In this document: positions 1 through 64,000 of the stretch, piece by piece
Numbering within the stretch: position 1 is the first letter of the stretch
How the letters are laid out: every line of letters begins with the position of its first letter
Assembly: GCA_958295755.1 (NCBI GenBank)
Contig: OY282367.1
Location: 1,678,022-1,742,021 of the forward strand
Direction: 5' to 3'
DNA from: an uncultured Acidimicrobiales bacterium
GTDB taxonomy: Bacteria; Actinomycetota; Acidimicrobiia; Acidimicrobiales; Hopanoidiivorantaceae
Length of the DNA: 64,000 nucleotides
The notes under the pieces: generated by a model
What the model saw: the letters and a program-made list of their open reading frames with translations, nothing else
The model's database searches: none
What the model was told of the DNA's origin: nothing
Program-made: the position numbers and the translations under genes

Positions 1-2
1 AC

Positions 3-74
3 GGAGCTACACAAGTGGCTTGTTCTGAGTTCGCCTCAGCTATCGTGGATCGCCTCGGCCAGCGGCTGAACTGA
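3..74 (+). CDS. 3' end of an unidentified gene (partial)
   Basis: The third reading frame is open from the window edge to a TGA at 72-74 and gives 23 residues ending in ...SAIVDRLGQRLN. The composition looks like a genuine protein C-terminus. The other two frames stop earlier or look less protein-like. A gene just upstream of malate dehydrogenase could be another TCA-cycle enzyme such as isocitrate dehydrogenase, but that is context only and the fragment is too short to assign. Confidence 0.35.
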   Translation, partial: GATQVACSEFASAIVDRLGQRLN

Positions 75-90
75 GGCTATAACAGTAGCA

Positions 91-141
91 ACAACCGCAA
101 TAACAGGGGCATAACCGCAATAACAGGGGCATAACAGGGGC
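91..141. repeat. 20-bp tandem repeat upstream of mdh
   Basis: About two and a half copies of a 20-bp unit (core ACCGCAATAACAGGGGC) lie immediately 5' of the mdh start. The last partial copy supplies the AGGGG that could act as the mdh ribosome-binding site. It resembles the other short tandem repeats found between genes in this window. Confidence 0.75.
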
Positions 142-148
142 AATAACT

Positions 149-1138
149 ATGACAAAATCACCAGTGCGAGTAGCCGTTACCGGAGCGGCAGGGCAAATCG
201 GCTACAACCTAATCTTTCGCATCGCTACAGGTCAACTTCTAGGAGAAGAACGATCTATCATCCTTCAGCTTCTAGAAATACCGCCAGCTATGGGCGCGCT
301 GGAAGGCGTCGCAATGGAGATAGATGACTGCGCCTTTCCGTTGCTCGCAGGCTTGGAACTCTCTGACGATCCGAACACCGCTTTCGCTGGCGTCAGCTGT
401 GCGCTGCTGGTGGGAAGTCGCCCTCGCACCAAGGGCATGGAGCGCAAAGACCTCATCAGTGCCAACGGCGCGATCTTCACAACCCAAGGCCAAGCTCTAA
501 ACAATCACGCCGCCAGCGATGTGCGGGTGCTGGTGGTAGGCAACCCAGCCAACACCAACTGCCTCATCGCCAAATCGTCAGCCCCCGACATTGCGCCCGA
601 GCGTTTTTCTGCCATGACACGCTTGGATCACAACCGCGCTCTGGCACAAGTGAGCCAGAAATGCGGCGTGGCAGTGAGTGACATTTCGCAGATGACAATC
701 TGGGGCAACCACTCCGCCACGCAATACCCCGATATCTATAACTGTTTGATAGACGGCCAGCCAGCAGCCGAAGTCATAGCAGACGAAGACTGGATTTTCA
801 ACGACTTCATTCCCACAGTGCAACAGCGCGGCGCAGCTGTGATTGAAGCGCGAGGAGCTTCTAGCGCAGCTTCGGCAGCCAATGCTGTCATTGACCATGT
901 GCACGACTGGGCAATAAGTAGCCCGCCTGATGATTGGGTGAGTATGTCGGTTCCATCTGATGGTAGCTATGGCGTGCCTGAAGGTCTCATCTCTTCATTT
1001 CCCTGCACTACTAGAGAAGGTAGCTACGCCATCGTGGAAGGCTTAGAGATCAACAGCGTCAGCCGTGAGCACATAGATCGCTCGGTAGCAGAGCTTCAAG
1101 AAGAAAAAGACCTTGTTGCAGAGCTAGGTTTACTATAA
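149..1138 (+). CDS. mdh: Malate dehydrogenase
   Basis: NAD-dependent malate dehydrogenase interconverts malate and oxaloacetate in the TCA cycle. The 329-residue protein has the usual length of the LDH-like bacterial/cytosolic MDH family. It begins with the nucleotide-binding loop [10 protein letters not shown] near residue 13, carries the substrate loop with R ([13 protein letters not shown]), the LDHNRA segment and the catalytic-histidine segment [12 protein letters not shown]. The ATG at 149 is preceded by AGGGGC about 8 nt upstream. The gene points the same way as the next two genes, and the spacing of 18 nt to the next start suggests some co-transcription. Assignment is secure on motifs. 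Confidence 0.96.
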
Positions 1139-1139
1139 T
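1113..1139 (+). promoter_or_regulatory. Possible promoter inside the mdh 3' end
   Basis: A perfect TATAAT lies at 1134-1139, overlapping the mdh stop, with TTGTTG at 1113-1118 (15-nt spacer, slightly short). Transcription would start about 1146, only ~11 nt before the ATG of the next gene. It could give the Hsp70-like operon its own promoter. This is a sequence match only. Confidence 0.35.
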
Positions 1140-1156
1140 TATGCGAGATTTAGTAA

Positions 1157-1876
1157 ATGAAATCTCAAAATCATCTGCTTCACTCGCTTGCAATAGAGCT
1201 GGCCAGAATATCTGAGGTTTTACGCCAGCGAGAACCGAAAACGGCGGAGGCTTGTGAGGCTTTGCTGGGAATTCGCAGACAGCTGGCGGCGGCTTCGGAG
1301 GCAAACATTGTGAATAGTCAAGCTGGCGCTAAAACTGGCACAGCAACTGACGCGGCAACTGGTGCGGATAGCAGTGCGAAAAGACCCCGTAAGAAATCAC
1401 GCTTTCGCCAAAAGCAACTTATGAATCAGCTCATCAGCGACACCGAACGCCTCACCCTTATGCTTGTCTCAGAGCAGGCAACCGCGGAGGCTGCGTCTGA
1501 AACCTTTGCCGAGTTCCGCCAAGCTGTGGTGGCAACAGCTGGTGAGCGGCGCAAGCATCTCAACGACCTCTCCTATCTCCATTCGATCTCTATCGGTGCC
1601 TCAGAGACCATCGGAGTATCTGAGACCATCGTGGCTGAACTAGAAGATATGTTTCGCAGGGCGGGTGGCACAATCATCGCTGACTACAGTGAAGAACATA
1701 AGTCAGACTTTGATGTATCAGGCAAAGGCTCGCAGATGAAAGTGCTACGCCCCGCCTATACAGCCACGAACGCCGACGGCCGCACCATGCTAGTGGCTCG
1801 CGGCCTAATAGAGATGAGTGCTACTGAGGTGAGCACAGCTGAAGTGAATGCAGCATCGGAAGCAGGGGCAAAATAA
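1157..1876 (+). CDS. Coiled-coil protein coupled to an Hsp70-like gene
   Basis: This 239-residue protein is not recognised. It is soluble, rich in Ala, Glu and Thr, with helical N-terminal (residues 1-45) and central (about 75-140) stretches likely to form coiled coils, separated by a basic linker (RPRKKSRFRQK). There is a short internal repeat, ETIGVSETI. No signal peptide or membrane segment is visible. Its stop overlaps the start of the Hsp70-like gene (TAATG), so the two are translationally coupled. By position it could be a nucleotide-exchange or co-chaperone partner, comparable in role to GrpE, but no GrpE signature is seen; this is inference. Confidence 0.75.
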   Translation: MKSQNHLLHSLAIELARISEVLRQREPKTAEACEALLGIRRQLAAASEANIVNSQAGAKTGTATDAATGADSSAKRPRKKSRFRQKQLMNQLISDTERLTLMLVSEQATAEAASETFAEFRQAVVATAGERRKHLNDLSYLHSISIGASETIGVSETIVAELEDMFRRAGGTIIADYSEEHKSDFDVSGKGSQMKVLRPAYTATNADGRTMLVARGLIEMSATEVSTAEVNAASEAGAK

Positions 1877-3588
1877 TGGCAGCTATAGGCATAGACTTCG
1901 GCACGACTAACTGCGTCGTCTCTATCTTTGAAGGTGGCGATATCAGCACCATACGTATCGGCGAACCGCCACTGGAGTGGGGCGAGCTAGGCCACGATCT
2001 GCTGTTCCCGTCCGTATTCGGACTAGATGATAAGAGTAAGCCCCTCTTCGGCTGGGACGCCAAACTGCTCCCGCCTAAACAGAAAATAGAAGCCATCAAG
2101 CGATTTTTCTTCGCTGAAGAGCATGCCATAGTAGGCAACGAAAGCTTCACCCTCAACGAGATCAGCACCTATCTGTTCGCACAACTTCGCAAATCGGCCG
2201 CTCAAGAGTCGGGGGTGCATTTCGACAAGTCGGTGGTGACCATCCCTGCCAATAGCCGAGGCAACGCTCGTAAGCGCACAAAAATCTGCGCGGGCATGGC
2301 AAATATCAAAGTTCTGGCCCTCATCAACGAACCCACAGCAGCAGCTATGGCAGCTACCAAAGGCCGCACCGAAAATGTGATGGTGGTTGACTGGGGCGGC
2401 GGCACGCTGGATGTTACGGTGCTGGAAACCCGCAACAACCGCTTCATGGAGCGCACCTCCGCTGGTGTTTCCACCTTGGGCGGAGTCGACTTTGACACGG
2501 CCATAATGGGCTGGCTGAGCGACACCGTAGAAGACCTAAAAAACTATTCCCAAGCCGAAAAAGGCTTCCTGCGACTGGAAGCCGAACGTGCCAAAATCTT
2601 GCTCAGCACCGAAGATGAGGTGTCTATTCGTCTGCCCCGAGGCGATACCATCCGTTTTACACGATTGAAGTTTGAAGAGCTGATCCAACCGTTGCTGCAG
2701 CAAGCGCGAGAGCCAGTGGAGCGGTGTCTCCAAGATATAGCAGAAGCCAACACGCTCTCACACATCGATTCACTTGTGCTCGTTGGGGGAACATCGCAGA
2801 TACCTGCCGTGCGAAACTTCATCGCTGAGGTTGTCCAACTGCCGCTCAGCCCGGTCGCCAACCCGATGACGGCCACAGCCGAAGGAGCAGCCGTGGCTTC
2901 GGCCATTCTGCAAGGCGAAATGCCCGAGTATAACTTTCAAGTCACTACCCAGCATGCCCTAGGTGTGCTCGCAGTATCGCATCTGGAAGCCAAACCGCAT
3001 TTCTCAACGATCATCCCCCGCAACCAAGGCTTGCCAGCCAGAGGAACGGAGCGGTTTGCCCCAGTCGTGGATCACCAAGAGTGGCTGAACCTCGCCATCA
3101 TGGAAGGCGACCCCACCAAACCACCCGACGACCTCGGAAGCGTAGAGCTGCAGCACTGGCGAGTTCCCATCACCAGCCCCAAGCCCATGAACGACTGCAT
3201 CTTTGACATTACCTACCGCTACGACACCGACGGAATAGTGCATGTGGATGTCTCTGACCCGCTCAATCAGACTTCCCTGCTAGCAGCAAAGGTGCCCGAA
3301 GACGACCGTCAAGAAAAGCGCAAGCTGGTGGAGATATCTGACAATGCTCGCAGCACCGTCCATGACGAGTCTCTGGAAAAATCAGACACCGTCCCCCACC
3401 CTGAACTTCCTCCCTATCTGGCAGCAGACATCATAATGCTACGCACCAAAGTCGCACCCTTCTTAGATATGGATGAATCCGCCAAACTCTTAACCCTCTG
3501 CGACCGCATAGTAGAGACGCAAGGCGTAGACGATGTCCTCGTCCAAGCACTCCACAACTTCCGCGACAAATATAGCTATCTGATCTGA
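1876..3588 (+). CDS. Hsp70-family ATPase (DnaK-like)
   Basis: The 570-residue protein has the actin-like ATPase core of Hsp70: phosphate-1 loop GIDFGTTNC at residues 5-13, phosphate-2 segment DWGGGTLDVTVLE near 171, and the adenosine segment LVGGTSQIPAVRNF near 300. The NEPTAAAMA segment is also present. The C-terminal half is shorter and more divergent than in DnaK, so the substrate-binding region is atypical and the lid is reduced. It is therefore one of the specialised Hsp70 homologues, not the housekeeping dnaK, and there is no dnaJ or grpE next to it. It overlaps the preceding coiled-coil gene by 1 nt, which suggests that protein is its partner. Confidence 0.88.
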   Translation: MAAIGIDFGTTNCVVSIFEGGDISTIRIGEPPLEWGELGHDLLFPSVFGLDDKSKPLFGWDAKLLPPKQKIEAIKRFFFAEEHAIVGNESFTLNEISTYLFAQLRKSAAQESGVHFDKSVVTIPANSRGNARKRTKICAGMANIKVLALINEPTAAAMAATKGRTENVMVVDWGGGTLDVTVLETRNNRFMERTSAGVSTLGGVDFDTAIMGWLSDTVEDLKNYSQAEKGFLRLEAERAKILLSTEDEVSIRLPRGDTIRFTRLKFEELIQPLLQQAREPVERCLQDIAEANTLSHIDSLVLVGGTSQIPAVRNFIAEVVQLPLSPVANPMTATAEGAAVASAILQGEMPEYNFQVTTQHALGVLAVSHLEAKPHFSTIIPRNQGLPARGTERFAPVVDHQEWLNLAIMEGDPTKPPDDLGSVELQHWRVPITSPKPMNDCIFDITYRYDTDGIVHVDVSDPLNQTSLLAAKVPEDDRQEKRKLVEISDNARSTVHDESLEKSDTVPHPELPPYLAADIIMLRTKVAPFLDMDESAKLLTLCDRIVETQGVDDVLVQALHNFRDKYSYLI

Positions 3589-3660
3589 AAGCTCGCAATA
3601 AAAACTCGCGGGTGGCTATGAAAACAGGAACTTTCAGGTGCTATGGAACTCTTGGGAAAT

Positions 3661-4080
3661 TCAGTGAATGGAATCTACTAGTTGCTGAATCTGTACGGTA
3701 ACATCGCCTAGGTTTAACAAGGCGGTGACATCGCCTGTGACTTTGATTTCGCCCAACAGGAAAGCGGCGTGGGCATCATGGCGGCGTTGGGCTACAGATA
3801 CTGCCACATCGTAAGGCTGTGTGAAGATGACATCAGGCTCGGGAGCTTGACCGAAAGTGGCAGTGGCCCCATTAGTGTCTATCTGGATGAAGTAACAAAG
3901 AGGTGCTTCGCCGTCAGGCAACTCGGCAATGTTCTGGATGCAGAGCGACCTGGGGGGCGAATTGGGGAGCGACTTGGGAAAGCTATCGACTGAGCTATCT
4001 ATATCTTCTGGCAACCGCACTTCAGATTCGCGAAGCTTGGCATCTAAAGCCCCCACCCACTCTTCAGACAGAAACTTCAA
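3661..4080 (-). CDS. SCP2-like sterol/lipid-binding domain protein
   Basis: This 139-residue protein matches the SCP2 (sterol carrier) fold in length and layout. The C-terminal part AFLLGEIKVTGDVTALLNL corresponds to the conserved 'GK-x-K-x-x-GD' hydrophobic helix region of SCP2 domains, preceded by the strand-rich DVIFTQPYDVAVSVA. It starts with TTG one nucleotide after the sdhB stop, so it is probably the last gene of the sdhCAB operon and read by coupled translation. The ligand is unknown. The assignment rests on pattern similarity and is moderate. Confidence 0.7.
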   Translation of the reverse strand: MKFLSEEWVGALDAKLRESEVRLPEDIDSSVDSFPKSLPNSPPRSLCIQNIAELPDGEAPLCYFIQIDTNGATATFGQAPEPDVIFTQPYDVAVSVAQRRHDAHAAFLLGEIKVTGDVTALLNLGDVTVQIQQLVDSIH

Positions 4081-4081
4081 G

Positions 4082-4855
4082 TTACTTCTGTGCGAACAGA
4101 GAGCGGTTCTTCAACTTGGATTTGATGTAGTCACGGTTAGTCCAAGCGATGAAGTCAATAGATATTTCCTTCGGGCAAGCTTCTTCGCATTCGCCGTGGT
4201 TGGTGCATGAGCCGAAAAACTCCTCCATCGTCTCTACCATCTTCTCGGCTCGCTCCCAACGTTCGCTTTGACCTTGAGGCATCAGGTTGAGATGCTGAAC
4301 CTTGGCAGAACAGAAAAGCTGCGCCGCGCTGTTAGGGCAGGCAGCCACACACGCTCCACAGCCAATGCAAGCCGCAGCGTCAAAAGCGGTGGCAGCTGTT
4401 TGGTGCGGTATGGGGGTGAGATTGGCATCTGGGGCTGCGCCGGTGTTCACCGAGATATAGCCGCCAGCTTTGATGATGGCGTCTAGTGGAGTGCGGTCTG
4501 TGGCTAAGTCTTTGATGACGCTGAACGCCTCGGCCCGCCAAGGCTCCACCACAATATGGTCGCCATCTTTGAACTGGCGCATATGTAGCTGACAGGTAGC
4601 GGTGCCCTTTTGAGGGCCGTGAGCTTGCCCGTTGATCATCAAACCACAAGTTCCACAAATTCCCTCACGGCAGTCGCTCTCAAAACAGATCGGTTCTTCG
4701 CCTTTGGCTATCAGAATCTCATTGAGGATGTCAAGCATCTCAAGAAATGATGCGTCTTCGGGCACATCGTCCATCTCATAGGTCACGAAGTGGCCTTTGA
4801 CTTGAGGGCTGTCTTGCCTCCAGATCCTCAAAGTGAGAGAGAGAGTTGATGCCAT
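4082..4855 (-). CDS. sdhB: Succinate dehydrogenase iron-sulfur subunit
   Basis: This is the electron-transfer subunit of respiratory complex II. The 257 residues contain the [2Fe-2S] ligands C57, C62, C67 and C70 (CFESDCREGICGTCG), the second cluster motif CIGCGACVAACPN near residue 150, and CTNHGECEEACPK near 205 for the [4Fe-4S] and [3Fe-4S] clusters. The ATG has an AAAGGACA ribosome-binding site. It is the third gene of sdhC-sdhA-sdhB, separated from sdhA by 115 nt of G/T-rich repetitive sequence that holds no gene. The Cys-rich motifs make this assignment firm. Confidence 0.96.
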   Translation of the reverse strand: MASTLSLTLRIWRQDSPQVKGHFVTYEMDDVPEDASFLEMLDILNEILIAKGEEPICFESDCREGICGTCGLMINGQAHGPQKGTATCQLHMRQFKDGDHIVVEPWRAEAFSVIKDLATDRTPLDAIIKAGGYISVNTGAAPDANLTPIPHQTAATAFDAAACIGCGACVAACPNSAAQLFCSAKVQHLNLMPQGQSERWERAEKMVETMEEFFGSCTNHGECEEACPKEISIDFIAWTNRDYIKSKLKNRSLFAQK

Positions 4856-4970
4856 AGCTTGTCCTTTGGGTTTTCTGTGATCTGGGCTGGGCTGTGTTTA
4901 CTGCGGCTGTGTTTGCTGGGGGTTATTTTGGGCGGGGCTTGCTGCGGGCTGGCTTTTACTGTTGGCTAAT

Positions 4971-6887
4971 TCACTTATAAGAGCGAACGGCTAATTCAAC
5001 TTCTTCAAACTCCAACTTCTCCTCGTGCCGTATGTGGTCGTCGCCGTTCGACTCCCAAGCTGCCACATGCGCGAACTGCTCGTCATCGCGGCGAGCTTCG
5101 CCGTCTTCAGTCTGATGTTCTTCTCGGAAATGCCCGCCGCACGACTCTTCTCGCAACAGAGCATCTCGTGCCATCAGCTGCGCTAGCTGGAAGAAGTCTT
5201 CCACCCTGCCAGCCTTCTCAAGCGACTGGTTGAGCGAATCTGCCGACCCTAGCACCCGCACATCCGAGAGATATTCCTCGTGTAGGGCAGGTATCTCTGA
5301 GAGGGCTTTTTCTAGCCCAGAGCTGGTGCGCGACATTCCCACATAATCCCAGACGATCTTGCCCAGCTCACGATGAAAGAAATCCACCGAGCGAGTTCCC
5401 TTAGTGGCAAGCCACTGCTGCGTGCGCTCGTTCACCTCTTGCTCTACGGCGGCAAAAGCAGGATGGTCGGTGGGCACAAGTTGCGAGCCGAGCTGCTCGG
5501 CCAGCCACGGGCCGATGGTGGTGGGCAGGATGAAATATCCGTCGGCCAGCCCCTGCATCAGAGCAGAAGCCCCCAAACGGTTGGCTCCGTGGTCTGAGAA
5601 GTTGGCTTCGCCGAGCACGAACAAGCCACTGAGATTTGACATCAGCTCGTAGTTCACCCACAAGCCGCCCATCGTGTAGTGAGTGGCTGGATATATGCGC
5701 ATCGGTGATTTATAGGGATTTTCACCGGTGATGCGCTCGTAGATGTCGAAGAGGTTGCCGTATTTCTCGCGGATCGCATCTTCACCTTGGGCGGCTATGG
5801 CATCAGCGAAATCCAGATAGACACCGTTGGCTCGCTCCCCCACGCCGCGCTCGGAATCCACCACGCTTTTGGCGTTGCGAGAAGCCACATCACGGGGTAC
5901 AAGATTGCCAAAGGCTGGATATTTGGTCTCTAGGTAGTAGTCGCGCTCGGATTCGGGAATCTGATCGGGCGACCGCTTGTCGTCGCCTCGCTGAGGCACC
6001 CAGATGCGCCCGTCATTTCGTAGTGATTCTGACATGAGCGTAAGTTTTGATTGGAAATCATCGCTTTGAGGAATGCAAGTGGGGTGTATCTGCGTATAGC
6101 AGGGGTTGGCGAAAAGCGCACCCCGCCGATGTGCTCGCCAAGCTGCGGTGACATTGCACATCTTGGCGTTGGTAGAGAGAAAGTAAACATTGCTGTAGCC
6201 GCCAGTGGCGAGCACCACAGCATGTGCGCTGTGCGAAGACACCTCACCCGTGAGCAAGTCTCGCACCACGATCCCTACTGCCCGTCCGTCATGGACGACT
6301 ACATCTAGCATCTCTTTGCGGTTATGCAGCTCCACTGAGCCAGCGGCGACTTGGCGCATCAAAGCGGAATAGGCACCTAGCAAGAGCTGCTGTCCTGTTT
6401 GGCCACGAGCATAGAAGGTGCGCGAGACTTGCGCGCCACCGAAAGAGCGATTGTCTAGTAGCCCGGCGTAGTCGCGAGCGAAGGGTACGCCTTGAGCTAC
6501 GCATTGATCGATGATTTCCAGCGACACCTCGGCTAGGCGATGCACATTGGCTTCGCGAGAACGGTAGTCGCCGCCCTTGATGGTGTCTACGAAGAGTCGC
6601 CAGATAGAGTCGCCGTCGTTTTGATAGTTCTTGGCTGCGTTGATGCCGCCTTGAGCAGCGATGGAGTGCGCCCGACGTGGCGAATCGTGATAAGTGAAAG
6701 ACTTGACCTTATAACCGAGCTCACCTAGTGAAGCAGCCGCCGCCGCCCCTGCTAGCCCGGTGCCGACCACGATGATTTCAAAGCCGCGCTTGTTTTTGGG
6801 GCTCACCAAACGCACATCGGAGCGGTAGTTAGCCCACTTTTCAGCTAGTGCGCCTTGTGGCACGCGGGAGTTCATCGCTTCCATCAT
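4971..6887 (-). CDS. sdhA: Succinate dehydrogenase flavoprotein subunit
   Basis: This is the catalytic FAD subunit oxidising succinate to fumarate at the inner face of the membrane. The 638 residues begin with the FAD dinucleotide fold [19 protein letters not shown], followed by the covalent-FAD segment [15 protein letters not shown] with its histidine, the substrate loop around IHPTCIP, and the [12 protein letters not shown] and [18 protein letters not shown] segments. Length and the [16 protein letters not shown] style match the type found with a five-helix cytochrome b (as in Corynebacterium and Bacteroides). Its ATG overlaps the sdhC stop by 4 nt (ATGA). Confidence 0.96.
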
Positions 6888-7813
6888 GGTGTTGCTCCCG
6901 ATGCTGTTGCTCCTGATGCTTCTTCTCCCGATGCTTCTTCTGGGTCAGCCATCTGTGCTTCATGCTCTCGCACCACCGACACTCCCCCGTCGTCTATTAC
7001 ATCAGCCTGCACGAAAATCGGGAAGCTGAGATTGCCGATGAGGATGACAGCAGCAAAGCCCTGTGCAAACCGCCTTCGCAGCGGGTTGAACTTGGGGCTA
7101 TTTATGCCGAGGCTCTGGAACATGCTCCAAGCCCCGTGATAGATGTGAATAGCCAACGCAACATTAGCCACCACATACAAAATCGCCACAGGGATACTGC
7201 TAAGGCTGGCAACCACATTGTGATAAGGGTCGCCCCGCACGAAGTCGGGATTGAACCAGCCCCAGGTGAAGTCGGCCAGATGGTAGAAGAGATAAAGCAA
7301 AATGATCGGCCCCGTCCAGCGCATTGTGCGAGAAGCATAAGAAGCAGCCGAATAGCCGCGCCCGCCCACATAAGAAGCGTCAGCCCTGCGGCTCATAACC
7401 GTCAGGCTCCAAGCCGAGTGAATATGCAACCCGAAAGCGGCGATCAGACCTATGCGCATACCCCAGAGAATCCAGGTGCGCGGCACGAGGTCGCCACCCA
7501 AATCGCGCAACGCTTCGGCATACTCGCTGAGCTTGACAGGACCTTCATAGAGATGAAGATTGCCGATCATATGAACCAGCACAAACCCCAAAAGGGCAAT
7601 GCCAGTGAGTGCCATCACCCACTTCTTCCCCACTGCTGACTGATAAATAGAAAGCGGCCACGGCAACCTGACCCGAGGCTTAGGATGCACTGGGAACTCA
7701 GCCGAAGGAGCCGATGCTGCTGGAGCAGGAGTTCTAACTGTCCCCTGTGTGCTCGGCCCTGTGCTCGGCCCTTGCGTTTCGGTTAAAGTAGTTGTTTTAG
7801 TTGTGGTACTCAT
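6884..7813 (-). CDS. sdhC: Succinate dehydrogenase cytochrome b subunit
   Basis: The 309-residue membrane anchor has five predicted transmembrane helices between residues about 60 and 275, as in the single-polypeptide di-haem cytochrome b of type B complex II. Candidate haem-ligand histidines sit in [36 protein letters not shown] and [11 protein letters not shown]. The first 55 residues are a Thr/Pro/Ala-rich tail and the last 35 are a Glu/Ser/Ala-rich tail with imperfect ASG-EEASG repeats, both unusual extensions. It leads the operon. I could not pick a convincing promoter in the 265 nt upstream (7814-8078), which contain no other gene. Confidence 0.93.
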
Positions 7814-8078
7814 AGTGGCTGAAATTTGTCTGCATAATGAAATCTAGTCGGATTACCATCCTAAATACGAATTGCTGCGTTTCTGTTTCGATTCCCAATG
7901 CAATAATTGCCTGATTCAAAGGCGGAAATTGACTATTACCCTAGCAATTAATGGCACCATTCAGGTTGGTTTTTTAGAAGAGCTGGAGTCAGCCTAAGAA
8001 AATCGGGCCAATTACGCCTCTTCAGTGACCGTGTTGATATCTATAGATGTGTGTGAGAGGAATAGCCATGGATGGTGG

Positions 8079-8600
8079 CTACCACGGCGTTTCTATGCTC
8101 TTTATCGCCCCCAGCTTACTTTGGGCTTGGGAGACCGCATGCCTGCTCAGGGGCGGGAGCAACGTGTAGAGACGAAATTTTCGTGGAAACATTATCTCTA
8201 TTTTCTGGAATAGTTTGTCGTGAGCTATCAAAGGCATCCGATGTTCTATAGCACATCCGGCTATCAACAAGTCTCCATAGTCTGTTTCTTCGCGGTTTTC
8301 CAATTCCCAAACTTGCTCGTAGCACACTAGCAGATAGCGAGCTATAGAAATTGCGAAGTCGGTGACTACCAGTCTAGAAATACCATGAAATCTTTCCGCC
8401 ACTCTTTGCCCGACTCTGTTCGGCGATAAGTGTCCTTTGTTGGCGAGTCTCTTGAAGTGTCTGCTGAGTTCTGTTATAGAAACGGAACAATAGAAAAGCT
8501 GTTTTCCCTCGTAATATCGCGAATACTCTGTTTCTTTGCTAGGCGGGAACCCTATGATCACAGACGAGTCGGCTATTCTTCTATGCTTTGAAAGTTCCAC
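8079..8600 (-). CDS. PIN-domain protein, probable toxin of a toxin-antitoxin pair
   Basis: The 173-residue product has the PIN nuclease pattern: an N-terminal Asp in RRIADSSVIIGF (D11), a conserved Glu in SITELSRHF, and the C-terminal acidic pair in TDYGDLLIAGCAIEHRMPLIAHDKLF. PIN proteins are Mg-dependent RNases. It starts with GTG overlapping the stop of the preceding gene by 1 nt (TAGTG), the usual layout of VapBC-like modules. The last 35 residues form a basic tail. Toxin function is inferred from fold and context. Confidence 0.72.
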   Translation of the reverse strand: MELSKHRRIADSSVIIGFPPSKETEYSRYYEGKQLFYCSVSITELSRHFKRLANKGHLSPNRVGQRVAERFHGISRLVVTDFAISIARYLLVCYEQVWELENREETDYGDLLIAGCAIEHRMPLIAHDKLFQKIEIMFPRKFRLYTLLPPLSRHAVSQAQSKLGAIKSIETPW

Positions 8601-9061
8601 TAACGTAGCGGTTCCCGTATGTATTCCATCAGTTTGTGTATCTCATCGGTAGCACGGTTGAATCGCTTCGCTACGTTCTGAAATTCGGCATAGGGCAAAT
8701 CAGGGCTGAAGGCGGAGCAAGCTTTTTCTGCTTCGCTAAACAGTTCGTCCATCCTGTCTCTGTGTTGCTCTGCTCGCACATCCGACAGGTAGTTTGCATA
8801 ATAGTCTTTGGCTTCGCTGTAGCTCATCTCTGCGTGTTTCTGGACCAGTTGCACGAATCTGTTCTGAGCCATGGCAGGGACAGAGCGTTCCCTGATCAGT
8901 GCGATGTCCTCGCACGCACACCTTGCACGGTTCTCGCAACCTGCCTCTGCTACCTCCAGCCATTCCAGCAACCTGTCTGTCCAGTCGGCTGGGATTGGTT
9001 CCATATCGTCAAAGCCACCAAGGGAGGAATCCCGCAAAACAGAACTGGGTTGTGTCTTCAT
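8600..9061 (-). CDS. Hypothetical partner of the PIN protein (candidate antitoxin)
   Basis: Not recognised as a known family. From the ATG at 9061 it is 153 residues; the frame stays open to a TTG at 9190, which would give 196 residues, but the upstream part (Cys/Lys-rich) looks less typical and the ATG start begins MKTQPSSVLRDSS. The protein is acidic and largely helical with several Cys, the C-terminal half being coiled-coil-like (YYANYLSDVRAEQHRDRMDE). It overlaps the PIN gene by 1 nt, so translation is coupled. An antitoxin role is suggested only by this arrangement; it is longer than most VapB proteins and shows no clear DNA-binding fold. Confidence 0.6.
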   Translation of the reverse strand: MKTQPSSVLRDSSLGGFDDMEPIPADWTDRLLEWLEVAEAGCENRARCACEDIALIRERSVPAMAQNRFVQLVQKHAEMSYSEAKDYYANYLSDVRAEQHRDRMDELFSEAEKACSAFSPDLPYAEFQNVAKRFNRATDEIHKLMEYIREPLR

Positions 9062-9239
9062 GTCTTCTAAGCTTAGCGACTGACCCAAAAACTCACCGCC
9101 TTTGCAGTGTTTCTGGTATAAAACACACTTTGTGTTCTCAGCAGACACCACAAGCTCGCGAACGCACCTGTCAGCTGTATGAAGAAACAAGTCAATAACG
9201 CATACAGATATCGGATAGCTTGCGCCCGCCTCTAGGGAT

Positions 9240-9350
9240 TTATCCTAAAAAAGCCCAAAGCACCAGCCCTATTGCTATTGCCAAGACTATGGCTACAAGG
9301 CAGTAGTCGAGATAAGAACGCCTGTGCTGGCGCGTCGGATCAAATCCCAC
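9240..9350 (-). CDS. 36-residue single-pass membrane peptide
   Basis: A short frame starting with GTG at 9350 encodes a charged N-terminus (GFDPTRQHRRSYLDY) followed by one hydrophobic helix (about residues 17-35) and a stop. A GAGAGG ribosome-binding site sits 6 nt before the start. The basic-then-hydrophobic order fits a small inner-membrane protein with its N-terminus inside. It lies between the PIN pair and the amidohydrolase, all on the minus strand, so it may be co-transcribed with the amidohydrolase (27-nt gap). The function is unknown. Confidence 0.55.
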   Translation of the reverse strand: MGFDPTRQHRRSYLDYCLVAIVLAIAIGLVLWAFLG

Positions 9351-9377
9351 GCAAACCTCTCAGACCTCTGGGACTGT

Positions 9378-10577
9378 TTATGACTGGCGCTGTATGAGTG
9401 ACATGCCGTTGAGTCGCATCACCTTATGGATGTCGTCATCGGCGAAACCTTTTAGATCGTGCACGAATGCTAGAGGATCACTCAATCCCTCGGCGTGGGG
9501 ATAGTCGGAACCGAAGATCATATGATCCACGCCCAACAGCTCGGCCAGTTGGGTCATGTCGTCCTCGTAAAATGGCGCGACCCACACATGGCGGCGGAAA
9601 GTGTCAATCGGGTCTTCCGTGAAAGCGTGACTTTGCTGCTTGAAAGTCTTCTTCATGCGACCGAACAGAGGCTCCACCCAACTCGAGCCTGTTTCAATGG
9701 TGGCGACTCGCAAATTCGGAAAACGAGTAAACACTTGACCACCAATCAATGAAGCAATCGTGTCGGCAATGGGTGCCATGCAGAGCATAGATTTTAGCGG
9801 ATCTTGACGGAAAGCCTCAAACTCGGTCTTGAAACCCCAAAGCTCAAAGAGCACCTCATAGCCAGCATCGCCAGAGTGGAAAGCCACAACGATGCCAGCT
9901 TCGTTAGCCCGAGCCCAGAACGGATCGTGGCGAGGGTCGCCGAGATGACAATAGCCGTCATCTGTTAGCACCGAAGAAGCTCGCAGGTTCACAACTCGGC
10001 AGTCTTCAGCTAAAGCCCATTCCAGCTCTTCGCATGCCTGATCCACATCTGAGAGCGTGATATAAGGTGCAGCGATGATGCGGTCTTGGTGTGAAAAACC
10101 CCAATCTTCGTTCATCCAGCGGTTGAACGCCCGAAAGGCTGCCCGCATCGCTGGAAGGTCGTTCTTCAAAGCCGACTCCATGCCCACGCCCAAAGTAGGG
10201 AAGAAGAAAGCCGACTCTATGCCTTGTCCGTCCATGTGCTCTAGCCGCTTGCTGCGGTCACGATATTCGGGGCGATCTGAGAGTTGCTCTAAATCGCCGA
10301 AGGCGTCACGGATATTGTCTGAAGACTGCTTGCCGCGGAAATATTCGTCCAAGCTACCTGGACGGGCGATGGGATCGAAGGTAGGATTAGGGATGAAGCG
10401 GTTGATTTTGCCTCCCACTAGCAATCGCTTGCGGCCGTCAATGTCGGCCCACTGCATGCAACGTTTAGCCATGGAAGGTTCGATATGGCGAATGAAGGCA
10501 TCCTCCGCCTCGTAGTAGTGGTTGTCTGCGTCAAAAGCCGCAAAACCTAAATCGACTGAAGAAGTTGTTGTTGTCAT
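9378..10577 (-). CDS. Amidohydrolase family 2 (TIM-barrel metal-dependent hydrolase)
   Basis: I take the ATG at 10577 (MTTTTSSVDLGFAAFDADNH), giving 399 residues, because a longer frame would run into the divergent serA promoter. The protein matches COG2159/PF04909 amidohydrolases. It has DADNHYYE at the N-terminus in place of DxHxH, VAFHSGDAGY in the middle, ATIETGSSWVEPLFGRMKK, and the C-terminal IFGSDYPHAEGLSDP with the catalytic Asp. Such enzymes hydrolyse or decarboxylate ring or lactone substrates. The N-terminal metal motif is degenerate (DxN), which is common in the actinobacterial branch. The specific substrate cannot be told. Confidence 0.85.
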   Translation of the reverse strand: MTTTTSSVDLGFAAFDADNHYYEAEDAFIRHIEPSMAKRCMQWADIDGRKRLLVGGKINRFIPNPTFDPIARPGSLDEYFRGKQSSDNIRDAFGDLEQLSDRPEYRDRSKRLEHMDGQGIESAFFFPTLGVGMESALKNDLPAMRAAFRAFNRWMNEDWGFSHQDRIIAAPYITLSDVDQACEELEWALAEDCRVVNLRASSVLTDDGYCHLGDPRHDPFWARANEAGIVVAFHSGDAGYEVLFELWGFKTEFEAFRQDPLKSMLCMAPIADTIASLIGGQVFTRFPNLRVATIETGSSWVEPLFGRMKKTFKQQSHAFTEDPIDTFRRHVWVAPFYEDDMTQLAELLGVDHMIFGSDYPHAEGLSDPLAFVHDLKGFADDDIHKVMRLNGMSLIQRQS

Positions 10578-10641
10578 ACAATTCAGGCTAGTCGTCACTG
10601 CAATAATTATCAACAGCAAAAAATATCTACAGTAAGAGGTA

Positions 10642-12216
10642 ATGGCAAAAATCCTGATCACCGAGAAAATCTCAGAATCCGGCATTGAGCAGCTGCATGA
10701 AGCCGGGCATTCTGTGGAAGTGCGTCTCGCCCTTGAGCCGGCCGAGCTGCTAGAAGCCGTAACCGACTGCGATGCTCTGATAGTGCGCTCTCAGACACAA
10801 GTCACAGAAGAAGTTCTGTTAGCAGCCAAGCAGATGCGTATCATCGCCCGCGCTGGCATCGGAGTTGACAATGTCGACACCGAAGCTGCCACTCGCCAAG
10901 GCATCGTGGTGGTGAATGCTCCGCGAGCGAATGCTCTCTCGGCCGCTGAGCACACCTTGGGATTGATCTTGGCGCAAGCCCGCCATATCCCCCAAGCTCA
11001 CGCCGACCTCATCGCAGGCAACTGGAACCGATCTCGCTTTCAAGGCGTGGAACTAGCCGAAAAGACTCTAGGTATCGTGGGCTTCGGACAGATCGGACAA
11101 CTCATTGCCGAGCGCGCCTCTAGCTTCGGCATGTACATCATCGCCCATGACCCTTACATCCCCCAAGAACGTTTCCGCCAGCTAGGTGCTGAGCCTCGTG
11201 CCTTGGAAGAGATCATTGCCGAAGCCGATTTCGTGACATTGCATGTGGCGAAAACGCCCGAAACCACAGGGTTAGTAAACGCCAAACTGCTAGCCCACGC
11301 CAAACCTACGCTGCGAGTGGTGAATGTGTCAAGAGGCGGAATCATAGACGAGAACGATCTCGCCGAAGCTATCCAGTCGGGTCAGATCGCAGGCGCGGCT
11401 TTGGATGTGTTTGAAGAAGAGCCTCTTACCGACTCGCCGCTGTTCGGGCTACCCGGTGTGGTAGTGACGCCGCATTTAGGCGCAAGCACCATAGAAGCGC
11501 AGGAAAAAGCTGGGATTTCCGTGGCTAAACAAGTCAGCAATATGCTGGCAGGAAGACTGCCGCGCTTCGCCGTGAACATCCACGCCAGCCAGACACCCGA
11601 AGAGCTGTTGCCCTATTTGTCGCTGTGCGAACAGCTGGGCGGAATTTTCGGATCACTTGTGAAGAGCTTGCCTGAGACGGTAGAGATAGAGTTCAGCGGG
11701 CAGATCGGTGAAGTCGACACGAAGATGGGCATGTTGGCAATGCTGACTGGTTTGCTGAGCCCAGTTTGTGACGACCCTGTTTCGTATGTGAATGCCGAAG
11801 AAGTGGCCCGCAACCGAGGTATTGAAGTGCGAGTGATTAACACCAGCGCACCGAAAGACTATGTGAGCGAAGTGACTTTACGAGGAGGCGGACACGGCGT
11901 GGGAGGAGCTCTGCTGGGGGTGCGGGCGGAGCCTCGCATCATCTGGATGGAAGGTCACCGAGTAGATCAACCACCTTCGGATCATATGGTGGTCATACGC
12001 AACAATGACAAGCCCGGCGTCATCGGGGCTATTGGTCAAGTTATGGGTGAGATGGGCGTGAACATCAGCGACATGGATGTTGGAGCGGGCGTGGAAGCCA
12101 ACGAAGCGTTGATACTGCTGGCCACAGACAAAGCGGCCGACGACGAGACTGTGGAACGGTTGCGCGCTCTCGACGCTGTGAGAAGCGTGCGCGCTATAAA
12201 CCTTTCGGCTGTCTAG
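10642..12216 (+). CDS. serA: D-3-phosphoglycerate dehydrogenase
   Basis: First enzyme of serine synthesis, oxidising 3-phosphoglycerate with NAD. The 524-residue protein is the long actinobacterial type: NAD-binding domain with GIVGFGQIGQLIAERASSFGM, catalytic segments ALIVRSQTQV, NVSRGGIIDENDLAEAI and VVTPHLGASTIEAQ (His), then the intervening ASB domain and a C-terminal ACT domain (MVVIRNNDKPGVIGAIGQVMGE) that usually gives serine feedback. The ATG is preceded by AAGAGGTA. TACAGT at 10628-10633 may be its -10 box. It is divergent from the amidohydrolase and converges with the next small gene (4-nt overlap of stops). Confidence 0.95.
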   Translation: MAKILITEKISESGIEQLHEAGHSVEVRLALEPAELLEAVTDCDALIVRSQTQVTEEVLLAAKQMRIIARAGIGVDNVDTEAATRQGIVVVNAPRANALSAAEHTLGLILAQARHIPQAHADLIAGNWNRSRFQGVELAEKTLGIVGFGQIGQLIAERASSFGMYIIAHDPYIPQERFRQLGAEPRALEEIIAEADFVTLHVAKTPETTGLVNAKLLAHAKPTLRVVNVSRGGIIDENDLAEAIQSGQIAGAALDVFEEEPLTDSPLFGLPGVVVTPHLGASTIEAQEKAGISVAKQVSNMLAGRLPRFAVNIHASQTPEELLPYLSLCEQLGGIFGSLVKSLPETVEIEFSGQIGEVDTKMGMLAMLTGLLSPVCDDPVSYVNAEEVARNRGIEVRVINTSAPKDYVSEVTLRGGGHGVGGALLGVRAEPRIIWMEGHRVDQPPSDHMVVIRNNDKPGVIGAIGQVMGEMGVNISDMDVGAGVEANEALILLATDKAADDETVERLRALDAVRSVRAINLSAV

Positions 12217-12476
12217 TCAGTTTTTTCTGCTTCTTTCTCATCTGCGGCGGCAGTATCGCCGCTAGCATCGCTGTCAGCATCATCGGCAGTGTCACCTTCT
12301 GTGGCAGAGCTGTCAGAGCTGCCGTCAGCATCACTGGTGGCATCTTCGTCTGGCGTCCATTCGCCTTCGGTGCCTTCGGTGTCTTCCGACTTGCCTTTCA
12401 TGCGCTTGCGTCCGAAGAAAACAGCTATGCCAGCGGCTAGTGCGGAGAAGATGAAGATTTTTCTTTTTTTACCCAT
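12213..12476 (-). CDS. Small membrane-anchored acidic protein
   Basis: The 87-residue product starts MGKKRKIFIFSALAAGIAVFFGRKRMKGK: a basic start, one transmembrane helix (about residues 7-21), a basic stop-transfer stretch, then a 55-residue tail made almost only of Asp, Glu, Ser, Thr, Gly and Ala. It belongs to a type of short, poorly conserved actinobacterial membrane proteins. It overlaps the serA 3' end by 4 nt on the opposite strand. The function is unknown. Confidence 0.7.
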   Translation of the reverse strand: MGKKRKIFIFSALAAGIAVFFGRKRMKGKSEDTEGTEGEWTPDEDATSDADGSSDSSATEGDTADDADSDASGDTAAADEKEAEKTD

Positions 12477-12570
12477 ATGTACATACTAGTAGCGTCTGTT
12501 GGATTTTACAAAGGAAACTCATCCAAAGAATCTAAGAATTTTCTAAGAAGAACCTTCTAAGGAATTGCTG

Positions 12571-12599
12571 TTGCGGATGTTAGAACCATTTGCTATAGT
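12571..12599 (+). promoter_or_regulatory. Promoter of the leuA leader
   Basis: TTGCGG at 12571-12576 and TATAGT at 12594-12599 are separated by exactly 17 nt. Transcription would begin 7-8 nt downstream, at or next to the A of the leader-peptide ATG (12607), so the leader peptide mRNA would be leaderless. Confidence 0.6.
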
Positions 12600-12606
12600 G
12601 GTATCA

Positions 12607-12678
12607 ATGACAAACCAGTTTTCGAGCTACTACAAAAACGGCAGTACCGACAACAGCTACGACCTACTCCTTCTCTAG
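12607..12678 (+). CDS. leuL: leu leader peptide (23 residues, four consecutive Leu codons)
   Basis: A 23-residue frame ends with CTA CTC CTT CTC TAG, four leucine codons just before the stop (12664-12675). There is no Shine-Dalgarno sequence. The ATG sits at the predicted transcription start. The stop is followed directly by a strong hairpin and then a terminator, and leuA follows at 12819. This is the classical architecture of a leucine attenuator: a ribosome stalled at the Leu codons when charged tRNA-Leu is scarce changes downstream RNA folding. Attenuation of leu genes is known in actinobacteria. The peptide itself has no function beyond being translated. Confidence 0.85.
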   Translation: MTNQFSSYYKNGSTDNSYDLLLL

Positions 12679-12679
12679 C

Positions 12680-12736
12680 GCGAGCACCCGCCCTCGGTGC
12701 TCGCCTTGCCTCCTGTCATTTGGCAGGAGGTTTTTT
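12680..12736 (+). terminator. leuA attenuator: protector hairpin plus terminator
   Basis: Two hairpins follow the leader peptide. The first is a perfect 9-bp stem, GCGAGCACC (12680-12688) with GGTGCTCGC (12696-12704) and a 7-nt loop. The second is CCTCCTG (12709-12715) with CAGGAGG (12724-12730), followed by six T at 12731-12736, a standard intrinsic terminator. A ribosome stalled on the Leu codons would cover the 5' arm of the first hairpin. I could not identify a single clear antiterminator pairing; GCC-containing bases just before the terminator can pair with GGCAGG in an alternative fold. Confidence 0.8.
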
Positions 12737-12818
12737 AATTCTGGGTCAAGTTTTACCACCAATAGTTTTACCACCAAAAGACAGACAAATAATCCCAACA
12801 ACCTATAGGAGACAAGCC

Positions 12819-14411
12819 ATGGACACTCAAACCATGTCAGATCAAGTCAAGATTTTTGACACTACCTTGCGTGACGGCGAGCAGTCGCCGGGCATCTCGC
12901 TTGACGAGGGCGAGAAGGTAGAGATCGCAGAGCAGCTGGCTCGTCTCGGCGTAGACATCATAGAGGCAGGCTTCCCTGTGGCTAGCCAAGGCGACTTTGA
13001 AGCTGTCCATGCGATAGCCAATGCCATCTCAGGGCCAACTATCTGTGGTCTTTCACGCACTGCACACAAAGACATAGACCGCTGCTGGGAGGCCATTGAG
13101 CCTGCCGAGAAGCGGCGCATCCATACCTTCATCGCCACCAGCCCGACCCATATGAAGCACAAACTGCGTATGACACCCGAGCAAGTCAAAGAAGAAGCAC
13201 GCTCTGCTGTGCGCCACGCTCGCAGCTACACCGAAGATGTGGAGTTCTCGCCCGAGGACGCCTCTCGTAGCGACTTTGACTTCATGTGCGAAGTGCTGCA
13301 GATAGCTGTGGAAGAGGGAGCCACCACCTTGAACATCCCCGACACTGTGGGCTATGGCGTACCCGAAGATTACGCCGCCAAGATACGCTCTATCCGCGAG
13401 CGGGTGAGCGGCGACTATGTCATCTCTACCCACTGCCATAACGACCTCGGCTTGGCGGTAGCTAATTCGCTGGCGGGGGTGATGGCTGGTGCTAGGCAAG
13501 TGGAGTGCGCTGTCAATGGCATCGGCGAGCGGGCTGGCAATGCCGCTTTAGAAGAAATCGCTATGGCTGTGAAGACTCGCTCGGACTACTTTGAGGGCTT
13601 GGATGTAAACATCAACACTAAAGAGCTGCAGCGCACCAGCAAACTGGTGAGCCGTCTCACCGGGTATCCCGTCCAATACAACAAAGCTGTGGTGGGGCGC
13701 AACGCTTTCGCTCACGAAGCGGGTATCCATCAGCACGGCGTGCTACGTGAGCGCACCACTTATGAGATCATGGACCCAGACGCGGTGGGGCAAGGCGAAA
13801 GCCAGATTGTGCTGGGCAAACATTCGGGGCGATACGCTTTCGCCGACCGCCTGCGACAGCTCGGCTACGACATCAAAGGCGACGCTCTGAACGCGTCATT
13901 CACCCGCTTCAAAGAGTTAGCTGACAGGAAAGTGCAGCTTTCCGATGCCGATTTGGAAGCCATTGTCGCAGACGAGGTGGGAACTTCAGGCGAAAATGTG
14001 TTTGCGTTGGAGTTTTTGGAGTGCCACGGCGGAAGCATCGCCTCGGGAACACCGCACGCCACTGTGGTGGTTAGCAAAGACGGCGAACAGAAGATGATCC
14101 GTTGCGAAGGCGACGGTATGGTTGACGCGGCCTGTTCTGCCATCAAAGAAGCCACCTGTGTGGAGGGCAAACTCACCGATTACACCGTTACTTCCGTCAC
14201 AGGTGGGGTGGATGCTTTGGCTGATGTGGCTTTGCAATTCACCTCAGAAGAGGGCATCAAAGTGGGCGGCAGAGGTCTCTCCACTGATGTGGTGGAAGCT
14301 TCGGCTAGAGCTTTCCTGAACGCTGTCAACAAGGTGAGCATCATTCGCTCAGACAGCCCGCAAGTTGCTACCGAAGACCGCCCTGGGCATCTGAGCGCAG
14401 AACTTCGCTGA
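12819..14411 (+). CDS. leuA: 2-isopropylmalate synthase
   Basis: First committed enzyme of leucine synthesis, condensing 2-oxoisovalerate with acetyl-CoA. I take the ATG at 12819, preceded by TAGGAGA, giving 530 residues; the frame runs further upstream, but that part overlaps the attenuator terminator. The protein has [16 protein letters not shown] at the start, [18 protein letters not shown] and [14 protein letters not shown] in the barrel, [10 protein letters not shown] after it, and a C-terminal LeuA allosteric domain (from about residue 400) that binds leucine. It is the bacterial ~500-residue type. Expression should respond to leucine through the attenuator; activity through feedback. 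Confidence 0.95.
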
Positions 14412-14501
14412 GGTCATGCAAGTAGTTGATGTTCTGCAAGTAGCTGAGTCTCTATAGCTGAGATTCTGCAAATAGCTAGCTCATCATCTACACTGAGAAA
14501 T
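14412..14501. repeat. Degenerate short repeats between leuA and the DtxR-like gene
   Basis: Three imperfect copies of a roughly 17-30 nt phrase built on TTCTGCAAGTAGCTGAG occupy this gap. No terminator or convincing promoter was seen. Confidence 0.45.
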
Positions 14502-15173
14502 ATGGCTTATGAGCCTCGCGAGCATCACCCAGCGTTTGAGGAATATTGTGAGGCCATCTTCGAGCTAGAAGAAGACGGTCTCAAACCGATCCAGTCTCGC
14601 CTTGCTGAACGGCTCGGGGTTTCGCGGGCGGCAGTTTCTAGAATGGTCACCAGAATGACCGAAGAAGACTTAGTCGCGAGAAGAAAGAATGGCTCGCTGA
14701 CTCTCACAGATGACGGCAAATTCTTGGCCCGCACCATCGTGCGCCGACATCGTCTAGCTGAGCGTTTTCTGACAGATGTGCTCGGAATGAACTGGACAGA
14801 CGCTCACCACGAAGCTGGCAAATGGGAACATGTCATCTCTCCTGCTGTGGAAAAAGCAATGAACCGTCTGCTGGAAGACCCTACGACTTGCCCTCACGGG
14901 AATCCCATCCCTGGCTCTTCATACGAAGAACCCGACCTCAAGCACCTTTCGCAAATGTCAAAGGGGAAGCACTTCACCATCGTGCGCATTCGCGAAGAGC
15001 TGGAGTGCACGCCGGGCCTGCTGGAATTCTTAGAGTCGGCCTCGCTTATGCCCGGCTTCAAAGGCGAAGTGCTGTTTTCGGCCCCAGACGGAGCCACCAC
15101 CGTCAACCTCGGCGAAGGCGATGTGAGAATTGAGGCTTTTGCAGCAGAGAGAATCTTAGTCAAGTCAAACTGA
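14502..15173 (+). CDS. DtxR/IdeR-family metal-dependent regulator
   Basis: The 223-residue protein follows the DtxR family order: an N-terminal winged helix (residues 5-70, with LAERLGVSRAAVSRMVTRMTEEDLV as the recognition region), a metal-binding and dimerisation domain (HRLAERFLTDVLGMNWTDAHHEAGKWEHVIS), and a C-terminal SH3-like FeoA domain. The CPHGNPIP segment carries the Cys of the activating metal site. In actinobacteria such proteins repress iron uptake and storage genes with Fe(II) or act as Mn regulators. No target site was found in this window. It has its own start 90 nt after leuA. Confidence 0.9.
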   Translation: MAYEPREHHPAFEEYCEAIFELEEDGLKPIQSRLAERLGVSRAAVSRMVTRMTEEDLVARRKNGSLTLTDDGKFLARTIVRRHRLAERFLTDVLGMNWTDAHHEAGKWEHVISPAVEKAMNRLLEDPTTCPHGNPIPGSSYEEPDLKHLSQMSKGKHFTIVRIREELECTPGLLEFLESASLMPGFKGEVLFSAPDGATTVNLGEGDVRIEAFAAERILVKSN

Positions 15174-15207
15174 GCGCAAAAGCCTCGAATAAAACACAGC
15201 GACGGCC

Positions 15208-17892
15208 TTAGCCTGGAATATCTAGCCAGGCCCTGCGAGTCAAGGTGTCTAGGTCGTTAGCTTGCAAGTAGCTACGAGAGAGCGTCCAGACATCATCAGT
15301 GATGACGATGGAACGCAGGATTTGTCTTGAAGAGTCGTAGCTGAAATATTCGGGAACGCAGACATTTACTTGGTTAGCATTTTCCACCGACGAACTCTGG
15401 AGTTTAGAGAGCAAGTCTGACAGCTCGCTGGAACTGTTCTCGCTAGCGGCAGATTGCACTTCTTCTACTACCTCGCTCAAGCTGGCACTAGTAGTATCTT
15501 CTTGACCTTCTGTACCTGGTTTGGCAAGCTGAGCGCAAACATGGTTGTTTGGAACACCTGTATTGGCAGTCCTACCGGTGCCCTGACACACTTTCACAAC
15601 AGACGTCGTTGACAGGCTTCCAGCTGTCCAACTCAGTGAAGAACTCGGCACATTGTACCATTCGCAACCTTCGGTATCGCCCGTGGGTCGAGTGGCGACG
15701 TCGTGAGATATTCGAGCGATCAGCTCTATCTCGGGCGAGTCAGCATCGGCATTAACCCGCAGAGCCAGTGCGCCGAAGTAGTTGTTTCGCCAGTTACTCA
15801 CAGGCACAACAGCCAACTGCTTGGGTGCCCACCAGAGGAACGCCCTAGCGTCCCATTCCACCTCAGAAGAGCCGCCCTCTAACACCAAGCTGTCCAGAGT
15901 GCGGGGATTGGCAGGGTCGGACACATCAAATAGGCTTACCTTCGCGCCGGTCACTCGCCCCGTGTCGGTAGCCTCCCGCCCCACGCCCAACAGCAAATCC
16001 TCGCCCACTGGATGGAGATAAGCGGAATAGCCGGTGATCTTAAGCTCACCCTCGGTGGTGGGGTTGGTTGGGTCGGATAGGTCTATCACATAGAGCGGAT
16101 CGGTCTGGCGGAAGGTCACCACATAGGCCTTGTCGGCTATATAGCGCACAGCATAAATTTCCTCGCCTCGGCCAAGATTGCCGACTTTACCGACTTCGGT
16201 GAGGGCAGAGTTGTCGTCTTCTAGAACTGTTACGAAACTCTCGGAATTCTCCCAAGAGCCACTAGTGGTGGCCACGAACAGGCGGCCTTCGTATTCGTGG
16301 AAAGCATATTGGTTGATGGGAGAACCCAATGCCGTACCAGAAGCTTCGTAATCCGCACTGCCTGCTGAGTCTAAAGAAAACTTGTGGATGACTGTCTCAC
16401 TGGATTGCGAATCATCGTTATACACCACACGGCTCACATACAGATTTCTTGTAGAGGCATAGACTGTCTCGCCGTTGGCCAGAGTTGAGACGGCATCTCT
16501 CAATCTCAGGCTTTCGCCGGTAGCGAAAGACAAAACCGATACTTGGTTGAAACCGCTGAACTCGCTGGGGGCGAATACCCTATCGCAGTCGAGTAGCTGC
16601 CCGCTGGCGATGGATTCGCCGTTGGCGGCGTGAAGGTTGTAGTAAGGGAGCCATTGATCCAGCGAGGATTCTTGTATCAGTAGCCTGTTGAAACGCGTAG
16701 CTGAAGCTTCAGAGCTGGCTGAACTATCTGAAGGCCGGACAAACCCAATCTTTTCAGGCTGTGAGCTGATCACTACACGGGCATAGCCATTTGCAGCACG
16801 GGAGCTGATATAACGGCCTTCTACCCTTAGATGTCTCACCACTTCAGGGTTTTCGGGATCGCTGATATCTACCTCGGTGATGACTACAGCATTGTTATTC
16901 GAACTCGGCGCGATTGCAATGGAGTCCACGGCTATGTCACCTGCTGTTTCTCCAGCTGAATCGTCTGGGTCGCCACCCCCGCTAAAAACACCGCCTCCGC
17001 CGGGAGGTTCAATGCCTACCGAAGAGGTGCCTATCGCAAATATTTTGTCACCCACCAAGTACATCTCTTGGTAATAGCCATCTTGCAAGGCAACCCTGCC
17101 CTGCAGCTCGGGGGTTGCGCTGGTGATGTCGGCAATCCATATCTCATCGTTTCCAGAGCGATTATTGCTGATGCCAACGATGCGGCGACCGTCGGTCTTG
17201 ACGATGTCGGCCTCGTCTACACCTTCAACTTGCACATTGGTGCCTGAAAAATCCACACCTTCAGTTGGAGTAGCACTTGGAGCAGAGGTGGTTGCTAGCC
17301 CATCGCCTGATGGCCCGGCATCATCAGCAGCAAACATGGCAGTTTCTTGCATCTCAAGATCACCTCTACCAAAAACCACTCCTAAATCGCCGTCATCTAG
17401 CCCGTAGGGGCCGACTCGCTCTAGAGCTTCGCCACGGATATAGTCCATCAGCGCATCGCATTCATCAAAAGACGAAAGCGATATCCGCGTGACTTGGCTG
17501 TCAGACTGCTGCGGATTTTGCTCTGTGCTGTCCGAAGTGTCGGGCTCTTCTACCGCCGGTATCGTGGTGGCAGTCACAGTCTCTGATTCCCCGTTCTCAT
17601 CTTCTCCGCTGCGCGGTTCAGTCGGTTCAGTTACAGGATCTGCAGGATCACCATGAGAGGTAGGGGTCGGAGTTGTCGTATCTGGAGGAAGCGTACTCGT
17701 GGGTTCTACCACAGTGGTGGTGGAAGCGGAGGGTGCCTCCGTGGTAGTCGTTGTATTGTCAACCGACTCTTCAGACGAAGAGCACTGAGTGGCAATGAGT
17801 GACACCAAAATGGCGGCTGCGAACAAACCAATCGCCATTCGGCGCGGTTTACGAGAAGTAGTTGTCGAAGTGGTAGTCGAAGTAGTGGTCAT
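15208..17892 (-). CDS. Secreted beta-propeller domain protein
   Basis: I choose the ATG at 17892 because GGAGGAT precedes it; the product is 894 residues. The N-terminus has a Thr/Ser-rich start, basic RKPRR, then a hydrophobic signal (MAIGLFAAAILVSLIATQCSSSEE). The cysteine suggests lipid anchoring, though IATQC is not a canonical lipobox. A Thr/Pro/Glu-rich linker (to about residue 130) leads to a large domain resembling PF09826, with repeated phrases such as VEGVDEADIVKTDGRRIVGIS, YVVTFRQTDPLYVIDLSDP and KVSLFDVSDPANPRTLDSL typical of propeller blades. The function of this family is not established. It lies downstream of leuC with 110 nt between them. Confidence 0.85.
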   Translation of the reverse strand: MTTTSTTTSTTTSRKPRRMAIGLFAAAILVSLIATQCSSSEESVDNTTTTTEAPSASTTTVVEPTSTLPPDTTTPTPTSHGDPADPVTEPTEPRSGEDENGESETVTATTIPAVEEPDTSDSTEQNPQQSDSQVTRISLSSFDECDALMDYIRGEALERVGPYGLDDGDLGVVFGRGDLEMQETAMFAADDAGPSGDGLATTSAPSATPTEGVDFSGTNVQVEGVDEADIVKTDGRRIVGISNNRSGNDEIWIADITSATPELQGRVALQDGYYQEMYLVGDKIFAIGTSSVGIEPPGGGGVFSGGGDPDDSAGETAGDIAVDSIAIAPSSNNNAVVITEVDISDPENPEVVRHLRVEGRYISSRAANGYARVVISSQPEKIGFVRPSDSSASSEASATRFNRLLIQESSLDQWLPYYNLHAANGESIASGQLLDCDRVFAPSEFSGFNQVSVLSFATGESLRLRDAVSTLANGETVYASTRNLYVSRVVYNDDSQSSETVIHKFSLDSAGSADYEASGTALGSPINQYAFHEYEGRLFVATTSGSWENSESFVTVLEDDNSALTEVGKVGNLGRGEEIYAVRYIADKAYVVTFRQTDPLYVIDLSDPTNPTTEGELKITGYSAYLHPVGEDLLLGVGREATDTGRVTGAKVSLFDVSDPANPRTLDSLVLEGGSSEVEWDARAFLWWAPKQLAVVPVSNWRNNYFGALALRVNADADSPEIELIARISHDVATRPTGDTEGCEWYNVPSSSLSWTAGSLSTTSVVKVCQGTGRTANTGVPNNHVCAQLAKPGTEGQEDTTSASLSEVVEEVQSAASENSSSELSDLLSKLQSSSVENANQVNVCVPEYFSYDSSRQILRSIVITDDVWTLSRSYLQANDLDTLTRRAWLDIPG

Positions 17893-18002
17893 GGTTCTTA
17901 TCCTCCAGGTCTGTTGATTTCTATTACATCTTTTGACCTTCTCTTCGTTCAAAAAGTTCCCAAGTCTCAGAAGAAAAATCTCTTTTTATCAGAGATCATT
18001 TA

Positions 18003-19406
18003 TCAGAGATCATCCGGTGTGATAAAAGTTCCTGAGATGGCAGTAGCCGCAGCCACTGCAGGCGACACAAGATGAGTGCGACCGCCACGACCTTGACGGC
18101 CTTCAAAGTTGCGATTGCTGGTGCTGGCGCAACGTTCGCCTTCTCGAAGTTTGTCGGGATTCATAGCTAAACACATAGAACAGCCCGGCTCACGCCAATC
18201 AAAACCAGCTGCACGGAACACCTCATCTAGACCTTCGGCTTCGGCTTGAGCTTTCACTTGGCCTGAGCCGGGCACAACCAAGGTACGCACGCCTGCCTTA
18301 ACCTTGCGCCCTCTCGCCACAACAGCGGCCTCGCGCAGATCTTCTATGCGGCTGTTGGTGCACGAACCGATGAATACGGTATCTACAGAAATGTCGCGTA
18401 TCGGCGTGCCTGGCGTTAGCCCCATATAGTCAAGTGCTCTGGCTGCAGAATCTTTCTGCTCCGACTCGGCGAAGCTATCAGGGTTGGGCACAGCAGCGTT
18501 GATGCTTGTTACATGTCCAGGGTTTGTGCCCCAAGTCACTTGCGGAGAGATACTGGCTGCGTCAAGGCGCACTTCACGGTCAAAGACAGCATCACTGTCG
18601 GTTGTAAGGCTGCGCCAATCGTCCAAGGCTTGCTCCCAAGCTGGGCCTTTAGGGGCACCAGGGCGAGTCTCCAGATAGGCGAAGGTGGTATCGTCGGGGG
18701 CAATCATGCCAGCCCTCGCGCCTGCCTCTATCGACATGTTGCAGACGGTCATACGGCCTTCCATGGTGAGTTTACGGATAGCTTCGCCGCGATATTCGAT
18801 GATTGAACCGATGCCACCACCCGTTCCCAAGTGGCCGATGATGGCCAAGACGATGTCCTTCGCTCCAGAACCTGCAGGCAACTGACCATCAACTGTTACA
18901 GCCAAAGTACTGGGGCGGCGTTGCGGAAGCGTCTGAGTGGCAAGCACATGTTCCACTTCGCTGGTGCCGATACCAAAAGCTAGCGCGCCGAAGGCACCGT
19001 GTGTGGAAGTATGGCTGTCGCCGCATACGACCGTCATACCCGGCTGCGTGAGACCTAACTCGGGGCCGATGACATGGACTATCCCCTGTCGGTTATGCCC
19101 CATTGGATACAGCGTGATGGCGAATTCAGCGCAGTTTTCTCTGAGCACCTCCACTTGCTTGCGTGAAACGACATCGGCTATCGGCAGGTGGATGTCGACG
19201 GTGGGCACATTGTGGTCTTCGGTGGCAAGTGTCAAATCGGGACGGCGCACCGACCTGCCAGCGGTTCGCAAACCCTCAAAAGCTTGTGGAGATGTCACCT
19301 CGTGGATGAGATGAAGGTCTATGTAGAGCAGGTCTCTGTCGCCTTCGCCACTCACCAGGTGACGTTCCCAGACTTTCTGGCTCAAAGTTTTGGCTGCTTC
19401 AGACAT
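18003..19406 (-). CDS. leuC: 3-isopropylmalate dehydratase large subunit
   Basis: The aconitase-family large subunit isomerises 2- to 3-isopropylmalate. The 467 residues include [46 protein letters not shown] and the Fe-S ligand pair in [12 protein letters not shown], as well as the conserved C-terminal [20 protein letters not shown]. It requires the small subunit LeuD, which normally follows directly; here the next minus-strand gene is the beta-propeller protein and no leuD is seen in the window. The start overlaps the greA 3' end by 8 nt, so greA and leuC are probably one transcript. Confidence 0.95.
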
Positions 19407-19968
19407 CGCCGGCCTCCGTTGCTGTGACTTCCACGGAAAACTCCGTCTCTTTGCCGTTGGCTTGCGCGACTTTGTAACTCACAACTTGGCCAACTTTGCT
19501 ACCGATCAAAGCCGAACCCAGTGGCGATTGCGGAGAAAGCAGATCTCGCGCTCCGGGTCGTTCTTCTAAAGATGCCAGCAGAAAAGTCTGAGTGTCGCCG
19601 TCAGCTAGGCGCACAGTCACGAACGAGCCGAGAGTAACCACGCCGTCTGTTTCGCTTTCCCTGCTAGCTACGGTGTCTTCAATCACAACAGCTTTAGAAA
19701 GCAGATGCTCCAGCTGGCGGATACGAGCTTCCATCTTGCCCTGCTCTTCCTTGGCGGCGTGATAGTCGCCGTTCTCTTTGAGATCGCCAAGCTCACGGGC
19801 GGTTTCTATGATCTGGGCAATCTCTACTCGCCCTCTGGTGGTGAGGTCTCGCAGTTCCTCGCTGAGACGGTCGAACGCCTCTTGGGAAAGCTGCGTCTCT
19901 TTGGTGTTCTCTTGCGAAGATGACGAGATGCGCGCCATGAGGCTGCCAGAATCGGACACTGAACTCAT
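19399..19968 (-). CDS. greA: Transcription elongation factor GreA
   Basis: GreA binds the RNA polymerase secondary channel and stimulates cleavage of backtracked transcripts. The 189-residue protein has the N-terminal coiled coil ([16 protein letters not shown]...[27 protein letters not shown]) with the acidic tip DLKENGDYH, and a C-terminal FKBP-like domain ([12 protein letters not shown]...[16 protein letters not shown]). It is about 25-30 residues longer than usual at the N-terminus; an internal Met (MARISSSS) could be the true start. It is divergent from leuB with 31 nt between the starts. Confidence 0.93.
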
Positions 19969-19987
19969 GCTTTAAAGCTACAACCGC

Positions 19988-19993
19988 TAAATT
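19988..19993 (+). promoter_or_regulatory. Candidate -10 box of a leaderless leuB transcript
   Basis: TAAATT lies 6 nt before the leuB ATG at 20000, the spacing expected when transcription starts at the A of ATG. No Shine-Dalgarno sequence precedes leuB. No good -35 was found at the usual distance. Confidence 0.35.
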
Positions 19994-19999
19994 GAAATA

Positions 20000-21061
20000 A
20001 TGTCAAATGTTCAAGATGGCGAGCGTGTTCAAGGCACTGAACCCAAAAACACTAGGCACAAAATCGGCATCGTGGCGGGCGACGGCATCGGTAATGATGT
20101 TGTGGCAGAAGGTCTCAAAGTCATCGCTGCTACGGGCGTAGAGACAGAGCTAGTCCACTACGATCTAGGCGGCGAACGCTACTTGCGAGACGAGACAATC
20201 CTCCCAGATTCTGTGCTGGAAGAATGGCGAGCCTTGGACGCTCTGTATTTCGGTGCTGTCGGAGCACCCGGCGTGCCACCTGGGGTAATAGAGCGAGGGT
20301 TGCTTCTAAAGATGCGCTTTGAACTCGACCTCTATGTCAACTTACGCCCGTTCCGCCTACCAGAACAAAACATCGACATGTTTGTGGTGCGCGAAAACAC
20401 AGAAGGAACTTACGCAGGAGAAGGCGGTTTCCTGCGCAAAGGCACCCCGTACGAAGTGGCAACTCAGGGCTCTGTCAACACTCGCAAGGGGGTGGAACGC
20501 TGCATTCGCTTTGCCTGTGAGCTAGCCCAGTCGCGCCCGGCCCGCCATCTCACACTGGTGCACAAAACGAATGTGCTGACTTTCGCAGGCGATCTTTGGG
20601 AGCGTAGCTTCAACGAAGTCGTCTCTGAATACAGCGAGCTTGAGACCGCCTATAACCATGTTGACGCCGCCTGCATATATTTCGTGGAAAATCCGCAACG
20701 TTATGATGTGATCGTCACTGATAACCTTTTCGGCGACATCCTGACCGACCTCGGTGGCGCAGTCTCAGGCGGCATCGGTAAAGCAGCATCGGCCAACCTC
20801 AACCCCGACCGCACTGGGCCTTCTATGTTTGAGCCAGTGCATGGCTCTGCTCCTGATATTGCTGGACAAGGCATCGCTGACCCTACGGCAGCCATTCTCT
20901 CGGCGGCGATGATGCTGGATTTCTTGGGCGAAAGCGAAGCTGCAGCCGCCATCCAACTAGCCTGCGACAGCCCAGAAGTAGCTAATGCTCTCAATGCAAC
21001 AACCATTGAAACAACCGCTGTCGGAGATGCCATAGCCGAAGCAGTAAAGCCCCCATTCTGA
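20000..21061 (+). CDS. leuB: 3-isopropylmalate dehydrogenase
   Basis: The enzyme oxidatively decarboxylates 3-isopropylmalate to the leucine precursor 2-oxoisocaproate using NAD. The 353 residues show [19 protein letters not shown], the [13 protein letters not shown] loop, VHKTNVL with the catalytic Lys, [25 protein letters not shown], and [28 protein letters not shown]. The RPFRLPE and [12 protein letters not shown] segments fit the actinobacterial IPMDH branch better than isocitrate dehydrogenase. ilvE follows after 64 nt, so leuB-ilvE-cimA may form one operon. Confidence 0.93.
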
Positions 21062-21125
21062 TAGCACAGCCTGCTACCACATCTGCTAGCACGATAGTGA
21101 AAGAAATGAAGATAACCTGAAACTT

Positions 21126-22049
21126 ATGCCCATAGAAACCGCAGAGAAAATATGGATGGACGGCGAGCTCATCAACTGGGACGACGCCAAGATTCACATC
21201 CTCACCCACACACTTCACTACGGCAACGGCGTGTTTGAAGGCATCCGCGCCTATGAAACCGACAATGGAGCGGCAGTCTTCCGCCTCACTCCTCATATAG
21301 ACCGCCTCTATAAGAGTGCCAAAATCCTCTGCATTGAGATTCCCTATTCACCCGAAGAAATCATTGAAGCTACCAAAGCAGTAATCCGTGCCAACGAACT
21401 GCCGAGCTGCTACATCCGCCCCATCGTGTATCTGGGCTACGGCGAGATGGGCCTCAATCCACTTACCTGCGATGTGCAAGTTGCCATCGCTACTTGGCCT
21501 TGGGGCACATATCTGGGTGATGAAGGCATCCGCAACGGCGTGCGGTTGATGGTCAGCTCGTGGCAACGTCACGACCCTAACGCCATGCCACCAGCCGCCA
21601 AAGGTTGCGGCCACTACATCAATAGCCAAATGGCAAAGGTGCAAGCCATTAAAGCGGGCTATGACGAAGCCATTTTGTTATCTCCGCAAGGGCGAGTGAG
21701 TGAATGCACGGGCGAAAATGTGTTCGTGGTTGTAGACGGCGAGATCATCACCCCTCCAACCAGCGCAGGTGCCCTGGAAGGCATCACTCAAGACTCCATC
21801 CGCACTTTCGCAAACGACCTAGGCATCCCCTATTCATCTCAAGATCTGCTTCGTAGCGACCTCTATGTGGCTGATGAAGCCTTTCTGTCGGGCACAGCGG
21901 CTGAGATCGTACCTATCCGCTCAGTAGACGACAGAGAGCTAGGCGATCCTGGCCCTATTACGCGCCAGATTCAAGAGATCTACACCGAAGTCGTACACGG
22001 CCGCGAGGATCGCTACAAGGAATGGAACGAATATGTCCGCCAAGACTGA
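21126..22049 (+). CDS. ilvE: Branched-chain amino acid aminotransferase
   Basis: This fold-type IV PLP enzyme transfers amino groups to the 2-oxo acids of leucine, isoleucine and valine. The 307-residue length matches bacterial IlvE. Key segments are IWMDGELINWDDAKIHILTHTLHYGNGVFEGIRAY, AKGCGHYINSQMAKVQAIKAGYDEAILLSPQGRVSECTGENVFVV (with the PLP-binding Lys in the YINSQMAK part) and the C-terminal ADEAFLSGTAAEIVPIRSVD. It overlaps the following cimA start by 17 nt, indicating translational coupling. The aminotransferase serves both the leu products here and the isoleucine route opened by cimA. Confidence 0.95.
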   Translation: MPIETAEKIWMDGELINWDDAKIHILTHTLHYGNGVFEGIRAYETDNGAAVFRLTPHIDRLYKSAKILCIEIPYSPEEIIEATKAVIRANELPSCYIRPIVYLGYGEMGLNPLTCDVQVAIATWPWGTYLGDEGIRNGVRLMVSSWQRHDPNAMPPAAKGCGHYINSQMAKVQAIKAGYDEAILLSPQGRVSECTGENVFVVVDGEIITPPTSAGALEGITQDSIRTFANDLGIPYSSQDLLRSDLYVADEAFLSGTAAEIVPIRSVDDRELGDPGPITRQIQEIYTEVVHGREDRYKEWNEYVRQD

Positions 22050-23751
22050 TGAACCTTCAAACGCCAAGCCCGATGCGGTGGAGATCTACGACACGACTCT
22101 GCGCGACGGTAGCCAGCTGGAGGGCATCTCTCTCACAGTAGATAACAAGCTTCGCATCGCCCGCAGGCTGGACTATTTGGGAGTTGACTACATAGAAGGA
22201 GGCTGGCCCGGCGCAAACCCTAAAGATGATGAGTTCTTCCTCCAAGCCCAAACAGAGCTGAATCTGGAGACGAGCACTTTGGTAGCTTTCGGCTCCACCC
22301 GGCGACCTAATGGAAAAGTCAAAAGCGACCCCACGCTAGCCAATCTCATATCGGCAAACTGCCCTGTGGTGTGCATTGTCGGCAAGAGCTGGGATTATCA
22401 TGTGTCGGAAGCTCTGCGTGTGCCTCTGGAAGAAGGCATCGCCATGGTCTCAGAATCGGTGGCTTATCTGCGCGAGCAAGGGTTGCGGGTATTCTTTGAT
22501 GCCGAGCACTTCTTCGACGGCTATCTCAACAACTCTGAATATGCTCTGCAGGTTCTGTCGGCCGCTGCTGATGCCGGGGCCGAACGGCTGGTACTCTGCG
22601 ATACCAACGGCGGTTCGCTACCTCACCAAGTGAGTGAAATCGTCAGTGCCGTCTGCGATTACTTTGAGACTCCGATAGGCGTACATCTCCATGACGACAC
22701 AGGTTGTGGTGTGGCTAATGCTTTGGCTGGCGTGCTAAGCGGTGCCAAGCAGGTGCAAGGCACCATCAACGGCTACGGCGAGCGAACCGGCAACTGCAAT
22801 CTAATCCCGATCATTGCCAATCTGGAGCTCAAGCTCGGCATCCAAGCACTACCCGTTGGTCGCCTCGATCGGCTCACTAGCGTGGCACATCAAGTAGCAG
22901 AGCTGGTGAATTTTGCGCCCGACCCCCAGCAACCTTATGTGGGAGCAACAGCGTTCGCCCACAAAGCCGGTCTGCATATGAGTGCTCTGGCTCGGCGCAA
23001 CGATGCTTATGAACATATCTCACCCGAACAAGTAGGCAACGCCACTCGCTTTGTGGTATCTGAAATGTCGGGGCGAGCCACGATAGCCCTCAAAGCCAAA
23101 GAGCTTGGCATTGAGATGGAAGATTCTATGCTGGGCGGGGTTGTGGACGCTCTCAAGCAGCTGGAATACGCCGGGTATCACTTTGAAGTAGCAGACGCTT
23201 CTATGGAGCTGTTGATGCGCAGACTGGCTGGCTGGGAACAGCCGTATTTCAGACTGGTGTCATTCAGCGTGGAAGTAAACCACCGCCCTGGCGATCCTCT
23301 GCCTGGAACCACCCATGCTACAGACCGAGTAGCTATGATCTTGCATGAGACCACAGGAAAAATGGATCCAGAGAGCAATATCGTGCTTGACAGCGACGCC
23401 ACCGTTAAGCTGTGGGTGGGAGACGAACGAATTGTCTCACACGGTGAAGGCAATGGCCCGGTGGATGCCATTCACAACGCTTTGATGGCTGCCATTGGCA
23501 ACCGATATCCTGCCTCGCAGTCAATTCACCTCACAGACTACAAAGTGCGCGTGCTAGATACCGCTTCAGGCACACAGGCAGTAACACGAGTGCTCATCGA
23601 CTCCACCGACGGCACCAAGACTTGGACAACTATTGGCGTGTCGGAAAACATCGTGGAAGCCAGCTGGCAAGCACTTTTGGATTCCATAGTATGGGGCTTG
23701 CTGCATATGGGGGACGGGGATGAGACTAGAGACGATAGCTCTTCTGGATAA
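22033..23751 (+). CDS. cimA: (R)-citramalate synthase
   Basis: This LeuA-related enzyme condenses pyruvate with acetyl-CoA to citramalate, giving a threonine-independent route to 2-oxobutyrate and isoleucine. The 572 residues have YDTTLRDGSQLEGISLTVDNKLRIA and the signature DYIEGGWPGANPKDDEFF that separates CimA from LeuA, HLHDDTGCGVANALAG, NGYGERTGNCNL, HKAGLHMSALAR and a C-terminal regulatory domain. The presence next to ilvE and leuB supports the role; citramalate then uses LeuCD and LeuB, so these genes serve two pathways. The start overlaps ilvE by 17 nt. Confidence 0.93.
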   Translation: MSAKTDEPSNAKPDAVEIYDTTLRDGSQLEGISLTVDNKLRIARRLDYLGVDYIEGGWPGANPKDDEFFLQAQTELNLETSTLVAFGSTRRPNGKVKSDPTLANLISANCPVVCIVGKSWDYHVSEALRVPLEEGIAMVSESVAYLREQGLRVFFDAEHFFDGYLNNSEYALQVLSAAADAGAERLVLCDTNGGSLPHQVSEIVSAVCDYFETPIGVHLHDDTGCGVANALAGVLSGAKQVQGTINGYGERTGNCNLIPIIANLELKLGIQALPVGRLDRLTSVAHQVAELVNFAPDPQQPYVGATAFAHKAGLHMSALARRNDAYEHISPEQVGNATRFVVSEMSGRATIALKAKELGIEMEDSMLGGVVDALKQLEYAGYHFEVADASMELLMRRLAGWEQPYFRLVSFSVEVNHRPGDPLPGTTHATDRVAMILHETTGKMDPESNIVLDSDATVKLWVGDERIVSHGEGNGPVDAIHNALMAAIGNRYPASQSIHLTDYKVRVLDTASGTQAVTRVLIDSTDGTKTWTTIGVSENIVEASWQALLDSIVWGLLHMGDGDETRDDSSSG

Positions 23752-23765
23752 CTGGTTGCAATATC

Positions 23766-24311
23766 TTGGCACAGCCGTCTTTCATCCCCCAAAAGCCTGG
23801 AGGTACTCCAGCGTTTTATGAATCACCAAAGCGAACACGAGGCTCGTGGCGGCCGTCTCGCCCCGGCGATCTAACCAGCCCCGGCCAGCCGCAAGGCGAT
23901 GGCAACGGCTATCAAGGCCCCGACCAAGGCTATGCGCTACTTTTGGCAGAGCGTTTTCGCTCTGAGGTGCGGTTACCTGAAGGCTCTCCACTAAGCGAAG
24001 AAGCAGTGCTGGCAGGATGCTTGAGTGTGGCACTGAAACGAGCGTCTCTGTTTGGTCGTGCCCCTGTGGCCGCCGATATGGAAACGGCACTAGCAATATG
24101 GGGGTTTTTGGATGACTCACCTACCGCAGAGCTGATGACCCTGCGCCGCGAGCTTTTTGCTGAAGTTGCCCATAACCCCTCCCATGCCCTGCAGATCGCC
24201 GACTGCGTGCCCGAAGAGACACTGCGAATGCAGCCTGCTGAGCTTCGTGTTGCTGCCCATAACTGCCTCGCTCTGTTGGAAATCCCTCAGCACTCCCAAA
24301 ACCAGCATTAG
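23766..24311 (+). CDS. Conserved actinobacterial protein of unknown function
   Basis: The 181-residue protein starts with TTG at 23766, 14 nt after cimA; no better start is seen. The N-terminal 50 residues are Pro/Gly-rich (KRTRGSWRPSRPGDLTSPGQPQ, GYQGPDQGYALLLAERF), followed by a helical domain (AVLAGCLSVALKRASLFGRAPVAADMETALAIWGFLDD). The RPGDL...GPDQGYAL and RASLFGRAPV phrases look like those of a conserved family of actinobacterial proteins that I recall without a known role. It sits between cimA and gltX in one orientation and overlaps neither. Confidence 0.75.
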   Translation: MAQPSFIPQKPGGTPAFYESPKRTRGSWRPSRPGDLTSPGQPQGDGNGYQGPDQGYALLLAERFRSEVRLPEGSPLSEEAVLAGCLSVALKRASLFGRAPVAADMETALAIWGFLDDSPTAELMTLRRELFAEVAHNPSHALQIADCVPEETLRMQPAELRVAAHNCLALLEIPQHSQNQH

Positions 24312-24320
24312 GGGTAGCGC

Positions 24321-25664
24321 ATGACTACATGCGTCAGGTTTGCTCCTTCGCCTACTGGCTATCTTCATGTCGGTGGTGCCCGCACTGCTTTGTTCAACTG
24401 GCTTTTTGCCCGCTCCACCGGCGGCCGCTTTTTGCTTCGCGTGGAAGACACCGACACCGAACGCAACCGAGACGAACTCACTGATGTCATTTTGGATTTA
24501 CTCGGCTGGCTGGGGATTGAGGCCGACGGGGAGCCAGTCTTCCAGTCGGATAATCGCAGTCGCCATCGCGAAGTTGTAGAGCAACTGTTACGAGACGGGA
24601 AAGCATACCTCTGCGATAATGAAAACAACGAAGTGGTAGGTGCCGAACTTGTCGAAGGCTTAGCTGTGCGCTTTCGAGTGGCAAGTTACGAACAGGAAAC
24701 CCTCAACATCTGTGATGTCGTGAGAGGTGAGGTGAGCTTTGCCGCAGCCGAAATGGAAGACTTCGTGCTCTGGCGATCTAATGCCACCCCCACCTTCCTG
24801 TTGGCTAATGCCGTGGACGATATAGATATGGGAATCACCCACGCTATTCGCGGCGAAGACCTGCTCCCTAGCACGCCGAAAGCCATGCTAGTGATGGACG
24901 CAATGGGTGCCGTCGCTCCCACATACGCACATCTGCCTTTGCTGGTGAACGAACAGCGCAAGAAACTCTCCAAGCGCAAAGATGATGTGTCATTGGAGAT
25001 TTGGAGGGGGCGGGGCTACCTGCCCGAAGCCATGGCTAACTATTTGGCAACTTTGGGCTGGGGGCCACCAGACGATATAGAAATCCGCCCGATGGCTGAG
25101 ATTTTGGAGCTGTTCCGGCTAGAAGATGTATTAAAATCTCCTGCTTTCTTCGACCCGAAGAAACTGGAACACTTCAATGCCACTCATATCCGCAGGCTTT
25201 CCAGCGAGGAATTTCTTGCCCGCTTGGAGCCTTGGTTCGAAGAAGCAGCCTGGCCGGCGCAGCGGTACCGCACAGAGGTGATGGACGCTTTGGGGCCGAT
25301 GGTGCAAGAAAAAATTCGCACATTGGCAGAAGCTGAGAGATTCGTGGACTGGCTCATGCTAGATGATCCTCCCGTGGATGTGGCATCGTGGGAAAAAGCC
25401 ATCGCCGGCAACGCCGTTGCCAGAGACATCCTAAGTGAGGCTTTGGTGGTTTACGCCGATACGCCCTGGCAAGCTGACAACCTTTATGAAGCTACAAAAA
25501 CCCTCGGTGAACAGCACGGACTCAAGCTGGGCAAAGCTCAAGCACCGATACGCGTGGCTATAACAGGGCGTTCGGTCGGGCCACCGCTGTTTGAATCGCT
25601 CGTGCTACTTTCCAGAGAGGAAGCGATGCGGCGATTGCAGATGGCAATCAACAAGCTAGACTGA
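24321..25664 (+). CDS. gltX: Glutamyl-tRNA synthetase
   Basis: This class I synthetase charges tRNA-Glu. The 447-residue protein starts RFAPSPTGYLHVGGARTALFNWLFAR with the HIGH-type motif (HVGG), has HAIRGEDLLPSTPKAMLVMDAMG, and the KMSKS-type loop KKLSKRKDDVSLE near residue 215. Length is slightly below the usual 470-490. The start follows the preceding gene by 9 nt. tRNA-Gln and tRNA-Glu genes lie immediately downstream, so synthetase and substrate are adjacent. If the organism lacks GlnRS, this enzyme may also misacylate tRNA-Gln for the GatCAB route; that cannot be judged here. Confidence 0.95.
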   Translation: MTTCVRFAPSPTGYLHVGGARTALFNWLFARSTGGRFLLRVEDTDTERNRDELTDVILDLLGWLGIEADGEPVFQSDNRSRHREVVEQLLRDGKAYLCDNENNEVVGAELVEGLAVRFRVASYEQETLNICDVVRGEVSFAAAEMEDFVLWRSNATPTFLLANAVDDIDMGITHAIRGEDLLPSTPKAMLVMDAMGAVAPTYAHLPLLVNEQRKKLSKRKDDVSLEIWRGRGYLPEAMANYLATLGWGPPDDIEIRPMAEILELFRLEDVLKSPAFFDPKKLEHFNATHIRRLSSEEFLARLEPWFEEAAWPAQRYRTEVMDALGPMVQEKIRTLAEAERFVDWLMLDDPPVDVASWEKAIAGNAVARDILSEALVVYADTPWQADNLYEATKTLGEQHGLKLGKAQAPIRVAITGRSVGPPLFESLVLLSREEAMRRLQMAINKLD

Positions 25665-25674
25665 GATTTCCCTT

Positions 25675-25746
25675 TCGGGGGTGGTGTAATTGGCAACACA
25701 CCGGGTTCTGGTCCCGATATTGAGGGTTCGAGTCCTTCCCCCCGAG
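25675..25746 (+). tRNA. tRNA-Gln (anticodon CTG)
   Basis: A 72-nt cloverleaf folds by eye: acceptor TCGGGGG/CCCCCGA, D stem GTGT/ACAC, anticodon loop TTCTGGT with CTG at 34-36, T stem GAGGG/CCTTC with loop TTCGAGT. Discriminator is G and CCA is not encoded. The 27-43 pair is a C-A mismatch. It lies 10 nt after gltX. Confidence 0.9.
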
Positions 25747-25774
25747 CAAAAATATGCCAGCAAATATTAGCCCT

Positions 25775-25847
25775 GCCCCGTTCGTCTAGAGGCCTAGGAC
25801 GCCAGATTCTCAATCTGGTAACACGGGTTCAAATCCCGTACGGGGTG
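25775..25847 (+). tRNA. tRNA-Glu (anticodon CTC)
   Basis: A 73-nt cloverleaf with acceptor GCCCCGT/ACGGGGT (first pair G-T), anticodon stem CCAGA/TCTGG and loop TTCTCAA giving anticodon CTC. T arm is CGGGTTCAAATCCCG. CCA is not encoded. Confidence 0.92.
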
Positions 25848-25913
25848 CTACTTCGGTCCAGCGGAGCTTCGGAGCCTCGGAGCTTCAGGTCAAAACTCAG
25901 ATCGCCAATAAAC

Positions 25914-26618
25914 TCAGATCGCCAAGGCCATGGGTTTATCAGGAGGCAAGCCCATCGCACCAAAGCAAGCTGCCCCAGCTTCAGGAGCAGTGGGGCCGTC
26001 TCTGAGATAGCTTCGCATGAACATCGCGAAACGAGAGTCGTCTGTTGAATCCAATGCCAGTTGCCGACCCCAAGCCGAAAGCACAAAGGTTGAGTCTTGC
26101 TGACTGTAAGGCGAGACCAATAAGTGCGAATTCTGCTCGGCGAGTGTCTCCAGATACTCCAGCTCGTCTGCTGAGGCGTCAGCTTTGTAGGTAACCCACA
26201 CAGCACCGTGCTCCAGAGAATGCACAGCGTGCTCATCTCGTAGCGGTTTAGTGTAGAACCCGCAGTTCTGCCAATAACCCGAATGCTGTCCGCCTACTGG
26301 GGGCGAAGTGGGATATTCCACATCCCCGCTCACATGATCGACACTATCCACAGCCACAGCTACCAATCCTTCTATGTAGGTTTCACCCTCCAGAAACTCA
26401 GCTGACATGGCCGCAGAATTAGTGGCCATCGTGGTAGGAGTAGCCGGTATGTCGGGCGTATCTGTGTTGCTTGAAGAAGCACTAGCCGCACCAGAAACCT
26501 CAGGAGCTACTGACGCAGTGCTGGCTTCCCCACCTGAATTGTTATCGCCGCAAGCTGTAAGCCCTGTTGCCAGCAATAAAACTATCGCCGCGAAAACTAC
26601 TTGAGATTTTGTCTTCAT
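25914..26618 (-). CDS. DUF3105 lipoprotein
   Basis: I use the ATG at 26618 (a TTG lies one codon upstream); the product is 234 residues. A signal peptide MKTKSQVVFAAIVLLLATGLTAC ends in a lipobox LTAC, so it should be lipid-anchored outside the membrane. A Ser/Thr/Ala-rich linker leads to a DUF3105 domain: YPTSPPVGGQHSGYWQNCGFY, HAVHSLEHGAVWVTY and SPYSQQDSTFVLSAWGRQL. The paired histidines and the HSLEHG motif are typical of this family, common in actinobacteria, whose function is not established. Its 3' end lies 66 nt from tRNA-Glu on the opposite strand. Confidence 0.88.
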   Translation of the reverse strand: MKTKSQVVFAAIVLLLATGLTACGDNNSGGEASTASVAPEVSGAASASSSNTDTPDIPATPTTMATNSAAMSAEFLEGETYIEGLVAVAVDSVDHVSGDVEYPTSPPVGGQHSGYWQNCGFYTKPLRDEHAVHSLEHGAVWVTYKADASADELEYLETLAEQNSHLLVSPYSQQDSTFVLSAWGRQLALDSTDDSRFAMFMRSYLRDGPTAPEAGAACFGAMGLPPDKPMALAI

Positions 26619-26645
26619 CAAGAAACAGGCTACCTCGGTAAGTGC

Positions 26646-26699
26646 AGTGCTCCCTCAACTCGTAGTGCTCCCTCAACTCGCAATGCTGTCTCAACTCGC
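26646..26699. repeat. 18-bp tandem repeat, three copies
   Basis: Three copies of an 18-bp unit (AGTGCTCCCTCAACTCGT, one change in the second copy, four in the third) lie between the DUF3105 gene start and tRNA-Pro. No coding meaning. Confidence 0.8.
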
Positions 26700-26712
26700 A
26701 ACAAGATATAAG

Positions 26713-26786
26713 TCGGGCTGGCCGGATTTGAACCGGCGACCCCCTGCTCCCAAAGCAGGTGCGCTACCAAACTGCGCCACAGCCCG
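26713..26786 (-). tRNA. tRNA-Pro (anticodon TGG)
   Basis: A 74-nt cloverleaf on the minus strand: acceptor CGGGCTG/CAGCCCG, D arm GCGCAGTTTGGTAGCGC, anticodon stem CCTGC/GCAGG with loop TTTGGGA (anticodon TGG), T arm GCCGGTTCAAATCCGGC, discriminator A. CCA is not encoded. Confidence 0.95.
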
Positions 26787-26810
26787 TACTGATTCTTAGT
26801 AAAACTTCAG

Positions 26811-26852
26811 TCCTACTCCACTCCTACCAGCTCCTACTTCACTCCTACCAGG
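26811..26852. repeat. 21-bp direct repeat, two copies
   Basis: Two near-identical copies of TCCTACTCCACTCCTACCAG separated by one base lie just past the carD 3' end. AGCTCCT...AGGAGCT within it can form a 7-bp stem, but no T-run follows on the carD strand, so it is not a clear terminator. Confidence 0.65.
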
Positions 26853-26866
26853 AGCTAAGCCTCCTC

Positions 26867-27352
26867 CTACGATAGGGCTTCTTCTATCTTTTCCCTTGCG
26901 CCCTCTGGCGTGAGATTCAGCGAGAGGCTCAGCTCTGACTGCAACACCTCCATAGCCTTGTTCATAAGCTTCATTTCGCCCGGCGAGAGCCCTTTATTTT
27001 CTTCACGAAGCCAGAGATTGCGCACCACCTCAGCCACCTGATACACATCACCCGACTTCAGTTTCTCTTGGTGATTCTTGTAGCGGCGGCTCCAGTTTGA
27101 CGGTTCGCGGATGTCGCGCTTGCGGAGCACATCAAATAGGTCTTCCACATCTTCTTGGCTGATCGGCCAGCGAACCCCCACCTTCTCCACGCTGTCGACA
27201 GGAAGAGAAATAACCATCGCTGTGGCCAAGTGAGAAAGACGTAGCGTGAGATACTCGTTCTCTACTCCGTCCACCACTTTGGTCTCTTTCGCTTCCACAA
27301 TCGCCGCTCCGTGATGCGGATACACAACTTTGTCGCCGATGTCGAATGACAT
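26867..27352 (-). CDS. carD: CarD/CdnL-family RNA polymerase-binding regulator
   Basis: The 161-residue protein starts FDIGDKVVYPHHGAAIVEAKE, the RNA-polymerase-interacting Tudor-like domain of CarD, and continues with a helical DNA-binding domain (LRKRDIREPSNWSRRYKNHQEKLKSGDVYQVAEVVRNLWLR) containing the conserved Trp used to stabilise the open complex. In actinobacteria CarD is a general, often essential, activator of housekeeping promoters. A strong AGGAGGAA ribosome-binding site precedes the ATG. It is divergent from proV. Length matches the family exactly. Confidence 0.95.
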   Translation of the reverse strand: MSFDIGDKVVYPHHGAAIVEAKETKVVDGVENEYLTLRLSHLATAMVISLPVDSVEKVGVRWPISQEDVEDLFDVLRKRDIREPSNWSRRYKNHQEKLKSGDVYQVAEVVRNLWLREENKGLSPGEMKLMNKAMEVLQSELSLSLNLTPEGAREKIEEALS

Positions 27353-27545
27353 CTGATTCCTCCTGCGGATTATTTTTATAAATTATTCCTGAGCACAAGT
27401 ATCCCTGAGCACAGATATCTCTGAACTCAAGCTGCAACACTCGGCATACAGACTTATGTCATTATACCACTTAGATGCTGCTATCGCACATATTTTGCTT
27501 TTATCCAAATTTGACATAACCAATAGTGCTATGCTTAGGACAGCT

Positions 27546-28763
27546 ATGGCGAAAGATAGCTTTATCAAACTTGAAAATGTCTATAAGGTTTTCGGGCCGC
27601 AAGCGCATGGACGCCCGCTTGACCTTGCCAGAGCGGGTCTCAGCAAAGACGACGTGATGTCTCAGTCAGGTCATGTTGTGGGATTGAACAATGTGAATTT
27701 CGGCGTAGAGCGCGGAGAAATCTTCGTGGTAATGGGGCTTTCAGGTTCAGGCAAATCTACCGCTCTTCGTAGCGTCAACAAACTCCTCAAGATCACGCAC
27801 GGCAATGTCTGGATAGATGGAGTAGATGTGCAGACTCTCAAAGGCAGGGATCTTCAAGCTTTTCGGCGCGAAAAAATGGGTATGGTCTTCCAGCATTTCG
27901 CTCTCTTCCCACATCGCAGTGTGCGAGACAATGTCAGCTATGGTCTGAAGGTGCAAAAAGCACCCAAATCTAGCCGTAACAAAGCAACTGAAGAAGCCCT
28001 GTCTCTAGTTGGACTGGAAGCATATATAGACAGCATGCCCAGCGAGCTTTCAGGAGGCATGCAACAACGCGTGGGGCTGGCTCGAGCTCTAGCTTCTAAT
28101 CCCGACATCTTGCTCATGGACGAGGCGTTCTCGGCTTTAGACCCTCTTATTCGCCGTCAGATGCAAGACGAGATGATAGACATCCACGAGACTCTGAAGA
28201 AAACCATTCTATTTATCACCCACGATCTCAACGAGGCTCTGCGAATCGGTCACCGAGTATGCATCATGAAAGATGGCGCAGTGGTGCAGATCGGCACACC
28301 CGAAGAAATCCTCACTCAACCTGCCACAGGATATGTGGCCGAGTTCGTCCAAGATGTGGATCAAGGGCGAGTTATAGAAGTAGGCGATGTCATGTCGGAA
28401 CCTTCACCTTTGAGCGAAAAAATGACGTTAACGCAAGCCGTGAATAAGCTCGGTCGCAGAACAGGCGAGTTCATCGTGAGCGAAGATGGAATCCCCACAG
28501 GTCTGCTCATGGCCGCTGATGCCATGCGTACAGCGAAAGTCGGCACCACCTCTTTGGCCCCAGCCGTGCGCAGAGATTTCGAACATACCACATCAGATAC
28601 CCGCCTCAACGATGTCTATGCTTTGGCTGGACGAGGACTTCCCATCGCTGTGCTAGACGACAGCGGCAAGCTAATCGGCACCCTCTATCCGCGTATGATT
28701 ATGGAAAAGATGGGCGAAGTGGAGCAGTTGATAGACGACTTTGAACGCGAGGAATTCCTGTGA
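27546..28763 (+). CDS. proV: Glycine betaine/proline ABC transporter ATP-binding protein
   Basis: The ATPase of an osmoprotectant importer. I take the ATG at 27546, preceded by AGGA, giving 405 residues. It has Walker A GLSGSGKST, Q-loop GMVFQHFALFPH, signature ELSGGMQQRVGLARAL, Walker B ILLMDEAFSALDP and switch His FITHDLN, plus the ProV-specific insert after the N-terminus (KVFGPQAHG...KDDVMSQSGHVVG) and two C-terminal CBS-like domains used for osmotic sensing. TTGACA (27511) and TATGCT (27530) are present upstream but only 13 nt apart. The stop overlaps the permease start (GTGA). Confidence 0.93.
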   Translation: MAKDSFIKLENVYKVFGPQAHGRPLDLARAGLSKDDVMSQSGHVVGLNNVNFGVERGEIFVVMGLSGSGKSTALRSVNKLLKITHGNVWIDGVDVQTLKGRDLQAFRREKMGMVFQHFALFPHRSVRDNVSYGLKVQKAPKSSRNKATEEALSLVGLEAYIDSMPSELSGGMQQRVGLARALASNPDILLMDEAFSALDPLIRRQMQDEMIDIHETLKKTILFITHDLNEALRIGHRVCIMKDGAVVQIGTPEEILTQPATGYVAEFVQDVDQGRVIEVGDVMSEPSPLSEKMTLTQAVNKLGRRTGEFIVSEDGIPTGLLMAADAMRTAKVGTTSLAPAVRRDFEHTTSDTRLNDVYALAGRGLPIAVLDDSGKLIGTLYPRMIMEKMGEVEQLIDDFEREEFL

Positions 28764-30916
28764 GCTGGCTTTCTTCGGTTTTCTTCGCTCAGACTCCGGC
28801 TGTAACAAAAGAGTCACCGGATGTCTTGGATAATGAAGTCCTGGACCAATGGCGCATTCCCTTCGGCGACTGGTCACGGGAGATCATCTTTTGGATAGAC
28901 AACCAGATGCAAAGCGTTCTGGATGTGATCGAGTGGCCTTTCAAGCAACTTATCGACCTGCTTGTCAGAGATTTTTTGTTGGAGATCTCATGGGTTTGGG
29001 TCGTGCTCATTTTGATGGCTGTTGCCATCCTGGCGCGCAATATCAAAGTCGGTGTTTTTGTGGGAGTGGCTCTGTTTATTTGCGGAATCTTGGGTGATAA
29101 CTACTGGATAGAAACTGCACGAACTATCGGCTTCATCGCTGTGGCTGTGTTGCTGTGTGCGATCATCGGCATTCCTGTAGGGGTGCTCTGTGGCAGATTT
29201 GAAGGCGTCTGGAAAGGCGTACGCCCTGTGTTGGACGCCATGCAGGTGGTGCACTCCTTTGTCTATATGTTGCCGTTTATCTTCTTTTGGGGCATTGGCG
29301 AAGTGTCGGCCACGATGGTGACGATGGTCTTCGCTTTGCCACCCCTCATACGACTCACCAATCTGGGTATCCGTCAGGTGCCCGCCGATGTGGTGGAGGC
29401 AGCCCGTGCTTATGGGGCCACAGAGATGCGAGTGCTCTTTGATGTGCAATTTCCACTGGCTCGACCTGCGATTATGACTGGCCTCAACCAGACTTTGCTC
29501 TTATCCATCTCAATGCTGGGCATCGCAGCCATTATGGGGGCAGGCGGTCTGGGCCAACTACTGTTCAGGGCGATCAGCGGCCAAGATGTTGCGCTGGCTG
29601 CCTCAGCAGGCTTGGCTTTCTTCCTCGTGGCTGTGGTGCTCGACCGCATATCACAGCGCGAAGCCTCAGACACGGGCAATCTGCTGCGTCGCATTCGCAT
29701 GGCGTGGGCAAATCGTCGCACCCCAGAAGCTCTGCTTCCTAGCGCAGATCAAGCAGTAGCTCAGCCAGAAGTCATCCCCGGAAAGTTCGCAGCCATTTCG
29801 AAGAATGAACGCATTTTCATGACATTCGCCTTTGTGGGGGCTGCGATAGCTATCATTAGCACCTTTTTAACTTGGACATCCAATGCGGGCAAAATGAGTG
29901 CCTTCGGAAGGCTTGCTGACCTCTCTGCAGAAGGGCAGCTTGACGGTATGAATTTCAATGGACTTAACGCCTCTGGGGGGAGTTGGTTCGGAATTTCAGT
30001 GCTGGCACTCGGTGTTTTCATGATCATCTCTGTTACTCTTTCATATTTCTTCCCTGGCCGGCCTCCTCGCTGGTTGGCAGTAGATGCCTTTTTGATAGCC
30101 GCAGTATCAGCGACTTCACTAGCAACTGCCCATATTTTTGCGCGTTCATACAGCTCGCTAGTCAGGAACAGCGAAGGGCTACCAATTCAACCGCCCGATC
30201 CCGGAACAGGAATCGGCGTGATATTGGCACTAGTTGGAGGGCTGATCGCGGTGGGAGGTGCCATCGGCTGGCTCTCATCAGCTCGCTACACACCTTACTT
30301 CCCGTTGCGCACCACCATCACTTGGACCCGACTGTTTGGGGTGGTAATAGCTTTGCTAATTCTGATCGGATCAATGTTTGCCAGTTGGAGCGTCGACCAA
30401 CGTGCAGAAACTGTGGTGAGTGCAGAACTTCAAGCTCAGATAGACGATTTGAGAGAGCGAGCCAATGAACCAGGGGCTTCGGCGACACTAGCCACAGAAC
30501 TGCTAGTGTTGCGAGCAAGGGCAAGCGACGCCGAGGATGTTATAAACGACGGTATTACCGCAGATGGGTCGCAACTAGGGCTTTGGGCTATGGTCGCAGG
30601 TGGCTTGGCTCTGATGACGGGCTTCCCAGCTTTCAACCTCTACAGCTATCGCGAACGAAGATTGTGGCTTTGGAGCGCGCTCACAGCAGGCTTCGGAGCC
30701 TCTGCTGCTTTCATTAGTTTCTCATGGATCGCCACTCATGTGCGATCTAGTGATGTCAACTTCGCTTCGGGAGTAGGATCGTTTTTTGCTATGGGAGCAG
30801 GATTGATGATTGTGGCATTTGTCTTGCCTGCTTTGAGGAAGATACGCCGCACCAGAATTTATGACGACCCGCCTGCTTTACCTAAACCAACTCCAACAAA
30901 TAGTGCCAACAGATAG
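28760..30916 (+). CDS. proW: Glycine betaine/proline ABC transporter permease with long C-terminal membrane extension
   Basis: The first about 300 residues form a ProW-type permease: several membrane helices and the EAA loop ADVVEAARAYGATEMRVLFDVQFPLARPAIMTGLNQTLLLS, followed by GAGGLGQLLFRAISGQDVALA. The protein then continues for about 400 more residues with at least seven additional hydrophobic segments (for example 355-375, 400-425, 435-460, 480-500, 525-545, 610-630, 645-665) that are not part of ordinary ProW (about 300-350 residues). The extension may be a fused membrane module of unknown role. It begins with GTG overlapping proV by 4 nt. Confidence 0.88.
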   Translation: MSWLSSVFFAQTPAVTKESPDVLDNEVLDQWRIPFGDWSREIIFWIDNQMQSVLDVIEWPFKQLIDLLVRDFLLEISWVWVVLILMAVAILARNIKVGVFVGVALFICGILGDNYWIETARTIGFIAVAVLLCAIIGIPVGVLCGRFEGVWKGVRPVLDAMQVVHSFVYMLPFIFFWGIGEVSATMVTMVFALPPLIRLTNLGIRQVPADVVEAARAYGATEMRVLFDVQFPLARPAIMTGLNQTLLLSISMLGIAAIMGAGGLGQLLFRAISGQDVALAASAGLAFFLVAVVLDRISQREASDTGNLLRRIRMAWANRRTPEALLPSADQAVAQPEVIPGKFAAISKNERIFMTFAFVGAAIAIISTFLTWTSNAGKMSAFGRLADLSAEGQLDGMNFNGLNASGGSWFGISVLALGVFMIISVTLSYFFPGRPPRWLAVDAFLIAAVSATSLATAHIFARSYSSLVRNSEGLPIQPPDPGTGIGVILALVGGLIAVGGAIGWLSSARYTPYFPLRTTITWTRLFGVVIALLILIGSMFASWSVDQRAETVVSAELQAQIDDLRERANEPGASATLATELLVLRARASDAEDVINDGITADGSQLGLWAMVAGGLALMTGFPAFNLYSYRERRLWLWSALTAGFGASAAFISFSWIATHVRSSDVNFASGVGSFFAMGAGLMIVAFVLPALRKIRRTRIYDDPPALPKPTPTNSANR

Positions 30917-31057
30917 TGCTAAAAAATAGCCCTATAGCAAATAAACAACCTTATGGTATATAGTTAGAAAAAAATAAAAGCTAGATATTGACGAAAACTA
31001 GAACTGACCTAAATCTATAGACAAACCAAAATAGACAAGCCCAAACAATAAGGAAGT

Positions 31058-32278
31058 ATGAAAATGAGACTAAGAAAAAACCGATCCATGTTGAAAGTTG
31101 CAAGTGCATTGCTGGCACTAGTGCTAGTAGCAGCAGCTTGTGGAAGCGATGACGACGATTCGACATCAACTGAGACATCTGCTACCCCCGCCACCAGCGG
31201 TACCTCAGACACCACTGCGCCACCAGCTCCGGAAACCACTGCGCCACCTGCCACTGATGCCGCCGAGACTATGCCCGGCGAAGGAGTAAGCCTAACCATG
31301 GGGCGGGCCGACTGGGACACAGGCTATTTCCAAGCCGCCCTCGTCAGGCAGCTGCTGCAGAGGCTCGGCTATGAAGTGAGCGACCCTGCCGAAAAAGAAC
31401 TTGGCCCTAACTTGGCTTATCTGGCAATGGCTGAAGATAATATTGACTTCTGGGCCAACAGTTGGTATCCAGGCCACAGTAGCTGGCTTGTAAATGAGCT
31501 ACCAGACGGCTCTAAAGTGGGCGACCATATATCTCGCATAGGTGAACTCATGGTGGCAGGCGGTCTGCAAGGCTATCTAGTTACCAAAAGCTTTGCCGAA
31601 GAATACAATCTCAAGACTATCGACGACCTCAACAACAACCCTGAAGCTCTGGCTGCCTACGATTCTAAAGATCCCAACCCTGGAAACGGAGTAGCAGATA
31701 TTTATGGTTGCCAGGAGTCATACACCTGCGATGACATCCTCCAAAGCCAAATTGCTTTTTCTGGCTGGGAAAATATCGAACAAGTCATAGCGGGCTATGA
31801 CGCCATGTTTGCCGAGGCATTCTCAAAGATAGAGGACGGCGAGCCGGTTGTGCTCTACACATGGACGCCTAGTTCATACATCACACAAGTAAGGCCAGGC
31901 GACAATGTTATGTGGATCGGCGTTGAAGAAGTCATAGACGACTCCAACCCACTGGGACGAGAGGGTGGCGAACAATGGGATCAGCGACCCGGTTTGGCAA
32001 CTCTTGGCACTGATACTTGCCTCTACATAGTTGACGAAGGCTGCCAGATCGGCTGGGTCGCGGCTGATGTTCTAATAACCGCCCGCAACGACTTGCTGGA
32101 AAACAACCCAGCAGCCAAGAGACTCTTTGAAGTCGTCAAGCTAAATGTGGTTGATGTCTCCCTGCAGATAGTTGCCCAAGGCGACGGAGCATCTCCTGAA
32201 GATCTAGCCACTCAGTGGATCGCCGACAACAGCGACACAGTAGACGGTTGGCTTGCGGAGGCAAGAGCAGCCGCCTAA
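31058..32278 (+). CDS. proX: Glycine betaine-type substrate-binding lipoprotein, first copy
   Basis: The 406-residue protein has a signal peptide ending in the lipobox VAAAC (cysteine near residue 28), then an acidic Asp/Thr/Pro/Ala linker (to about residue 70), then an OpuAC-type domain. Ligand-cage aromatic residues are visible in MGRADWDTGYF, NIDFWANSWYPGHSSWL, and VVLYTWTPSSY. It captures betaine or a related quaternary amine outside the membrane and hands it to ProW. AAGGAAG precedes the ATG. It lies 141 nt after proW; TTGACG (30988) and TAAATC (31010), 16 nt apart, could be a separate promoter. Confidence 0.92.
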   Translation: MKMRLRKNRSMLKVASALLALVLVAAACGSDDDDSTSTETSATPATSGTSDTTAPPAPETTAPPATDAAETMPGEGVSLTMGRADWDTGYFQAALVRQLLQRLGYEVSDPAEKELGPNLAYLAMAEDNIDFWANSWYPGHSSWLVNELPDGSKVGDHISRIGELMVAGGLQGYLVTKSFAEEYNLKTIDDLNNNPEALAAYDSKDPNPGNGVADIYGCQESYTCDDILQSQIAFSGWENIEQVIAGYDAMFAEAFSKIEDGEPVVLYTWTPSSYITQVRPGDNVMWIGVEEVIDDSNPLGREGGEQWDQRPGLATLGTDTCLYIVDEGCQIGWVAADVLITARNDLLENNPAAKRLFEVVKLNVVDVSLQIVAQGDGASPEDLATQWIADNSDTVDGWLAEARAAA

Positions 32279-32344
32279 ATCTACCCCTGAATCGGCCACC
32301 GAAGTCGGCACTTAAGTCGGCCGGGAGGAGCAATATTTCTTAGC

Positions 32345-32424
32345 GAGATGGGCTTATATACTTCAGAGATAAGCCCATCTCGGTAGAAACCCCATCTCGG
32401 TAGAAACCCCATCTCGGTAGAAAC
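32345..32424. repeat. Hairpin and three 17-bp tandem repeats between the two proX genes
   Basis: A perfect 13-bp inverted repeat, GAGATGGGCTTAT (32345-32357) with ATAAGCCCATCTC (32369-32381), could end the upstream transcript, though no T-run follows. Its right arm runs into three perfect copies of a 17-bp unit, CCCATCTCGGTAGAAAC (32374-32390, 32391-32407, 32408-32424). Confidence 0.85.
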
Positions 32425-32439
32425 ACAGCTTGAAGCGAC

Positions 32440-33585
32440 ATGAAGCTAAGTTTGGCATTGCTCAAAGCTATAGCTTTATTATTGATACTCAGTTTGATAG
32501 CGATAGGTTGCGGAAGTAACGGCGACACATCTCCCAACACTGAAACTCTAGAAACCTCAGACTCAACTGCTGGGTTGCCAGGTGAAGGAGTCAGTTTTAA
32601 AATGGCCAGAGCCAACTGGGCTGACGGTTATTTTCATGCAGCTCTTTTTCGCATGCTACTGCAGCGGCTGGGATACGAAGTGAACGATCCTGCAGAAAAA
32701 GAGTTAGCTCCAAATATTGCGTATATCGCTATGGCAGATGGCGATATCGATTTCTGGACTAACAGCTGGTTTCCAAACCACAACAGTTGGTTGATCAATC
32801 AACTGTCTGATGGCTCTTTGGTTGGAGACCATATCTCACGCATCGGTGGGTTCATGTCGGCGGGTCTTCTGCAGGGATATTTCATCACCAAAAGTTTTGC
32901 CGAAAAATACGGCATCAGAACTATGGACGACATGAATCGCAACGCTGATGTTATCGTAGCCTATGATGCCGATGATTTCGATCCGGGTAACGGCATTATG
33001 GATATGTATGCTTGCCCCGAAGCGTGGACCTGCGATGACATCATTCGAAGCCAGATTGCTTTTTCAGGTTTGGACAAGATCAAACCAATACTTGCCAGCT
33101 ACGAAGCAATGTTTGCCGAGGCCATTTCAAAAATAGACGAAGGAAAACCCGTTCTTATCCATTCATGGTCGCCCAGTCCCTACATCACCCAGTTGCAACC
33201 TGGTGAAAAAGTCATGTGGATCGGTGTTGAGGAAGTCATTGACGATTCCAATCCATTAGGGCGACCAGGAGGCGAAGGCTGGGATCAAAGACCAGGTCAG
33301 GCAAATATCTCTGCTGATTCGTGCTTGTACATCGTAGATAACGGCATGTGTCAAACTGGATTCAAACCTGCAGACATAGTAGTAACTGCCCGCAACGATC
33401 TCTTAGATAACCATCCTGTTGCCAAGAAACTTTTTGAGGTGGCAACAATCGAACCGATTGTAGTGGCTCAGATGATAACTAGAGTACAAAACCAAGAAGA
33501 CCCTGAAGATTTAGCCTTGGAATGGATCGCCGACAATAGCGAACTTGTAGACGGTTGGCTTGCGGAGGCAAGAGCAGCCGCCTAG
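32440..33585 (+). CDS. Glycine betaine-type substrate-binding lipoprotein, second copy
   Basis: A tandem paralogue of the preceding gene, 381 residues, with its own signal peptide and lipobox (LIAIGC) and a shorter linker. Large parts align residue by residue with the first copy: MARANWADGYFHAALFRMLLQRLGYEV, DIDFWTNSWFPNHNSWL, GDHISRIG, MWIGVEEVIDDSNPLGR and the identical ending VDGWLAEARAAA. The aromatic cage positions are conserved, but neighbouring residues differ (N for D, F for Y), so it may accept a different osmolyte. The ribosome-binding site is weak. The last 38 nt of both genes are identical although the rest has diverged. Confidence 0.9.
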   Translation: MKLSLALLKAIALLLILSLIAIGCGSNGDTSPNTETLETSDSTAGLPGEGVSFKMARANWADGYFHAALFRMLLQRLGYEVNDPAEKELAPNIAYIAMADGDIDFWTNSWFPNHNSWLINQLSDGSLVGDHISRIGGFMSAGLLQGYFITKSFAEKYGIRTMDDMNRNADVIVAYDADDFDPGNGIMDMYACPEAWTCDDIIRSQIAFSGLDKIKPILASYEAMFAEAISKIDEGKPVLIHSWSPSPYITQLQPGEKVMWIGVEEVIDDSNPLGRPGGEGWDQRPGQANISADSCLYIVDNGMCQTGFKPADIVVTARNDLLDNHPVAKKLFEVATIEPIVVAQMITRVQNQEDPEDLALEWIADNSELVDGWLAEARAAA

Positions 33586-33631
33586 CTACAACTACCCAGC
33601 ACTGCCAGGCTACCAGCCAGTGGGCAAATGC

Positions 33632-34591
33632 TTAACTCCGTTGTTCTTCTAAGCACTCCATAACCATTTGATAAAGCTCTGCGGGCAATAGTTCGTACAG
33701 GCGATCTGCTAGCTCGTCGCTATCGGGGAAGGCCGCCAGACACCAGCGAGCGAACATACTGTCGTCCATCCAACCAGCCTGCTCAGAAGTAATGCTGCTG
33801 TGGGACATATCACCGGTTTCAACCGCCCTGCGTAATCTACCCCAGCTACCATTTTGGCATAGCTCCCTGGTTTGTATTCCCACATCTATGGGGCTTAGGT
33901 AGCCCCCCTCCCCCTCAATTAGGGGATGAAGCTTCACTAATAACGGCCAGTCTAAAATCTCACTCTCTAAATCATCAGATTTGTTAACTTCCTCTGCGCC
34001 GGCTCCGCCATCAGTAGTGCCATCTCCGCCCGTTGCTCTAAAGATGCGACTCAACCAAGAAGAAATGAATAACTCAACGATGTCTTCTTGAGCAGGTGGT
34101 GTGCTCAAAGCAAAAGCCCGGTGGCAACAATCCAGCACTCTGCCTTCAGCAGGGAGCGAGCTCACCATCACATCTGCTTCGCGGCGTAGCACAGAGACTT
34201 CTTCACCTTTGCGCCCTACTCCGTAGCCGATAGTGATATTATCTCCTTCTTCGCCCTCGCTGTAGGCTACTCCGTGCGCTACCACGATCAGCGCATCCCA
34301 ATCCTGTGGAGCTACAAAGCCGAACAATGCCTCCACCACATCATTAGGAGCTTTATCTGGGATATGAAGCGACACCGTGTCAGACTCCAAGTCGGACACC
34401 CCCACGATGAGCGGGAGCACATCGGGTCTGTCAGGGCTGGAAAGCTCATCCACTAGCTCGGTCAGCCGTCGCTGTCGGACGATAAAGCTTTCATTGGCTT
34501 TGTTACCGTCAACTACTTCGCCACTGGCGATTTCTGTGATGTGACCCTCGGTATGCTCGGTATCCGGGGGGCAGGATGTATGTTTTGACAT
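33632..34591 (-). CDS. Hypothetical protein
   Basis: I take the ATG at 34591 because AAAGGA precedes it; the product is 319 residues, acidic and soluble, with no signal peptide. I do not recognise it. It has an alpha/beta-looking N-terminal half (LPLIVGVSDLESDTVSLHIP, DWDALIVVAHGVAYSEG, VSVLRREADVMVSSLPAEGRVLDCCHRAFALS), a Gly/Ala/Asp-rich linker near residue 190 and a helical C-terminus (FARWCLAAFPDSDELADRLYELLPAELYQMVMECLEEQ). A DNA-damage-type promoter sequence lies about 230 nt upstream on the same strand (34820-34842), which may drive it. Confidence 0.7.
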   Translation of the reverse strand: MSKHTSCPPDTEHTEGHITEIASGEVVDGNKANESFIVRQRRLTELVDELSSPDRPDVLPLIVGVSDLESDTVSLHIPDKAPNDVVEALFGFVAPQDWDALIVVAHGVAYSEGEEGDNITIGYGVGRKGEEVSVLRREADVMVSSLPAEGRVLDCCHRAFALSTPPAQEDIVELFISSWLSRIFRATGGDGTTDGGAGAEEVNKSDDLESEILDWPLLVKLHPLIEGEGGYLSPIDVGIQTRELCQNGSWGRLRRAVETGDMSHSSITSEQAGWMDDSMFARWCLAAFPDSDELADRLYELLPAELYQMVMECLEEQRS

Positions 34592-34819
34592 TTCTTGATT
34601 CCTTTCTTGTGCTTTATAAATTTGTTGCGCTTTATGAAAAAGCGGCCTTGAAGGAAAGCCCTGACTAACAGACAGGTTTCCCAATTGAGATACCCTGCTG
34701 AGACTCACACTGCTTGGCCAACGCTGAGCCGCCTGAAAGACTGGGCATGAGGATGGAAACCCATCTAGGCAACTTCTCTATCAGCTGAGCTGTTGTCAAG
34801 CTACGAAACGCTTTAAACA

Positions 34820-34842
34820 TTAATAGCAAGGGGGTGTGACAA
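34820..34842 (-). promoter_or_regulatory. RecA-independent DNA-damage-type promoter motif (PafBC-like), copy 1
   Basis: Read on the minus strand the sequence is TTGTCACAC, eight bases, TATTAA. This resembles the actinobacterial RecA-NDp promoter (TTGTCRGTG-N8-TANNNT) recognised with PafBC, with changes in the second half of the first box and the last base. A second copy with the same spacing lies at 61333-61355; the two share about 30 nt of similar sequence. It points towards the hypothetical gene ending at 33632. Confidence 0.45.
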
Positions 34843-34874
34843 GCATTGCCTGCAAACCTCTCAAGGTCTATCCA

Positions 34875-34966
34875 TCCCTACCCAAAACCGCCCCCAGCCT
34901 TGTCCAGATCCGCCTCCCATTCCCTACCCAAAACCACCTCCCAGCCCTATCCAGACTCGCCTCCCG
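34875..34966. repeat. 46-bp direct repeat, two imperfect copies
   Basis: Two adjacent copies (34875-34920, 34921-34966) of a C-rich unit beginning TCCCTACCCAAAACC and ending CGCCTCCC, differing at several positions. The strand is almost free of G. Confidence 0.8.
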
Positions 34967-35035
34967 CTGACGATCCCTGATCAAAGTCATCGCTTATCAT
35001 CGTCTGTCATCGCTCGCCAAGCTAATATCATCATC

Positions 35036-35398
35036 ATGAACGAAACCTCTGCCACCCCCACAGACGACCACCGCCGCCAAGCCTGGCGAGAGATAATGGG
35101 CAACGATCCGCCCGAAGATCTGAGTGATCTCTACCTGCAATTCACCTCCGATCTTTTTGTGAATGTCTGGACTCGCCCCGGTCTATCTCGCCGAGACCGT
35201 CGCCTGATAACACTGACCGCAGTGGCCACCAGAGGCTCCCCCGAAGCCCTCCCCCATCACATCAAAGCCGCTTTGCAACTAGGCGATCTCACACGAGAGG
35301 AGCTCTCAGAGTGGGTAGTCCATCTAGCTCACTACGCCGGCTGGCCAGCCTCCGCCGAAGCCTACATAGCCCTCCAAGTAGCCCAAGCCGCTTCCTAG
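35036..35398 (+). CDS. Carboxymuconolactone decarboxylase (CMD) family protein
   Basis: The 120-residue protein matches the CMD/PcaC fold: LYLQFTSDLFVNVWTRPGLSRRDRRLITLTAVATRGSPEALPHHIKAALQLGDLTREELSEWVVHLAHYAGWPAS. Like PcaC-type members it lacks the CxxC of AhpD-like peroxidases and has HHIKAAL at the equivalent place, so a hydrolase, decarboxylase or ligand-binding role fits better than redox. Length is typical. It stands just upstream of a DNA methyltransferase with 27 nt between them. The substrate is unknown. Confidence 0.88.
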   Translation: MNETSATPTDDHRRQAWREIMGNDPPEDLSDLYLQFTSDLFVNVWTRPGLSRRDRRLITLTAVATRGSPEALPHHIKAALQLGDLTREELSEWVVHLAHYAGWPASAEAYIALQVAQAAS

Positions 35399-35425
35399 CT
35401 CTCTACTTTTTGAGCATTCAAAGCA

Positions 35426-36358
35426 ATGGCTAAGAGAATAGGCACATCCACGCAGACTTTTGGGGCAGGAGCTCGAGAAGGTCACGACGCTTCGGGGTTT
35501 TACAATCGGTTTGACAAGCCTGTTTTAGATTTAGACACTGAAATAAACCCGCAGCCTAAGTTGCGTTCGCCTGCTATCTGTGGCGATAGCCGCCAGATGA
35601 AGAATCTGCCCAACAGGTGCGTGGCACTCGTTGTGACATCGCCACCTTATTTTGTTGGGAAAGACTACGAGATCCTTGAGGTGGCCGCCGCCAGAAATGG
35701 AAGCATCCCCACAACCTATGTCGATTACTTGCAGATGCTCCATGATGTATTTACAGAGTGCGAGCGGGTGCTGGAACCGGGCGGGCGCATAGCCATAAAT
35801 GTTGCCAACTTGGGCCGCAAGCCATATCGCAGCCTCTCTGCTGAGGTCATGAGCATCTTAGAAGACATCGGATTTTTCCTACGGGCTGAGATCATCTGGC
35901 AGAAAGCTGAAGGAGCTGGAAATTCATGTGCTTGGGGTTCTTTTCGCTCAGCCGCCAACCCGGTGCTGCGCGACCTTACAGAGAGAGTCATCGTTGCCAG
36001 CAAAGGCCAGTTTGGACGTGCTCTCAGTAAAGCAGAGCGCAAGAAACACGATCTGCCCTACGAAGATACCATCAGTGCTAAAGAATTCATGGAAGCCACT
36101 TTAGATGTCTGGCATATACCGCCTGAGAGTGCCAAAAAAGTCGGCCATCCTGCCCCGTTCCCAGTCGCGCTACCGGCCCGTCTCATTAACCTCTATACCT
36201 ACAAGGGCGACCTGGTGCTTGACCCTTTCATGGGATCGGGCACAACTTTGGTAGCAGCCCACCAGCTAGCACGCAACGCAGTCGGCTACGACACCGACCC
36301 CGCCTATGTTGCTATATCAAAAAAACGCTTACAAAAAAAGCGACTAACAGAAGAGTAG
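35426..36358 (+). CDS. Site-specific DNA methyltransferase (beta class, probably N4-cytosine)
   Basis: The 310-residue enzyme carries the catalytic motif TSPPYF near residue 70 and the SAM-binding motif LDPFMGSGTTLVAAHQLARNAVGYD near residue 270. This order (catalytic before SAM motif) defines the beta class, and an SPPY catalytic motif is characteristic of N4-methylcytosine enzymes, whereas DPPY or NPPY mark N6-adenine. A target-recognition region lies between. No restriction endonuclease gene is next to it, so it is an orphan methyltransferase, perhaps for epigenetic control or as a remnant of a restriction system. Confidence 0.88.
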   Translation: MAKRIGTSTQTFGAGAREGHDASGFYNRFDKPVLDLDTEINPQPKLRSPAICGDSRQMKNLPNRCVALVVTSPPYFVGKDYEILEVAAARNGSIPTTYVDYLQMLHDVFTECERVLEPGGRIAINVANLGRKPYRSLSAEVMSILEDIGFFLRAEIIWQKAEGAGNSCAWGSFRSAANPVLRDLTERVIVASKGQFGRALSKAERKKHDLPYEDTISAKEFMEATLDVWHIPPESAKKVGHPAPFPVALPARLINLYTYKGDLVLDPFMGSGTTLVAAHQLARNAVGYDTDPAYVAISKKRLQKKRLTEE

Positions 36359-36373
36359 GAAGCACTCGCACCC

Positions 36374-36448
36374 ACATCAGGTGACACAGCATCAGGCCAC
36401 CCAGCATCAAGCGACACTGCATCAAGCGACACAGCATCAGGCGACACT
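36374..36448. repeat. 15-bp tandem repeat, five copies
   Basis: Five units of GCATCAAGCGACACT and variants fill most of the gap before the VWA gene. An in-frame TAG at 36469-36471 separates it from that gene, so it is not part of the coding region although the unit is a multiple of three. Confidence 0.85.
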
Positions 36449-36480
36449 GCGCGACCTCATCTGCCTGCTAGTCTCAGTTT

Positions 36481-38577
36481 GTGGCACTTTGGAGATTGCG
36501 TAAACAGCGAACAGCGCAAAGAGAAGCATCGGGCATTAGAGCTGCCACCTATTCCCGCTGGGATGGCACACAATCGGGGTTTGATCCTGATGCGGCAGAC
36601 ATCTTTGCCGAACTGCGAGACGATCTGCTAGAACACGGCGACCCTCTTTACGCCCTGCGCCGCCTGCTCAACGACGGCTTTGAAATAGACGGCGAACGCA
36701 TCAAAGGCATCAGAGAAATGTTGAGAGAGCTTCGGGAACGCCGCAAAGAACGCTTGGAGAATCACAACTTGGACGGCATGTATGACGACATCGCCAAAGA
36801 ACTTCGCGAAGTCATAGAGATGGAACGAAAGTCGCTAGATGATATGGCTGAAACTTCTCAGACTGCTAACCCGGCAGACGATGCGCCAAACTCACCCGCT
36901 ACCTCTCAAGACGACGACTCCCCCGGCAGCGACTTCCACACCCTCGCCGAAAAGCAAATGCAGCTCGATATGTTGCCTCCCGACTTGGCAGGGCAGCTCC
37001 GCCAGCTGGAGAACTACGAATTCACCTCACCTCAAGCTCAGCAACGCTTCTACGAACTTCTCAACGAGCTCCGCCAGCAGCTCATGGAAAACTTCGTCCA
37101 GCAGATCACCGAACAAACCCAAAACCTCTCACCAGAAGATATGTCAAGAATCAAAGATATGCTCGCCGAGCTCAACCAGATGCTGGAACAACGCGCCCAA
37201 GGAGAAGAGCCAGACTTCAACGCCTTTATGGATCGCTTCGGAGATTTCTTCCCAGAAAACCCCCAAAACCTAGACGAATTACTAGAAATCCTCGCCCGGC
37301 GTATGGCCGCTATGCAAGCCATGCTCAACTCTATGACCCCAGAACAGCGCGCCCAGATGTCGCAACTAGCCCAGCAGCTCATGGAAGACTTGGACTTCAA
37401 CTGGCAGATGAATCAGCTGGCACAAAATCTTCAACAGCTATTTCCAAATGCAGGTTGGGAGGCAGGCTACAACTTCGGCGGCGCAGACCCACTCAACTTC
37501 CCTGATGCCATGCAGCTAATGCAAGAACTAGGCGACATAGACCAGCTGGAGAACCTACTATCCAACGCCAACCACCCCGGTGCCCTTGCCGATGTGGACA
37601 TAGAGCGAGCCAAAGAACTGCTGGGCGAAGACGCCGCCCGCAACCTCCGCCAACTTTCTGAGCTAGCCAAGAAACTAGAAGAAGAAGGTCTCATAGAAAA
37701 TCAAGACGGCCACTACGAGATGACACCGAAAGCCATCCGCCGCCTGGGGCAGCACGCTCTAGCTGACTTGTTTTCAAAGCTCACTAAAGACCGCATCGGC
37801 GGGCACGAGCTCCGAGAAATAGGCCAAGGTCACGAGCGCGACTTCTTCACGAAACCTTACGAATGGGGCGATCCTTTCACCTTGGACATTCAGCGCACCG
37901 TCCGCAACGCCATTAGGCGCACTGGTGGTGGCGTACCCGTTAACCTGTCGATTGACGACTTCGAGATAGAACAATCTGAAAATCTTGTACGATCCAGCAC
38001 CGTCTTACTACTTGACCTGTCGCTTTCAATGCCGATGCGGGGCAACTTCCTGCCCGCTAAGAAAGTGGCTATCGCTCTGCAGACGCTCATCACCTCCAAG
38101 TTTCCGCGCGACTATCTAGGCATAGTCGGCTTCAGTGACATTGCCCGTGAGTTTCCCGCCCATCAACTGCCCACTGTCTCGTGGGAATATGTGCACGGCA
38201 CCAACATGCAACATGCCCTGATGCTGGCTCGGCAGATGCTTTCTACTCAATCGGGCTTCAAGCAGGTCATCATGGTAACAGACGGCGAACCTACCGCCCA
38301 CATCACCGATCAGGGCCATCCGTATTTCTCTTATCCACCCACACGAGAGACCGTCCATAAAACTCTCGCCGAAGTGATGCGTTGCACTCGTGAAGACATC
38401 CTTATCAATGTGTTCATGCTGGATGCCACCGACTATCTAGCCCATTTTGTGGAACAGATAACCAAACTCAACGGCGGACGAGCTTTCTTCACCACCCCTG
38501 GCAACCTAGGCGACTATGTGCTGGTGGATTTCGTAGAGCAAAAACGAAAACTGCTGTCTAACAGACGAGCTGCCTAG
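36481..38577 (+). CDS. VWA (von Willebrand factor A) domain protein
   Basis: The 698-residue protein, starting with GTG, has a long Gln/Leu/Glu-rich helical region (residues 90-300, many QLMEDL/QQLMENF-like phrases, likely coiled coil) and a C-terminal VWA domain (from about residue 500) with an intact MIDAS motif (LLLDLSLSMPMRGN) and later VTDGEPTAH. Such proteins often work with a MoxR-type AAA ATPase as a metal- or chelatase-like pair, but no such ATPase is adjacent. It is cytoplasmic by sequence: no signal peptide or membrane helix. Its function in actinobacteria is not defined. Confidence 0.88.
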   Translation: MALWRLRKQRTAQREASGIRAATYSRWDGTQSGFDPDAADIFAELRDDLLEHGDPLYALRRLLNDGFEIDGERIKGIREMLRELRERRKERLENHNLDGMYDDIAKELREVIEMERKSLDDMAETSQTANPADDAPNSPATSQDDDSPGSDFHTLAEKQMQLDMLPPDLAGQLRQLENYEFTSPQAQQRFYELLNELRQQLMENFVQQITEQTQNLSPEDMSRIKDMLAELNQMLEQRAQGEEPDFNAFMDRFGDFFPENPQNLDELLEILARRMAAMQAMLNSMTPEQRAQMSQLAQQLMEDLDFNWQMNQLAQNLQQLFPNAGWEAGYNFGGADPLNFPDAMQLMQELGDIDQLENLLSNANHPGALADVDIERAKELLGEDAARNLRQLSELAKKLEEEGLIENQDGHYEMTPKAIRRLGQHALADLFSKLTKDRIGGHELREIGQGHERDFFTKPYEWGDPFTLDIQRTVRNAIRRTGGGVPVNLSIDDFEIEQSENLVRSSTVLLLDLSLSMPMRGNFLPAKKVAIALQTLITSKFPRDYLGIVGFSDIAREFPAHQLPTVSWEYVHGTNMQHALMLARQMLSTQSGFKQVIMVTDGEPTAHITDQGHPYFSYPPTRETVHKTLAEVMRCTREDILINVFMLDATDYLAHFVEQITKLNGGRAFFTTPGNLGDYVLVDFVEQKRKLLSNRRAA

Positions 38578-38607
38578 TCGGGCCGGCAGTCTCCTCAAAC
38601 TGCTAGT

Positions 38608-39477
38608 TCAAGTTCTCGGATATCGAGACAGATCTAAATCGGCTTTTAGACCCCAGTCCAAAACTCGAACCATCACATGCGAAACCTGACGAAGCACAGC
38701 TAGATACACCACGCCTTTGATCTCACGTCCAATCATTTCCTGCGCCCAGCGCGGTAGCGATCTGACAGCAGCACTGAATAACAACCGATAAGCGATCTTC
38801 TGACCCATGGACAAAGGAAAATCTTCTAGAAACCTGATGGCTTCCCGTCCCTGCGGTATCAAGCGAAGCTCGTTGCGATACCTGTCAATAACCTCTCGCA
38901 TCTCAGCAACACTAGAAGGCGGATCTACCGCCCCAAGTCGCTCAGCAATTATGCCCATGTTGGCCACATACTCGTCGCATTCTCTGGGGCTTAACCGAGG
39001 TCGCCCAAACAACTCGTGGGCCACAAGAAAGCTGTCCACCTCGGCCACATGAATCCACATCAACAAATGCGGATCATTCGCCGAATAAGTTTCACCCTCT
39101 GCGGTTGTTCCAACAACAGTGTCGTGAATTCGCTTCACAGTAGCAATTGACTTCTCAGCCTGAGCCAGCGTCCCATAGGACGTCCATCCCAGAAAATCCA
39201 CAGTCCTGCGTAACCGCCCGAACGGATCGCTTTTGTAGTCGGAATGGTCGGCCATGGCGGTCATGGCAAGAGGATGCAACGACTGCAATAACAGCGCACG
39301 AATCCCTCCAATGATCATTGCCGCATCTAAATGTACCACCCGCACGATACTGTCGGCTTTAAACAAACTAGGTTGCGTCAAATCAGGCACAAACCGAGGC
39401 TTGCGAGTCTGCGCCAAAACCATCCGCAGTCTCTCCCCCACCCGTCGCCGCAACGAATTCACAATTTTCATAAACAA
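38608..39477 (-). CDS. MpaB-like oxygenase family protein (DUF2236)
   Basis: The 289-residue protein matches the DUF2236/MpaB' family: IIGGIRALLLQSLHPLAMTAMADHSDYKSDPFGRLRRTVDFL, LLMWIHVAEVDSFLVAHELFG, and the following helical domain. The HP and H in SLHPLAM and WIHVAEVDSF correspond to the candidate haem-ligand histidines of latex-clearing proteins and MpaB. Members are abundant in actinobacteria and are thought to be haem oxygenases. It starts near the tRNA-Pro at 39587 on the same strand and converges with the VWA gene. Confidence 0.88.
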   Translation of the reverse strand: MFMKIVNSLRRRVGERLRMVLAQTRKPRFVPDLTQPSLFKADSIVRVVHLDAAMIIGGIRALLLQSLHPLAMTAMADHSDYKSDPFGRLRRTVDFLGWTSYGTLAQAEKSIATVKRIHDTVVGTTAEGETYSANDPHLLMWIHVAEVDSFLVAHELFGRPRLSPRECDEYVANMGIIAERLGAVDPPSSVAEMREVIDRYRNELRLIPQGREAIRFLEDFPLSMGQKIAYRLLFSAAVRSLPRWAQEMIGREIKGVVYLAVLRQVSHVMVRVLDWGLKADLDLSRYPRT

Positions 39478-39586
39478 CCTGGCTTCCTTCTAAAACAATC
39501 TGAGATCACCTTGTCTCTGAGATCACCCTGTCTCTTGTTGCTCATATCACAGAAACCACCATTTAATTTGGATATAGCACCATGAG

Positions 39587-39660
<74 letters not shown>

Positions 39661-39672
39661 TGTGAAGTCAGC

Positions 39673-40059
39673 CTAACTTGCGGTAGCCGTTTTGCGGGCA
39701 AGCATCTCTGATGCCGTGCGGCGCAGCAGTAGCGGGTTCAGCGGTTTCACGAGCCAGCCGTCGGCACCCGATTCTTTTGCCAAGAACTGGTCGGCGTCTC
39801 TGTCGAGCAATAGCAATATAGGCACAGGGGGCACTCGCCCCGCTTCCATGTCGTGTCGTAAATCCAAACAGGTCGCCACGCCACCCATGCTGCCAATCTG
39901 CATGTCAAGCACAATCAGATCGGGTTGCACCTCATCTAAACCAGCTCTGATTTCGCGACCATCGGCTACCCTGCTAACATAAGTGTCAGTATCAACTAGG
40001 GCAGAAAAAACCTCCTCCGATACCCAATCCGCATCAGCAGCAAATAATACGCTGTTCAT
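39673..40059 (-). CDS. Stand-alone response-regulator receiver protein
   Basis: The 128-residue protein is a CheY-like receiver with no output domain: acidic pair in LFAADADWVSEE, phospho-acceptor Asp in LIVLDMQIGSMGG (about residue 52), and the conserved Lys in DGWLVKPLNPLLLRR. It lies head-to-head with the STAS protein gene (27-nt spacing between starts), so both may act in one signalling module; no histidine kinase is in the window. Confidence 0.88.
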   Translation of the reverse strand: MNSVLFAADADWVSEEVFSALVDTDTYVSRVADGREIRAGLDEVQPDLIVLDMQIGSMGGVATCLDLRHDMEAGRVPPVPILLLLDRDADQFLAKESGADGWLVKPLNPLLLRRTASEMLARKTATAS

Positions 40060-40086
40060 ATCTCACACAATACAGGGAGAATCATA

Positions 40087-40440
40087 ATGGAAGTCAACAT
40101 TGAAGAAATAGAAAACGAATCAGGCAACTACACGCTCTGCACCCCCAAAGGCGAGTTAGACGCCTTTACGGTCACCACATTCCGTGAAGCACTTCAAGGC
40201 ATCGCCGAGGTGCCCCGCCTTGTGGTCGACTTGGCGGATGTGCCCTTCATGGATTCTGCAGGTCTCGGCGCGCTCATCGGCGGCATCCGCCGCGCCCGCG
40301 ATAATGACGCAACCATTTCGGTGGCATGTAGCCGAGAAGCTCTGCTACGGCTCCTCTATACCACCGGCTTCGACCGGATCGTCCCAGTGCGAGAGAGTTT
40401 AGAAGAAGCTGTGGCAGCCCTTGACGAACCCATTGATTAG
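40087..40440 (+). CDS. STAS-domain anti-sigma-factor antagonist
   Basis: The 117-residue protein is a stand-alone STAS domain of the SpoIIAA/RsbV type: CTPKGELDAFTVTTFREAL, then RLVVDLADVPFMDSAGLGALIGGIRRAR with the phosphorylatable Ser in MDSAGLGAL. Such proteins release a sigma factor by binding its anti-sigma kinase when unphosphorylated. No partner anti-sigma factor is adjacent, but the divergent receiver-domain gene suggests a partner-switching pathway. Confidence 0.9.
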   Translation: MEVNIEEIENESGNYTLCTPKGELDAFTVTTFREALQGIAEVPRLVVDLADVPFMDSAGLGALIGGIRRARDNDATISVACSREALLRLLYTTGFDRIVPVRESLEEAVAALDEPID

Positions 40441-40491
40441 GCGAAGCTCAGACAGATATTCAAATCTTTCCGCCAGCTAACACACCCACTA

Positions 40492-41946
40492 GTGACGCGC
40501 CGGCTACTGATAGCTACTGTGCTAGCTGCTATTGCAGTGGGTATTTTCACTGCTCCAGCACCTGCCACCGCACAGACTTCACCTCAGACAACATCGCAGG
40601 CATCTGACACGGCTATCGTCACCAAGATTTCTGGTCTGCTGGATCCAGTGATGGCAGATTTCCTAGAAAGCTCACTAGATGAAGCTGCCAACACTGGGGC
40701 GGTGCTACTCGTCTTGCAAGTAAACAGCAAAGGCGCGATCATTTCAGACTCCAAACTGGAATCGCTCGCTAATCGCATCGCCGCATCGCCTGTGCCAGTG
40801 GCTGCTTGGGTGGGTCCCACAGGTGCCAGAGCCACAGGCAAGGTAGCCCAACTGTTGGCATACACCCGAGCCGTCGGGATAGCACCCGGTGCCCGTCTCG
40901 GCAAAACAGGAAGCGACGTGTTGCGACAACCCCCCGATACAACCGTCGGTGGATCGTTGGCTTGGTATGATCCCGATAGCAGCTCCTCCGCTAGCAGCTC
41001 CTCTTCTAGTGCTGGCACTGGTCGCTACATCTGGGGCAGGCATGCTGACCGCTTGATCGACAGCACTATCTCATCTGAAGAAGCTCTCAGCTTGGGCATA
41101 GCCCCCACCCCAGCACCTACGGTCGGTGACTTCCTCGTCAACCTAGACGACCTCGGCTTCCAATCGGCTGAGATCGCAAATGATGACGGCCAACCACAAC
41201 TAGAGCCGCTCACCAGAGTCCGTTTCACTCGCCTCGGTGTATTCGATCAGCTCCTCCATACGGTAGCTAGCCCGCCCATCGCCTACGCACTGCTGCTAGT
41301 GGCACTCTGGCTTTTTGCCTTTGAGTTTTTCTTAGCTGGTGTGGGTATAGCAGGTGCCACAGGCGCGCTCAGCTTGCTACTGGCCAGCTACGGCTTGGCA
41401 GTGCTACCAGCTAGTGTGCTGGGAATTGCTCTGCTGGTGTTCTCAGCGTTCGCATATTGTGTGGATTTGCAGGCTGGATCCCCTCGCTTCTGGACGCTCA
41501 TCGGCACAGGCACGCTCGTCTGGGGCACCATTGTGCTGTTCAACGGAGACAACGGCGCAGGTATGTCGTGGATTCCGATGATGCTTGGAACAGCCGGAAT
41601 GCTAGTGGGCATGGTGTGGGTTACACCTGTGGGCGTGCGTAGCCGCTTCTCAACTCCCACGGTCGGGCGAGAATGGATGATCGGCGAAGAAGGCGAAGCA
41701 GTAGAGGCTATCAACCCCGACGGTGTGCTGAAGATCGGCGGCACACTCTGGCAAGCCCATTCTCGCCGAGCCGCCCCCATCGCTATAGGTGAAAAAGCCA
41801 AAGTGGAAGAGCTAGTCGGCCTGACTCTGATGGTTGAGCCAGTTGATGAAGACGATAACTCAGCAGACGATGCCTCAGCAGACGATACCTCAATAAATAA
41901 TGCCGTCGAGGATAATAGCTCAGCAAAAGAGCCAGCAAAATCCTGA
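40492..41946 (+). CDS. NfeD-like membrane protein with ClpP-type N-terminal domain
   Basis: The 484-residue product, starting with GTG, has a signal sequence (RRLLIATVLAAIAVGIFTAPAPATA), a ClpP/crotonase-like domain (residues 40-215), four transmembrane helices (about 260-380) and a C-terminal OB-fold (GREWMIGEEGEAVEAINPDGVLKIGGTLWQA), the NfeD architecture. In active NfeD proteases the nucleophile lies in a GARAASAG-like phrase; here the equivalent reads GARATGKV without Ser, so protease activity may be lost. A Ser-rich insert (SSSASSSSSSAG) and a degenerate Asp/Ser/Ala-rich tail with repeats are unusual. The partner SPFH protein is not seen. Confidence 0.85.
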   Translation: MTRRLLIATVLAAIAVGIFTAPAPATAQTSPQTTSQASDTAIVTKISGLLDPVMADFLESSLDEAANTGAVLLVLQVNSKGAIISDSKLESLANRIAASPVPVAAWVGPTGARATGKVAQLLAYTRAVGIAPGARLGKTGSDVLRQPPDTTVGGSLAWYDPDSSSSASSSSSSAGTGRYIWGRHADRLIDSTISSEEALSLGIAPTPAPTVGDFLVNLDDLGFQSAEIANDDGQPQLEPLTRVRFTRLGVFDQLLHTVASPPIAYALLLVALWLFAFEFFLAGVGIAGATGALSLLLASYGLAVLPASVLGIALLVFSAFAYCVDLQAGSPRFWTLIGTGTLVWGTIVLFNGDNGAGMSWIPMMLGTAGMLVGMVWVTPVGVRSRFSTPTVGREWMIGEEGEAVEAINPDGVLKIGGTLWQAHSRRAAPIAIGEKAKVEELVGLTLMVEPVDEDDNSADDASADDTSINNAVEDNSSAKEPAKS

Positions 41947-42079
41947 AAAATCGCCAGCCAAAAACTGCTATTGCGTTGAACCTCTTAAGAAGCTAAAATT
42001 TGATCTATATGAGACCACCAACACTGCACAGACGAATGACAATAAAACTAAAAGGGAAAACTAAAGGGGTATATCAGCT

Positions 42080-42364
42080 ATGAGCACACTCCTACCCCAC
42101 ACCGACTGGCGACACCAGGCAGCTTGCCGAAGACGAGGCATGTCTGAAATTTTCTACCCACCCCCTGACATAGAGAAAAAACACGACAAGCTAGCCCGTG
42201 AGAAATCAGCCAAAGAAATCTGTGCCACCTGCCCTGTCTGCCCCGAATGCCTAGACCACGCCCTCCGCTACGAAGAAATGCAAGGTGTCTGGGGTGGCAA
42301 AAACGAAGCCGAACGCAAACTAATGCTCCTGAGCCGAGCCACTTCAGTTGCAGTTGACACCTGA
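42080..42364 (+). CDS. WhiB-family iron-sulfur regulator
   Basis: The 94-residue protein has the four WhiB cysteines C16, C48, C51 and C57 (with an extra C54), and the following GVWGG turn. WhiB proteins bind a [4Fe-4S] cluster and often contact sigma-A of RNA polymerase; they occur only in actinobacteria and their phages, which supports the host assignment. The C-terminus after GVWGG is only moderately basic. AAAGGGG precedes the ATG. Which WhiB subgroup it belongs to cannot be settled by eye. Confidence 0.93.
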   Translation: MSTLLPHTDWRHQAACRRRGMSEIFYPPPDIEKKHDKLAREKSAKEICATCPVCPECLDHALRYEEMQGVWGGKNEAERKLMLLSRATSVAVDT

Positions 42365-42453
42365 TACTGCCTGCTAGCAACAATGCAGAAATATACAGCA
42401 CCATCCGGTTCCAGTCAAGCGTAAGTATCACCACTACTATCGGAGCTTTCATC

Positions 42454-44130
42454 ATGCCAACCTTAGACTTTAAAGGCAAGCAGCACATCTACGCACACCA
42501 CCTTACTGTTCCCTACAGGCCGTTGGTACCAGAGTCGACGACCCCCCCCCCCCCCAGATATAATATATCAAATAAGACACCGATAGACCTCCCTAGCGAT
42601 GAGAATTCCCTAGGAGATGACAACCTAATCATTCATGGCGATAACCTCCATGCTCTGAAAGCCCTTCTGCCAAGATACGCAGGTCGCATCAAGTGCATCT
42701 ACATCGACCCGCCCTATAACACGGGCAATGAAGGATGGGTCTACAACGACAACGCGAACAGCCCGCTCATGCGAGAGTGGCTAGGGCAGAATAACCCAGT
42801 AGACGGTGAAGACTTAGAACGACACGATAAATGGCTCTGCATGATGTGGCCCAGGCTGCATCTTTTGAAAGAGTTGCTGGCTGAAGATGGTGTGATATTC
42901 ATTTCAATTGACGATAATGAACAACATCACTTGCGGATGATTATGGATGAGATTTTTGGTGAAGAAAATTTTATTGCTGACTTTGTGTGGAATAGCACTA
43001 AATCAATAACCAATACGGCTCTCGTATCTGTATCGCATACTCACAATATTGCTTACACAAATAGAATTGACATACTAAAGAAAAATCGAGACAACTTTAA
43101 GTTGCCTGCCTTGCTTACAGGATTTGATAATCCAGATAATGATCCTAGGGGCCCATGGAAAGCAGATCCTTTTGAAGCAGGTGGGGAAAGACCAAATCAA
43201 ATGTATCCAATAACCAATCCCGATACTGGAGAAACTTTTTATCCAAAAAAGGGAAACTGCTGGAAAAATGACCTAGTAAAATTTAAGGAGTTGATAAAAG
43301 ACAGCAGAATCGTATTCGGAAAAGGCGGCAAAGGAAGGCCACAGCGTAAGAGGTTTTTGTGGGAAGCACAAGAAAGAGGTCTAACACCAAATACATGGTG
43401 GGAAGATGTAGGCACAACTGCAAAAGGAACGACTTCTGTCAACGAAATATTGGGGCAAGGAGTGTTCCAGAATCCCAAACCGATCGAACTATTGCACAGA
43501 ATTATCCAACTGACATCAGGAAAAGACTCCATAATCCTAGACTCTTTCGCAGGTAGCGGTACAACAGCTCATGCCGTGCTAGCTCTCAACAAAGAAGACG
43601 GTGGTAACCGCAAATTCATCATGGTGGAGTGCGAAGATTATGCTGACACAATAACGGCAGAGCGGGTGCGCCGTGTTATCAAAGGTGTGCCCGAAGCCAG
43701 GGATCAAAGTCTACGCGAGGGTCTAGGCGGTTCATTCACATACTGCACCTTGGGTAGCCCGATTGATATTGAAGAGATGCTCACCGGCACCTCTCTACCT
43801 GCATTTTCCGAACTAGCCGCATACCTGATTCATACAGCTTCAGGGATCTCGACTGACAATAGAGATTTGACAGCACAGAACGAGGATGGTCTGTTCTTTT
43901 CAAATAATACAACTGATTACTATCTGCTATACGAGCCTAACCTCGACTGGCTCCGTAGCAATGAGGCCATGTTCAGCGAAGCTCATGCTAGTCGCATTTC
44001 CTCCAATAATCAAACAACAGGGAGACGAGCGATAGTATTCGCAGCTGGAAAATATATGGGGCAGAGAAATCTGACAGACTTGAACATTACTTTCTGCCAA
44101 CTTCCCTACGATATGCATCTTACAGAGTGA
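42454..44130 (+). CDS. mod: Type III restriction-modification DNA methyltransferase (Mod)
   Basis: The 558-residue subunit methylates adenine and recognises DNA for a type III system. It has the N6-adenine catalytic motif IDPPYNTGNEG near residue 88 and SAM motif LDSFAGSGTTAHAVLALN near residue 360, with the target-recognition region between (residues 175-340), which is AT-rich in codon use. CGGAG precedes the ATG. A run of 14 C at 42542-42555 encodes TPPPP at residues 30-34; loss or gain of one or two C shifts the frame into an early stop. In the given sequence the gene is in frame (ON). It is followed by res with a 9-nt gap. Confidence 0.93.
   Translation: MPTLDFKGKQHIYAHHLTVPYRPLVPESTTPPPPRYNISNKTPIDLPSDENSLGDDNLIIHGDNLHALKALLPRYAGRIKCIYIDPPYNTGNEGWVYNDNANSPLMREWLGQNNPVDGEDLERHDKWLCMMWPRLHLLKELLAEDGVIFISIDDNEQHHLRMIMDEIFGEENFIADFVWNSTKSITNTALVSVSHTHNIAYTNRIDILKKNRDNFKLPALLTGFDNPDNDPRGPWKADPFEAGGERPNQMYPITNPDTGETFYPKKGNCWKNDLVKFKELIKDSRIVFGKGGKGRPQRKRFLWEAQERGLTPNTWWEDVGTTAKGTTSVNEILGQGVFQNPKPIELLHRIIQLTSGKDSIILDSFAGSGTTAHAVLALNKEDGGNRKFIMVECEDYADTITAERVRRVIKGVPEARDQSLREGLGGSFTYCTLGSPIDIEEMLTGTSLPAFSELAAYLIHTASGISTDNRDLTAQNEDGLFFSNNTTDYYLLYEPNLDWLRSNEAMFSEAHASRISSNNQTTGRRAIVFAAGKYMGQRNLTDLNITFCQLPYDMHLTE
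42542..42555 (+). repeat. Poly-C tract (14 C) inside mod: likely phase-variation site
   Basis: Fourteen consecutive C lie at codons 30-34 of mod. With 13 C the frame meets TAG nine codons later; with 12 C it meets TAA two codons later. Only lengths equal to 14 plus multiples of three keep Mod intact, so slipped-strand mispairing would switch the gene on and off. Tracts of this kind are well known in phase-variable mod genes of Haemophilus, Neisseria and Helicobacter. Confidence 0.85.
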
Positions 44131-44139
44131 GTATCGCCC

Positions 44140-46656
44140 ATGGAACTCAAAGAATATCAAATCGCCACACTTGATGCCTTCACTCGCTGGCTAGACGAGT
44201 TGAAAAAGGCTAGAACTCAATCAGATATATCAATCGCTGCTTTAACTAATGTCGGCCAAGATATATCAGATGACATAAAGAACTTCCCCAAATCTGCCTG
44301 GAGCAATCTTGCTAAAGCTGGTGGTGTGGCTGAAACCGCTGGCAAAGAATATATCTCTCGCACCGACGACGCAGATCGTCCCATTCCCCACATTTGCTTC
44401 AAAGTGCCCACAGGCGGTGGTAAAACTCTGCTTGCCGCTGCTGCACTAGAACGTCTCAACAGGCAAACTGGCTTGACACTTTGGATAACCCCAACCAGAG
44501 CGATATATCAACAGACCGAATCTGCCTTGAAAAACCGCGAGCATCCCTACCGCCAGATGCTTGAGAGAGCCAGTGGCGGAAGGGTCAAGTTACTAGAGAA
44601 AGACGATATCTTTACCTCAGCTGATGTGGCGCACTACATGTGCGTGATGCTACTGATGCTACCCGCCACTAATCGCAAAAAAGGGCGCGACTTCCTGCGG
44701 ATGTTCAGGGATTCTGGCCGTTATCCCACACTCTTCCCAGACCACGATGAAGTATTTGGCAATGCCCATCTCATCAATGATTACCCTGACTTGGACAAGA
44801 CACCAGGCGGTTTGGTAAAGCACAGTCTTTTCAATGTCTTCAAAATGCTACGCCCTGTGGTGATTCTGGATGAAGCACATAAAGCATACGGAGCAAAATC
44901 CGGAGAGTCCAATGAAGAATTTGTTCGCTCAATCAATCGCCTAGATCCTAGTTTGGTGATAGAACTATCAGCCACCCCGAATAGAGGTATAAGCAATCTT
45001 CTTGTGGATATTACTGGAGTTGAACTAAAACAGGAAGAGATGATAAAGCTACCTGTTCAAGTCACCTCCTTTAAGAATACAGAATGGAAGCACACTCTAA
45101 ATCATGCTCATCAGGAACTAAACGAACTAGGGAATGAAGCAAGATCGTTGCATCACAGCGAAGGCCGCTATATCCGTCCTATCGCAGTGGTTCGTGTGGA
45201 GCGCACAGGTAAAGATCAACGAGATGGCCAGAAAATCCATGCTGAAGATGTACGGGAATATCTGTCGCAAAACTTGGGGGTGCCAAATGAACAGATTGCC
45301 GTCAAATCATCTGTCACTGATGAGCTGGGGCGGGAAGACTTGCTCTCAGAATTTTCTCAAATTCGATGGATTATCACAAAAGCAGCACTAATGGAAGGAT
45401 GGGACTGCCCCTTTGCCTACTTGTTGGTGATTCTCGATAATACACGGGCTCAGAAAGCTATAACTCAGTTAGTCGGTAGAGTAATGCGTCAACCCAGTGC
45501 TCGACGAACAAGCAGAGAAATGCTGAACCAGTGTTATGTGCATTGTTGGAACACAGAGGTTGGTAAAGCCGTCGAGCTTGTTAAGGATGGTTTGGAAGCT
45601 GAGGGTTTAACAGGCTTGAGAGACGAAGTGATTTCTACATCCAACGAACTTAAACCCGTGGTGATTGGGCGTCGCGAGAAGTTTAGAAACACCACAATCT
45701 TCTTGCCTAAAGTCTTGCACAAGCAAAATGGTGAATGGGAAGAACTCGACTATCAGCGACATATTCTTCCTGAGGTCGATTGGAATTCGCTTGACGCTCA
45801 CGACCCTCAAAGCAGTGCCCTAGACACAGCCAGTATCCAGCAAGCAGCCGTGGATGTCGGTAATGTGCCCACAGTCTGGTATGGAGATAGAGAACTACAG
45901 ATAGACAAGTCCATCAAAATCTCATGGTATGCCAGACGTCTCGCTGACCTGATTCCAAATCCGTGGCAGGCTTCACGCGTTGCTCAAGACTTAATTGACA
46001 AATTCAATCAGAATGGCAGAATAGACGAGGAAGTATACGACAGACGCTCTCAACTAACTCAAGAACTACGAACATATGTTGCTCAATCCATAGAATTCCG
46101 CACCCAGGAAGTGTTTGAACAAAAGATAGCTAAAGGCATAATACGATTTGATCTTGAGGCAGACTTGCCAAACTACCAGATGACCAAGCAATACGAAATA
46201 CCAGCGAATATTGATGACCACGCAATTTCAAAATATGGAATGCCTCTGCAACTAAGCTTGTTTGAGACAATTTATGATAAGCAATTTGACAGCGATCTTG
46301 AACGAAATTTTGCTCGCTACATAGATGAAAACAGAGCCATTCGATGGTGGCACCGCGTGGCTGTGCGACAAAGAGGCGACTACTACCTGAAGGGCTGGAA
46401 GCAGGAGCGCATCTGGCCTGATTTCATTGCGATGGCCGACGACACATTTGGAAAGTCGCAACTGTTGATATTTGAAACAAAAGGTGAACAATTCAGAGGC
46501 ACCCCTGATACGGAATACAAAGAACGAGTCTTGGAGACACTTCAGCAGGCTTTCAACTGCGGAACGATGACCATCAGCGACGGTCCCGCCAAAGGCATCT
46601 TCCGTCTGGTTTTCGAAGGTGACTTCGCTTTAGCTCTGGCGGGCTTGGCTGACTGA
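44140..46656 (+). CDS. res: Type III restriction enzyme, Res subunit
   Basis: The 838-residue protein is the ATP-dependent helicase and nuclease partner of Mod. It shows Walker A FKVPTGGGKTLLAAAALERL near residue 90, DEAH box VVILDEAHKAYG near 245, motif III IELSATPNRGIS, the later LVGRVMRQPSARR helicase motif, and a C-terminal PD-(D/E)xK-like nuclease region (IWPDFIAMADDTFGKSQLLIFETKGEQF). All expected motifs are present and the frame is intact. It would be restricted to acting when Mod is ON, since Res needs Mod. It converges with selB. Confidence 0.93.
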   Translation: MELKEYQIATLDAFTRWLDELKKARTQSDISIAALTNVGQDISDDIKNFPKSAWSNLAKAGGVAETAGKEYISRTDDADRPIPHICFKVPTGGGKTLLAAAALERLNRQTGLTLWITPTRAIYQQTESALKNREHPYRQMLERASGGRVKLLEKDDIFTSADVAHYMCVMLLMLPATNRKKGRDFLRMFRDSGRYPTLFPDHDEVFGNAHLINDYPDLDKTPGGLVKHSLFNVFKMLRPVVILDEAHKAYGAKSGESNEEFVRSINRLDPSLVIELSATPNRGISNLLVDITGVELKQEEMIKLPVQVTSFKNTEWKHTLNHAHQELNELGNEARSLHHSEGRYIRPIAVVRVERTGKDQRDGQKIHAEDVREYLSQNLGVPNEQIAVKSSVTDELGREDLLSEFSQIRWIITKAALMEGWDCPFAYLLVILDNTRAQKAITQLVGRVMRQPSARRTSREMLNQCYVHCWNTEVGKAVELVKDGLEAEGLTGLRDEVISTSNELKPVVIGRREKFRNTTIFLPKVLHKQNGEWEELDYQRHILPEVDWNSLDAHDPQSSALDTASIQQAAVDVGNVPTVWYGDRELQIDKSIKISWYARRLADLIPNPWQASRVAQDLIDKFNQNGRIDEEVYDRRSQLTQELRTYVAQSIEFRTQEVFEQKIAKGIIRFDLEADLPNYQMTKQYEIPANIDDHAISKYGMPLQLSLFETIYDKQFDSDLERNFARYIDENRAIRWWHRVAVRQRGDYYLKGWKQERIWPDFIAMADDTFGKSQLLIFETKGEQFRGTPDTEYKERVLETLQQAFNCGTMTISDGPAKGIFRLVFEGDFALALAGLAD

Positions 46657-46690
46657 AGTCAATCGGCTCTGTAGTCTGGGGCGATGCCTC

Positions 46691-48409
46691 TCAAAGGCGG
46701 GGGCCGGCGGTGCGGAGGTCGCCTTGGCGGCGGGTTATGCCTTTGTTGTCTAGGAGGGCTAGGAGGGGGAGGATGTATTTTCTAGTAGTGGAGAGGCTTT
46801 CTCTAAATTCGGCAACTGTGAAGCCTTCGGGTTGGGCTTTTAGGATTTTTGCTACTGCTTCTGTGGCTTGAATGACTGCTTCGTCTGCGAAGTAGATGCC
46901 GCTTTCTTCTACGATCAAGCCTCGGTGGATCATTGCTCGCAGTTCTGCTCGGCCTACGCCTTCGGGGGGTGGTGGAGTGAATGGGGCTGCTCGTAAGGCT
47001 GCGATGTAGGGATGGCTTTCTATGACGTCTTCTTCGTCTGCGACTCGCACTTGGCCTCCCTCTGTGGTTAGGTCGTCCATAGTCTCAAGGGCGGCTCGCT
47101 CCTGTTCATCAAGGGCTGCTATGTCGTAGCGGCCTGCTTTGCTAACACGCTTGCGAATGTTGCTTTGGGTAGCTACCAGCACTTCGGATGAGACAACCCA
47201 GTCCCCGACAGATTCCACCCCCTCTTGGGAATCCGAAAGCTCAGAAGCCAGCAGTTCCAACTCGCTTGCTCGCACCCAGCCTCGCTCTCTCACTACTCGT
47301 TCCACACTGCGATCTGGGCGGGCACGAGAGGCGGGCAACACAGGATCAACATCTAACAATTCTCCCCCGCCGACTGTTTCTGACCTCCCGAACTCTCGCA
47401 ACACGAAGCGGTCGCCAGGTTGGAAAGGCAAAGCATGAGACAGATGCAGACGTACTGCGCCTGTTTCGCCCGGTGCCAAAGCTTTAGCACCCAGCACACG
47501 TAGCTTGACGGGGAACTCTCCCGAACCGAAATATGCCACATAAGCTCCTCGCCGAGAGACATCGTGCCCTAGAGTTTCCAGAACAGTTAGCGAAGCGTCG
47601 CACTGATTCGTCATCCACCATTGGCCTTCCCGCACCAGCACATCGCCCCGTTGGGCTTCATCTGCGCCAACTCGCCCCAAGTTGAGTGCCACTCTGCTGC
47701 CCGGCCGGGCGGCTTCGCAGGCTTCATCATGGGTTTCTATGCCCCGAACTCGCACATCTCGCCGCGCAGGGCACAACATGAGCTTGTCATCTATCGCAAT
47801 TTGCCCGCCGGTGAGCGTTCCCGTGATTACCGTTCCAGAACCTCGGATGGTAAATGACCTGTCAATCCAAAGGCGTGGACGGGCGGCATCTAAAGCTACT
47901 GGCGTGACGGCGAGTAGTCGGTCTAAGGCTTCGCGCATCTCCTCTAGCCCCTCACCGCTGAGAGAATCCACCTCCACTACTTCGGCGTCTTCTAAGAATG
48001 TGCCGGCAATATGGTCTTCCACATCTAGTTTGGCTAGCTCTCGCAAATCGTTGTCGGTAACTCCGACTTTCGTGAGTGCCACCAAGCCGTGTTGCAAACC
48101 GAGCAACTCTAAAATGCGTAGATGCTCTTCTGACTGAGGCTTCCATCCCTCGGTGGCAGCCACCACGAACACACAGGCATCCACCGCCCCCACCCCTGCG
48201 AGCATGTTTTTCAAGAAGCGCACATGGCCGGGCACATCCACGAAAGAGACCGACCGGCCTGACGGCAGCGTCGCGGTAGCAAAACCTAGGTCTATCGTGA
48301 GGCCGCGCTCTTTTTCTTCGGCAAAACGGTCAGGGTCGGTACCTGTGAGGGCTTGGACGAGAGTGGATTTGCCGTGATCTACATGTCCAGCTGTGGATAT
48401 GACAATCAT
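46691..48409 (-). CDS. selB: Selenocysteine-specific elongation factor SelB
   Basis: SelB brings selenocysteyl-tRNA to UGA codons marked by a SECIS hairpin. The 572-residue protein begins IVISTAGHVDHGKSTLVQALTGTDPDRFAEEKERGLTIDLGFA (G1 and SelB-type switch I), then FVDVPGHVRFLKNMLAGV and ALTKVGV, EF-Tu-like domains 2 and 3, and a C-terminal winged-helix array (residues 370-572) that binds SECIS RNA. Length is in the usual range. Its start overlaps selA by 4 nt (ATGA). Its presence means the cell decodes at least one UGA as selenocysteine, and a candidate lies 4 kb upstream in the same direction. Confidence 0.96.
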   Translation of the reverse strand: MIVISTAGHVDHGKSTLVQALTGTDPDRFAEEKERGLTIDLGFATATLPSGRSVSFVDVPGHVRFLKNMLAGVGAVDACVFVVAATEGWKPQSEEHLRILELLGLQHGLVALTKVGVTDNDLRELAKLDVEDHIAGTFLEDAEVVEVDSLSGEGLEEMREALDRLLAVTPVALDAARPRLWIDRSFTIRGSGTVITGTLTGGQIAIDDKLMLCPARRDVRVRGIETHDEACEAARPGSRVALNLGRVGADEAQRGDVLVREGQWWMTNQCDASLTVLETLGHDVSRRGAYVAYFGSGEFPVKLRVLGAKALAPGETGAVRLHLSHALPFQPGDRFVLREFGRSETVGGGELLDVDPVLPASRARPDRSVERVVRERGWVRASELELLASELSDSQEGVESVGDWVVSSEVLVATQSNIRKRVSKAGRYDIAALDEQERAALETMDDLTTEGGQVRVADEEDVIESHPYIAALRAAPFTPPPPEGVGRAELRAMIHRGLIVEESGIYFADEAVIQATEAVAKILKAQPEGFTVAEFRESLSTTRKYILPLLALLDNKGITRRQGDLRTAGPRL

Positions 48410-49746
48410 TTCAATCCCAGCACTGCGTTGCTGACATCTTCATCTTGATATGGAAAGATCGTTCGGAAATCTAAAAAAGTTTGATCTTGCGACACTCTGG
48501 CTACGAGCCGATGACTGCGTAACTCTTCGCCTCGGTCACCCTCCAAGACGATGCCCGCCGATGGGATCTCCACACCCGGAAGTGTGCCACCGCCAGGCAC
48601 TGAAAACATCTCGGCAACCTGAACTTCAGAGACCTGAACTCCAGCAACTTGATCTACAACAACCTGATCTAAAGCAACACTAGCGATAGCTTCGGCTCTA
48701 GCTCGAAGTTCAGAGACTGGCTTGGTGGCCATCGCCCAAAACGGGATGCTCTGGCCGTCGCGCCGAAGATATGCCAAAGCCACTTCTTGAAGCGCGCCCA
48801 ACACATGTCCGCCAGGTCGCAAAGCTCTAGCTAGTGGGTGACGGGCGCAACGTTCTATGAGGTCGGAGCGACCGCAAATGATCCCGGCTTGCGGGCCGCC
48901 TAGGAGTTTGTCGCCAGAGAACACCACCAAGTCGGCACCGGCTTCCAAACTTTGCCTTGCCGCCGGCTCGCCCGCTAACCACTGGGGCGGTTCATCAGCA
49001 AGCCACGGGCAACGAGCGTCCAGTAGCCCAGAGCCGATGTCGTAGACCACTGGCACTCCTAGCGTGGACATCTCGCTCACCTCCACCGATTCGGTGAAAC
49101 CAGAAATGGTGTAGTTGGATTGGTGCACTTTCAAGCAGAGAGCAATGTCAGCAGAAGGACGCGTCAAAGCTGCCTGGTAGTCGCTGAGGCGAGTGCGGTT
49201 GGTGGTGCCGACTTCTACAAGTTTGGCACCCGACTGCGACATCACTTCTGGCACCCTGAAGCCTCCACCAATTTCCACTAGCTCGCCACGCCCTACTGCT
49301 ACACCTCGCCCTGATGCTAAAGCTGCGAGCACCAACAGCATTGCGGCTGCACCGTTATTTACAACCATGGCCCTTTCGGTTTCGCAGAGCCGGGCGAAAA
49401 GACGTCCTACGGTTTGCTGACGCGAACCACGCTCGCCTTGGCTAAGGTCAAATTCTAAGTTGGAATAGCCCGTTGGGTGGCTTATGGGCCAAGGGGCGCG
49501 CCCTAAATTGGTGTGAAGCAACACACCTGTTGCATTGATAACAGGCTGAAGTAAAGATGCTTCCTGATGAGTGGCTATAGCTGATGCGACAGCAACAAAA
49601 TCGGTATGGTCATCGCTGCCACTGCCGGTAGCACTGCTGGCGATGGCTTCTCGTGCGGCATCTACCAACAATGGCTGAGGCAAAGGTGAATTTTCGCTCA
49701 GCGATCTGGCAAGCGCATCCACCGACGGTGGACGCGGTGAGTTCAA
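48406..49746 (-). CDS. selA: L-seryl-tRNA(Sec) selenium transferase
   Basis: SelA converts seryl-tRNA(Sec) into selenocysteyl-tRNA(Sec) using selenophosphate. The 446 residues match the PLP fold-type I SelA family: INATGVLLHTNLGRAPWP, ERAMVVNNGAAAMLLVLAALASGRGVAVGRGELVEIGGGFRVPEVM, VYDIGSGLL and the PLP-lysine segment VVFSGDKLLGGPQAGIICG. Together with SelB it shows a bacterial Sec pathway; selC (tRNA-Sec) and selD are not in this window. About 135 nt separate it from the hydrolase gene upstream, without a visible terminator. Confidence 0.96.
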   Translation of the reverse strand: MNSPRPPSVDALARSLSENSPLPQPLLVDAAREAIASSATGSGSDDHTDFVAVASAIATHQEASLLQPVINATGVLLHTNLGRAPWPISHPTGYSNLEFDLSQGERGSRQQTVGRLFARLCETERAMVVNNGAAAMLLVLAALASGRGVAVGRGELVEIGGGFRVPEVMSQSGAKLVEVGTTNRTRLSDYQAALTRPSADIALCLKVHQSNYTISGFTESVEVSEMSTLGVPVVYDIGSGLLDARCPWLADEPPQWLAGEPAARQSLEAGADLVVFSGDKLLGGPQAGIICGRSDLIERCARHPLARALRPGGHVLGALQEVALAYLRRDGQSIPFWAMATKPVSELRARAEAIASVALDQVVVDQVAGVQVSEVQVAEMFSVPGGGTLPGVEIPSAGIVLEGDRGEELRSHRLVARVSQDQTFLDFRTIFPYQDEDVSNAVLGLK

Positions 49747-49880
49747 AGATGCCTCCCTCTTCCAGCGTCTCTCATGTTTCTATGGTAGAGGCGAAACGGC
49801 AAGCTTCGGGCAAAAATAACATTGGCTGTGCCCAGCACAAAAAGTGGTAAAAGAAAAAGTTGCTAAAGAACAGGACAAAC

Positions 49881-50849
49881 CTAGTTGCGACTCAAAAACT
49901 CCTCAATCAAAGCAGCCAACTCCACCGGCTTATCACCTTGAATGCTGTGACCTGCGCCAGGCACGATCACCACTTCGGCTTCGGGGCGGCGGCACAAAAG
50001 TTCTTCTATGTCTTCGTCACCCACCACGCCAGACTCGCTGCCTTTGCAGAGCAACAAAGGCACGGTGATTCCATCAATGGCACCCCACGCCGAACCAAAG
50101 AACTCTAAATCAGACCCATCGCCTGCCGATCCTTCTCCTGCTGAAGCGTTGCTTGTATCATCGCTTGCTGTTCCTGCATCGTCATCTCTAACTCTCGTGG
50201 GATCCCACCGCCATGTCCAGCGGCCGTCGGGAAGTTCTTTGGCATTGTTTAGAATGCCTCGCCGTAGCGATGCCTCGCTTCGAGTGGGATTGTGTTCTAT
50301 CGTGCGAGCCAAGATGTCGTCAAATGACTCAAAATACACCGGCCCAGAGATGAACTCTAAAATCGGTTCAGCTTTGACTCGGTTCACCCCGGGTGTGATA
50401 TCCACCAGCATCAGACTACGAACCAGCTGCGGATTTATGTCTGCCAGCATCAAGGCAGTCAATCCGCCGAGCGACATACCAGCCACCGCTTTAGCATCTG
50501 GAGCAAGCTCAGCCACGATGGAACGAACATCTTCAGCTAGCTCAGATGGCGAATAGGCATGATCTTCGCGCCAGTCGGAGTGGCCGTGGCCGGGCAAGTC
50601 CACCGCTAGCAGAGGTCGTTTCAATGCCATAGCTACGGTGTCCCAGGTGTGGGCGTTTTGAGCACCGCCGTGGAAAAGCACTAACTCTGGCGGGGCGTCG
50701 CCCCACATAAGCGCGCTCAACTTGCGACCTTCGCCGTCGGGTAGCTCGTGTGAGACTCGTCTCGGCATAAATTCGCTGTCCCATTTCACGCCCGCTTCGT
50801 CAGCAGCTTCGGCGAGCATTGAGAATTCTTGGATGTCTTTTGACTGCAT
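49881..50849 (-). CDS. Alpha/beta hydrolase
   Basis: I take the ATG at 50849, which overlaps the permease stop (TGATG), giving 322 residues. The fold is clear: oxyanion segment LVLFHGGAQNAHTWDTVA, VDLPGHGHSDW, nucleophile elbow GMSLGG with Ser near residue 125, and the C-terminal catalytic His in VPGAGHSIQGDKP. A Ser/Ala/Gly/Asp insert (about residues 218-245) interrupts the lid region. The substrate is unknown. Coupled translation with the ABC genes suggests it belongs to this operon. Confidence 0.88.
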   Translation of the reverse strand: MQSKDIQEFSMLAEAADEAGVKWDSEFMPRRVSHELPDGEGRKLSALMWGDAPPELVLFHGGAQNAHTWDTVAMALKRPLLAVDLPGHGHSDWREDHAYSPSELAEDVRSIVAELAPDAKAVAGMSLGGLTALMLADINPQLVRSLMLVDITPGVNRVKAEPILEFISGPVYFESFDDILARTIEHNPTRSEASLRRGILNNAKELPDGRWTWRWDPTRVRDDDAGTASDDTSNASAGEGSAGDGSDLEFFGSAWGAIDGITVPLLLCKGSESGVVGDEDIEELLCRRPEAEVVIVPGAGHSIQGDKPVELAALIEEFLSRN

Positions 50850-51613
50850 CATTCGCTCTCGGCTTTCGGTACCCATTGAAAATATTTCAGCACAAAAATC
50901 AAACCTACTACGCCCCAAGCGGCCACTACTAATAGATCGGCTAATCGTCCGTCTTGCAGGGAGGAGTCGAATCCCGACCTGAAACCTTCGGCGAAGGAGC
51001 GCAGCGGGAAGATGCCACCCAGTATCTCCATCCATCTAGGGGGGTCGTCCATCGGAATAAAGATGTTGGAAATGAAAGCAAGCGGCAAGATGGTGGCATT
51101 GGTGATAGCTGAGGCAGCTTGGCCAGTTTTAGCGAGGATAGATACGGCCATTCCCAGCACGGCGAAAGCCAGCACACCTACCGCAAAGAACAGTGCCATC
51201 CAACCGATCTGGCTGTAGTTGATTGAGATATCGGCGATGAAAGTCCCTACTACGAACAAAATCGTAGCTCCTAAGAAGGCAACCCACACGGCCGATGCCA
51301 CAGTGCCTGTGAGGAATTGCCAAGGGGCTGCTGGGGTGCCTCGCACTCGTTTCAGGGTGCCATCTTCGCGCATGAAAGCAAGCGTCACACCCAAGTTGGT
51401 GTAGGTGGCTGTGGCGGCAGTGAAGCTTGCCAGAGCAGGCACATAAAACTCAGAGATGTTGATCTGCCCGCCCGTGCCGTAGGGGTCGGAGCCGAAAATG
51501 CTGACGAATATGATCATCATCACCAGCGGTAGCGCGAGCGTAAAGAACGCCGCCACAGGCGTGCGCCAGAAAATGTGATTATGAAATCGGAACCAGATAT
51601 AGGCGAGTTTCAC
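50849..51613 (-). CDS. ABC-2 type transporter permease
   Basis: The 254-residue membrane protein has about six transmembrane helices (for example AFFTLALPLVMMIIFVSIFG, VASAVWVAFLGATILFVVGTF, GWMALFFAVGVLAFAVLGMAVSILA and ATILPLAFISNIFIPMDDPPRW) and ends with LLVVAAWGVVGLIFVLKYFQW, the ABC-2 exporter layout. It starts with GTG overlapping the ATPase stop by 4 nt. It probably exports a drug, lipid or polysaccharide with the adjacent ATPase. Confidence 0.9.
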   Translation of the reverse strand: MKLAYIWFRFHNHIFWRTPVAAFFTLALPLVMMIIFVSIFGSDPYGTGGQINISEFYVPALASFTAATATYTNLGVTLAFMREDGTLKRVRGTPAAPWQFLTGTVASAVWVAFLGATILFVVGTFIADISINYSQIGWMALFFAVGVLAFAVLGMAVSILAKTGQAASAITNATILPLAFISNIFIPMDDPPRWMEILGGIFPLRSFAEGFRSGFDSSLQDGRLADLLVVAAWGVVGLIFVLKYFQWVPKAESE

Positions 51614-52704
51614 GAAGATGCCTCTGTTATCTCAGATCTCTCTGCTATCTCAGTTGCCCCGCCGACCAAAGATCTCTCTGCTACCTCAGTTGTCCCTGCG
51701 ACCAAAGATTTCTCTGCTGCCTCAGTTGTCTCCGCTGCCTCAATCTTGGATTCCACGAGGCTCAGGTATCTGTCTTCTAAGGTAGAGCGCGACACCGTAA
51801 GACCTTCAAGCTCTACTCCACTCTCTTGTGCCAACCCAGTAAGGCGATGGAGTAGCTTCGTGGGTGCGTCTGTTTCTAATACGACTTTGCGGACAGACAT
51901 TTCGCCTGCTGTTACATCCTCGCTGTCTGGCAAACTCTCTGCCTTACTGTCTGTCTGCCTGCCTATCTGCTCGCCTGTCTGCTCCTCTAACCATGCCACC
52001 GACCAGCCTCGCGGCATCGTGAATTCAACTTTCGTAGTGTCTTTGCCCGACATCAGATCGTCGGGCTTGCCCAAATGCGCCACTTCGCCCGCCACTAAAA
52101 CTGCCATCCTGTCAGCCAAGTAGCTGACTTCTTCCATGTAGTGCGAAGTGAGAAGGATGGTCGTGCCGCTAGCGCGCAGATCGCTCAACATTTGCCAGGC
52201 TTCTCGACGGGCTTCGGGGGCGAAACCTGTGGTCGGCTCATCAAGAAATAGCAGTTCAGGGTCGCCTACTAGCCCCAAAGCGAGATCTAGCTTGCGCTTC
52301 TGTCCGCCGGAAAGCCGCGAAATCCGTCTGTGGGCAGCGTCTGTCAGCCTAACCAGATCTAGCAGTTCGTCGGCGGAGCGGGCGTGGGAATAGCTAGCCC
52401 CGATGATTTCAAGCAGTTCTTTCGGGGTAAAAGGAGGATCAGCAATGCCAGACTGCGAAACAATGCCGATGCGGTCCTTCATTTTCAGGTTGTGATCCGC
52501 CGGATTTTGCCCCAGTACTTTCACCGAACCTGAAGTAGCTTTGCGGTGCCCTTCTAATATCTCCACGCAGGTGGATTTACCCGCACCGTTCGGGCCCAGC
52601 AGAGCAAAAATCTCGCCTTGTTCAAGCGAGAAGCTGACGCCTTTTAAGGCTTGAAGTTCGCCGTATCTTTTTTGAAGCTGCTCAACAGAGACAACAGATG
52701 ACAC
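51610..52704 (-). CDS. ABC transporter ATP-binding protein
   Basis: The 364-residue ATPase has Walker A LLGPNGAGKST, Q-loop IGIVSQ, signature RLSGGQKRKLDLALGL, Walker B LLFLDEPTTGF and switch His TSHYMEE, the drug-exporter (DrrA/CcmA-like) type. It starts with GTG 4 nt after the stop of the selenoprotein gene, so it is probably in the same transcript. After the usual C-terminal domain it ends with about 40 extra residues of repeated TTEVAERSLVGG-like phrases, encoded by a degenerate 36-bp tandem repeat near 51625-51740. Confidence 0.92.
   Translation of the reverse strand: MSSVVSVEQLQKRYGELQALKGVSFSLEQGEIFALLGPNGAGKSTCVEILEGHRKATSGSVKVLGQNPADHNLKMKDRIGIVSQSGIADPPFTPKELLEIIGASYSHARSADELLDLVRLTDAAHRRISRLSGGQKRKLDLALGLVGDPELLFLDEPTTGFAPEARREAWQMLSDLRASGTTILLTSHYMEEVSYLADRMAVLVAGEVAHLGKPDDLMSGKDTTKVEFTMPRGWSVAWLEEQTGEQIGRQTDSKAESLPDSEDVTAGEMSVRKVVLETDAPTKLLHRLTGLAQESGVELEGLTVSRSTLEDRYLSLVESKIEAAETTEAAEKSLVAGTTEVAERSLVGGATEIAERSEITEASS
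51625..51745. repeat. Degenerate 36-bp tandem repeat at the 3' end of the ABC ATPase gene
   Basis: About three to four copies of a unit containing TCTCTGCTACCTCAGTTGTC and ACCAAAGAT lie inside the coding region and encode alternating AERSLV/TTEVAE phrases. The unit keeps the frame. Confidence 0.65.
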
Positions 52705-52708
52705 TCAT

Positions 52709-53206
52709 TCAGACTACAGAGCCTTGCGGTGAAGGAGTAGGCATCTCTGTGGTAGGCATTTCTGGCGGTGGCCCCCACGCTATCGCCGATTTAGACATCC
52801 CGCAAACCATAGAAATGGTGAGGGTGAGTTCCTCTAGCTCGGAAGGCGAAAACAGCCTGTGGAGTTCTTCTCGGAGGTCATCAGTCATGGATTTGCCACC
52901 CACAATCACATCTGCGTAACCGATGGTGGCCTTGTGGCGGTCGCTTAGCTCAGATGTCTCATAGTCGGCATCTATCTGGGCGACATGTTCTTCAGTAAGA
53001 CCCTGCTGTTTCGCACCTGCGAAACGAAGGTTCTTTCAAAGGTTGCAGTCCACAAGCCGAGCATTGCGGATGCGAGCTACCTCCTTCGTGGGCTGATCCA
53101 GTAGGCCACGCGACCACATCTCGCCATAAAAGCGATTGAAAGTCGCTAGCATCTCAGGCTGATGCTCAAAGAAAATGCCGCTGTCGTGCGGAGGTTTAAT
53201 TCTCAT
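52709..53206 (-). CDS. Selenocysteine-containing CMD/AhpD-like protein (CxxU, TGA at 53036-53038)
   Basis: Reading from the ATG at 53206, the frame is MRIKPPHDSG... and reaches TGA as codon 57 in the context RLVDC-NL-(TGA)-KNLRFAGAK. It continues open for another 108 codons to TGA at 52711-52709, 165 residues in all. The post-TGA part (LTEEHVAQI, ELSDRHKATIGYADVIVG, LFSPSELEELTLTISMVCGMSKS) is a continuous CMD-fold sequence. CMD/AhpD-like redox proteins have CxxC here, so TGA replaces the second cysteine: CxxU. An in-frame TGA lies 2 codons before the ATG, so the start is bounded. A SECIS-like hairpin follows (53008-53035) and selA-selB lie downstream on the same strand. It is likely a thiol/selenol peroxidase or oxidoreductase; the substrate is unknown. 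Automatic annotation would split it or call it a pseudogene. Confidence 0.88.
53008..53035 (-). promoter_or_regulatory. SECIS element of the CMD selenoprotein
   Basis: Ten nucleotides after the TGA (AAGAACCTTC) a perfect 7-bp stem forms, GTTTCGC with GCGAAAC (53025-53019 and 53014-53008), closed by the tetraloop AGGT. Weaker pairing (ACCTT with AGGGT) can extend the base. Bacterial SECIS hairpins start about 11 nt after UGA and carry a GGU in the apical loop, as in E. coli fdhF, so position, stem and loop all agree. Confidence 0.8.
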
Positions 53207-53297
53207 AGCTCAATTCTAGACGATGGAACCCAGCGATTGCAGTCAGTTCTAGCAGTTGCTTTCCAAGCTAGTTACAGACCAGTTACATTCCAGATAA

Positions 53298-53849
53298 CTA
53301 GTCTCGCAAACCAAGCTGTGCCAGCGCAACACGGCTACGGATGAGACTTTCAAATACAGCCAAAGCAAAAGTGAGATTAGTCAGCTCAGGCTCAGAGAAC
53401 CAGCGATTCATCTCAACGCAGTCTTCATCGGTGATGGTGTGTGGGTCTATCGCATACTTCTCGCAAAAATCCAAAGCAGCCCGGTCGGCATCGCTGAACA
53501 GCGGCGAAGTCGGCCATTCAGACAATGCAGCCAGCTTCGCTTCAAGCTGTGCTCCATGACTATCAGCCCCACTGCCATTTGCCCTCTTATCATCAGCACC
53601 ATCAGCATCTGTCCCCCTCCCATCTGCACCGCCAGCCCCATTACCATTTGCCCCCTTGCCGCCAGCCCCACTATCATTTGCCTGTGGAGTCCGCAAAGCT
53701 GCATCAACTTCAGAGCCAAGCAACATCGCCATACGAACCCTGCAAAGCTCCAATGTGGCTGAGTCCATAGCCCCTTCCCAAACTTGTTCCACAAACTCCC
53801 CCAATACCGAATCCAACTTCGGCTCAAGCGTCTCAAACGGTTTGGTCAT
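53298..53849 (-). CDS. CMD-like protein without cysteines at the active site, with low-complexity insert
   Basis: The 183-residue protein has a CMD-type N-terminal part (LEPKLDSVLGEFVEQVWEGAMDSATLELCRVRMAMLLGSEVDAALRTPQ) and C-terminal part (LFSDADRAALDFCEKYAIDPHTITDEDCVEMNRWFSEPELTNLTFALAVFESLIRSRVAL). At the place of CxxC it has GSEVDAA, so the redox motif is absent. Between the halves is a 45-residue Gly/Ala/Asn/Asp repeat (residues 56-100). It lies 92 nt upstream of the selenoprotein gene on the same strand and shares its domain layout, so the two may form a heteromer with one redox-active and one inactive subunit; that is inference. Confidence 0.8.
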   Translation of the reverse strand: MTKPFETLEPKLDSVLGEFVEQVWEGAMDSATLELCRVRMAMLLGSEVDAALRTPQANDSGAGGKGANGNGAGGADGRGTDADGADDKRANGSGADSHGAQLEAKLAALSEWPTSPLFSDADRAALDFCEKYAIDPHTITDEDCVEMNRWFSEPELTNLTFALAVFESLIRSRVALAQLGLRD

Positions 53850-53970
53850 AGCAGTTATTTCAGGGCAATTATTCTGGAGCTGTCTATTTCTGGATCTCTC
53901 TCACAAGTTTAGCTTAGAACAGCACCTTATCATAGAAACACTAAACTCTGCCAGCACGCAAAGTCTTTGC

Positions 53971-53976
53971 TATGCT
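53971..53976 (+). promoter_or_regulatory. Candidate -10 box of a leaderless transcript
   Basis: TATGCT sits 7 nt before the ATG at 53984, with no Shine-Dalgarno sequence in between, the spacing of leaderless actinobacterial genes. Confidence 0.35.
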
Positions 53977-53983
53977 GATACCT

Positions 53984-54532
53984 ATGACAACAAGTGAAGA
54001 TATGTATGTGCCGACGGTAGAAGCCGTAGCCCCTGCCGGGCGGTGGTCTATTACTGTGCGGTTCACAGACGGTAGCGAAGGCACACTTGACTTGTCGTAT
54101 CTTAGAGACCGCAAGGGTTTCGAAAAATGGCGTTCACGCCGCTATTTTCGCCGTGTGCATGTCTGTGGCGGGACAGCAATGTGGGGTGACTATGAGATCA
54201 GTATCTGCGCTGATTTGCTCTATAGCGGTGTCACAGGGATACCTTTGGCTGATCTGTATCCGCCGTCCAAACCAATAGATCGTCCTTCACTTGTCGTAGA
54301 TGAACCTGAAGATAAACTGTATGTGGAATATCCAGATGGTGTCAAAGGCTATCTGACACCCACAGAAGAGATGAAAACAGGACGAATGTTTCCTGCTGAA
54401 GAATTTGATGCTATTTCAGATGGTGTAACAAAGATAGCACCCTGGGGTGAAATTCTTTGGAAAGATCTAATAGAACTTTCAACGGAGAAAGTCAAAGCGT
54501 CCTTAGCGGGGAAACAGTATGAGCGCAGATGA
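53984..54532 (+). CDS. Double DUF2442-domain protein
   Basis: I use the ATG at 53984 (182 residues) instead of the ATG four codons earlier, because of the -10 box spacing. The N-terminal half (VEAVAPAGRWSITVRFTDGSEGTLDLSYL...FRRVHVCGGTAMWGDYEISICADLLY) is a DUF2442 domain. The second half (KLYVEYPDGVKGYLTPTEEM...FDAISDGVTKIAPWGEILWKDLIEL) repeats the same pattern, so the protein seems to carry two copies. DUF2442 proteins often travel with DUF4160 proteins in small mobile pairs of unknown, possibly toxin-antitoxin, function; the next gene fits and overlaps by 14 nt. Confidence 0.78.
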   Translation: MTTSEDMYVPTVEAVAPAGRWSITVRFTDGSEGTLDLSYLRDRKGFEKWRSRRYFRRVHVCGGTAMWGDYEISICADLLYSGVTGIPLADLYPPSKPIDRPSLVVDEPEDKLYVEYPDGVKGYLTPTEEMKTGRMFPAEEFDAISDGVTKIAPWGEILWKDLIELSTEKVKASLAGKQYERR

Positions 54533-54848
54533 AGGCGCAAAAGTATCAATACACGAATGGCACACATATAACTTCTATATCAACCGTGTTGACCATGGCC
54601 CACCTCATGTTCATGTTTATGAGCACAATCGCATAATATGCGAATATGATTTGAAGACTTTAGAACGTCGCCAAGGGCGAGCGAGCGAAGAATTGCATAA
54701 CTATATTCAAAGGTGGGGAGTTAGAAACTTGGAAACAAACATGGCAAAATGGCGAGCAATAACAGGAGATCCCCCTCATGCTGAAAATCCGATTCCGCCT
54801 ATGTCTGCCAAACAGAAACGTCTTCGCAAAAGGAAAAGAAGAAGGTAA
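54519..54848 (+). CDS. DUF4160-domain protein
   Basis: The 109-residue protein begins IHEWHTYNFYINRVDHGPPHVHVYEHNRIICEYDL, matching DUF4160 with its HGPPHVHV motif, followed by a helical segment and a very basic tail (KQKRLRKRKRRR). It overlaps the DUF2442 gene by 14 nt and is surely co-translated. Histidine-rich HVHV suggests metal or nucleic-acid contact. The function is not established. Confidence 0.82.
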   Translation: MSADEGAKVSIHEWHTYNFYINRVDHGPPHVHVYEHNRIICEYDLKTLERRQGRASEELHNYIQRWGVRNLETNMAKWRAITGDPPHAENPIPPMSAKQKRLRKRKRRR

Positions 54849-55521
54849 GACTTCATCTAACTGGGATCTGAGATACTCAAATAGATCGTCCACAGAGAAC
54901 ACCATCTCACCGAACCAATAAGTAAAGGGGGAGTCGGTTGTTGCCATATCACATTCACTGAAGCCATAGCTGAGTGTGCTGTGTCATCTAACCCAGCCTC
55001 TGGTGTTCATGTTCTGAGTGTTTTACATGTCCGCTGGCTGTCGGTGCGTGTCCCATATGTAGCACCTAGCCCGTATTTGCTGGTTGTTTCACAGTCCAGG
55101 CGTGTGACTTGTACTGTTACTTCACCATCGGCAGCAACATTTACAGGTCGTAGCCTGTGCCGTCTTTGGGTGTGGCTGTGATGGTCATTTCTTTTTATTC
55201 TTAATCTCTGGGCTACTACTCATTGCCCCTACCAGCCATCAAAAAAACCTACCCCACTCTCCTCCGCCACAACTAGCTCCCTTCTACTTCCCGCTGAACC
55301 ATCCCCCACTGTGCTCCTCCCAGCTCAACCACCCTCACATCCTGACAAAAATCTCTCACCGGTTTTGATTAGAGCGTGCGGACTTCCTTGAGCTAGTGAG
55401 ACTGGTTGGGACATAACAGCCAACGCCAGCGAGTTGGGCAATTCTTCTAATACGCAGACCCGGCAGAAACTAACCCGCGCAAGGGCGACTGTCGGTGAGT
55501 GAGAAACAATGCGAAAAATTT
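54849..55521. other. Gene-poor stretch with degraded sequence
   Basis: No intact gene is convincing in these 673 nt. On the minus strand a start-like phrase (MATTDSPFTYWFGEM, from 54947) soon runs antisense into the DUF4160 gene, so it is at best a remnant. A broken frame lies at 55007-55188. The part 55220-55340 is C-rich without structure. The part 55376-55510 begins GTGCGGACTT and looks RNA-like (see findings). Confidence 0.5.
55007..55188 (-). pseudogene. Frameshifted remnant of a small protein
   Basis: From ATG at 55188 the frame gives MTITATPKDGTGYDL and stops. A +1 shift at that point continues as PVNVAADGEVTVQVTRLDCETTS... for about 45 codons to TGA at 55007. The two pieces read like one strand-rich domain with a single frameshift. 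The parent family was not recognised. Confidence 0.3.
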
Positions 55522-55879
55522 TTATGTATTTGTATTTTGATCGTCATTATTGTCGCTAATCAATTTAACCATTCTATAATAGTGATCTTTATTTAAAAAT
55601 TTAATCAGGTCCATTATATCTTTACAAATATTCCTAGCTTCAGATATGGCACATTCTTCGTGATCAAGATCAGGAATAGTATCTTTGTGTGAGTAAGTAT
55701 TAATGAATCTTGCGATACTATCTTGTTTAGTTTTATCAAATTCAATTAATTTCCTGATTAATTTTACCCGACTCCTCACCAATAGCGTATAGTGGTTCTA
55801 CAGAGTCGCTGTCAATTTTTGATACTGTTGTGTCTATATAATCACGATTGAACACCTCAATATAACCACGACAAGATTC
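55522..55879 (-). pseudogene. AT-rich gene broken by a frameshift
   Basis: One frame (55879 to 55742) reads ESCRGYIEVFNRDYIDTTVSKIDSDSVEPLYAIGEE... and a second, overlapping frame (from about 55782 to 55522, 86 residues) continues with FDKTKQDSIARFINTYSHKDTIPDL and an acidic, helical end. Together they look like one protein interrupted by a frameshift within the overlap 55742-55782; two TGA codons also lie in frame further upstream. Base composition is clearly more AT-rich than the neighbours, pointing to foreign origin. The product is not recognised. Confidence 0.4.
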
Positions 55880-55945
55880 TCAATAACCATCCCATATAAC
55901 CTTTCATATCAAAGATTCTTGCTTCACAATACCATCTTTCTAAAA

Positions 55946-56440
55946 CTACTGTATCTGTAAACTAGCTAGCATTTTCTGTAAAACAGGGATCACTTTTCTG
56001 AATATCGTCTCGGCGTATTCTTTATCAACCCAATCTGTCGGCCAGCCTCTCTGCATGTGCTTATAAGGAAACTTGAAAATATTAGCACCATAATCCTGTT
56101 CATATTTTCTACTACGGCTACGTTCTGATAAATTAGCATCCACAACTACTGTAAATATGTCATCAGCATCTTTATCAGTAACAACATTTGCCTTTGCTAA
56201 TCGCTCAAAGATACCTCTCACACTATGACCATATTTATTACGAATAGCATCATTATCAGCCTCTATCTGTTCTAATATCAACAATCCGCCACCTGCCATC
56301 TCAGCAGCAGTAGCTACCATATAACAAAACAGGGAGTAACGTCGCTGGCTGTAAACCCACAGAGCAGTTTCCAAATGATCTTCAAACGATCTAAAATACG
56401 GGCCACTAGAAACCACAGCATCCCCGTCAAGCTGCGACAA
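55946..56440 (-). CDS. Hypothetical helical protein, possibly HEPN-like
   Basis: The 164-residue product of AT-rich sequence is mostly helical: SFEDHLETALWVYSQRRYSLFCYMVATAAEMAGGGLLILEQI, then RNKYGHSVRGIFERLAKANVVTDKDADDIF. The first helix pair and the KYGHSVRGIFERL phrase recall HEPN domains, where a polar residue and an RxxxxH motif support RNase activity, but the exact RxxxxH is not seen. It overlaps the 3' end of the upstream gene by 14 nt, as in two-gene toxin or defence modules. The assignment is tentative. Confidence 0.55.
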   Translation of the reverse strand: MSQLDGDAVVSSGPYFRSFEDHLETALWVYSQRRYSLFCYMVATAAEMAGGGLLILEQIEADNDAIRNKYGHSVRGIFERLAKANVVTDKDADDIFTVVVDANLSERSRSRKYEQDYGANIFKFPYKHMQRGWPTDWVDKEYAETIFRKVIPVLQKMLASLQIQ

Positions 56441-56837
56441 ACCGCGAACCTTCCAGCTTATATAATTCCACAGTTTGCGGCTCGGTAAAAAAATTCTTTA
56501 TACCACCAAACTTCTCTTCCAGAGCAGAAACCGTCTCAGCTGAAACAGCCCCATGCAAACCCTGCTGATAAGCTCGCCGAGCTATCCTCCCGTGCGCGTT
56601 CATGCGGAACTCAAACAGATCACCATCTACCCCTAGTAACATATCAACATCGTCAAGGTCAGCTTCTTCAGGATGTGCACAACGAAACGCGACCGCTACC
56701 ACACCATGCTCAATAGCATCAGACGCGATAGAGCGAAGCAGGTTTTCGCGCAAAGCTGCGATGTCTATCCCTTCGGGTGCTGTTGCAGGTGATTTTGCCA
56801 TAGATAACAGCCTATCAGACTCAGATAGCAATTCCAC
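56427..56837 (-). CDS. Hypothetical protein paired with the HEPN-like gene
   Basis: The 136-residue product (GTG at 56837; an ATG at 56801 would give 124 residues) is not recognised. Its middle part (VVAVAFRCAHPEEADLDDVDMLLGVDGDLFEFRMNAHGRIARRAYQQG) is strand-rich and the C-terminus ends NFFTEPQTVELYKLEGSRFVAA. The composition is closer to the host average than the next gene. The 14-nt overlap with the HEPN-like gene indicates coupled translation. An antitoxin or regulatory role is possible but unsupported by a motif. Confidence 0.55.
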   Translation of the reverse strand: MELLSESDRLLSMAKSPATAPEGIDIAALRENLLRSIASDAIEHGVVAVAFRCAHPEEADLDDVDMLLGVDGDLFEFRMNAHGRIARRAYQQGLHGAVSAETVSALEEKFGGIKNFFTEPQTVELYKLEGSRFVAA

Positions 56838-56977
56838 ATCAACAGACAGGACACCCTAGCCTGGTATGACGGCGATCTTTGCTCTCCTGAAGTTGCTTCG
56901 TTCTGCGGGACACAACTTGTCAGCCTTGAAATTGCTTATTTGTGTGCTACAAACAATGTGGGGAAGTCACGTAGCAC

Positions 56978-57892
56978 CTAATACATCAGTTTGGATTCGG
57001 GGGGTTCCATACCTTGTTTGCTGAGGCTAAAGTTTTCTAGCTGACCTCCGTCTTGGAGGGCTTTTTCGGCTTTGGAGGTTTTGTTGTTTTGAATGAAGCG
57101 AAACTGACGGCTTTGGAATAGCAGGTCGCCGTCAGGTGTCCAGATTGTGCTGTCTTCTTCCACATAGCCGTTCAGAGATGCCCCGGTGGTCAGTGCCACC
57201 AGCACTGGTGTGCCTATCGGTAAGTGCTTCGGATTTACACGGAAGTAGGCGGTGAACTCCATGGTGCCCGCCATCATCGGGGCGTCAAGTTTGCGATATG
57301 CCACGGGTGTGAAGCCGTCGGCTACAGTAGCCAAGAATTTCTCATCTATGCGTTTGCCGTTGGCTGGTCGCGCCCAGCCACCTGAATGGTAAAGCTTCTG
57401 GCCTTCTGGAATGCCAGCAAACACATCCCACATATCCAAATTGTCACGGAACGGAAATGGCAAATCGCCCGATTTAGGTTGGTTGGGATCGAACGGAGCA
57501 ACCTTTGGCATTTTGAGATCGGTAAAGTCAATCGCCTCGCGCTCTCTGGCAAAAGTCGCAGCTGCGAAACCGCAAAGCTTGCCTTGGCAGAACATTCTGG
57601 CTGTTACAACTGTTACTGACATACCCGAGCGTTCCACATTCGTCTCCACCCGCATAAGCCCTTCTGGGAAAGGTCGCAGGAAGTGCACAGTTAAGGTGCG
57701 GGGCGGGCGGGTTTCACCTTTAATCTCTTGTGCACTGGCAATCTCTTGTGCACAGGCTTGAAGTGCTAGCGCATTTACATAACCACCGAACAGACCAGGG
57801 AAACCCAACCAACTACCATCGTTGTGCCTTTCATAAACACCTGGGGCAACCTTCTCAAACGAAGTGTCTGAATCAAGTGCTATGTCTGTCAT
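56978..57892 (-). CDS. TesB-like acyl-CoA thioesterase family protein
   Basis: I take the ATG at 57892, which overlaps the upstream hydrolase stop by 4 nt (ATGA), giving 304 residues. The layout is a double hot-dog: GSWLGFPGLFGGYVNALALQACAQE...RTLTVHFLRPFPEGLMRVETNVERSGMSVTVVTARMFCQGKLCGFA in the first half and AGTMEFTAYFRVNPKHLPIGTPVLVALTTG...SRQFRF in the second. The GGY(V)NALAL and LTVHFLRPF phrases are typical of thioesterase family PF13622. It probably hydrolyses medium or branched acyl-CoAs. Co-translation with two esterase-like hydrolases suggests a shared catabolic or detoxifying role. Confidence 0.86.
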   Translation of the reverse strand: MTDIALDSDTSFEKVAPGVYERHNDGSWLGFPGLFGGYVNALALQACAQEIASAQEIKGETRPPRTLTVHFLRPFPEGLMRVETNVERSGMSVTVVTARMFCQGKLCGFAAATFAREREAIDFTDLKMPKVAPFDPNQPKSGDLPFPFRDNLDMWDVFAGIPEGQKLYHSGGWARPANGKRIDEKFLATVADGFTPVAYRKLDAPMMAGTMEFTAYFRVNPKHLPIGTPVLVALTTGASLNGYVEEDSTIWTPDGDLLFQSRQFRFIQNNKTSKAEKALQDGGQLENFSLSKQGMEPPESKLMY

Positions 57893-59106
57893 TTGTTTCT
57901 CATGCATTCGTAAACAGAAAAAAGCAATCTGGCTGCTCGTCTGTCATCAAGCGGCGATCCCATGGCACACATGGCATAGCCAAACCCGAAGTTTGCTTCT
58001 GGGTCACAAAACCCCAAAGAGCCTCCGATGCCTCCATGATGGAAAGCTCTGGGGTTTGGACCGTAGCCGGCGGGGTTGTTGAGCATGAATCCCATACCCC
58101 AAGTAGTCTCGCCGGCTACCGCTCCGATGACAATATCGCGGGCTGTGGGTTGAGCTTCACGCATCCGCTCTGTAGCTGCCGGGCTGAATAACCTCACGTC
58201 GCCATAGGTGCCCCCAGAGGCAATAGTGCCATAGATAGTTGCGATACCTCTGGCACTGGCATGCCCGTTGGAAGACGGGAAGACACCGCTTCGCCACTGC
58301 GAGGAGTTTACAATGCTGAGGCTAATTTCAGGAACAGAGAAAGCTTTGATCATCCTTTCGGTTAACTCAAAGCCAGAGTTGTTGCTGAATTCGGTAGTCG
58401 AAGACATATCTTGTGCTGAAACACCGTCTGTGTTTGTTTCGTTGTCTGTATCTGGGGCATCCCACTGGGAGCCCGGAATTTCACACAAATCAGCAATCCT
58501 GTGTTCTAACTCTGAAGGCACCCCAACGAAAATATCTGCGTTGAGCGGCTCAGCCACTTCTTCGTGTAAGAACCGACTAATAGGGCGGCCGTCCACACAC
58601 TGCACCAACTTGCCAACTAGATGACCAAAAGTGCGGGCGTGATATCCCGAAGCTGTGTTTGGTTCCCAAAACGGCTCAGTCGCAGCCAACATTGAGCACA
58701 ACTTTTCCCAGTTAAACATATCTTCAGGCGGTATCGGCTCATCCCAAGCCATCAAACCTGCCCGATGGCTCAAGAGCTGTCGAACGGTTATCTTTGCCTT
58801 ACCCGCCTGTGCGAACTCGGGCCAGTAATCAGCTACAGGCTTGTCAAGTTCCAGCTGCCCTCTGTCAATCAAAATATGGGCACACAGCGAGACGAACCCT
58901 TTGGTGGTCGACCAGACATTTACTATCGTGTCGGCTTGCCATGGGCGAGTTCCGGCCCAGCCGCCCCACAAATCTACTAAATACTCCCCGTCTTGCACAA
59001 CAGCAACCGAAGCTCCTACATCGCCTCCTTTAGAAAAGTTATCGGCAAAAACTTGCCGAACCTTCTCAAACCCCTCCACCACACTCCCTGAAATCTCTTC
59101 GCTCAT
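57889..59106 (-). CDS. Serine hydrolase of the beta-lactamase fold (EstB-like), copy 1
   Basis: The 405-residue cytoplasmic protein has the class C beta-lactamase/esterase motifs: SxxK as STTK in IVNVWSTTKGFVSL (about residue 68), a Tyr-containing second motif in SGYHARTFGHLVGKLV, and HHGGIGGSLGF near residue 360 in place of KTG. Enzymes of this group (EstB, carboxylesterase VIII) hydrolyse esters and are not antibiotic resistance determinants by default; no signal peptide is present. It is a tandem copy of the following gene, 6 nt apart, with the order copy 2 then copy 1 in transcription. Confidence 0.88.
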   Translation of the reverse strand: MSEEISGSVVEGFEKVRQVFADNFSKGGDVGASVAVVQDGEYLVDLWGGWAGTRPWQADTIVNVWSTTKGFVSLCAHILIDRGQLELDKPVADYWPEFAQAGKAKITVRQLLSHRAGLMAWDEPIPPEDMFNWEKLCSMLAATEPFWEPNTASGYHARTFGHLVGKLVQCVDGRPISRFLHEEVAEPLNADIFVGVPSELEHRIADLCEIPGSQWDAPDTDNETNTDGVSAQDMSSTTEFSNNSGFELTERMIKAFSVPEISLSIVNSSQWRSGVFPSSNGHASARGIATIYGTIASGGTYGDVRLFSPAATERMREAQPTARDIVIGAVAGETTWGMGFMLNNPAGYGPNPRAFHHGGIGGSLGFCDPEANFGFGYAMCAMGSPLDDRRAARLLFSVYECMRNK

Positions 59107-59112
59107 GATTTT

Positions 59113-60315
59113 TTACAGGCTTTTGTATACGGCTTTCAGTAGCACCACCGCACGTTTGTCTTTGACGAGGGTTGAAACATTCATTGCGTTCATTGCGTAG
59201 CCGAAGGCGATGCCAGTTTCTGGATCGCAAAACCCTAGCGAGCCGCCATAGCCACCGTGATGGAGGGCGCGAGGGTTAGGACCGTACCACTTCTGCTTGT
59301 TCACCATATAGCCCATGCCCCAAGTCATCTCCTCGCCATCGGCACTGATAACCAAATCTCGGCTCGTGGGCTGTTCTTCTCGCATTCTTTCGATGACTTC
59401 GGGGGTAAACATTTGGATTTTACCGAAGGTGCCACCCGCTGCAATAGTGCCATAGGTAGCCGCGATGCCTCTGGCATTGCCGTGCCCGTTAGCAGACGGG
59501 AAAACACCTCTTCTCCAAGCGGTGGAATTGGCTACTTTGGGGCCGACGAATGGGTTCCCCAAGGCTCGGAGCATAAGCTGGCTAACTTCAGATGCTGAAC
59601 CTTCGCCTGCATCTGCCTCTGTCTCTTCAGGCTCGGATTTCACTTGCGAAGGATTTTGAGGAGGAGGTGCGTCTAAAGTCGTGCACAAATCGGCTACACG
59701 ATGATCATCTTCAGGCTGAACGCCTATGAACATGTCGGCCTTGAGCGGATCTGTTATTTCTTCTCGTATGAACTCCTCTATAGGCCGCCCATCAATTCTT
59801 CGCACCAGCTCACCCACCAGATGAGCGAAAGTCAAAGCATGGTAGCCCGATTGGGTATCTGGTTCCCAGAAAGGTTCTTGTGCAGCTAGCATCTCACAGA
59901 GCTTTGCCCAGTCATACATCAAATCCTCAGTCACTGGCTCGGCCCAGCCAGCCAACCCCGCCCGATGGCTCATTAACTGGCGCACAGTGATCTCGCCCTT
60001 ACCTGCTTGGGCGAACTCGGGCCAGTAATCAGCTACGGGCTTGTCAAGTTCCAGTTGACCCCTGTCAATCAACATGTGTGCACCCAGCGAAACAAACCCC
60101 TTGGTGGTCGACCAGACATTCACGATGGTATCTGCTTCCCACGGGCGAGTCCGCTCTTCATCAGCCCAACCACCCCACAGATCCACCAGATACTGCCCGT
60201 TGCGAACGACCGCCACCGAAGCCCCCACCTCATTTCGCTTCTCGAAGTTCTGAGCAAAAGCCTCTCGGACAGCTTCAAACCCAGGGCGGATATTTCCAGA
60301 TATGACTGCTTCCAT
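59113..60315 (-). CDS. Serine hydrolase of the beta-lactamase fold (EstB-like), copy 2
   Basis: The 400-residue paralogue of the preceding protein aligns over its whole length (VEADTIVNVWSTTKGFVSLGAHMLIDRGQLELDKPVADYWPEFAQAGKG is nearly identical), with STTK, SGYHALTFAHLVGELV and HHGGYGGSLGF. The main differences are in the middle, where it carries a Glu/Ala/Ser-rich insert (EPEETEADAGEGSASEVS). It is first in a three-gene unit with copy 1 and the thioesterase. Duplication and divergence suggest different ester substrates. Confidence 0.88.
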   Translation of the reverse strand: MEAVISGNIRPGFEAVREAFAQNFEKRNEVGASVAVVRNGQYLVDLWGGWADEERTRPWEADTIVNVWSTTKGFVSLGAHMLIDRGQLELDKPVADYWPEFAQAGKGEITVRQLMSHRAGLAGWAEPVTEDLMYDWAKLCEMLAAQEPFWEPDTQSGYHALTFAHLVGELVRRIDGRPIEEFIREEITDPLKADMFIGVQPEDDHRVADLCTTLDAPPPQNPSQVKSEPEETEADAGEGSASEVSQLMLRALGNPFVGPKVANSTAWRRGVFPSANGHGNARGIAATYGTIAAGGTFGKIQMFTPEVIERMREEQPTSRDLVISADGEEMTWGMGYMVNKQKWYGPNPRALHHGGYGGSLGFCDPETGIAFGYAMNAMNVSTLVKDKRAVVLLKAVYKSL

Positions 60316-60342
60316 TTTTCTGAGATTAGCAGAGACTGACAG

Positions 60343-61212
60343 CTATCCTCGCAGCACGATAGTCACTACCCCGTGGGTAAGAGCGCGGACAACTCCCGAT
60401 AGTTCGCTGGGTTGAACGGCGACTGTGACGAATCGGTCTGCAGTCTCAACTACAAAGGCTCTTTGGGCAACTAGTAGCACAGACACTTCTCCTGCAGGCC
60501 CATCGGGAAACGAACCCAGCAAATCAACCCGATCACCTCGGTTCAGCGACGGTCGGCTTTCGCCAACGGGCAAGGCGATCGCGTTCGTGCCTGGTGGAAT
60601 ATGCAAATCATCGCTTGTTCCGATACGCCCAGACATTAAAATCTCGCCTGCATAGATCGGCTCTAAAGTGACCTGCCCTGCACCCGAGCCAGCAGTCACC
60701 CCCAAATCAGCTGGCTTATTTAAATCAGTTGGATTACTTAAAGCACCTGGTGGCACGAATCCTACAGGTCGCTGATCTATACGGAAATCGTCAGGAGTAA
60801 TAGCCTCACCTCGCTCTAAATCCCGAGTAACCACCAGCACATCTTGTTGTTCGCCAAAGTTGCTGATGATGCTGGAAGCTCGACTGTTTTGAGAGTAGGT
60901 CACAACGACAGTCAAGAAGATCAACCCGATAGCTAGTGCCCAATAGACAGAACGCCGCCTGAGTAATCGCGTCAAGACATGCGGCTGCCATCGCGGAGCC
61001 GAAGACTGTTTCCCCGACAAGTTTTCCTGCTGCCTTCTAGGCCGTGCGAAAGCTCCAGGTTTAGTTGAAGCTCTCTTCGACGGCGAAGCTTGCTGCCAAG
61101 CTTCATGCGATTGGATTGGCAACAGATTTTTTGTCAAACTGCTAAGTGGAAAGTTTTGTGGAAAGTTTCTGAGAGACAAAGCAGACCTCTTTTGGTAATC
61201 GGATGGGCGCAT
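60343..61212 (-). CDS. SAF-domain (CpaB-like) membrane protein
   Basis: The 289-residue protein has a basic, Ser/Pro-rich cytoplasmic tail of about 90 residues, one transmembrane helix (VYWALAIGLIFLTVVVTY), then a SAF domain (QQDVLVVTRDLERGEAITPDDFRIDQRPVGFVPPGAL...IYAGEILMSGRIG) and a RcpC/CpaB-like segment ending in EVSVLLVAQRAFVVETADRFVTVAVQPSELSGVVRALTHGVVTIVLRG. CpaB proteins help assemble Flp/Tad pili, but no other pilus gene is nearby. A second DNA-damage-type promoter motif lies upstream (61333-61355). Confidence 0.82.
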   Translation of the reverse strand: MRPSDYQKRSALSLRNFPQNFPLSSLTKNLLPIQSHEAWQQASPSKRASTKPGAFARPRRQQENLSGKQSSAPRWQPHVLTRLLRRRSVYWALAIGLIFLTVVVTYSQNSRASSIISNFGEQQDVLVVTRDLERGEAITPDDFRIDQRPVGFVPPGALSNPTDLNKPADLGVTAGSGAGQVTLEPIYAGEILMSGRIGTSDDLHIPPGTNAIALPVGESRPSLNRGDRVDLLGSFPDGPAGEVSVLLVAQRAFVVETADRFVTVAVQPSELSGVVRALTHGVVTIVLRG

Positions 61213-61235
61213 TTAGGCAAACCAATAGGTTGCGA

Positions 61236-61325
61236 ACCCTCCCTTAGCCCCCGACCCCCAGCCCCCCAAACCCTCCCTTAGCCCCCAGAGCGACCCCCAG
61301 CCCCCAGACGACCCCCAGCCCCACT
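61236..61325. repeat. C-rich tandem repeats
   Basis: CCTCCCTTAGCCCCC occurs twice and CGACCCCCAGCCCC about four times within 90 nt. One strand is almost free of G. CCCCCAGCC is shared with the repeat at 34875-34966. Confidence 0.75.
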
Positions 61326-61332
61326 GCACAAA

Positions 61333-61355
61333 AGCTTAGCACAGGGGTGTGATAG
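61333..61355 (-). promoter_or_regulatory. RecA-independent DNA-damage-type promoter motif (PafBC-like), copy 2
   Basis: On the minus strand CTATCACAC, eight bases, TAAGCT: the same spacing as copy 1 at 34820-34842, with the -10 fitting TANNNT. It points at the CpaB-like gene, 120 nt downstream, across C-rich repeats. Confidence 0.4.
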
Positions 61356-61375
61356 GCATTCAGTAGCAAATTATG

Positions 61376-61846
61376 CTAAACCGAAGCTGGAGCTTTCTTT
61401 GAATCGGAACTGCTCTTGCTGACAGACTTTTCAATTCCCCTTTTGCTACCACCATTGTTGTTTTTAGAGTTGTTTTTAGAGCTGTCTTTAGAACTGCCGT
61501 CAGAGTCGCCACCTGAGCCAGTATCACCTGAGCCAACATCACTAGAACCAGCCTCACTCCTTGTCGTTGCCTCACTCACAACCCCAGAATCGCCATTGCT
61601 TCCTGAAGCACTCGACCCTTTTCTAGCAGCCTTGCGGCTGTCGGTTTTATAAAAGCCATCGCCTTTGAAAGTAATAGCTGGCACGGAGAAGACTTTTTTT
61701 ACAACTCCCTCGCCCGGCGACACGCACTCAGCTGGCGAAGCGGAATCTCCAACCTGCGGACACACAGCAAGGGCAGCATCGGCAAAAGACTGCACCACAT
61801 CAAATCGTGATTCACAGGTGCGACATTGGTATTCGTAAGTGGGCAT
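61376..61846 (-). CDS. FmdB-type zinc-ribbon protein
   Basis: I take the ATG at 61846, giving 156 residues that begin MPTYEYQCRTCESRFDVVQSF, the conserved start of FmdB-family regulatory zinc ribbons with the first CxxC. The second cysteine pair, normally CPxCG, is here C-P-Q-V-G followed by an insert and a later Cys (SPAECVS), so metal binding may be changed. The KKVFSVPAITFKGDGFYKTD part is typical. After residue 75 the protein is a Ser/Gly/Asp/Asn/Lys-rich tail of about 80 residues. FmdB proteins are proposed regulators in C1 and amide metabolism; the true role is unclear. Confidence 0.82.
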   Translation of the reverse strand: MPTYEYQCRTCESRFDVVQSFADAALAVCPQVGDSASPAECVSPGEGVVKKVFSVPAITFKGDGFYKTDSRKAARKGSSASGSNGDSGVVSEATTRSEAGSSDVGSGDTGSGGDSDGSSKDSSKNNSKNNNGGSKRGIEKSVSKSSSDSKKAPASV

Positions 61847-61895
61847 GGTCAAAGATATGCTACTAGCTAACACTGGCTACAGCAACATTCACTAC

Positions 61896-61901
61896 TATAA
61901 A
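61896..61901 (+). promoter_or_regulatory. Candidate -10 box of a leaderless plsY transcript
   Basis: TATAAA lies 6 nt before the ATG at 61908 without a Shine-Dalgarno sequence. The frame is open upstream to 61839, but that part would overlap the divergent fmdB start, so 61908 is preferred. Confidence 0.4.
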
Positions 61902-61907
61902 TTAGCA

Positions 61908-62525
61908 ATGCTCGCACAAATCGCTCAGTCCGCAACCTCAGATTGGAATTTCGGAGGATGGTGGTGGCTGGTGGCTGGCTCGTATGTGATCGGCATGTTC
62001 CCCACCGCTGAGATAGTCGGTTACAACACTGGTCACGATCCCACTTCACAGGGCTCAGGCAACCCCGGTGCTACCAACATGTATCGCCTGGCAGGTTGGA
62101 TGCCAGGTCTTATCTCGCTGGTGGGCGATGTTATAAAGTGCATCATTCCTGTTGTGATTGCGTTGATCTGGGCCGATCGGCGAGTTGCCGTTGTATGCGG
62201 GGCGGTGGCGATACTCGGCCATATATTTCCGGCCGCCAGATCGTTCAAAGGCGGCAAAGGCGTGGCCTGCTACGGCGGGTTCGTCTTGGCCACTTCACCT
62301 TTGGTAGCATTGGGAGCACTGGCTGTCTGGCTGATTTCTCTGAAGCTGTGGCGGCGATCTTCGCTGGCGGCAGTCATCGCTGTGCCAACCATCCCTATAG
62401 GTGTAGCCCTGCGTGGTCGAGAAGGCTGGGAAGTCGCTATCATTGCCGCTTTGGCTGTGATTATCATCCTCAAACACATCCCGAACATCATCCGCCTAGT
62501 GCACAGAGAAGAAACACAGTTGTGA
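61908..62525 (+). CDS. plsY: Acyl-phosphate:glycerol-3-phosphate acyltransferase
   Basis: PlsY transfers the first acyl chain to glycerol-3-phosphate in phospholipid synthesis. From the ATG at 61908 it is 205 residues, the usual size, with five hydrophobic helices and the motifs SGNPGATNMYRLAG (motif 1), SFKGGKGVACYGGFVLA (motif 2) and LKHIPNIIRL near the end (motif 3, H-x-x-N). The N-terminal helix carries YVIGMFPTAEIVGY. It is followed 3 nt later by moeA, so the two are likely one transcript. Confidence 0.93.
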   Translation: MLAQIAQSATSDWNFGGWWWLVAGSYVIGMFPTAEIVGYNTGHDPTSQGSGNPGATNMYRLAGWMPGLISLVGDVIKCIIPVVIALIWADRRVAVVCGAVAILGHIFPAARSFKGGKGVACYGGFVLATSPLVALGALAVWLISLKLWRRSSLAAVIAVPTIPIGVALRGREGWEVAIIAALAVIIILKHIPNIIRLVHREETQL

Positions 62526-62528
62526 TCG

Positions 62529-63809
62529 ATGATCCCTTTATTTGAAGCCCAAGAGCATGTGCTCAGCAAAATCAATCGGCTTCAAGCTACTCAGGTTCCG
62601 CTGCTAGAAGCTTCGGGATTGACAACAGCCGAACCTGTCGTCTCGCTCGAGCCAATCCCAGCCTGGGACAATACCGCCATGGACGGATTTGCCGTTCTGT
62701 CCAGCGACACCACCACCGCCTCTCCCGCCACACCTGTAACCCTAGAAGTTGTGGGCACAATAGCAGCGGGCGCACTCCCACCTGATGCCCCAAAGGTAAC
62801 CCCAGGCAAGGCAGTTCGCATAATGACCGGCGCGCCCATCCCTGAAGGAGCTGATGCTGTGCTGCAGGTAGAGCACGCTGAACCTTTGGAGAATGGACAT
62901 CTGGAGAATGAACCTTTAGAGAACGAGCCTCAGAATAAAAGCACGCCGATCTCCCAATCCGCCGGCATCCAGCTCTCCCAATCTGTGCCCCCAAGCACTC
63001 ACATTCGACGGGCGGGCGAAGACCTCAAAGCTGGACAAATCGCCGTGCCAACCAATACCACTCTTTCACCCGCGCACCTGGGCGTGCTGGCTAGCATCGG
63101 CATGCAAGAAATCGCAGCGTATCCGCGCCCTAAAGTGGCAGTCTTTTCCACCGGCGACGAACTTGTCTCAGGTGGTGGCCCGCTTGCTGTCGGACAAATC
63201 CGCGACTCCAACCGCCACAGCCTTCTAGCTCTGCTCCAAGACAGTGCCGAACCTATAGATGGCGGAGTGGTGCCCGACGACGAAGCCGCTATAGAAGAAG
63301 CTTTTAGCCGCTACGCCGCCCAGTGCGATGCCGTCGTCACCACTGGTGGTGTGAGTATGGGCGACTTTGACTATGTGAAAGTAGTGCTGGATCGGCTGGG
63401 CGATATGCGCTGGATGCAGATAGCTATCCGCCCCGCCAAACCTCTCGCATTCGGCACCATAGCCGGCACGCCGATTTTCGGGCTTCCCGGCAACCCGGTG
63501 TCGTGTATGGTGTCGTTCGAACTTTTTGCCCGTCCCGCTCTTCGGAAAATGGCAGGCTGTGGCGATCTGCACCGCCTTCGTGTCACCGCCACGGCTACTG
63601 AGCCTCTGACTCGCCGTCCCGACGGCAAAACCCACTTCGCCCGCGTCAGATGGCATTGGAGCGACAGCGGCTTCGTCGTCTCATCCGCAGGCGGCCAAGG
63701 CTCACATCAACTCTCTGCTATGGCTGGTGCCAACGGCCTCGCTGTGTTACCCGACGGCGATGGCATCTCAGCCGGTGGCGAAGTGGAACTGATTTTGCTA
63801 CGGGAATAA
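62529..63809 (+). CDS. moeA: Molybdopterin molybdenumtransferase
   Basis: MoeA inserts molybdate into adenylylated molybdopterin in Mo-cofactor synthesis. The 426-residue protein contains PAWDNTAMDGFAV, PGKAVRIMTGAPIPEGADAVLQVEHAE, RRAGEDLKAGQ, FSTGDELVSGG...GQIRDSNRHSLLALL, VTTGGVSMGDFDYVKVVLDRLG and GTPIFGLPGNPVSCMVSFELFARPALRKM, all MoeA landmarks. A 30-residue insert after VEHAE carries repeated LENGHLENEPLENEP. Selenium-dependent formate dehydrogenase also needs this cofactor, but none is in the window. Confidence 0.94.
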   Translation: MIPLFEAQEHVLSKINRLQATQVPLLEASGLTTAEPVVSLEPIPAWDNTAMDGFAVLSSDTTTASPATPVTLEVVGTIAAGALPPDAPKVTPGKAVRIMTGAPIPEGADAVLQVEHAEPLENGHLENEPLENEPQNKSTPISQSAGIQLSQSVPPSTHIRRAGEDLKAGQIAVPTNTTLSPAHLGVLASIGMQEIAAYPRPKVAVFSTGDELVSGGGPLAVGQIRDSNRHSLLALLQDSAEPIDGGVVPDDEAAIEEAFSRYAAQCDAVVTTGGVSMGDFDYVKVVLDRLGDMRWMQIAIRPAKPLAFGTIAGTPIFGLPGNPVSCMVSFELFARPALRKMAGCGDLHRLRVTATATEPLTRRPDGKTHFARVRWHWSDSGFVVSSAGGQGSHQLSAMAGANGLAVLPDGDGISAGGEVELILLRE

Positions 63810-63810
63810 A

Positions 63811-63935
63811 GCAAGCAGACACAATAAAACAAACAGAAACAGGGCAGTATAAGCAGAAGTAAAACAAGCAGAAACAATAAAACAAACGGAGTAGCACAAG
63901 CAGAAATAAAAGCAAGCACAGAAGTAAAGCAAACA
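63811..63935. repeat. A-rich degenerate tandem repeats
   Basis: AAGCAGAMACAATAAAACAAAC occurs twice and shorter AAGCAGAARTAAA phrases several times between moeA and the next start. Almost no T-rich strand switch occurs, so it is one-sided in composition. Confidence 0.65.
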
Positions 63936-63976
63936 ATTGCAACAGGTCTGTGGAAGTATGGAAAGAGGAGGCAAAA

Positions 63977-64000
63977 ATGTCAGACAGCCCCATAGATCAC
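63977..64000 (+). CDS. Start of the next gene (partial)
   Basis: An ATG at 63977 with a strong AGAGGAGG site 7 nt upstream opens MSDSPIDH before the window ends. Position after moeA would suit another molybdenum-cofactor gene such as moaC, but eight codons do not allow identification. Confidence 0.55.

Follow-up and report, generated by a model that had tools for sequence, protein, structure and literature searches.

The locus

The window, by which we mean the whole stretch of 64,000 nucleotides of an uncultured Acidimicrobiales bacterium that was analyzed here, contains on its minus strand a gene with an in-frame TGA that is preceded by a related gene and followed by transporter, hydrolase and selenocysteine (Sec) machinery genes. 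The order sister gene, selenoprotein gene, ABC ATPase, permease, hydrolase, selA, selB is common to the window and to G001, which among the 59 genomes searched is the one further member of the genus and has extra genes inserted. The features, in the order of reading, are the following.

53298..53849, minus strand: sister CMD protein of 183 residues with Ser and Asp at the Cys and Sec columns, proposed non-catalytic partner (profile match, AlphaFold model, same PDB relatives)
52709..53206, minus strand: proposed catalytic subunit, a 165-residue CMD/AhpD-family predicted selenoprotein with Sec57 (reading frame, Pfam, homologues, AlphaFold model, fold matches)
53081..53083, minus strand: codon of Glu42, 12 residues ahead of Cys54, corresponding in position to the Glu of the AhpD proton relay (Glu in 119 of the 120 homologues listed; spacing equal in PA0269; relay described in PMC3141380)
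53045..53047, minus strand: codon of Cys54, predicted resolving partner of Sec57 (Cys in 120 of the 120 homologues listed)
53036..53038, minus strand: in-frame TGA, predicted Sec57, second position of CxxU (Cys in 119 of the 120 homologues listed; TGA kept in G001)
53008..53025, minus strand: SECIS-like hairpin GUUUCGC-AGGU-GCGAAAC, 17 nt from UGA to loop (rule and comparison)
51610..52704, minus strand: ABC transporter ATPase, starting 4 nt past the selenoprotein stop (sequence match; same order in G001)
50849..51613, minus strand: ABC transporter permease (role from position and sequence; same order in G001)
49881..51035, minus strand: alpha/beta hydrolase (Abhydrolase_6, E 1.1e-22; same order in G001)
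48406..49746, minus strand: selA (TIGR00474, 399.5 bits, cut-off 267.9)
46691..48409, minus strand: selB (TIGR00475, 280.9 bits, cut-off 242.25)

Provided that the TGA at 53038-53036 specifies an amino acid, the frame that opens with ATG at 53206 and closes at 52709 encodes 165 residues and contains C-N-L-U, in the context DCNL-TGA-KNLRF. Re-reading of this frame reproduced the coordinates, TGA position and context given in the original prediction, as well as the 108 further codons after the TGA and the statement that only the C-terminal 66 codons show up as a long frame, the first start-type codon past the TGA being a GTG at residue 100. selA and selB do run in the same direction, as had been claimed, but the distance of 4 kb assigned to both needs correction: selA begins about 3.0 kb (49746) and selB about 4.3 kb (48409) downstream. 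The gene of the predicted selenoprotein also ends in a TGA, its natural stop (52711-52709), so that a single mRNA would use UGA in two senses.

The Cys-x-x-TGA pattern occurs in the window about as often as expected by chance (93 versus 85.4), and the case for this particular TGA therefore rests on comparison. The 108-codon open run has a probability of about 0.006 by simple arithmetic with uniform codons; as judged from the sequences, the above-chance signal is the homology across the TGA.

Homologues, fold and active-site residues

With C in place of U, the protein is recognized by the Pfam CMD model (PF02627) at 29.8 bits (cut-off 23). A protein search found 151 homologues; the alignment counts cover the 120 listed, with the other 31 left out. 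Among these 120, the U column is occupied by Cys in all but one sequence, which has Tyr, in line with the earlier proposal that the TGA stands for the second Cys of the CxxC motif of AhpD-like proteins. The AhpD relay consists of Glu, Cys, His/Tyr, Cys and His (PMC3141380), and Glu42 lies at the distance from the first Cys that is expected of the relay Glu. At the place of the relay His, four residues past the second Cys, all of the 120 homologues listed have Arg, as does the window protein (Arg61). This departure from the AhpD peroxidase pattern makes peroxidase activity uncertain.

The AlphaFold model of the catalytic subunit, again with C for U, has a mean pLDDT of 88.3, and in a Foldseek comparison this predicted model matches 7xw1 with probability 1.00 and TM scores of 0.64/0.78, that is, it has the AhpD fold. 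The closest solved fold by both sequence and structure is the Pseudomonas aeruginosa AhpD protein PA0269 (2ijc, 2o4d, 7xw1), which has the same spacing of Glu, 12 residues and Cys-x-x-Cys; the window protein differs from it in having a predicted Sec for the second Cys, Arg61 for the relay His and an adjoining sister gene. Among the NCBIfam models, the best match is NF053654, YciW-related (seleno)protein, which is also matched at E 1e-3 or better by 21 of the 21 members of A1; at 44 bits against a cut-off of 310, however, the window protein falls far short of the threshold of that family. NF041047 (GSU3128) gave 20.5 bits against a cut-off of 110, and the peroxidase-related model TIGR01926 gave no match to the window protein at E up to 1, with 10 of the 21 members of A1 matching it at 1e-3. 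A second CMD-family gene in the window (35036-35398, 120 residues) is devoid of the CxxC motif.

The TGA in related genomes

The G001 protein is 62% identical to that of the window and has TGA at the same codon. Downstream of the TGA, the comparison of these two sequences yields pN of 0.273 and pS of 0.722, indicative of purifying selection. A scan of species genomes recovered 37 loci, of which 27 have TGA at the site (the G001 locus, L075, among them), nine have Cys, and one, L084, has the site deleted; the latter was left out of all site counts. A class-wide scan of 296 genomes gave 63 matches at 1e-15, among which 17 are clear orthologues (E no greater than 4.1e-44, the next being 4.9e-28), 13 with TGA and four with Cys; several members of this set share sequences with the 37-locus set, and the two are not independent. 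Plasmids, searched as well, produced only two weak matches.

In L084 (5952-6252; an Acidimicrobiales genome with SelB), a deletion has joined the two genes, so that the beginning of the sister is followed by the end of the catalytic gene; most of the former and the Sec half of the latter are gone. Three loci, L092, L093 and L099, at first sight contain two TGAs, but proteins with two Sec residues were rejected, given that one TGA is the CxxU site and the other the gene end. Two loci (L074, 291-644; L085, 1769-2137) encode a further CMD protein of a different sort that also has TGA at the CxxU position; its gene precedes the sister gene by about 2.6 to 2.9 kb.

The TGA could, in principle, be an ordinary stop or a sequencing error, with the downstream part being a pseudogene remnant. 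The use of TGA as the terminal codon of the same gene and the loss of the site by deletion in one of the 37 loci would fit such an account. We nevertheless consider it extremely improbable, in view of the purifying selection past the TGA, the 27 loci out of 37, from other assemblies, that share the TGA at this column, and the hairpin and full Sec machinery described below. The outcomes named beforehand as speaking against the original prediction were likewise not observed: homologues align across the TGA and have Cys at the column, and the relatives keep either TGA or Cys, with no case of a stop followed by decay among the 37 loci.

A SECIS-like hairpin downstream of the TGA

The bacterial SECIS rule specifies a loop of 3-9 nt, a stem of 4-16 bp, a G in the first two loop positions, a spacing of 16-37 nt and an energy of at most -7.5 kcal/mol (PMC13188914). 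The window hairpin conforms to each of these, with the loop AGGU (G in second position), a 7-bp stem, 17 nt spacing and -9.6 kcal/mol for the hairpin piece. An Rfam search of 11 kb round the gene yielded nothing at E of 1 or better; the case for a SECIS element depends on the rule and on comparison. A promoter and terminator scan was uninformative, its terminator-like site on the plus strand (53007-53026) being the same palindrome as the hairpin.

Taken alone, the window hairpin is marginal against synonymous shuffles (fraction 0.045 by energy, 0.055 by pairs). Across 28 TGA loci, by comparison, a mean of 6.64 of the 7 pairs is formed versus 5.31 in synonymous shuffles, with energies of -11.5 versus -6.6 kcal/mol; the corresponding values for the nine Cys loci are 3.67 versus 3.68 pairs and -8.5 versus -7.2 kcal/mol. 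When each locus is tested separately at 0.05, 14 of the 28 TGA loci pass by energy and three by pairs, and none of the Cys loci passes by either. After removal of duplicate 36-base stretches, 94.8% of the stem cells are paired in 22 distinct TGA sequences (31.8-53.9% with the partners slid) versus 52.9% in 10 distinct Cys sequences, and none of 500 shuffles of the TGA sequences reaches either this paired share or the covariation score. Changes affecting both sides of a pair are scarce, with 2 pairs and 3 cells, numbers reached in 11 and 5 of 500 shuffles; in L104, a two-sided change from G-C to A-U is accompanied by amino-acid changes on both sides. The pair types in the 22 sequences are no better than shuffled, with 234 of 500 shuffles reaching the observed value.

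Codon usage bears on the same region. In codons 58-69, 11 of the 11 residues conserved between the window and G001 use the same codon, compared with 32 of 85 elsewhere (Fisher p 6.5e-5, for a region picked once the hairpin had been seen). Among the distinct sequences with Arg at position 66, the codon is AGG in six of eight TGA forms and in none of eight Cys forms, AGG making up 3.7% of Arg codons in three such loci; in the remaining TGA forms, L081 and L082, Arg66 is encoded by CGA and the hairpin is shifted.

Selenocysteine machinery and other predicted selenoproteins

The genome from which the window comes (one contig of 2.29 Mb, listed as 89.5% complete) has, in addition to selA and selB, a selD gene scoring over the cut-off (C1:1334522) and a tRNA-Sec (C1:1430348-1430440; 60.6 bits, cut-off 47), and hence all four components, SelA, SelB, SelD and tRNA-Sec, that are looked for in selenoprotein-making bacteria. 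Four more genes of this genome contain an in-frame TGA, namely SelD itself (GAGU, C1:1334522), two TPGU peroxiredoxins (C1:1216598 and C1:1671652) and the formate dehydrogenase alpha chain FdhA (NRTUH, C1:861753), the last with a family score of 657 bits, just below the cut-off of 666.25. We take the places of TGA in these four genes to be known Sec sites. Peroxiredoxin TxxU, SelD and FdhA are tabulated as selenoprotein families in the cited lists (PMC13188914, PMC2398784).

SelB scores over the cut-off in 26 of the 27 TGA genomes versus three of the nine Cys genomes (Fisher p 2.8e-4, a value that ignores kinship), such that Cys forms also occur in three genomes with SelB. The tRNA-Sec was detected in 21 of the 27 TGA genomes versus five of the nine Cys genomes; in the other six TGA genomes it was not found among the 85 candidates scored, out of several hundred first-look candidates per genome. 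SelB or tRNA-Sec is present in 27 of 27 TGA genomes versus five of nine Cys genomes.

An alternative to Sec insertion, namely that UGA is read through as another amino acid, by a near-cognate tRNA or under a changed code, is hardly credible given the presence of tRNA-Sec, SelA, SelB and SelD, the further genes with TGA at Sec-type sites, and Cys as the aligned residue; on the same grounds, a changed code was rejected. Thus, as far as sequence comparison goes, the catalytic gene very likely encodes a selenoprotein, and the original reading of it as a CMD/AhpD-like selenoprotein gains support from the homologues, the TGA-keeping relatives and the Sec machinery. That reading, however, overlooked the sister gene upstream.

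The sister gene and the two-half fusions

The sister gene ends 91 nt upstream of the catalytic gene. Its product in the window has no Pfam CMD match of its own, although 12 of 22 aligned family members do, and comparison of the sister-family profile with the catalytic family gives a match of 99.5% probability (E 2.3e-22). The AlphaFold model of the sister protein (mean pLDDT 84.3) has the same fold, and the PA0269 structures are the best PDB relatives of both subunits. An insert of about 40 residues, in which Gly, Asp and Asn abound, is present in the window copy and absent from the G001 copy; no tandem repeat was found in the DNA.

Each of the 36 intact loci has a sister. In 34 of them it lies no farther than about 115 nt ahead of the aligned start; in L078 it is fused, and in L075 of G001 it is 2.6 kb away. 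The search covered 800 upstream bases, or 3,300 for L075, where the sister was already known; L053 is cut by the contig end, and the frames were cut at every TGA, so that a Sec-bearing sister could not appear. The search seeds came in part from three of the loci, L049, L083 and L085, which also match profiles built without their own rows (123.6, 174.8 and 116.0 bits, respectively). G049 and G006, whose TGA forms are more distant, likewise have a sister gene upstream. Cys is absent from the Sec column in all of the 37 sister proteins aligned; 15 have Glu or Asp there, and seven of the 37 keep the first Cys.

Fusions of the two proteins occur in both orders. L078 is a single chain of 352 residues with the sister half at the N-terminus, and its use as a query retrieved 95 proteins; in all of the 82 that have both sites aligned (13 were dropped for gaps at either site), CxxC is found in the second half and the pair is missing from the first, with 62 of the 82 keeping the first Cys of the sister half. 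In the reversed fusions L041 and L042 (genomes G058 and G028), a Sec-type active half with TGA comes first and a sister-type half second; against the sister profile these second halves reach 84.7 and 60.2 bits, compared with 19.7 and 9.8 bits against the catalytic profile and 6.1 bits for the best of 400 shuffles. Thus, the arrangement of two-half AhpD proteins, with a homologous silent half linked to an active one, is represented by an adjoining gene in the window and by one chain in L078, L041 and L042.

Parallels exist in the literature. Fused AhpD proteins of Corynebacterium ureicelerivorans and Comamonas aquatica, described as sestrin-like, and the sestrins themselves combine one active and one silent AhpD-like half, as here, and in the two bacterial fusions the silent half comes first, matching the gene order of the window (PMC11429811). 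Marks of sestrins given by the same source are a DDYDY hinge motif and a leucine site (PMC11429811). The window differs in that the two parts are separate genes and the active part carries a predicted Sec.

The sister could instead be merely a co-transcribed neighbor that does not bind the selenoprotein. AhpD-like proteins of known structure form homo-oligomers (PMC3141380), and the two genes are 2.6 kb apart in G001, both of which are compatible with this possibility. Arguing against it are the fusions in both orders and the association in 36 of the 36 intact loci, while the window's other neighbors were not found outside the genus in flanks of about 6 kb, save for one weak ABC ATPase match (L082); accordingly, we consider a non-binding sister rather unlikely.

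Gene neighborhoods and the question of the substrate

The neighborhoods of relatives point to no common pathway: in five of them, eight neighboring proteins were inspected (nickel insertion, metallo-beta-lactamase fold, aminotransferase, short-chain dehydrogenase, DUF1295 and others), and none emerged. Further along the window (57889-60315), two tandem look-alikes of beta-lactamase-type serine hydrolases, recognized by eye, adjoin a 4HBT-fold thioesterase, and the syntenic part of G001 has one such hydrolase with a 4HBT-fold thioesterase.

The selenoprotein might also catalyze a non-peroxide reaction, for example, reductive removal of halogen as by the AhpD-fold debrominase Bmp8. Bmp8 is among the fold neighbors of both subunits, the relay His is replaced by Arg, and the name of a same-genus species, which derives from the sponge Cymbastela, was counted in favor of such a role. 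Sponges make brominated compounds (PMC12203066). Yet Bmp8 ranks below PA0269 and other AhpD-like folds, and the titles of several related records (Pasture, palsa, Offshore) suggest soil, peat or open water. We consider a reaction other than peroxide reduction rather unlikely.

Discussion

We propose that the gene at 53206-52709 on the minus strand encodes a selenoprotein with a Sec57/Cys54 redox center that probably acts in a complex with the upstream sister, which lacks the pair. The most likely mechanism is that of an AhpD-type selenol/thiol redox enzyme, in which the catalytic subunit would be complexed with its silent sister, the complex and the substrate both being suggested by comparison. 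Under this scheme, SelB would bring Sec-tRNA to the hairpin; Sec57, at the second position of CxxU, would attack a hydroperoxide or disulfide substrate; and Cys54 would resolve Sec57 as a selenenylsulfide, with Glu42 relaying protons and Arg61 lying where AhpD has His. The sister, its pair lost, may contribute to a mixed oligomer as a subunit with a structural or regulatory function, a role proposed because the related AhpD-like structures are oligomeric (dimers, trimers and hexamers; PMC3141380) and because the two halves occur fused.

Selenoproteins of the CxxU kind are well precedented, as the original prediction stated: reports of AhpD-like and CMD-like representatives go back to the Sargasso Sea survey (PMC1088965, PMC2398784, PMC9312934, PMC13188914). 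The AhpD-like (COG2128/YciW) and CMD-like (PF02627) selenoproteins of the Sargasso Sea and GOS sets share with the present protein the CMD family, the CxxU motif, Cys homologues and the bacterial SECIS rule. Compared by their descriptions in the cited sections, they come with no named pair-less sister gene, and one Prx-like/AhpD-like neighbor pair is named. A sister gene paired with a selenoprotein was not encountered in the open-licence literature searched.

A stronger version, put forward tentatively and as the less probable form of the proposal, is that of an obligate heteromeric selenoenzyme, in which the Sec-containing AhpD subunit is gated by a dead sister whose empty active site binds a ligand or a protein. 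If true, bacteria would have, in split form and with selenium, a counterpart of the active-plus-silent design of sestrins, and the gene pairs and the fusions in either order would be variants of it that occur in nature.

A gene caller that treats UGA as a stop would split genes of this kind, and Sec members of the subfamily have therefore likely been missed in annotation. The codon choice at Arg66 illustrates clearly how an RNA element shapes codon usage within a coding region. Furthermore, the Sec, Cys, split and fused versions in related bacteria form a natural series that bears on the roles of selenium and of the silent subunit.
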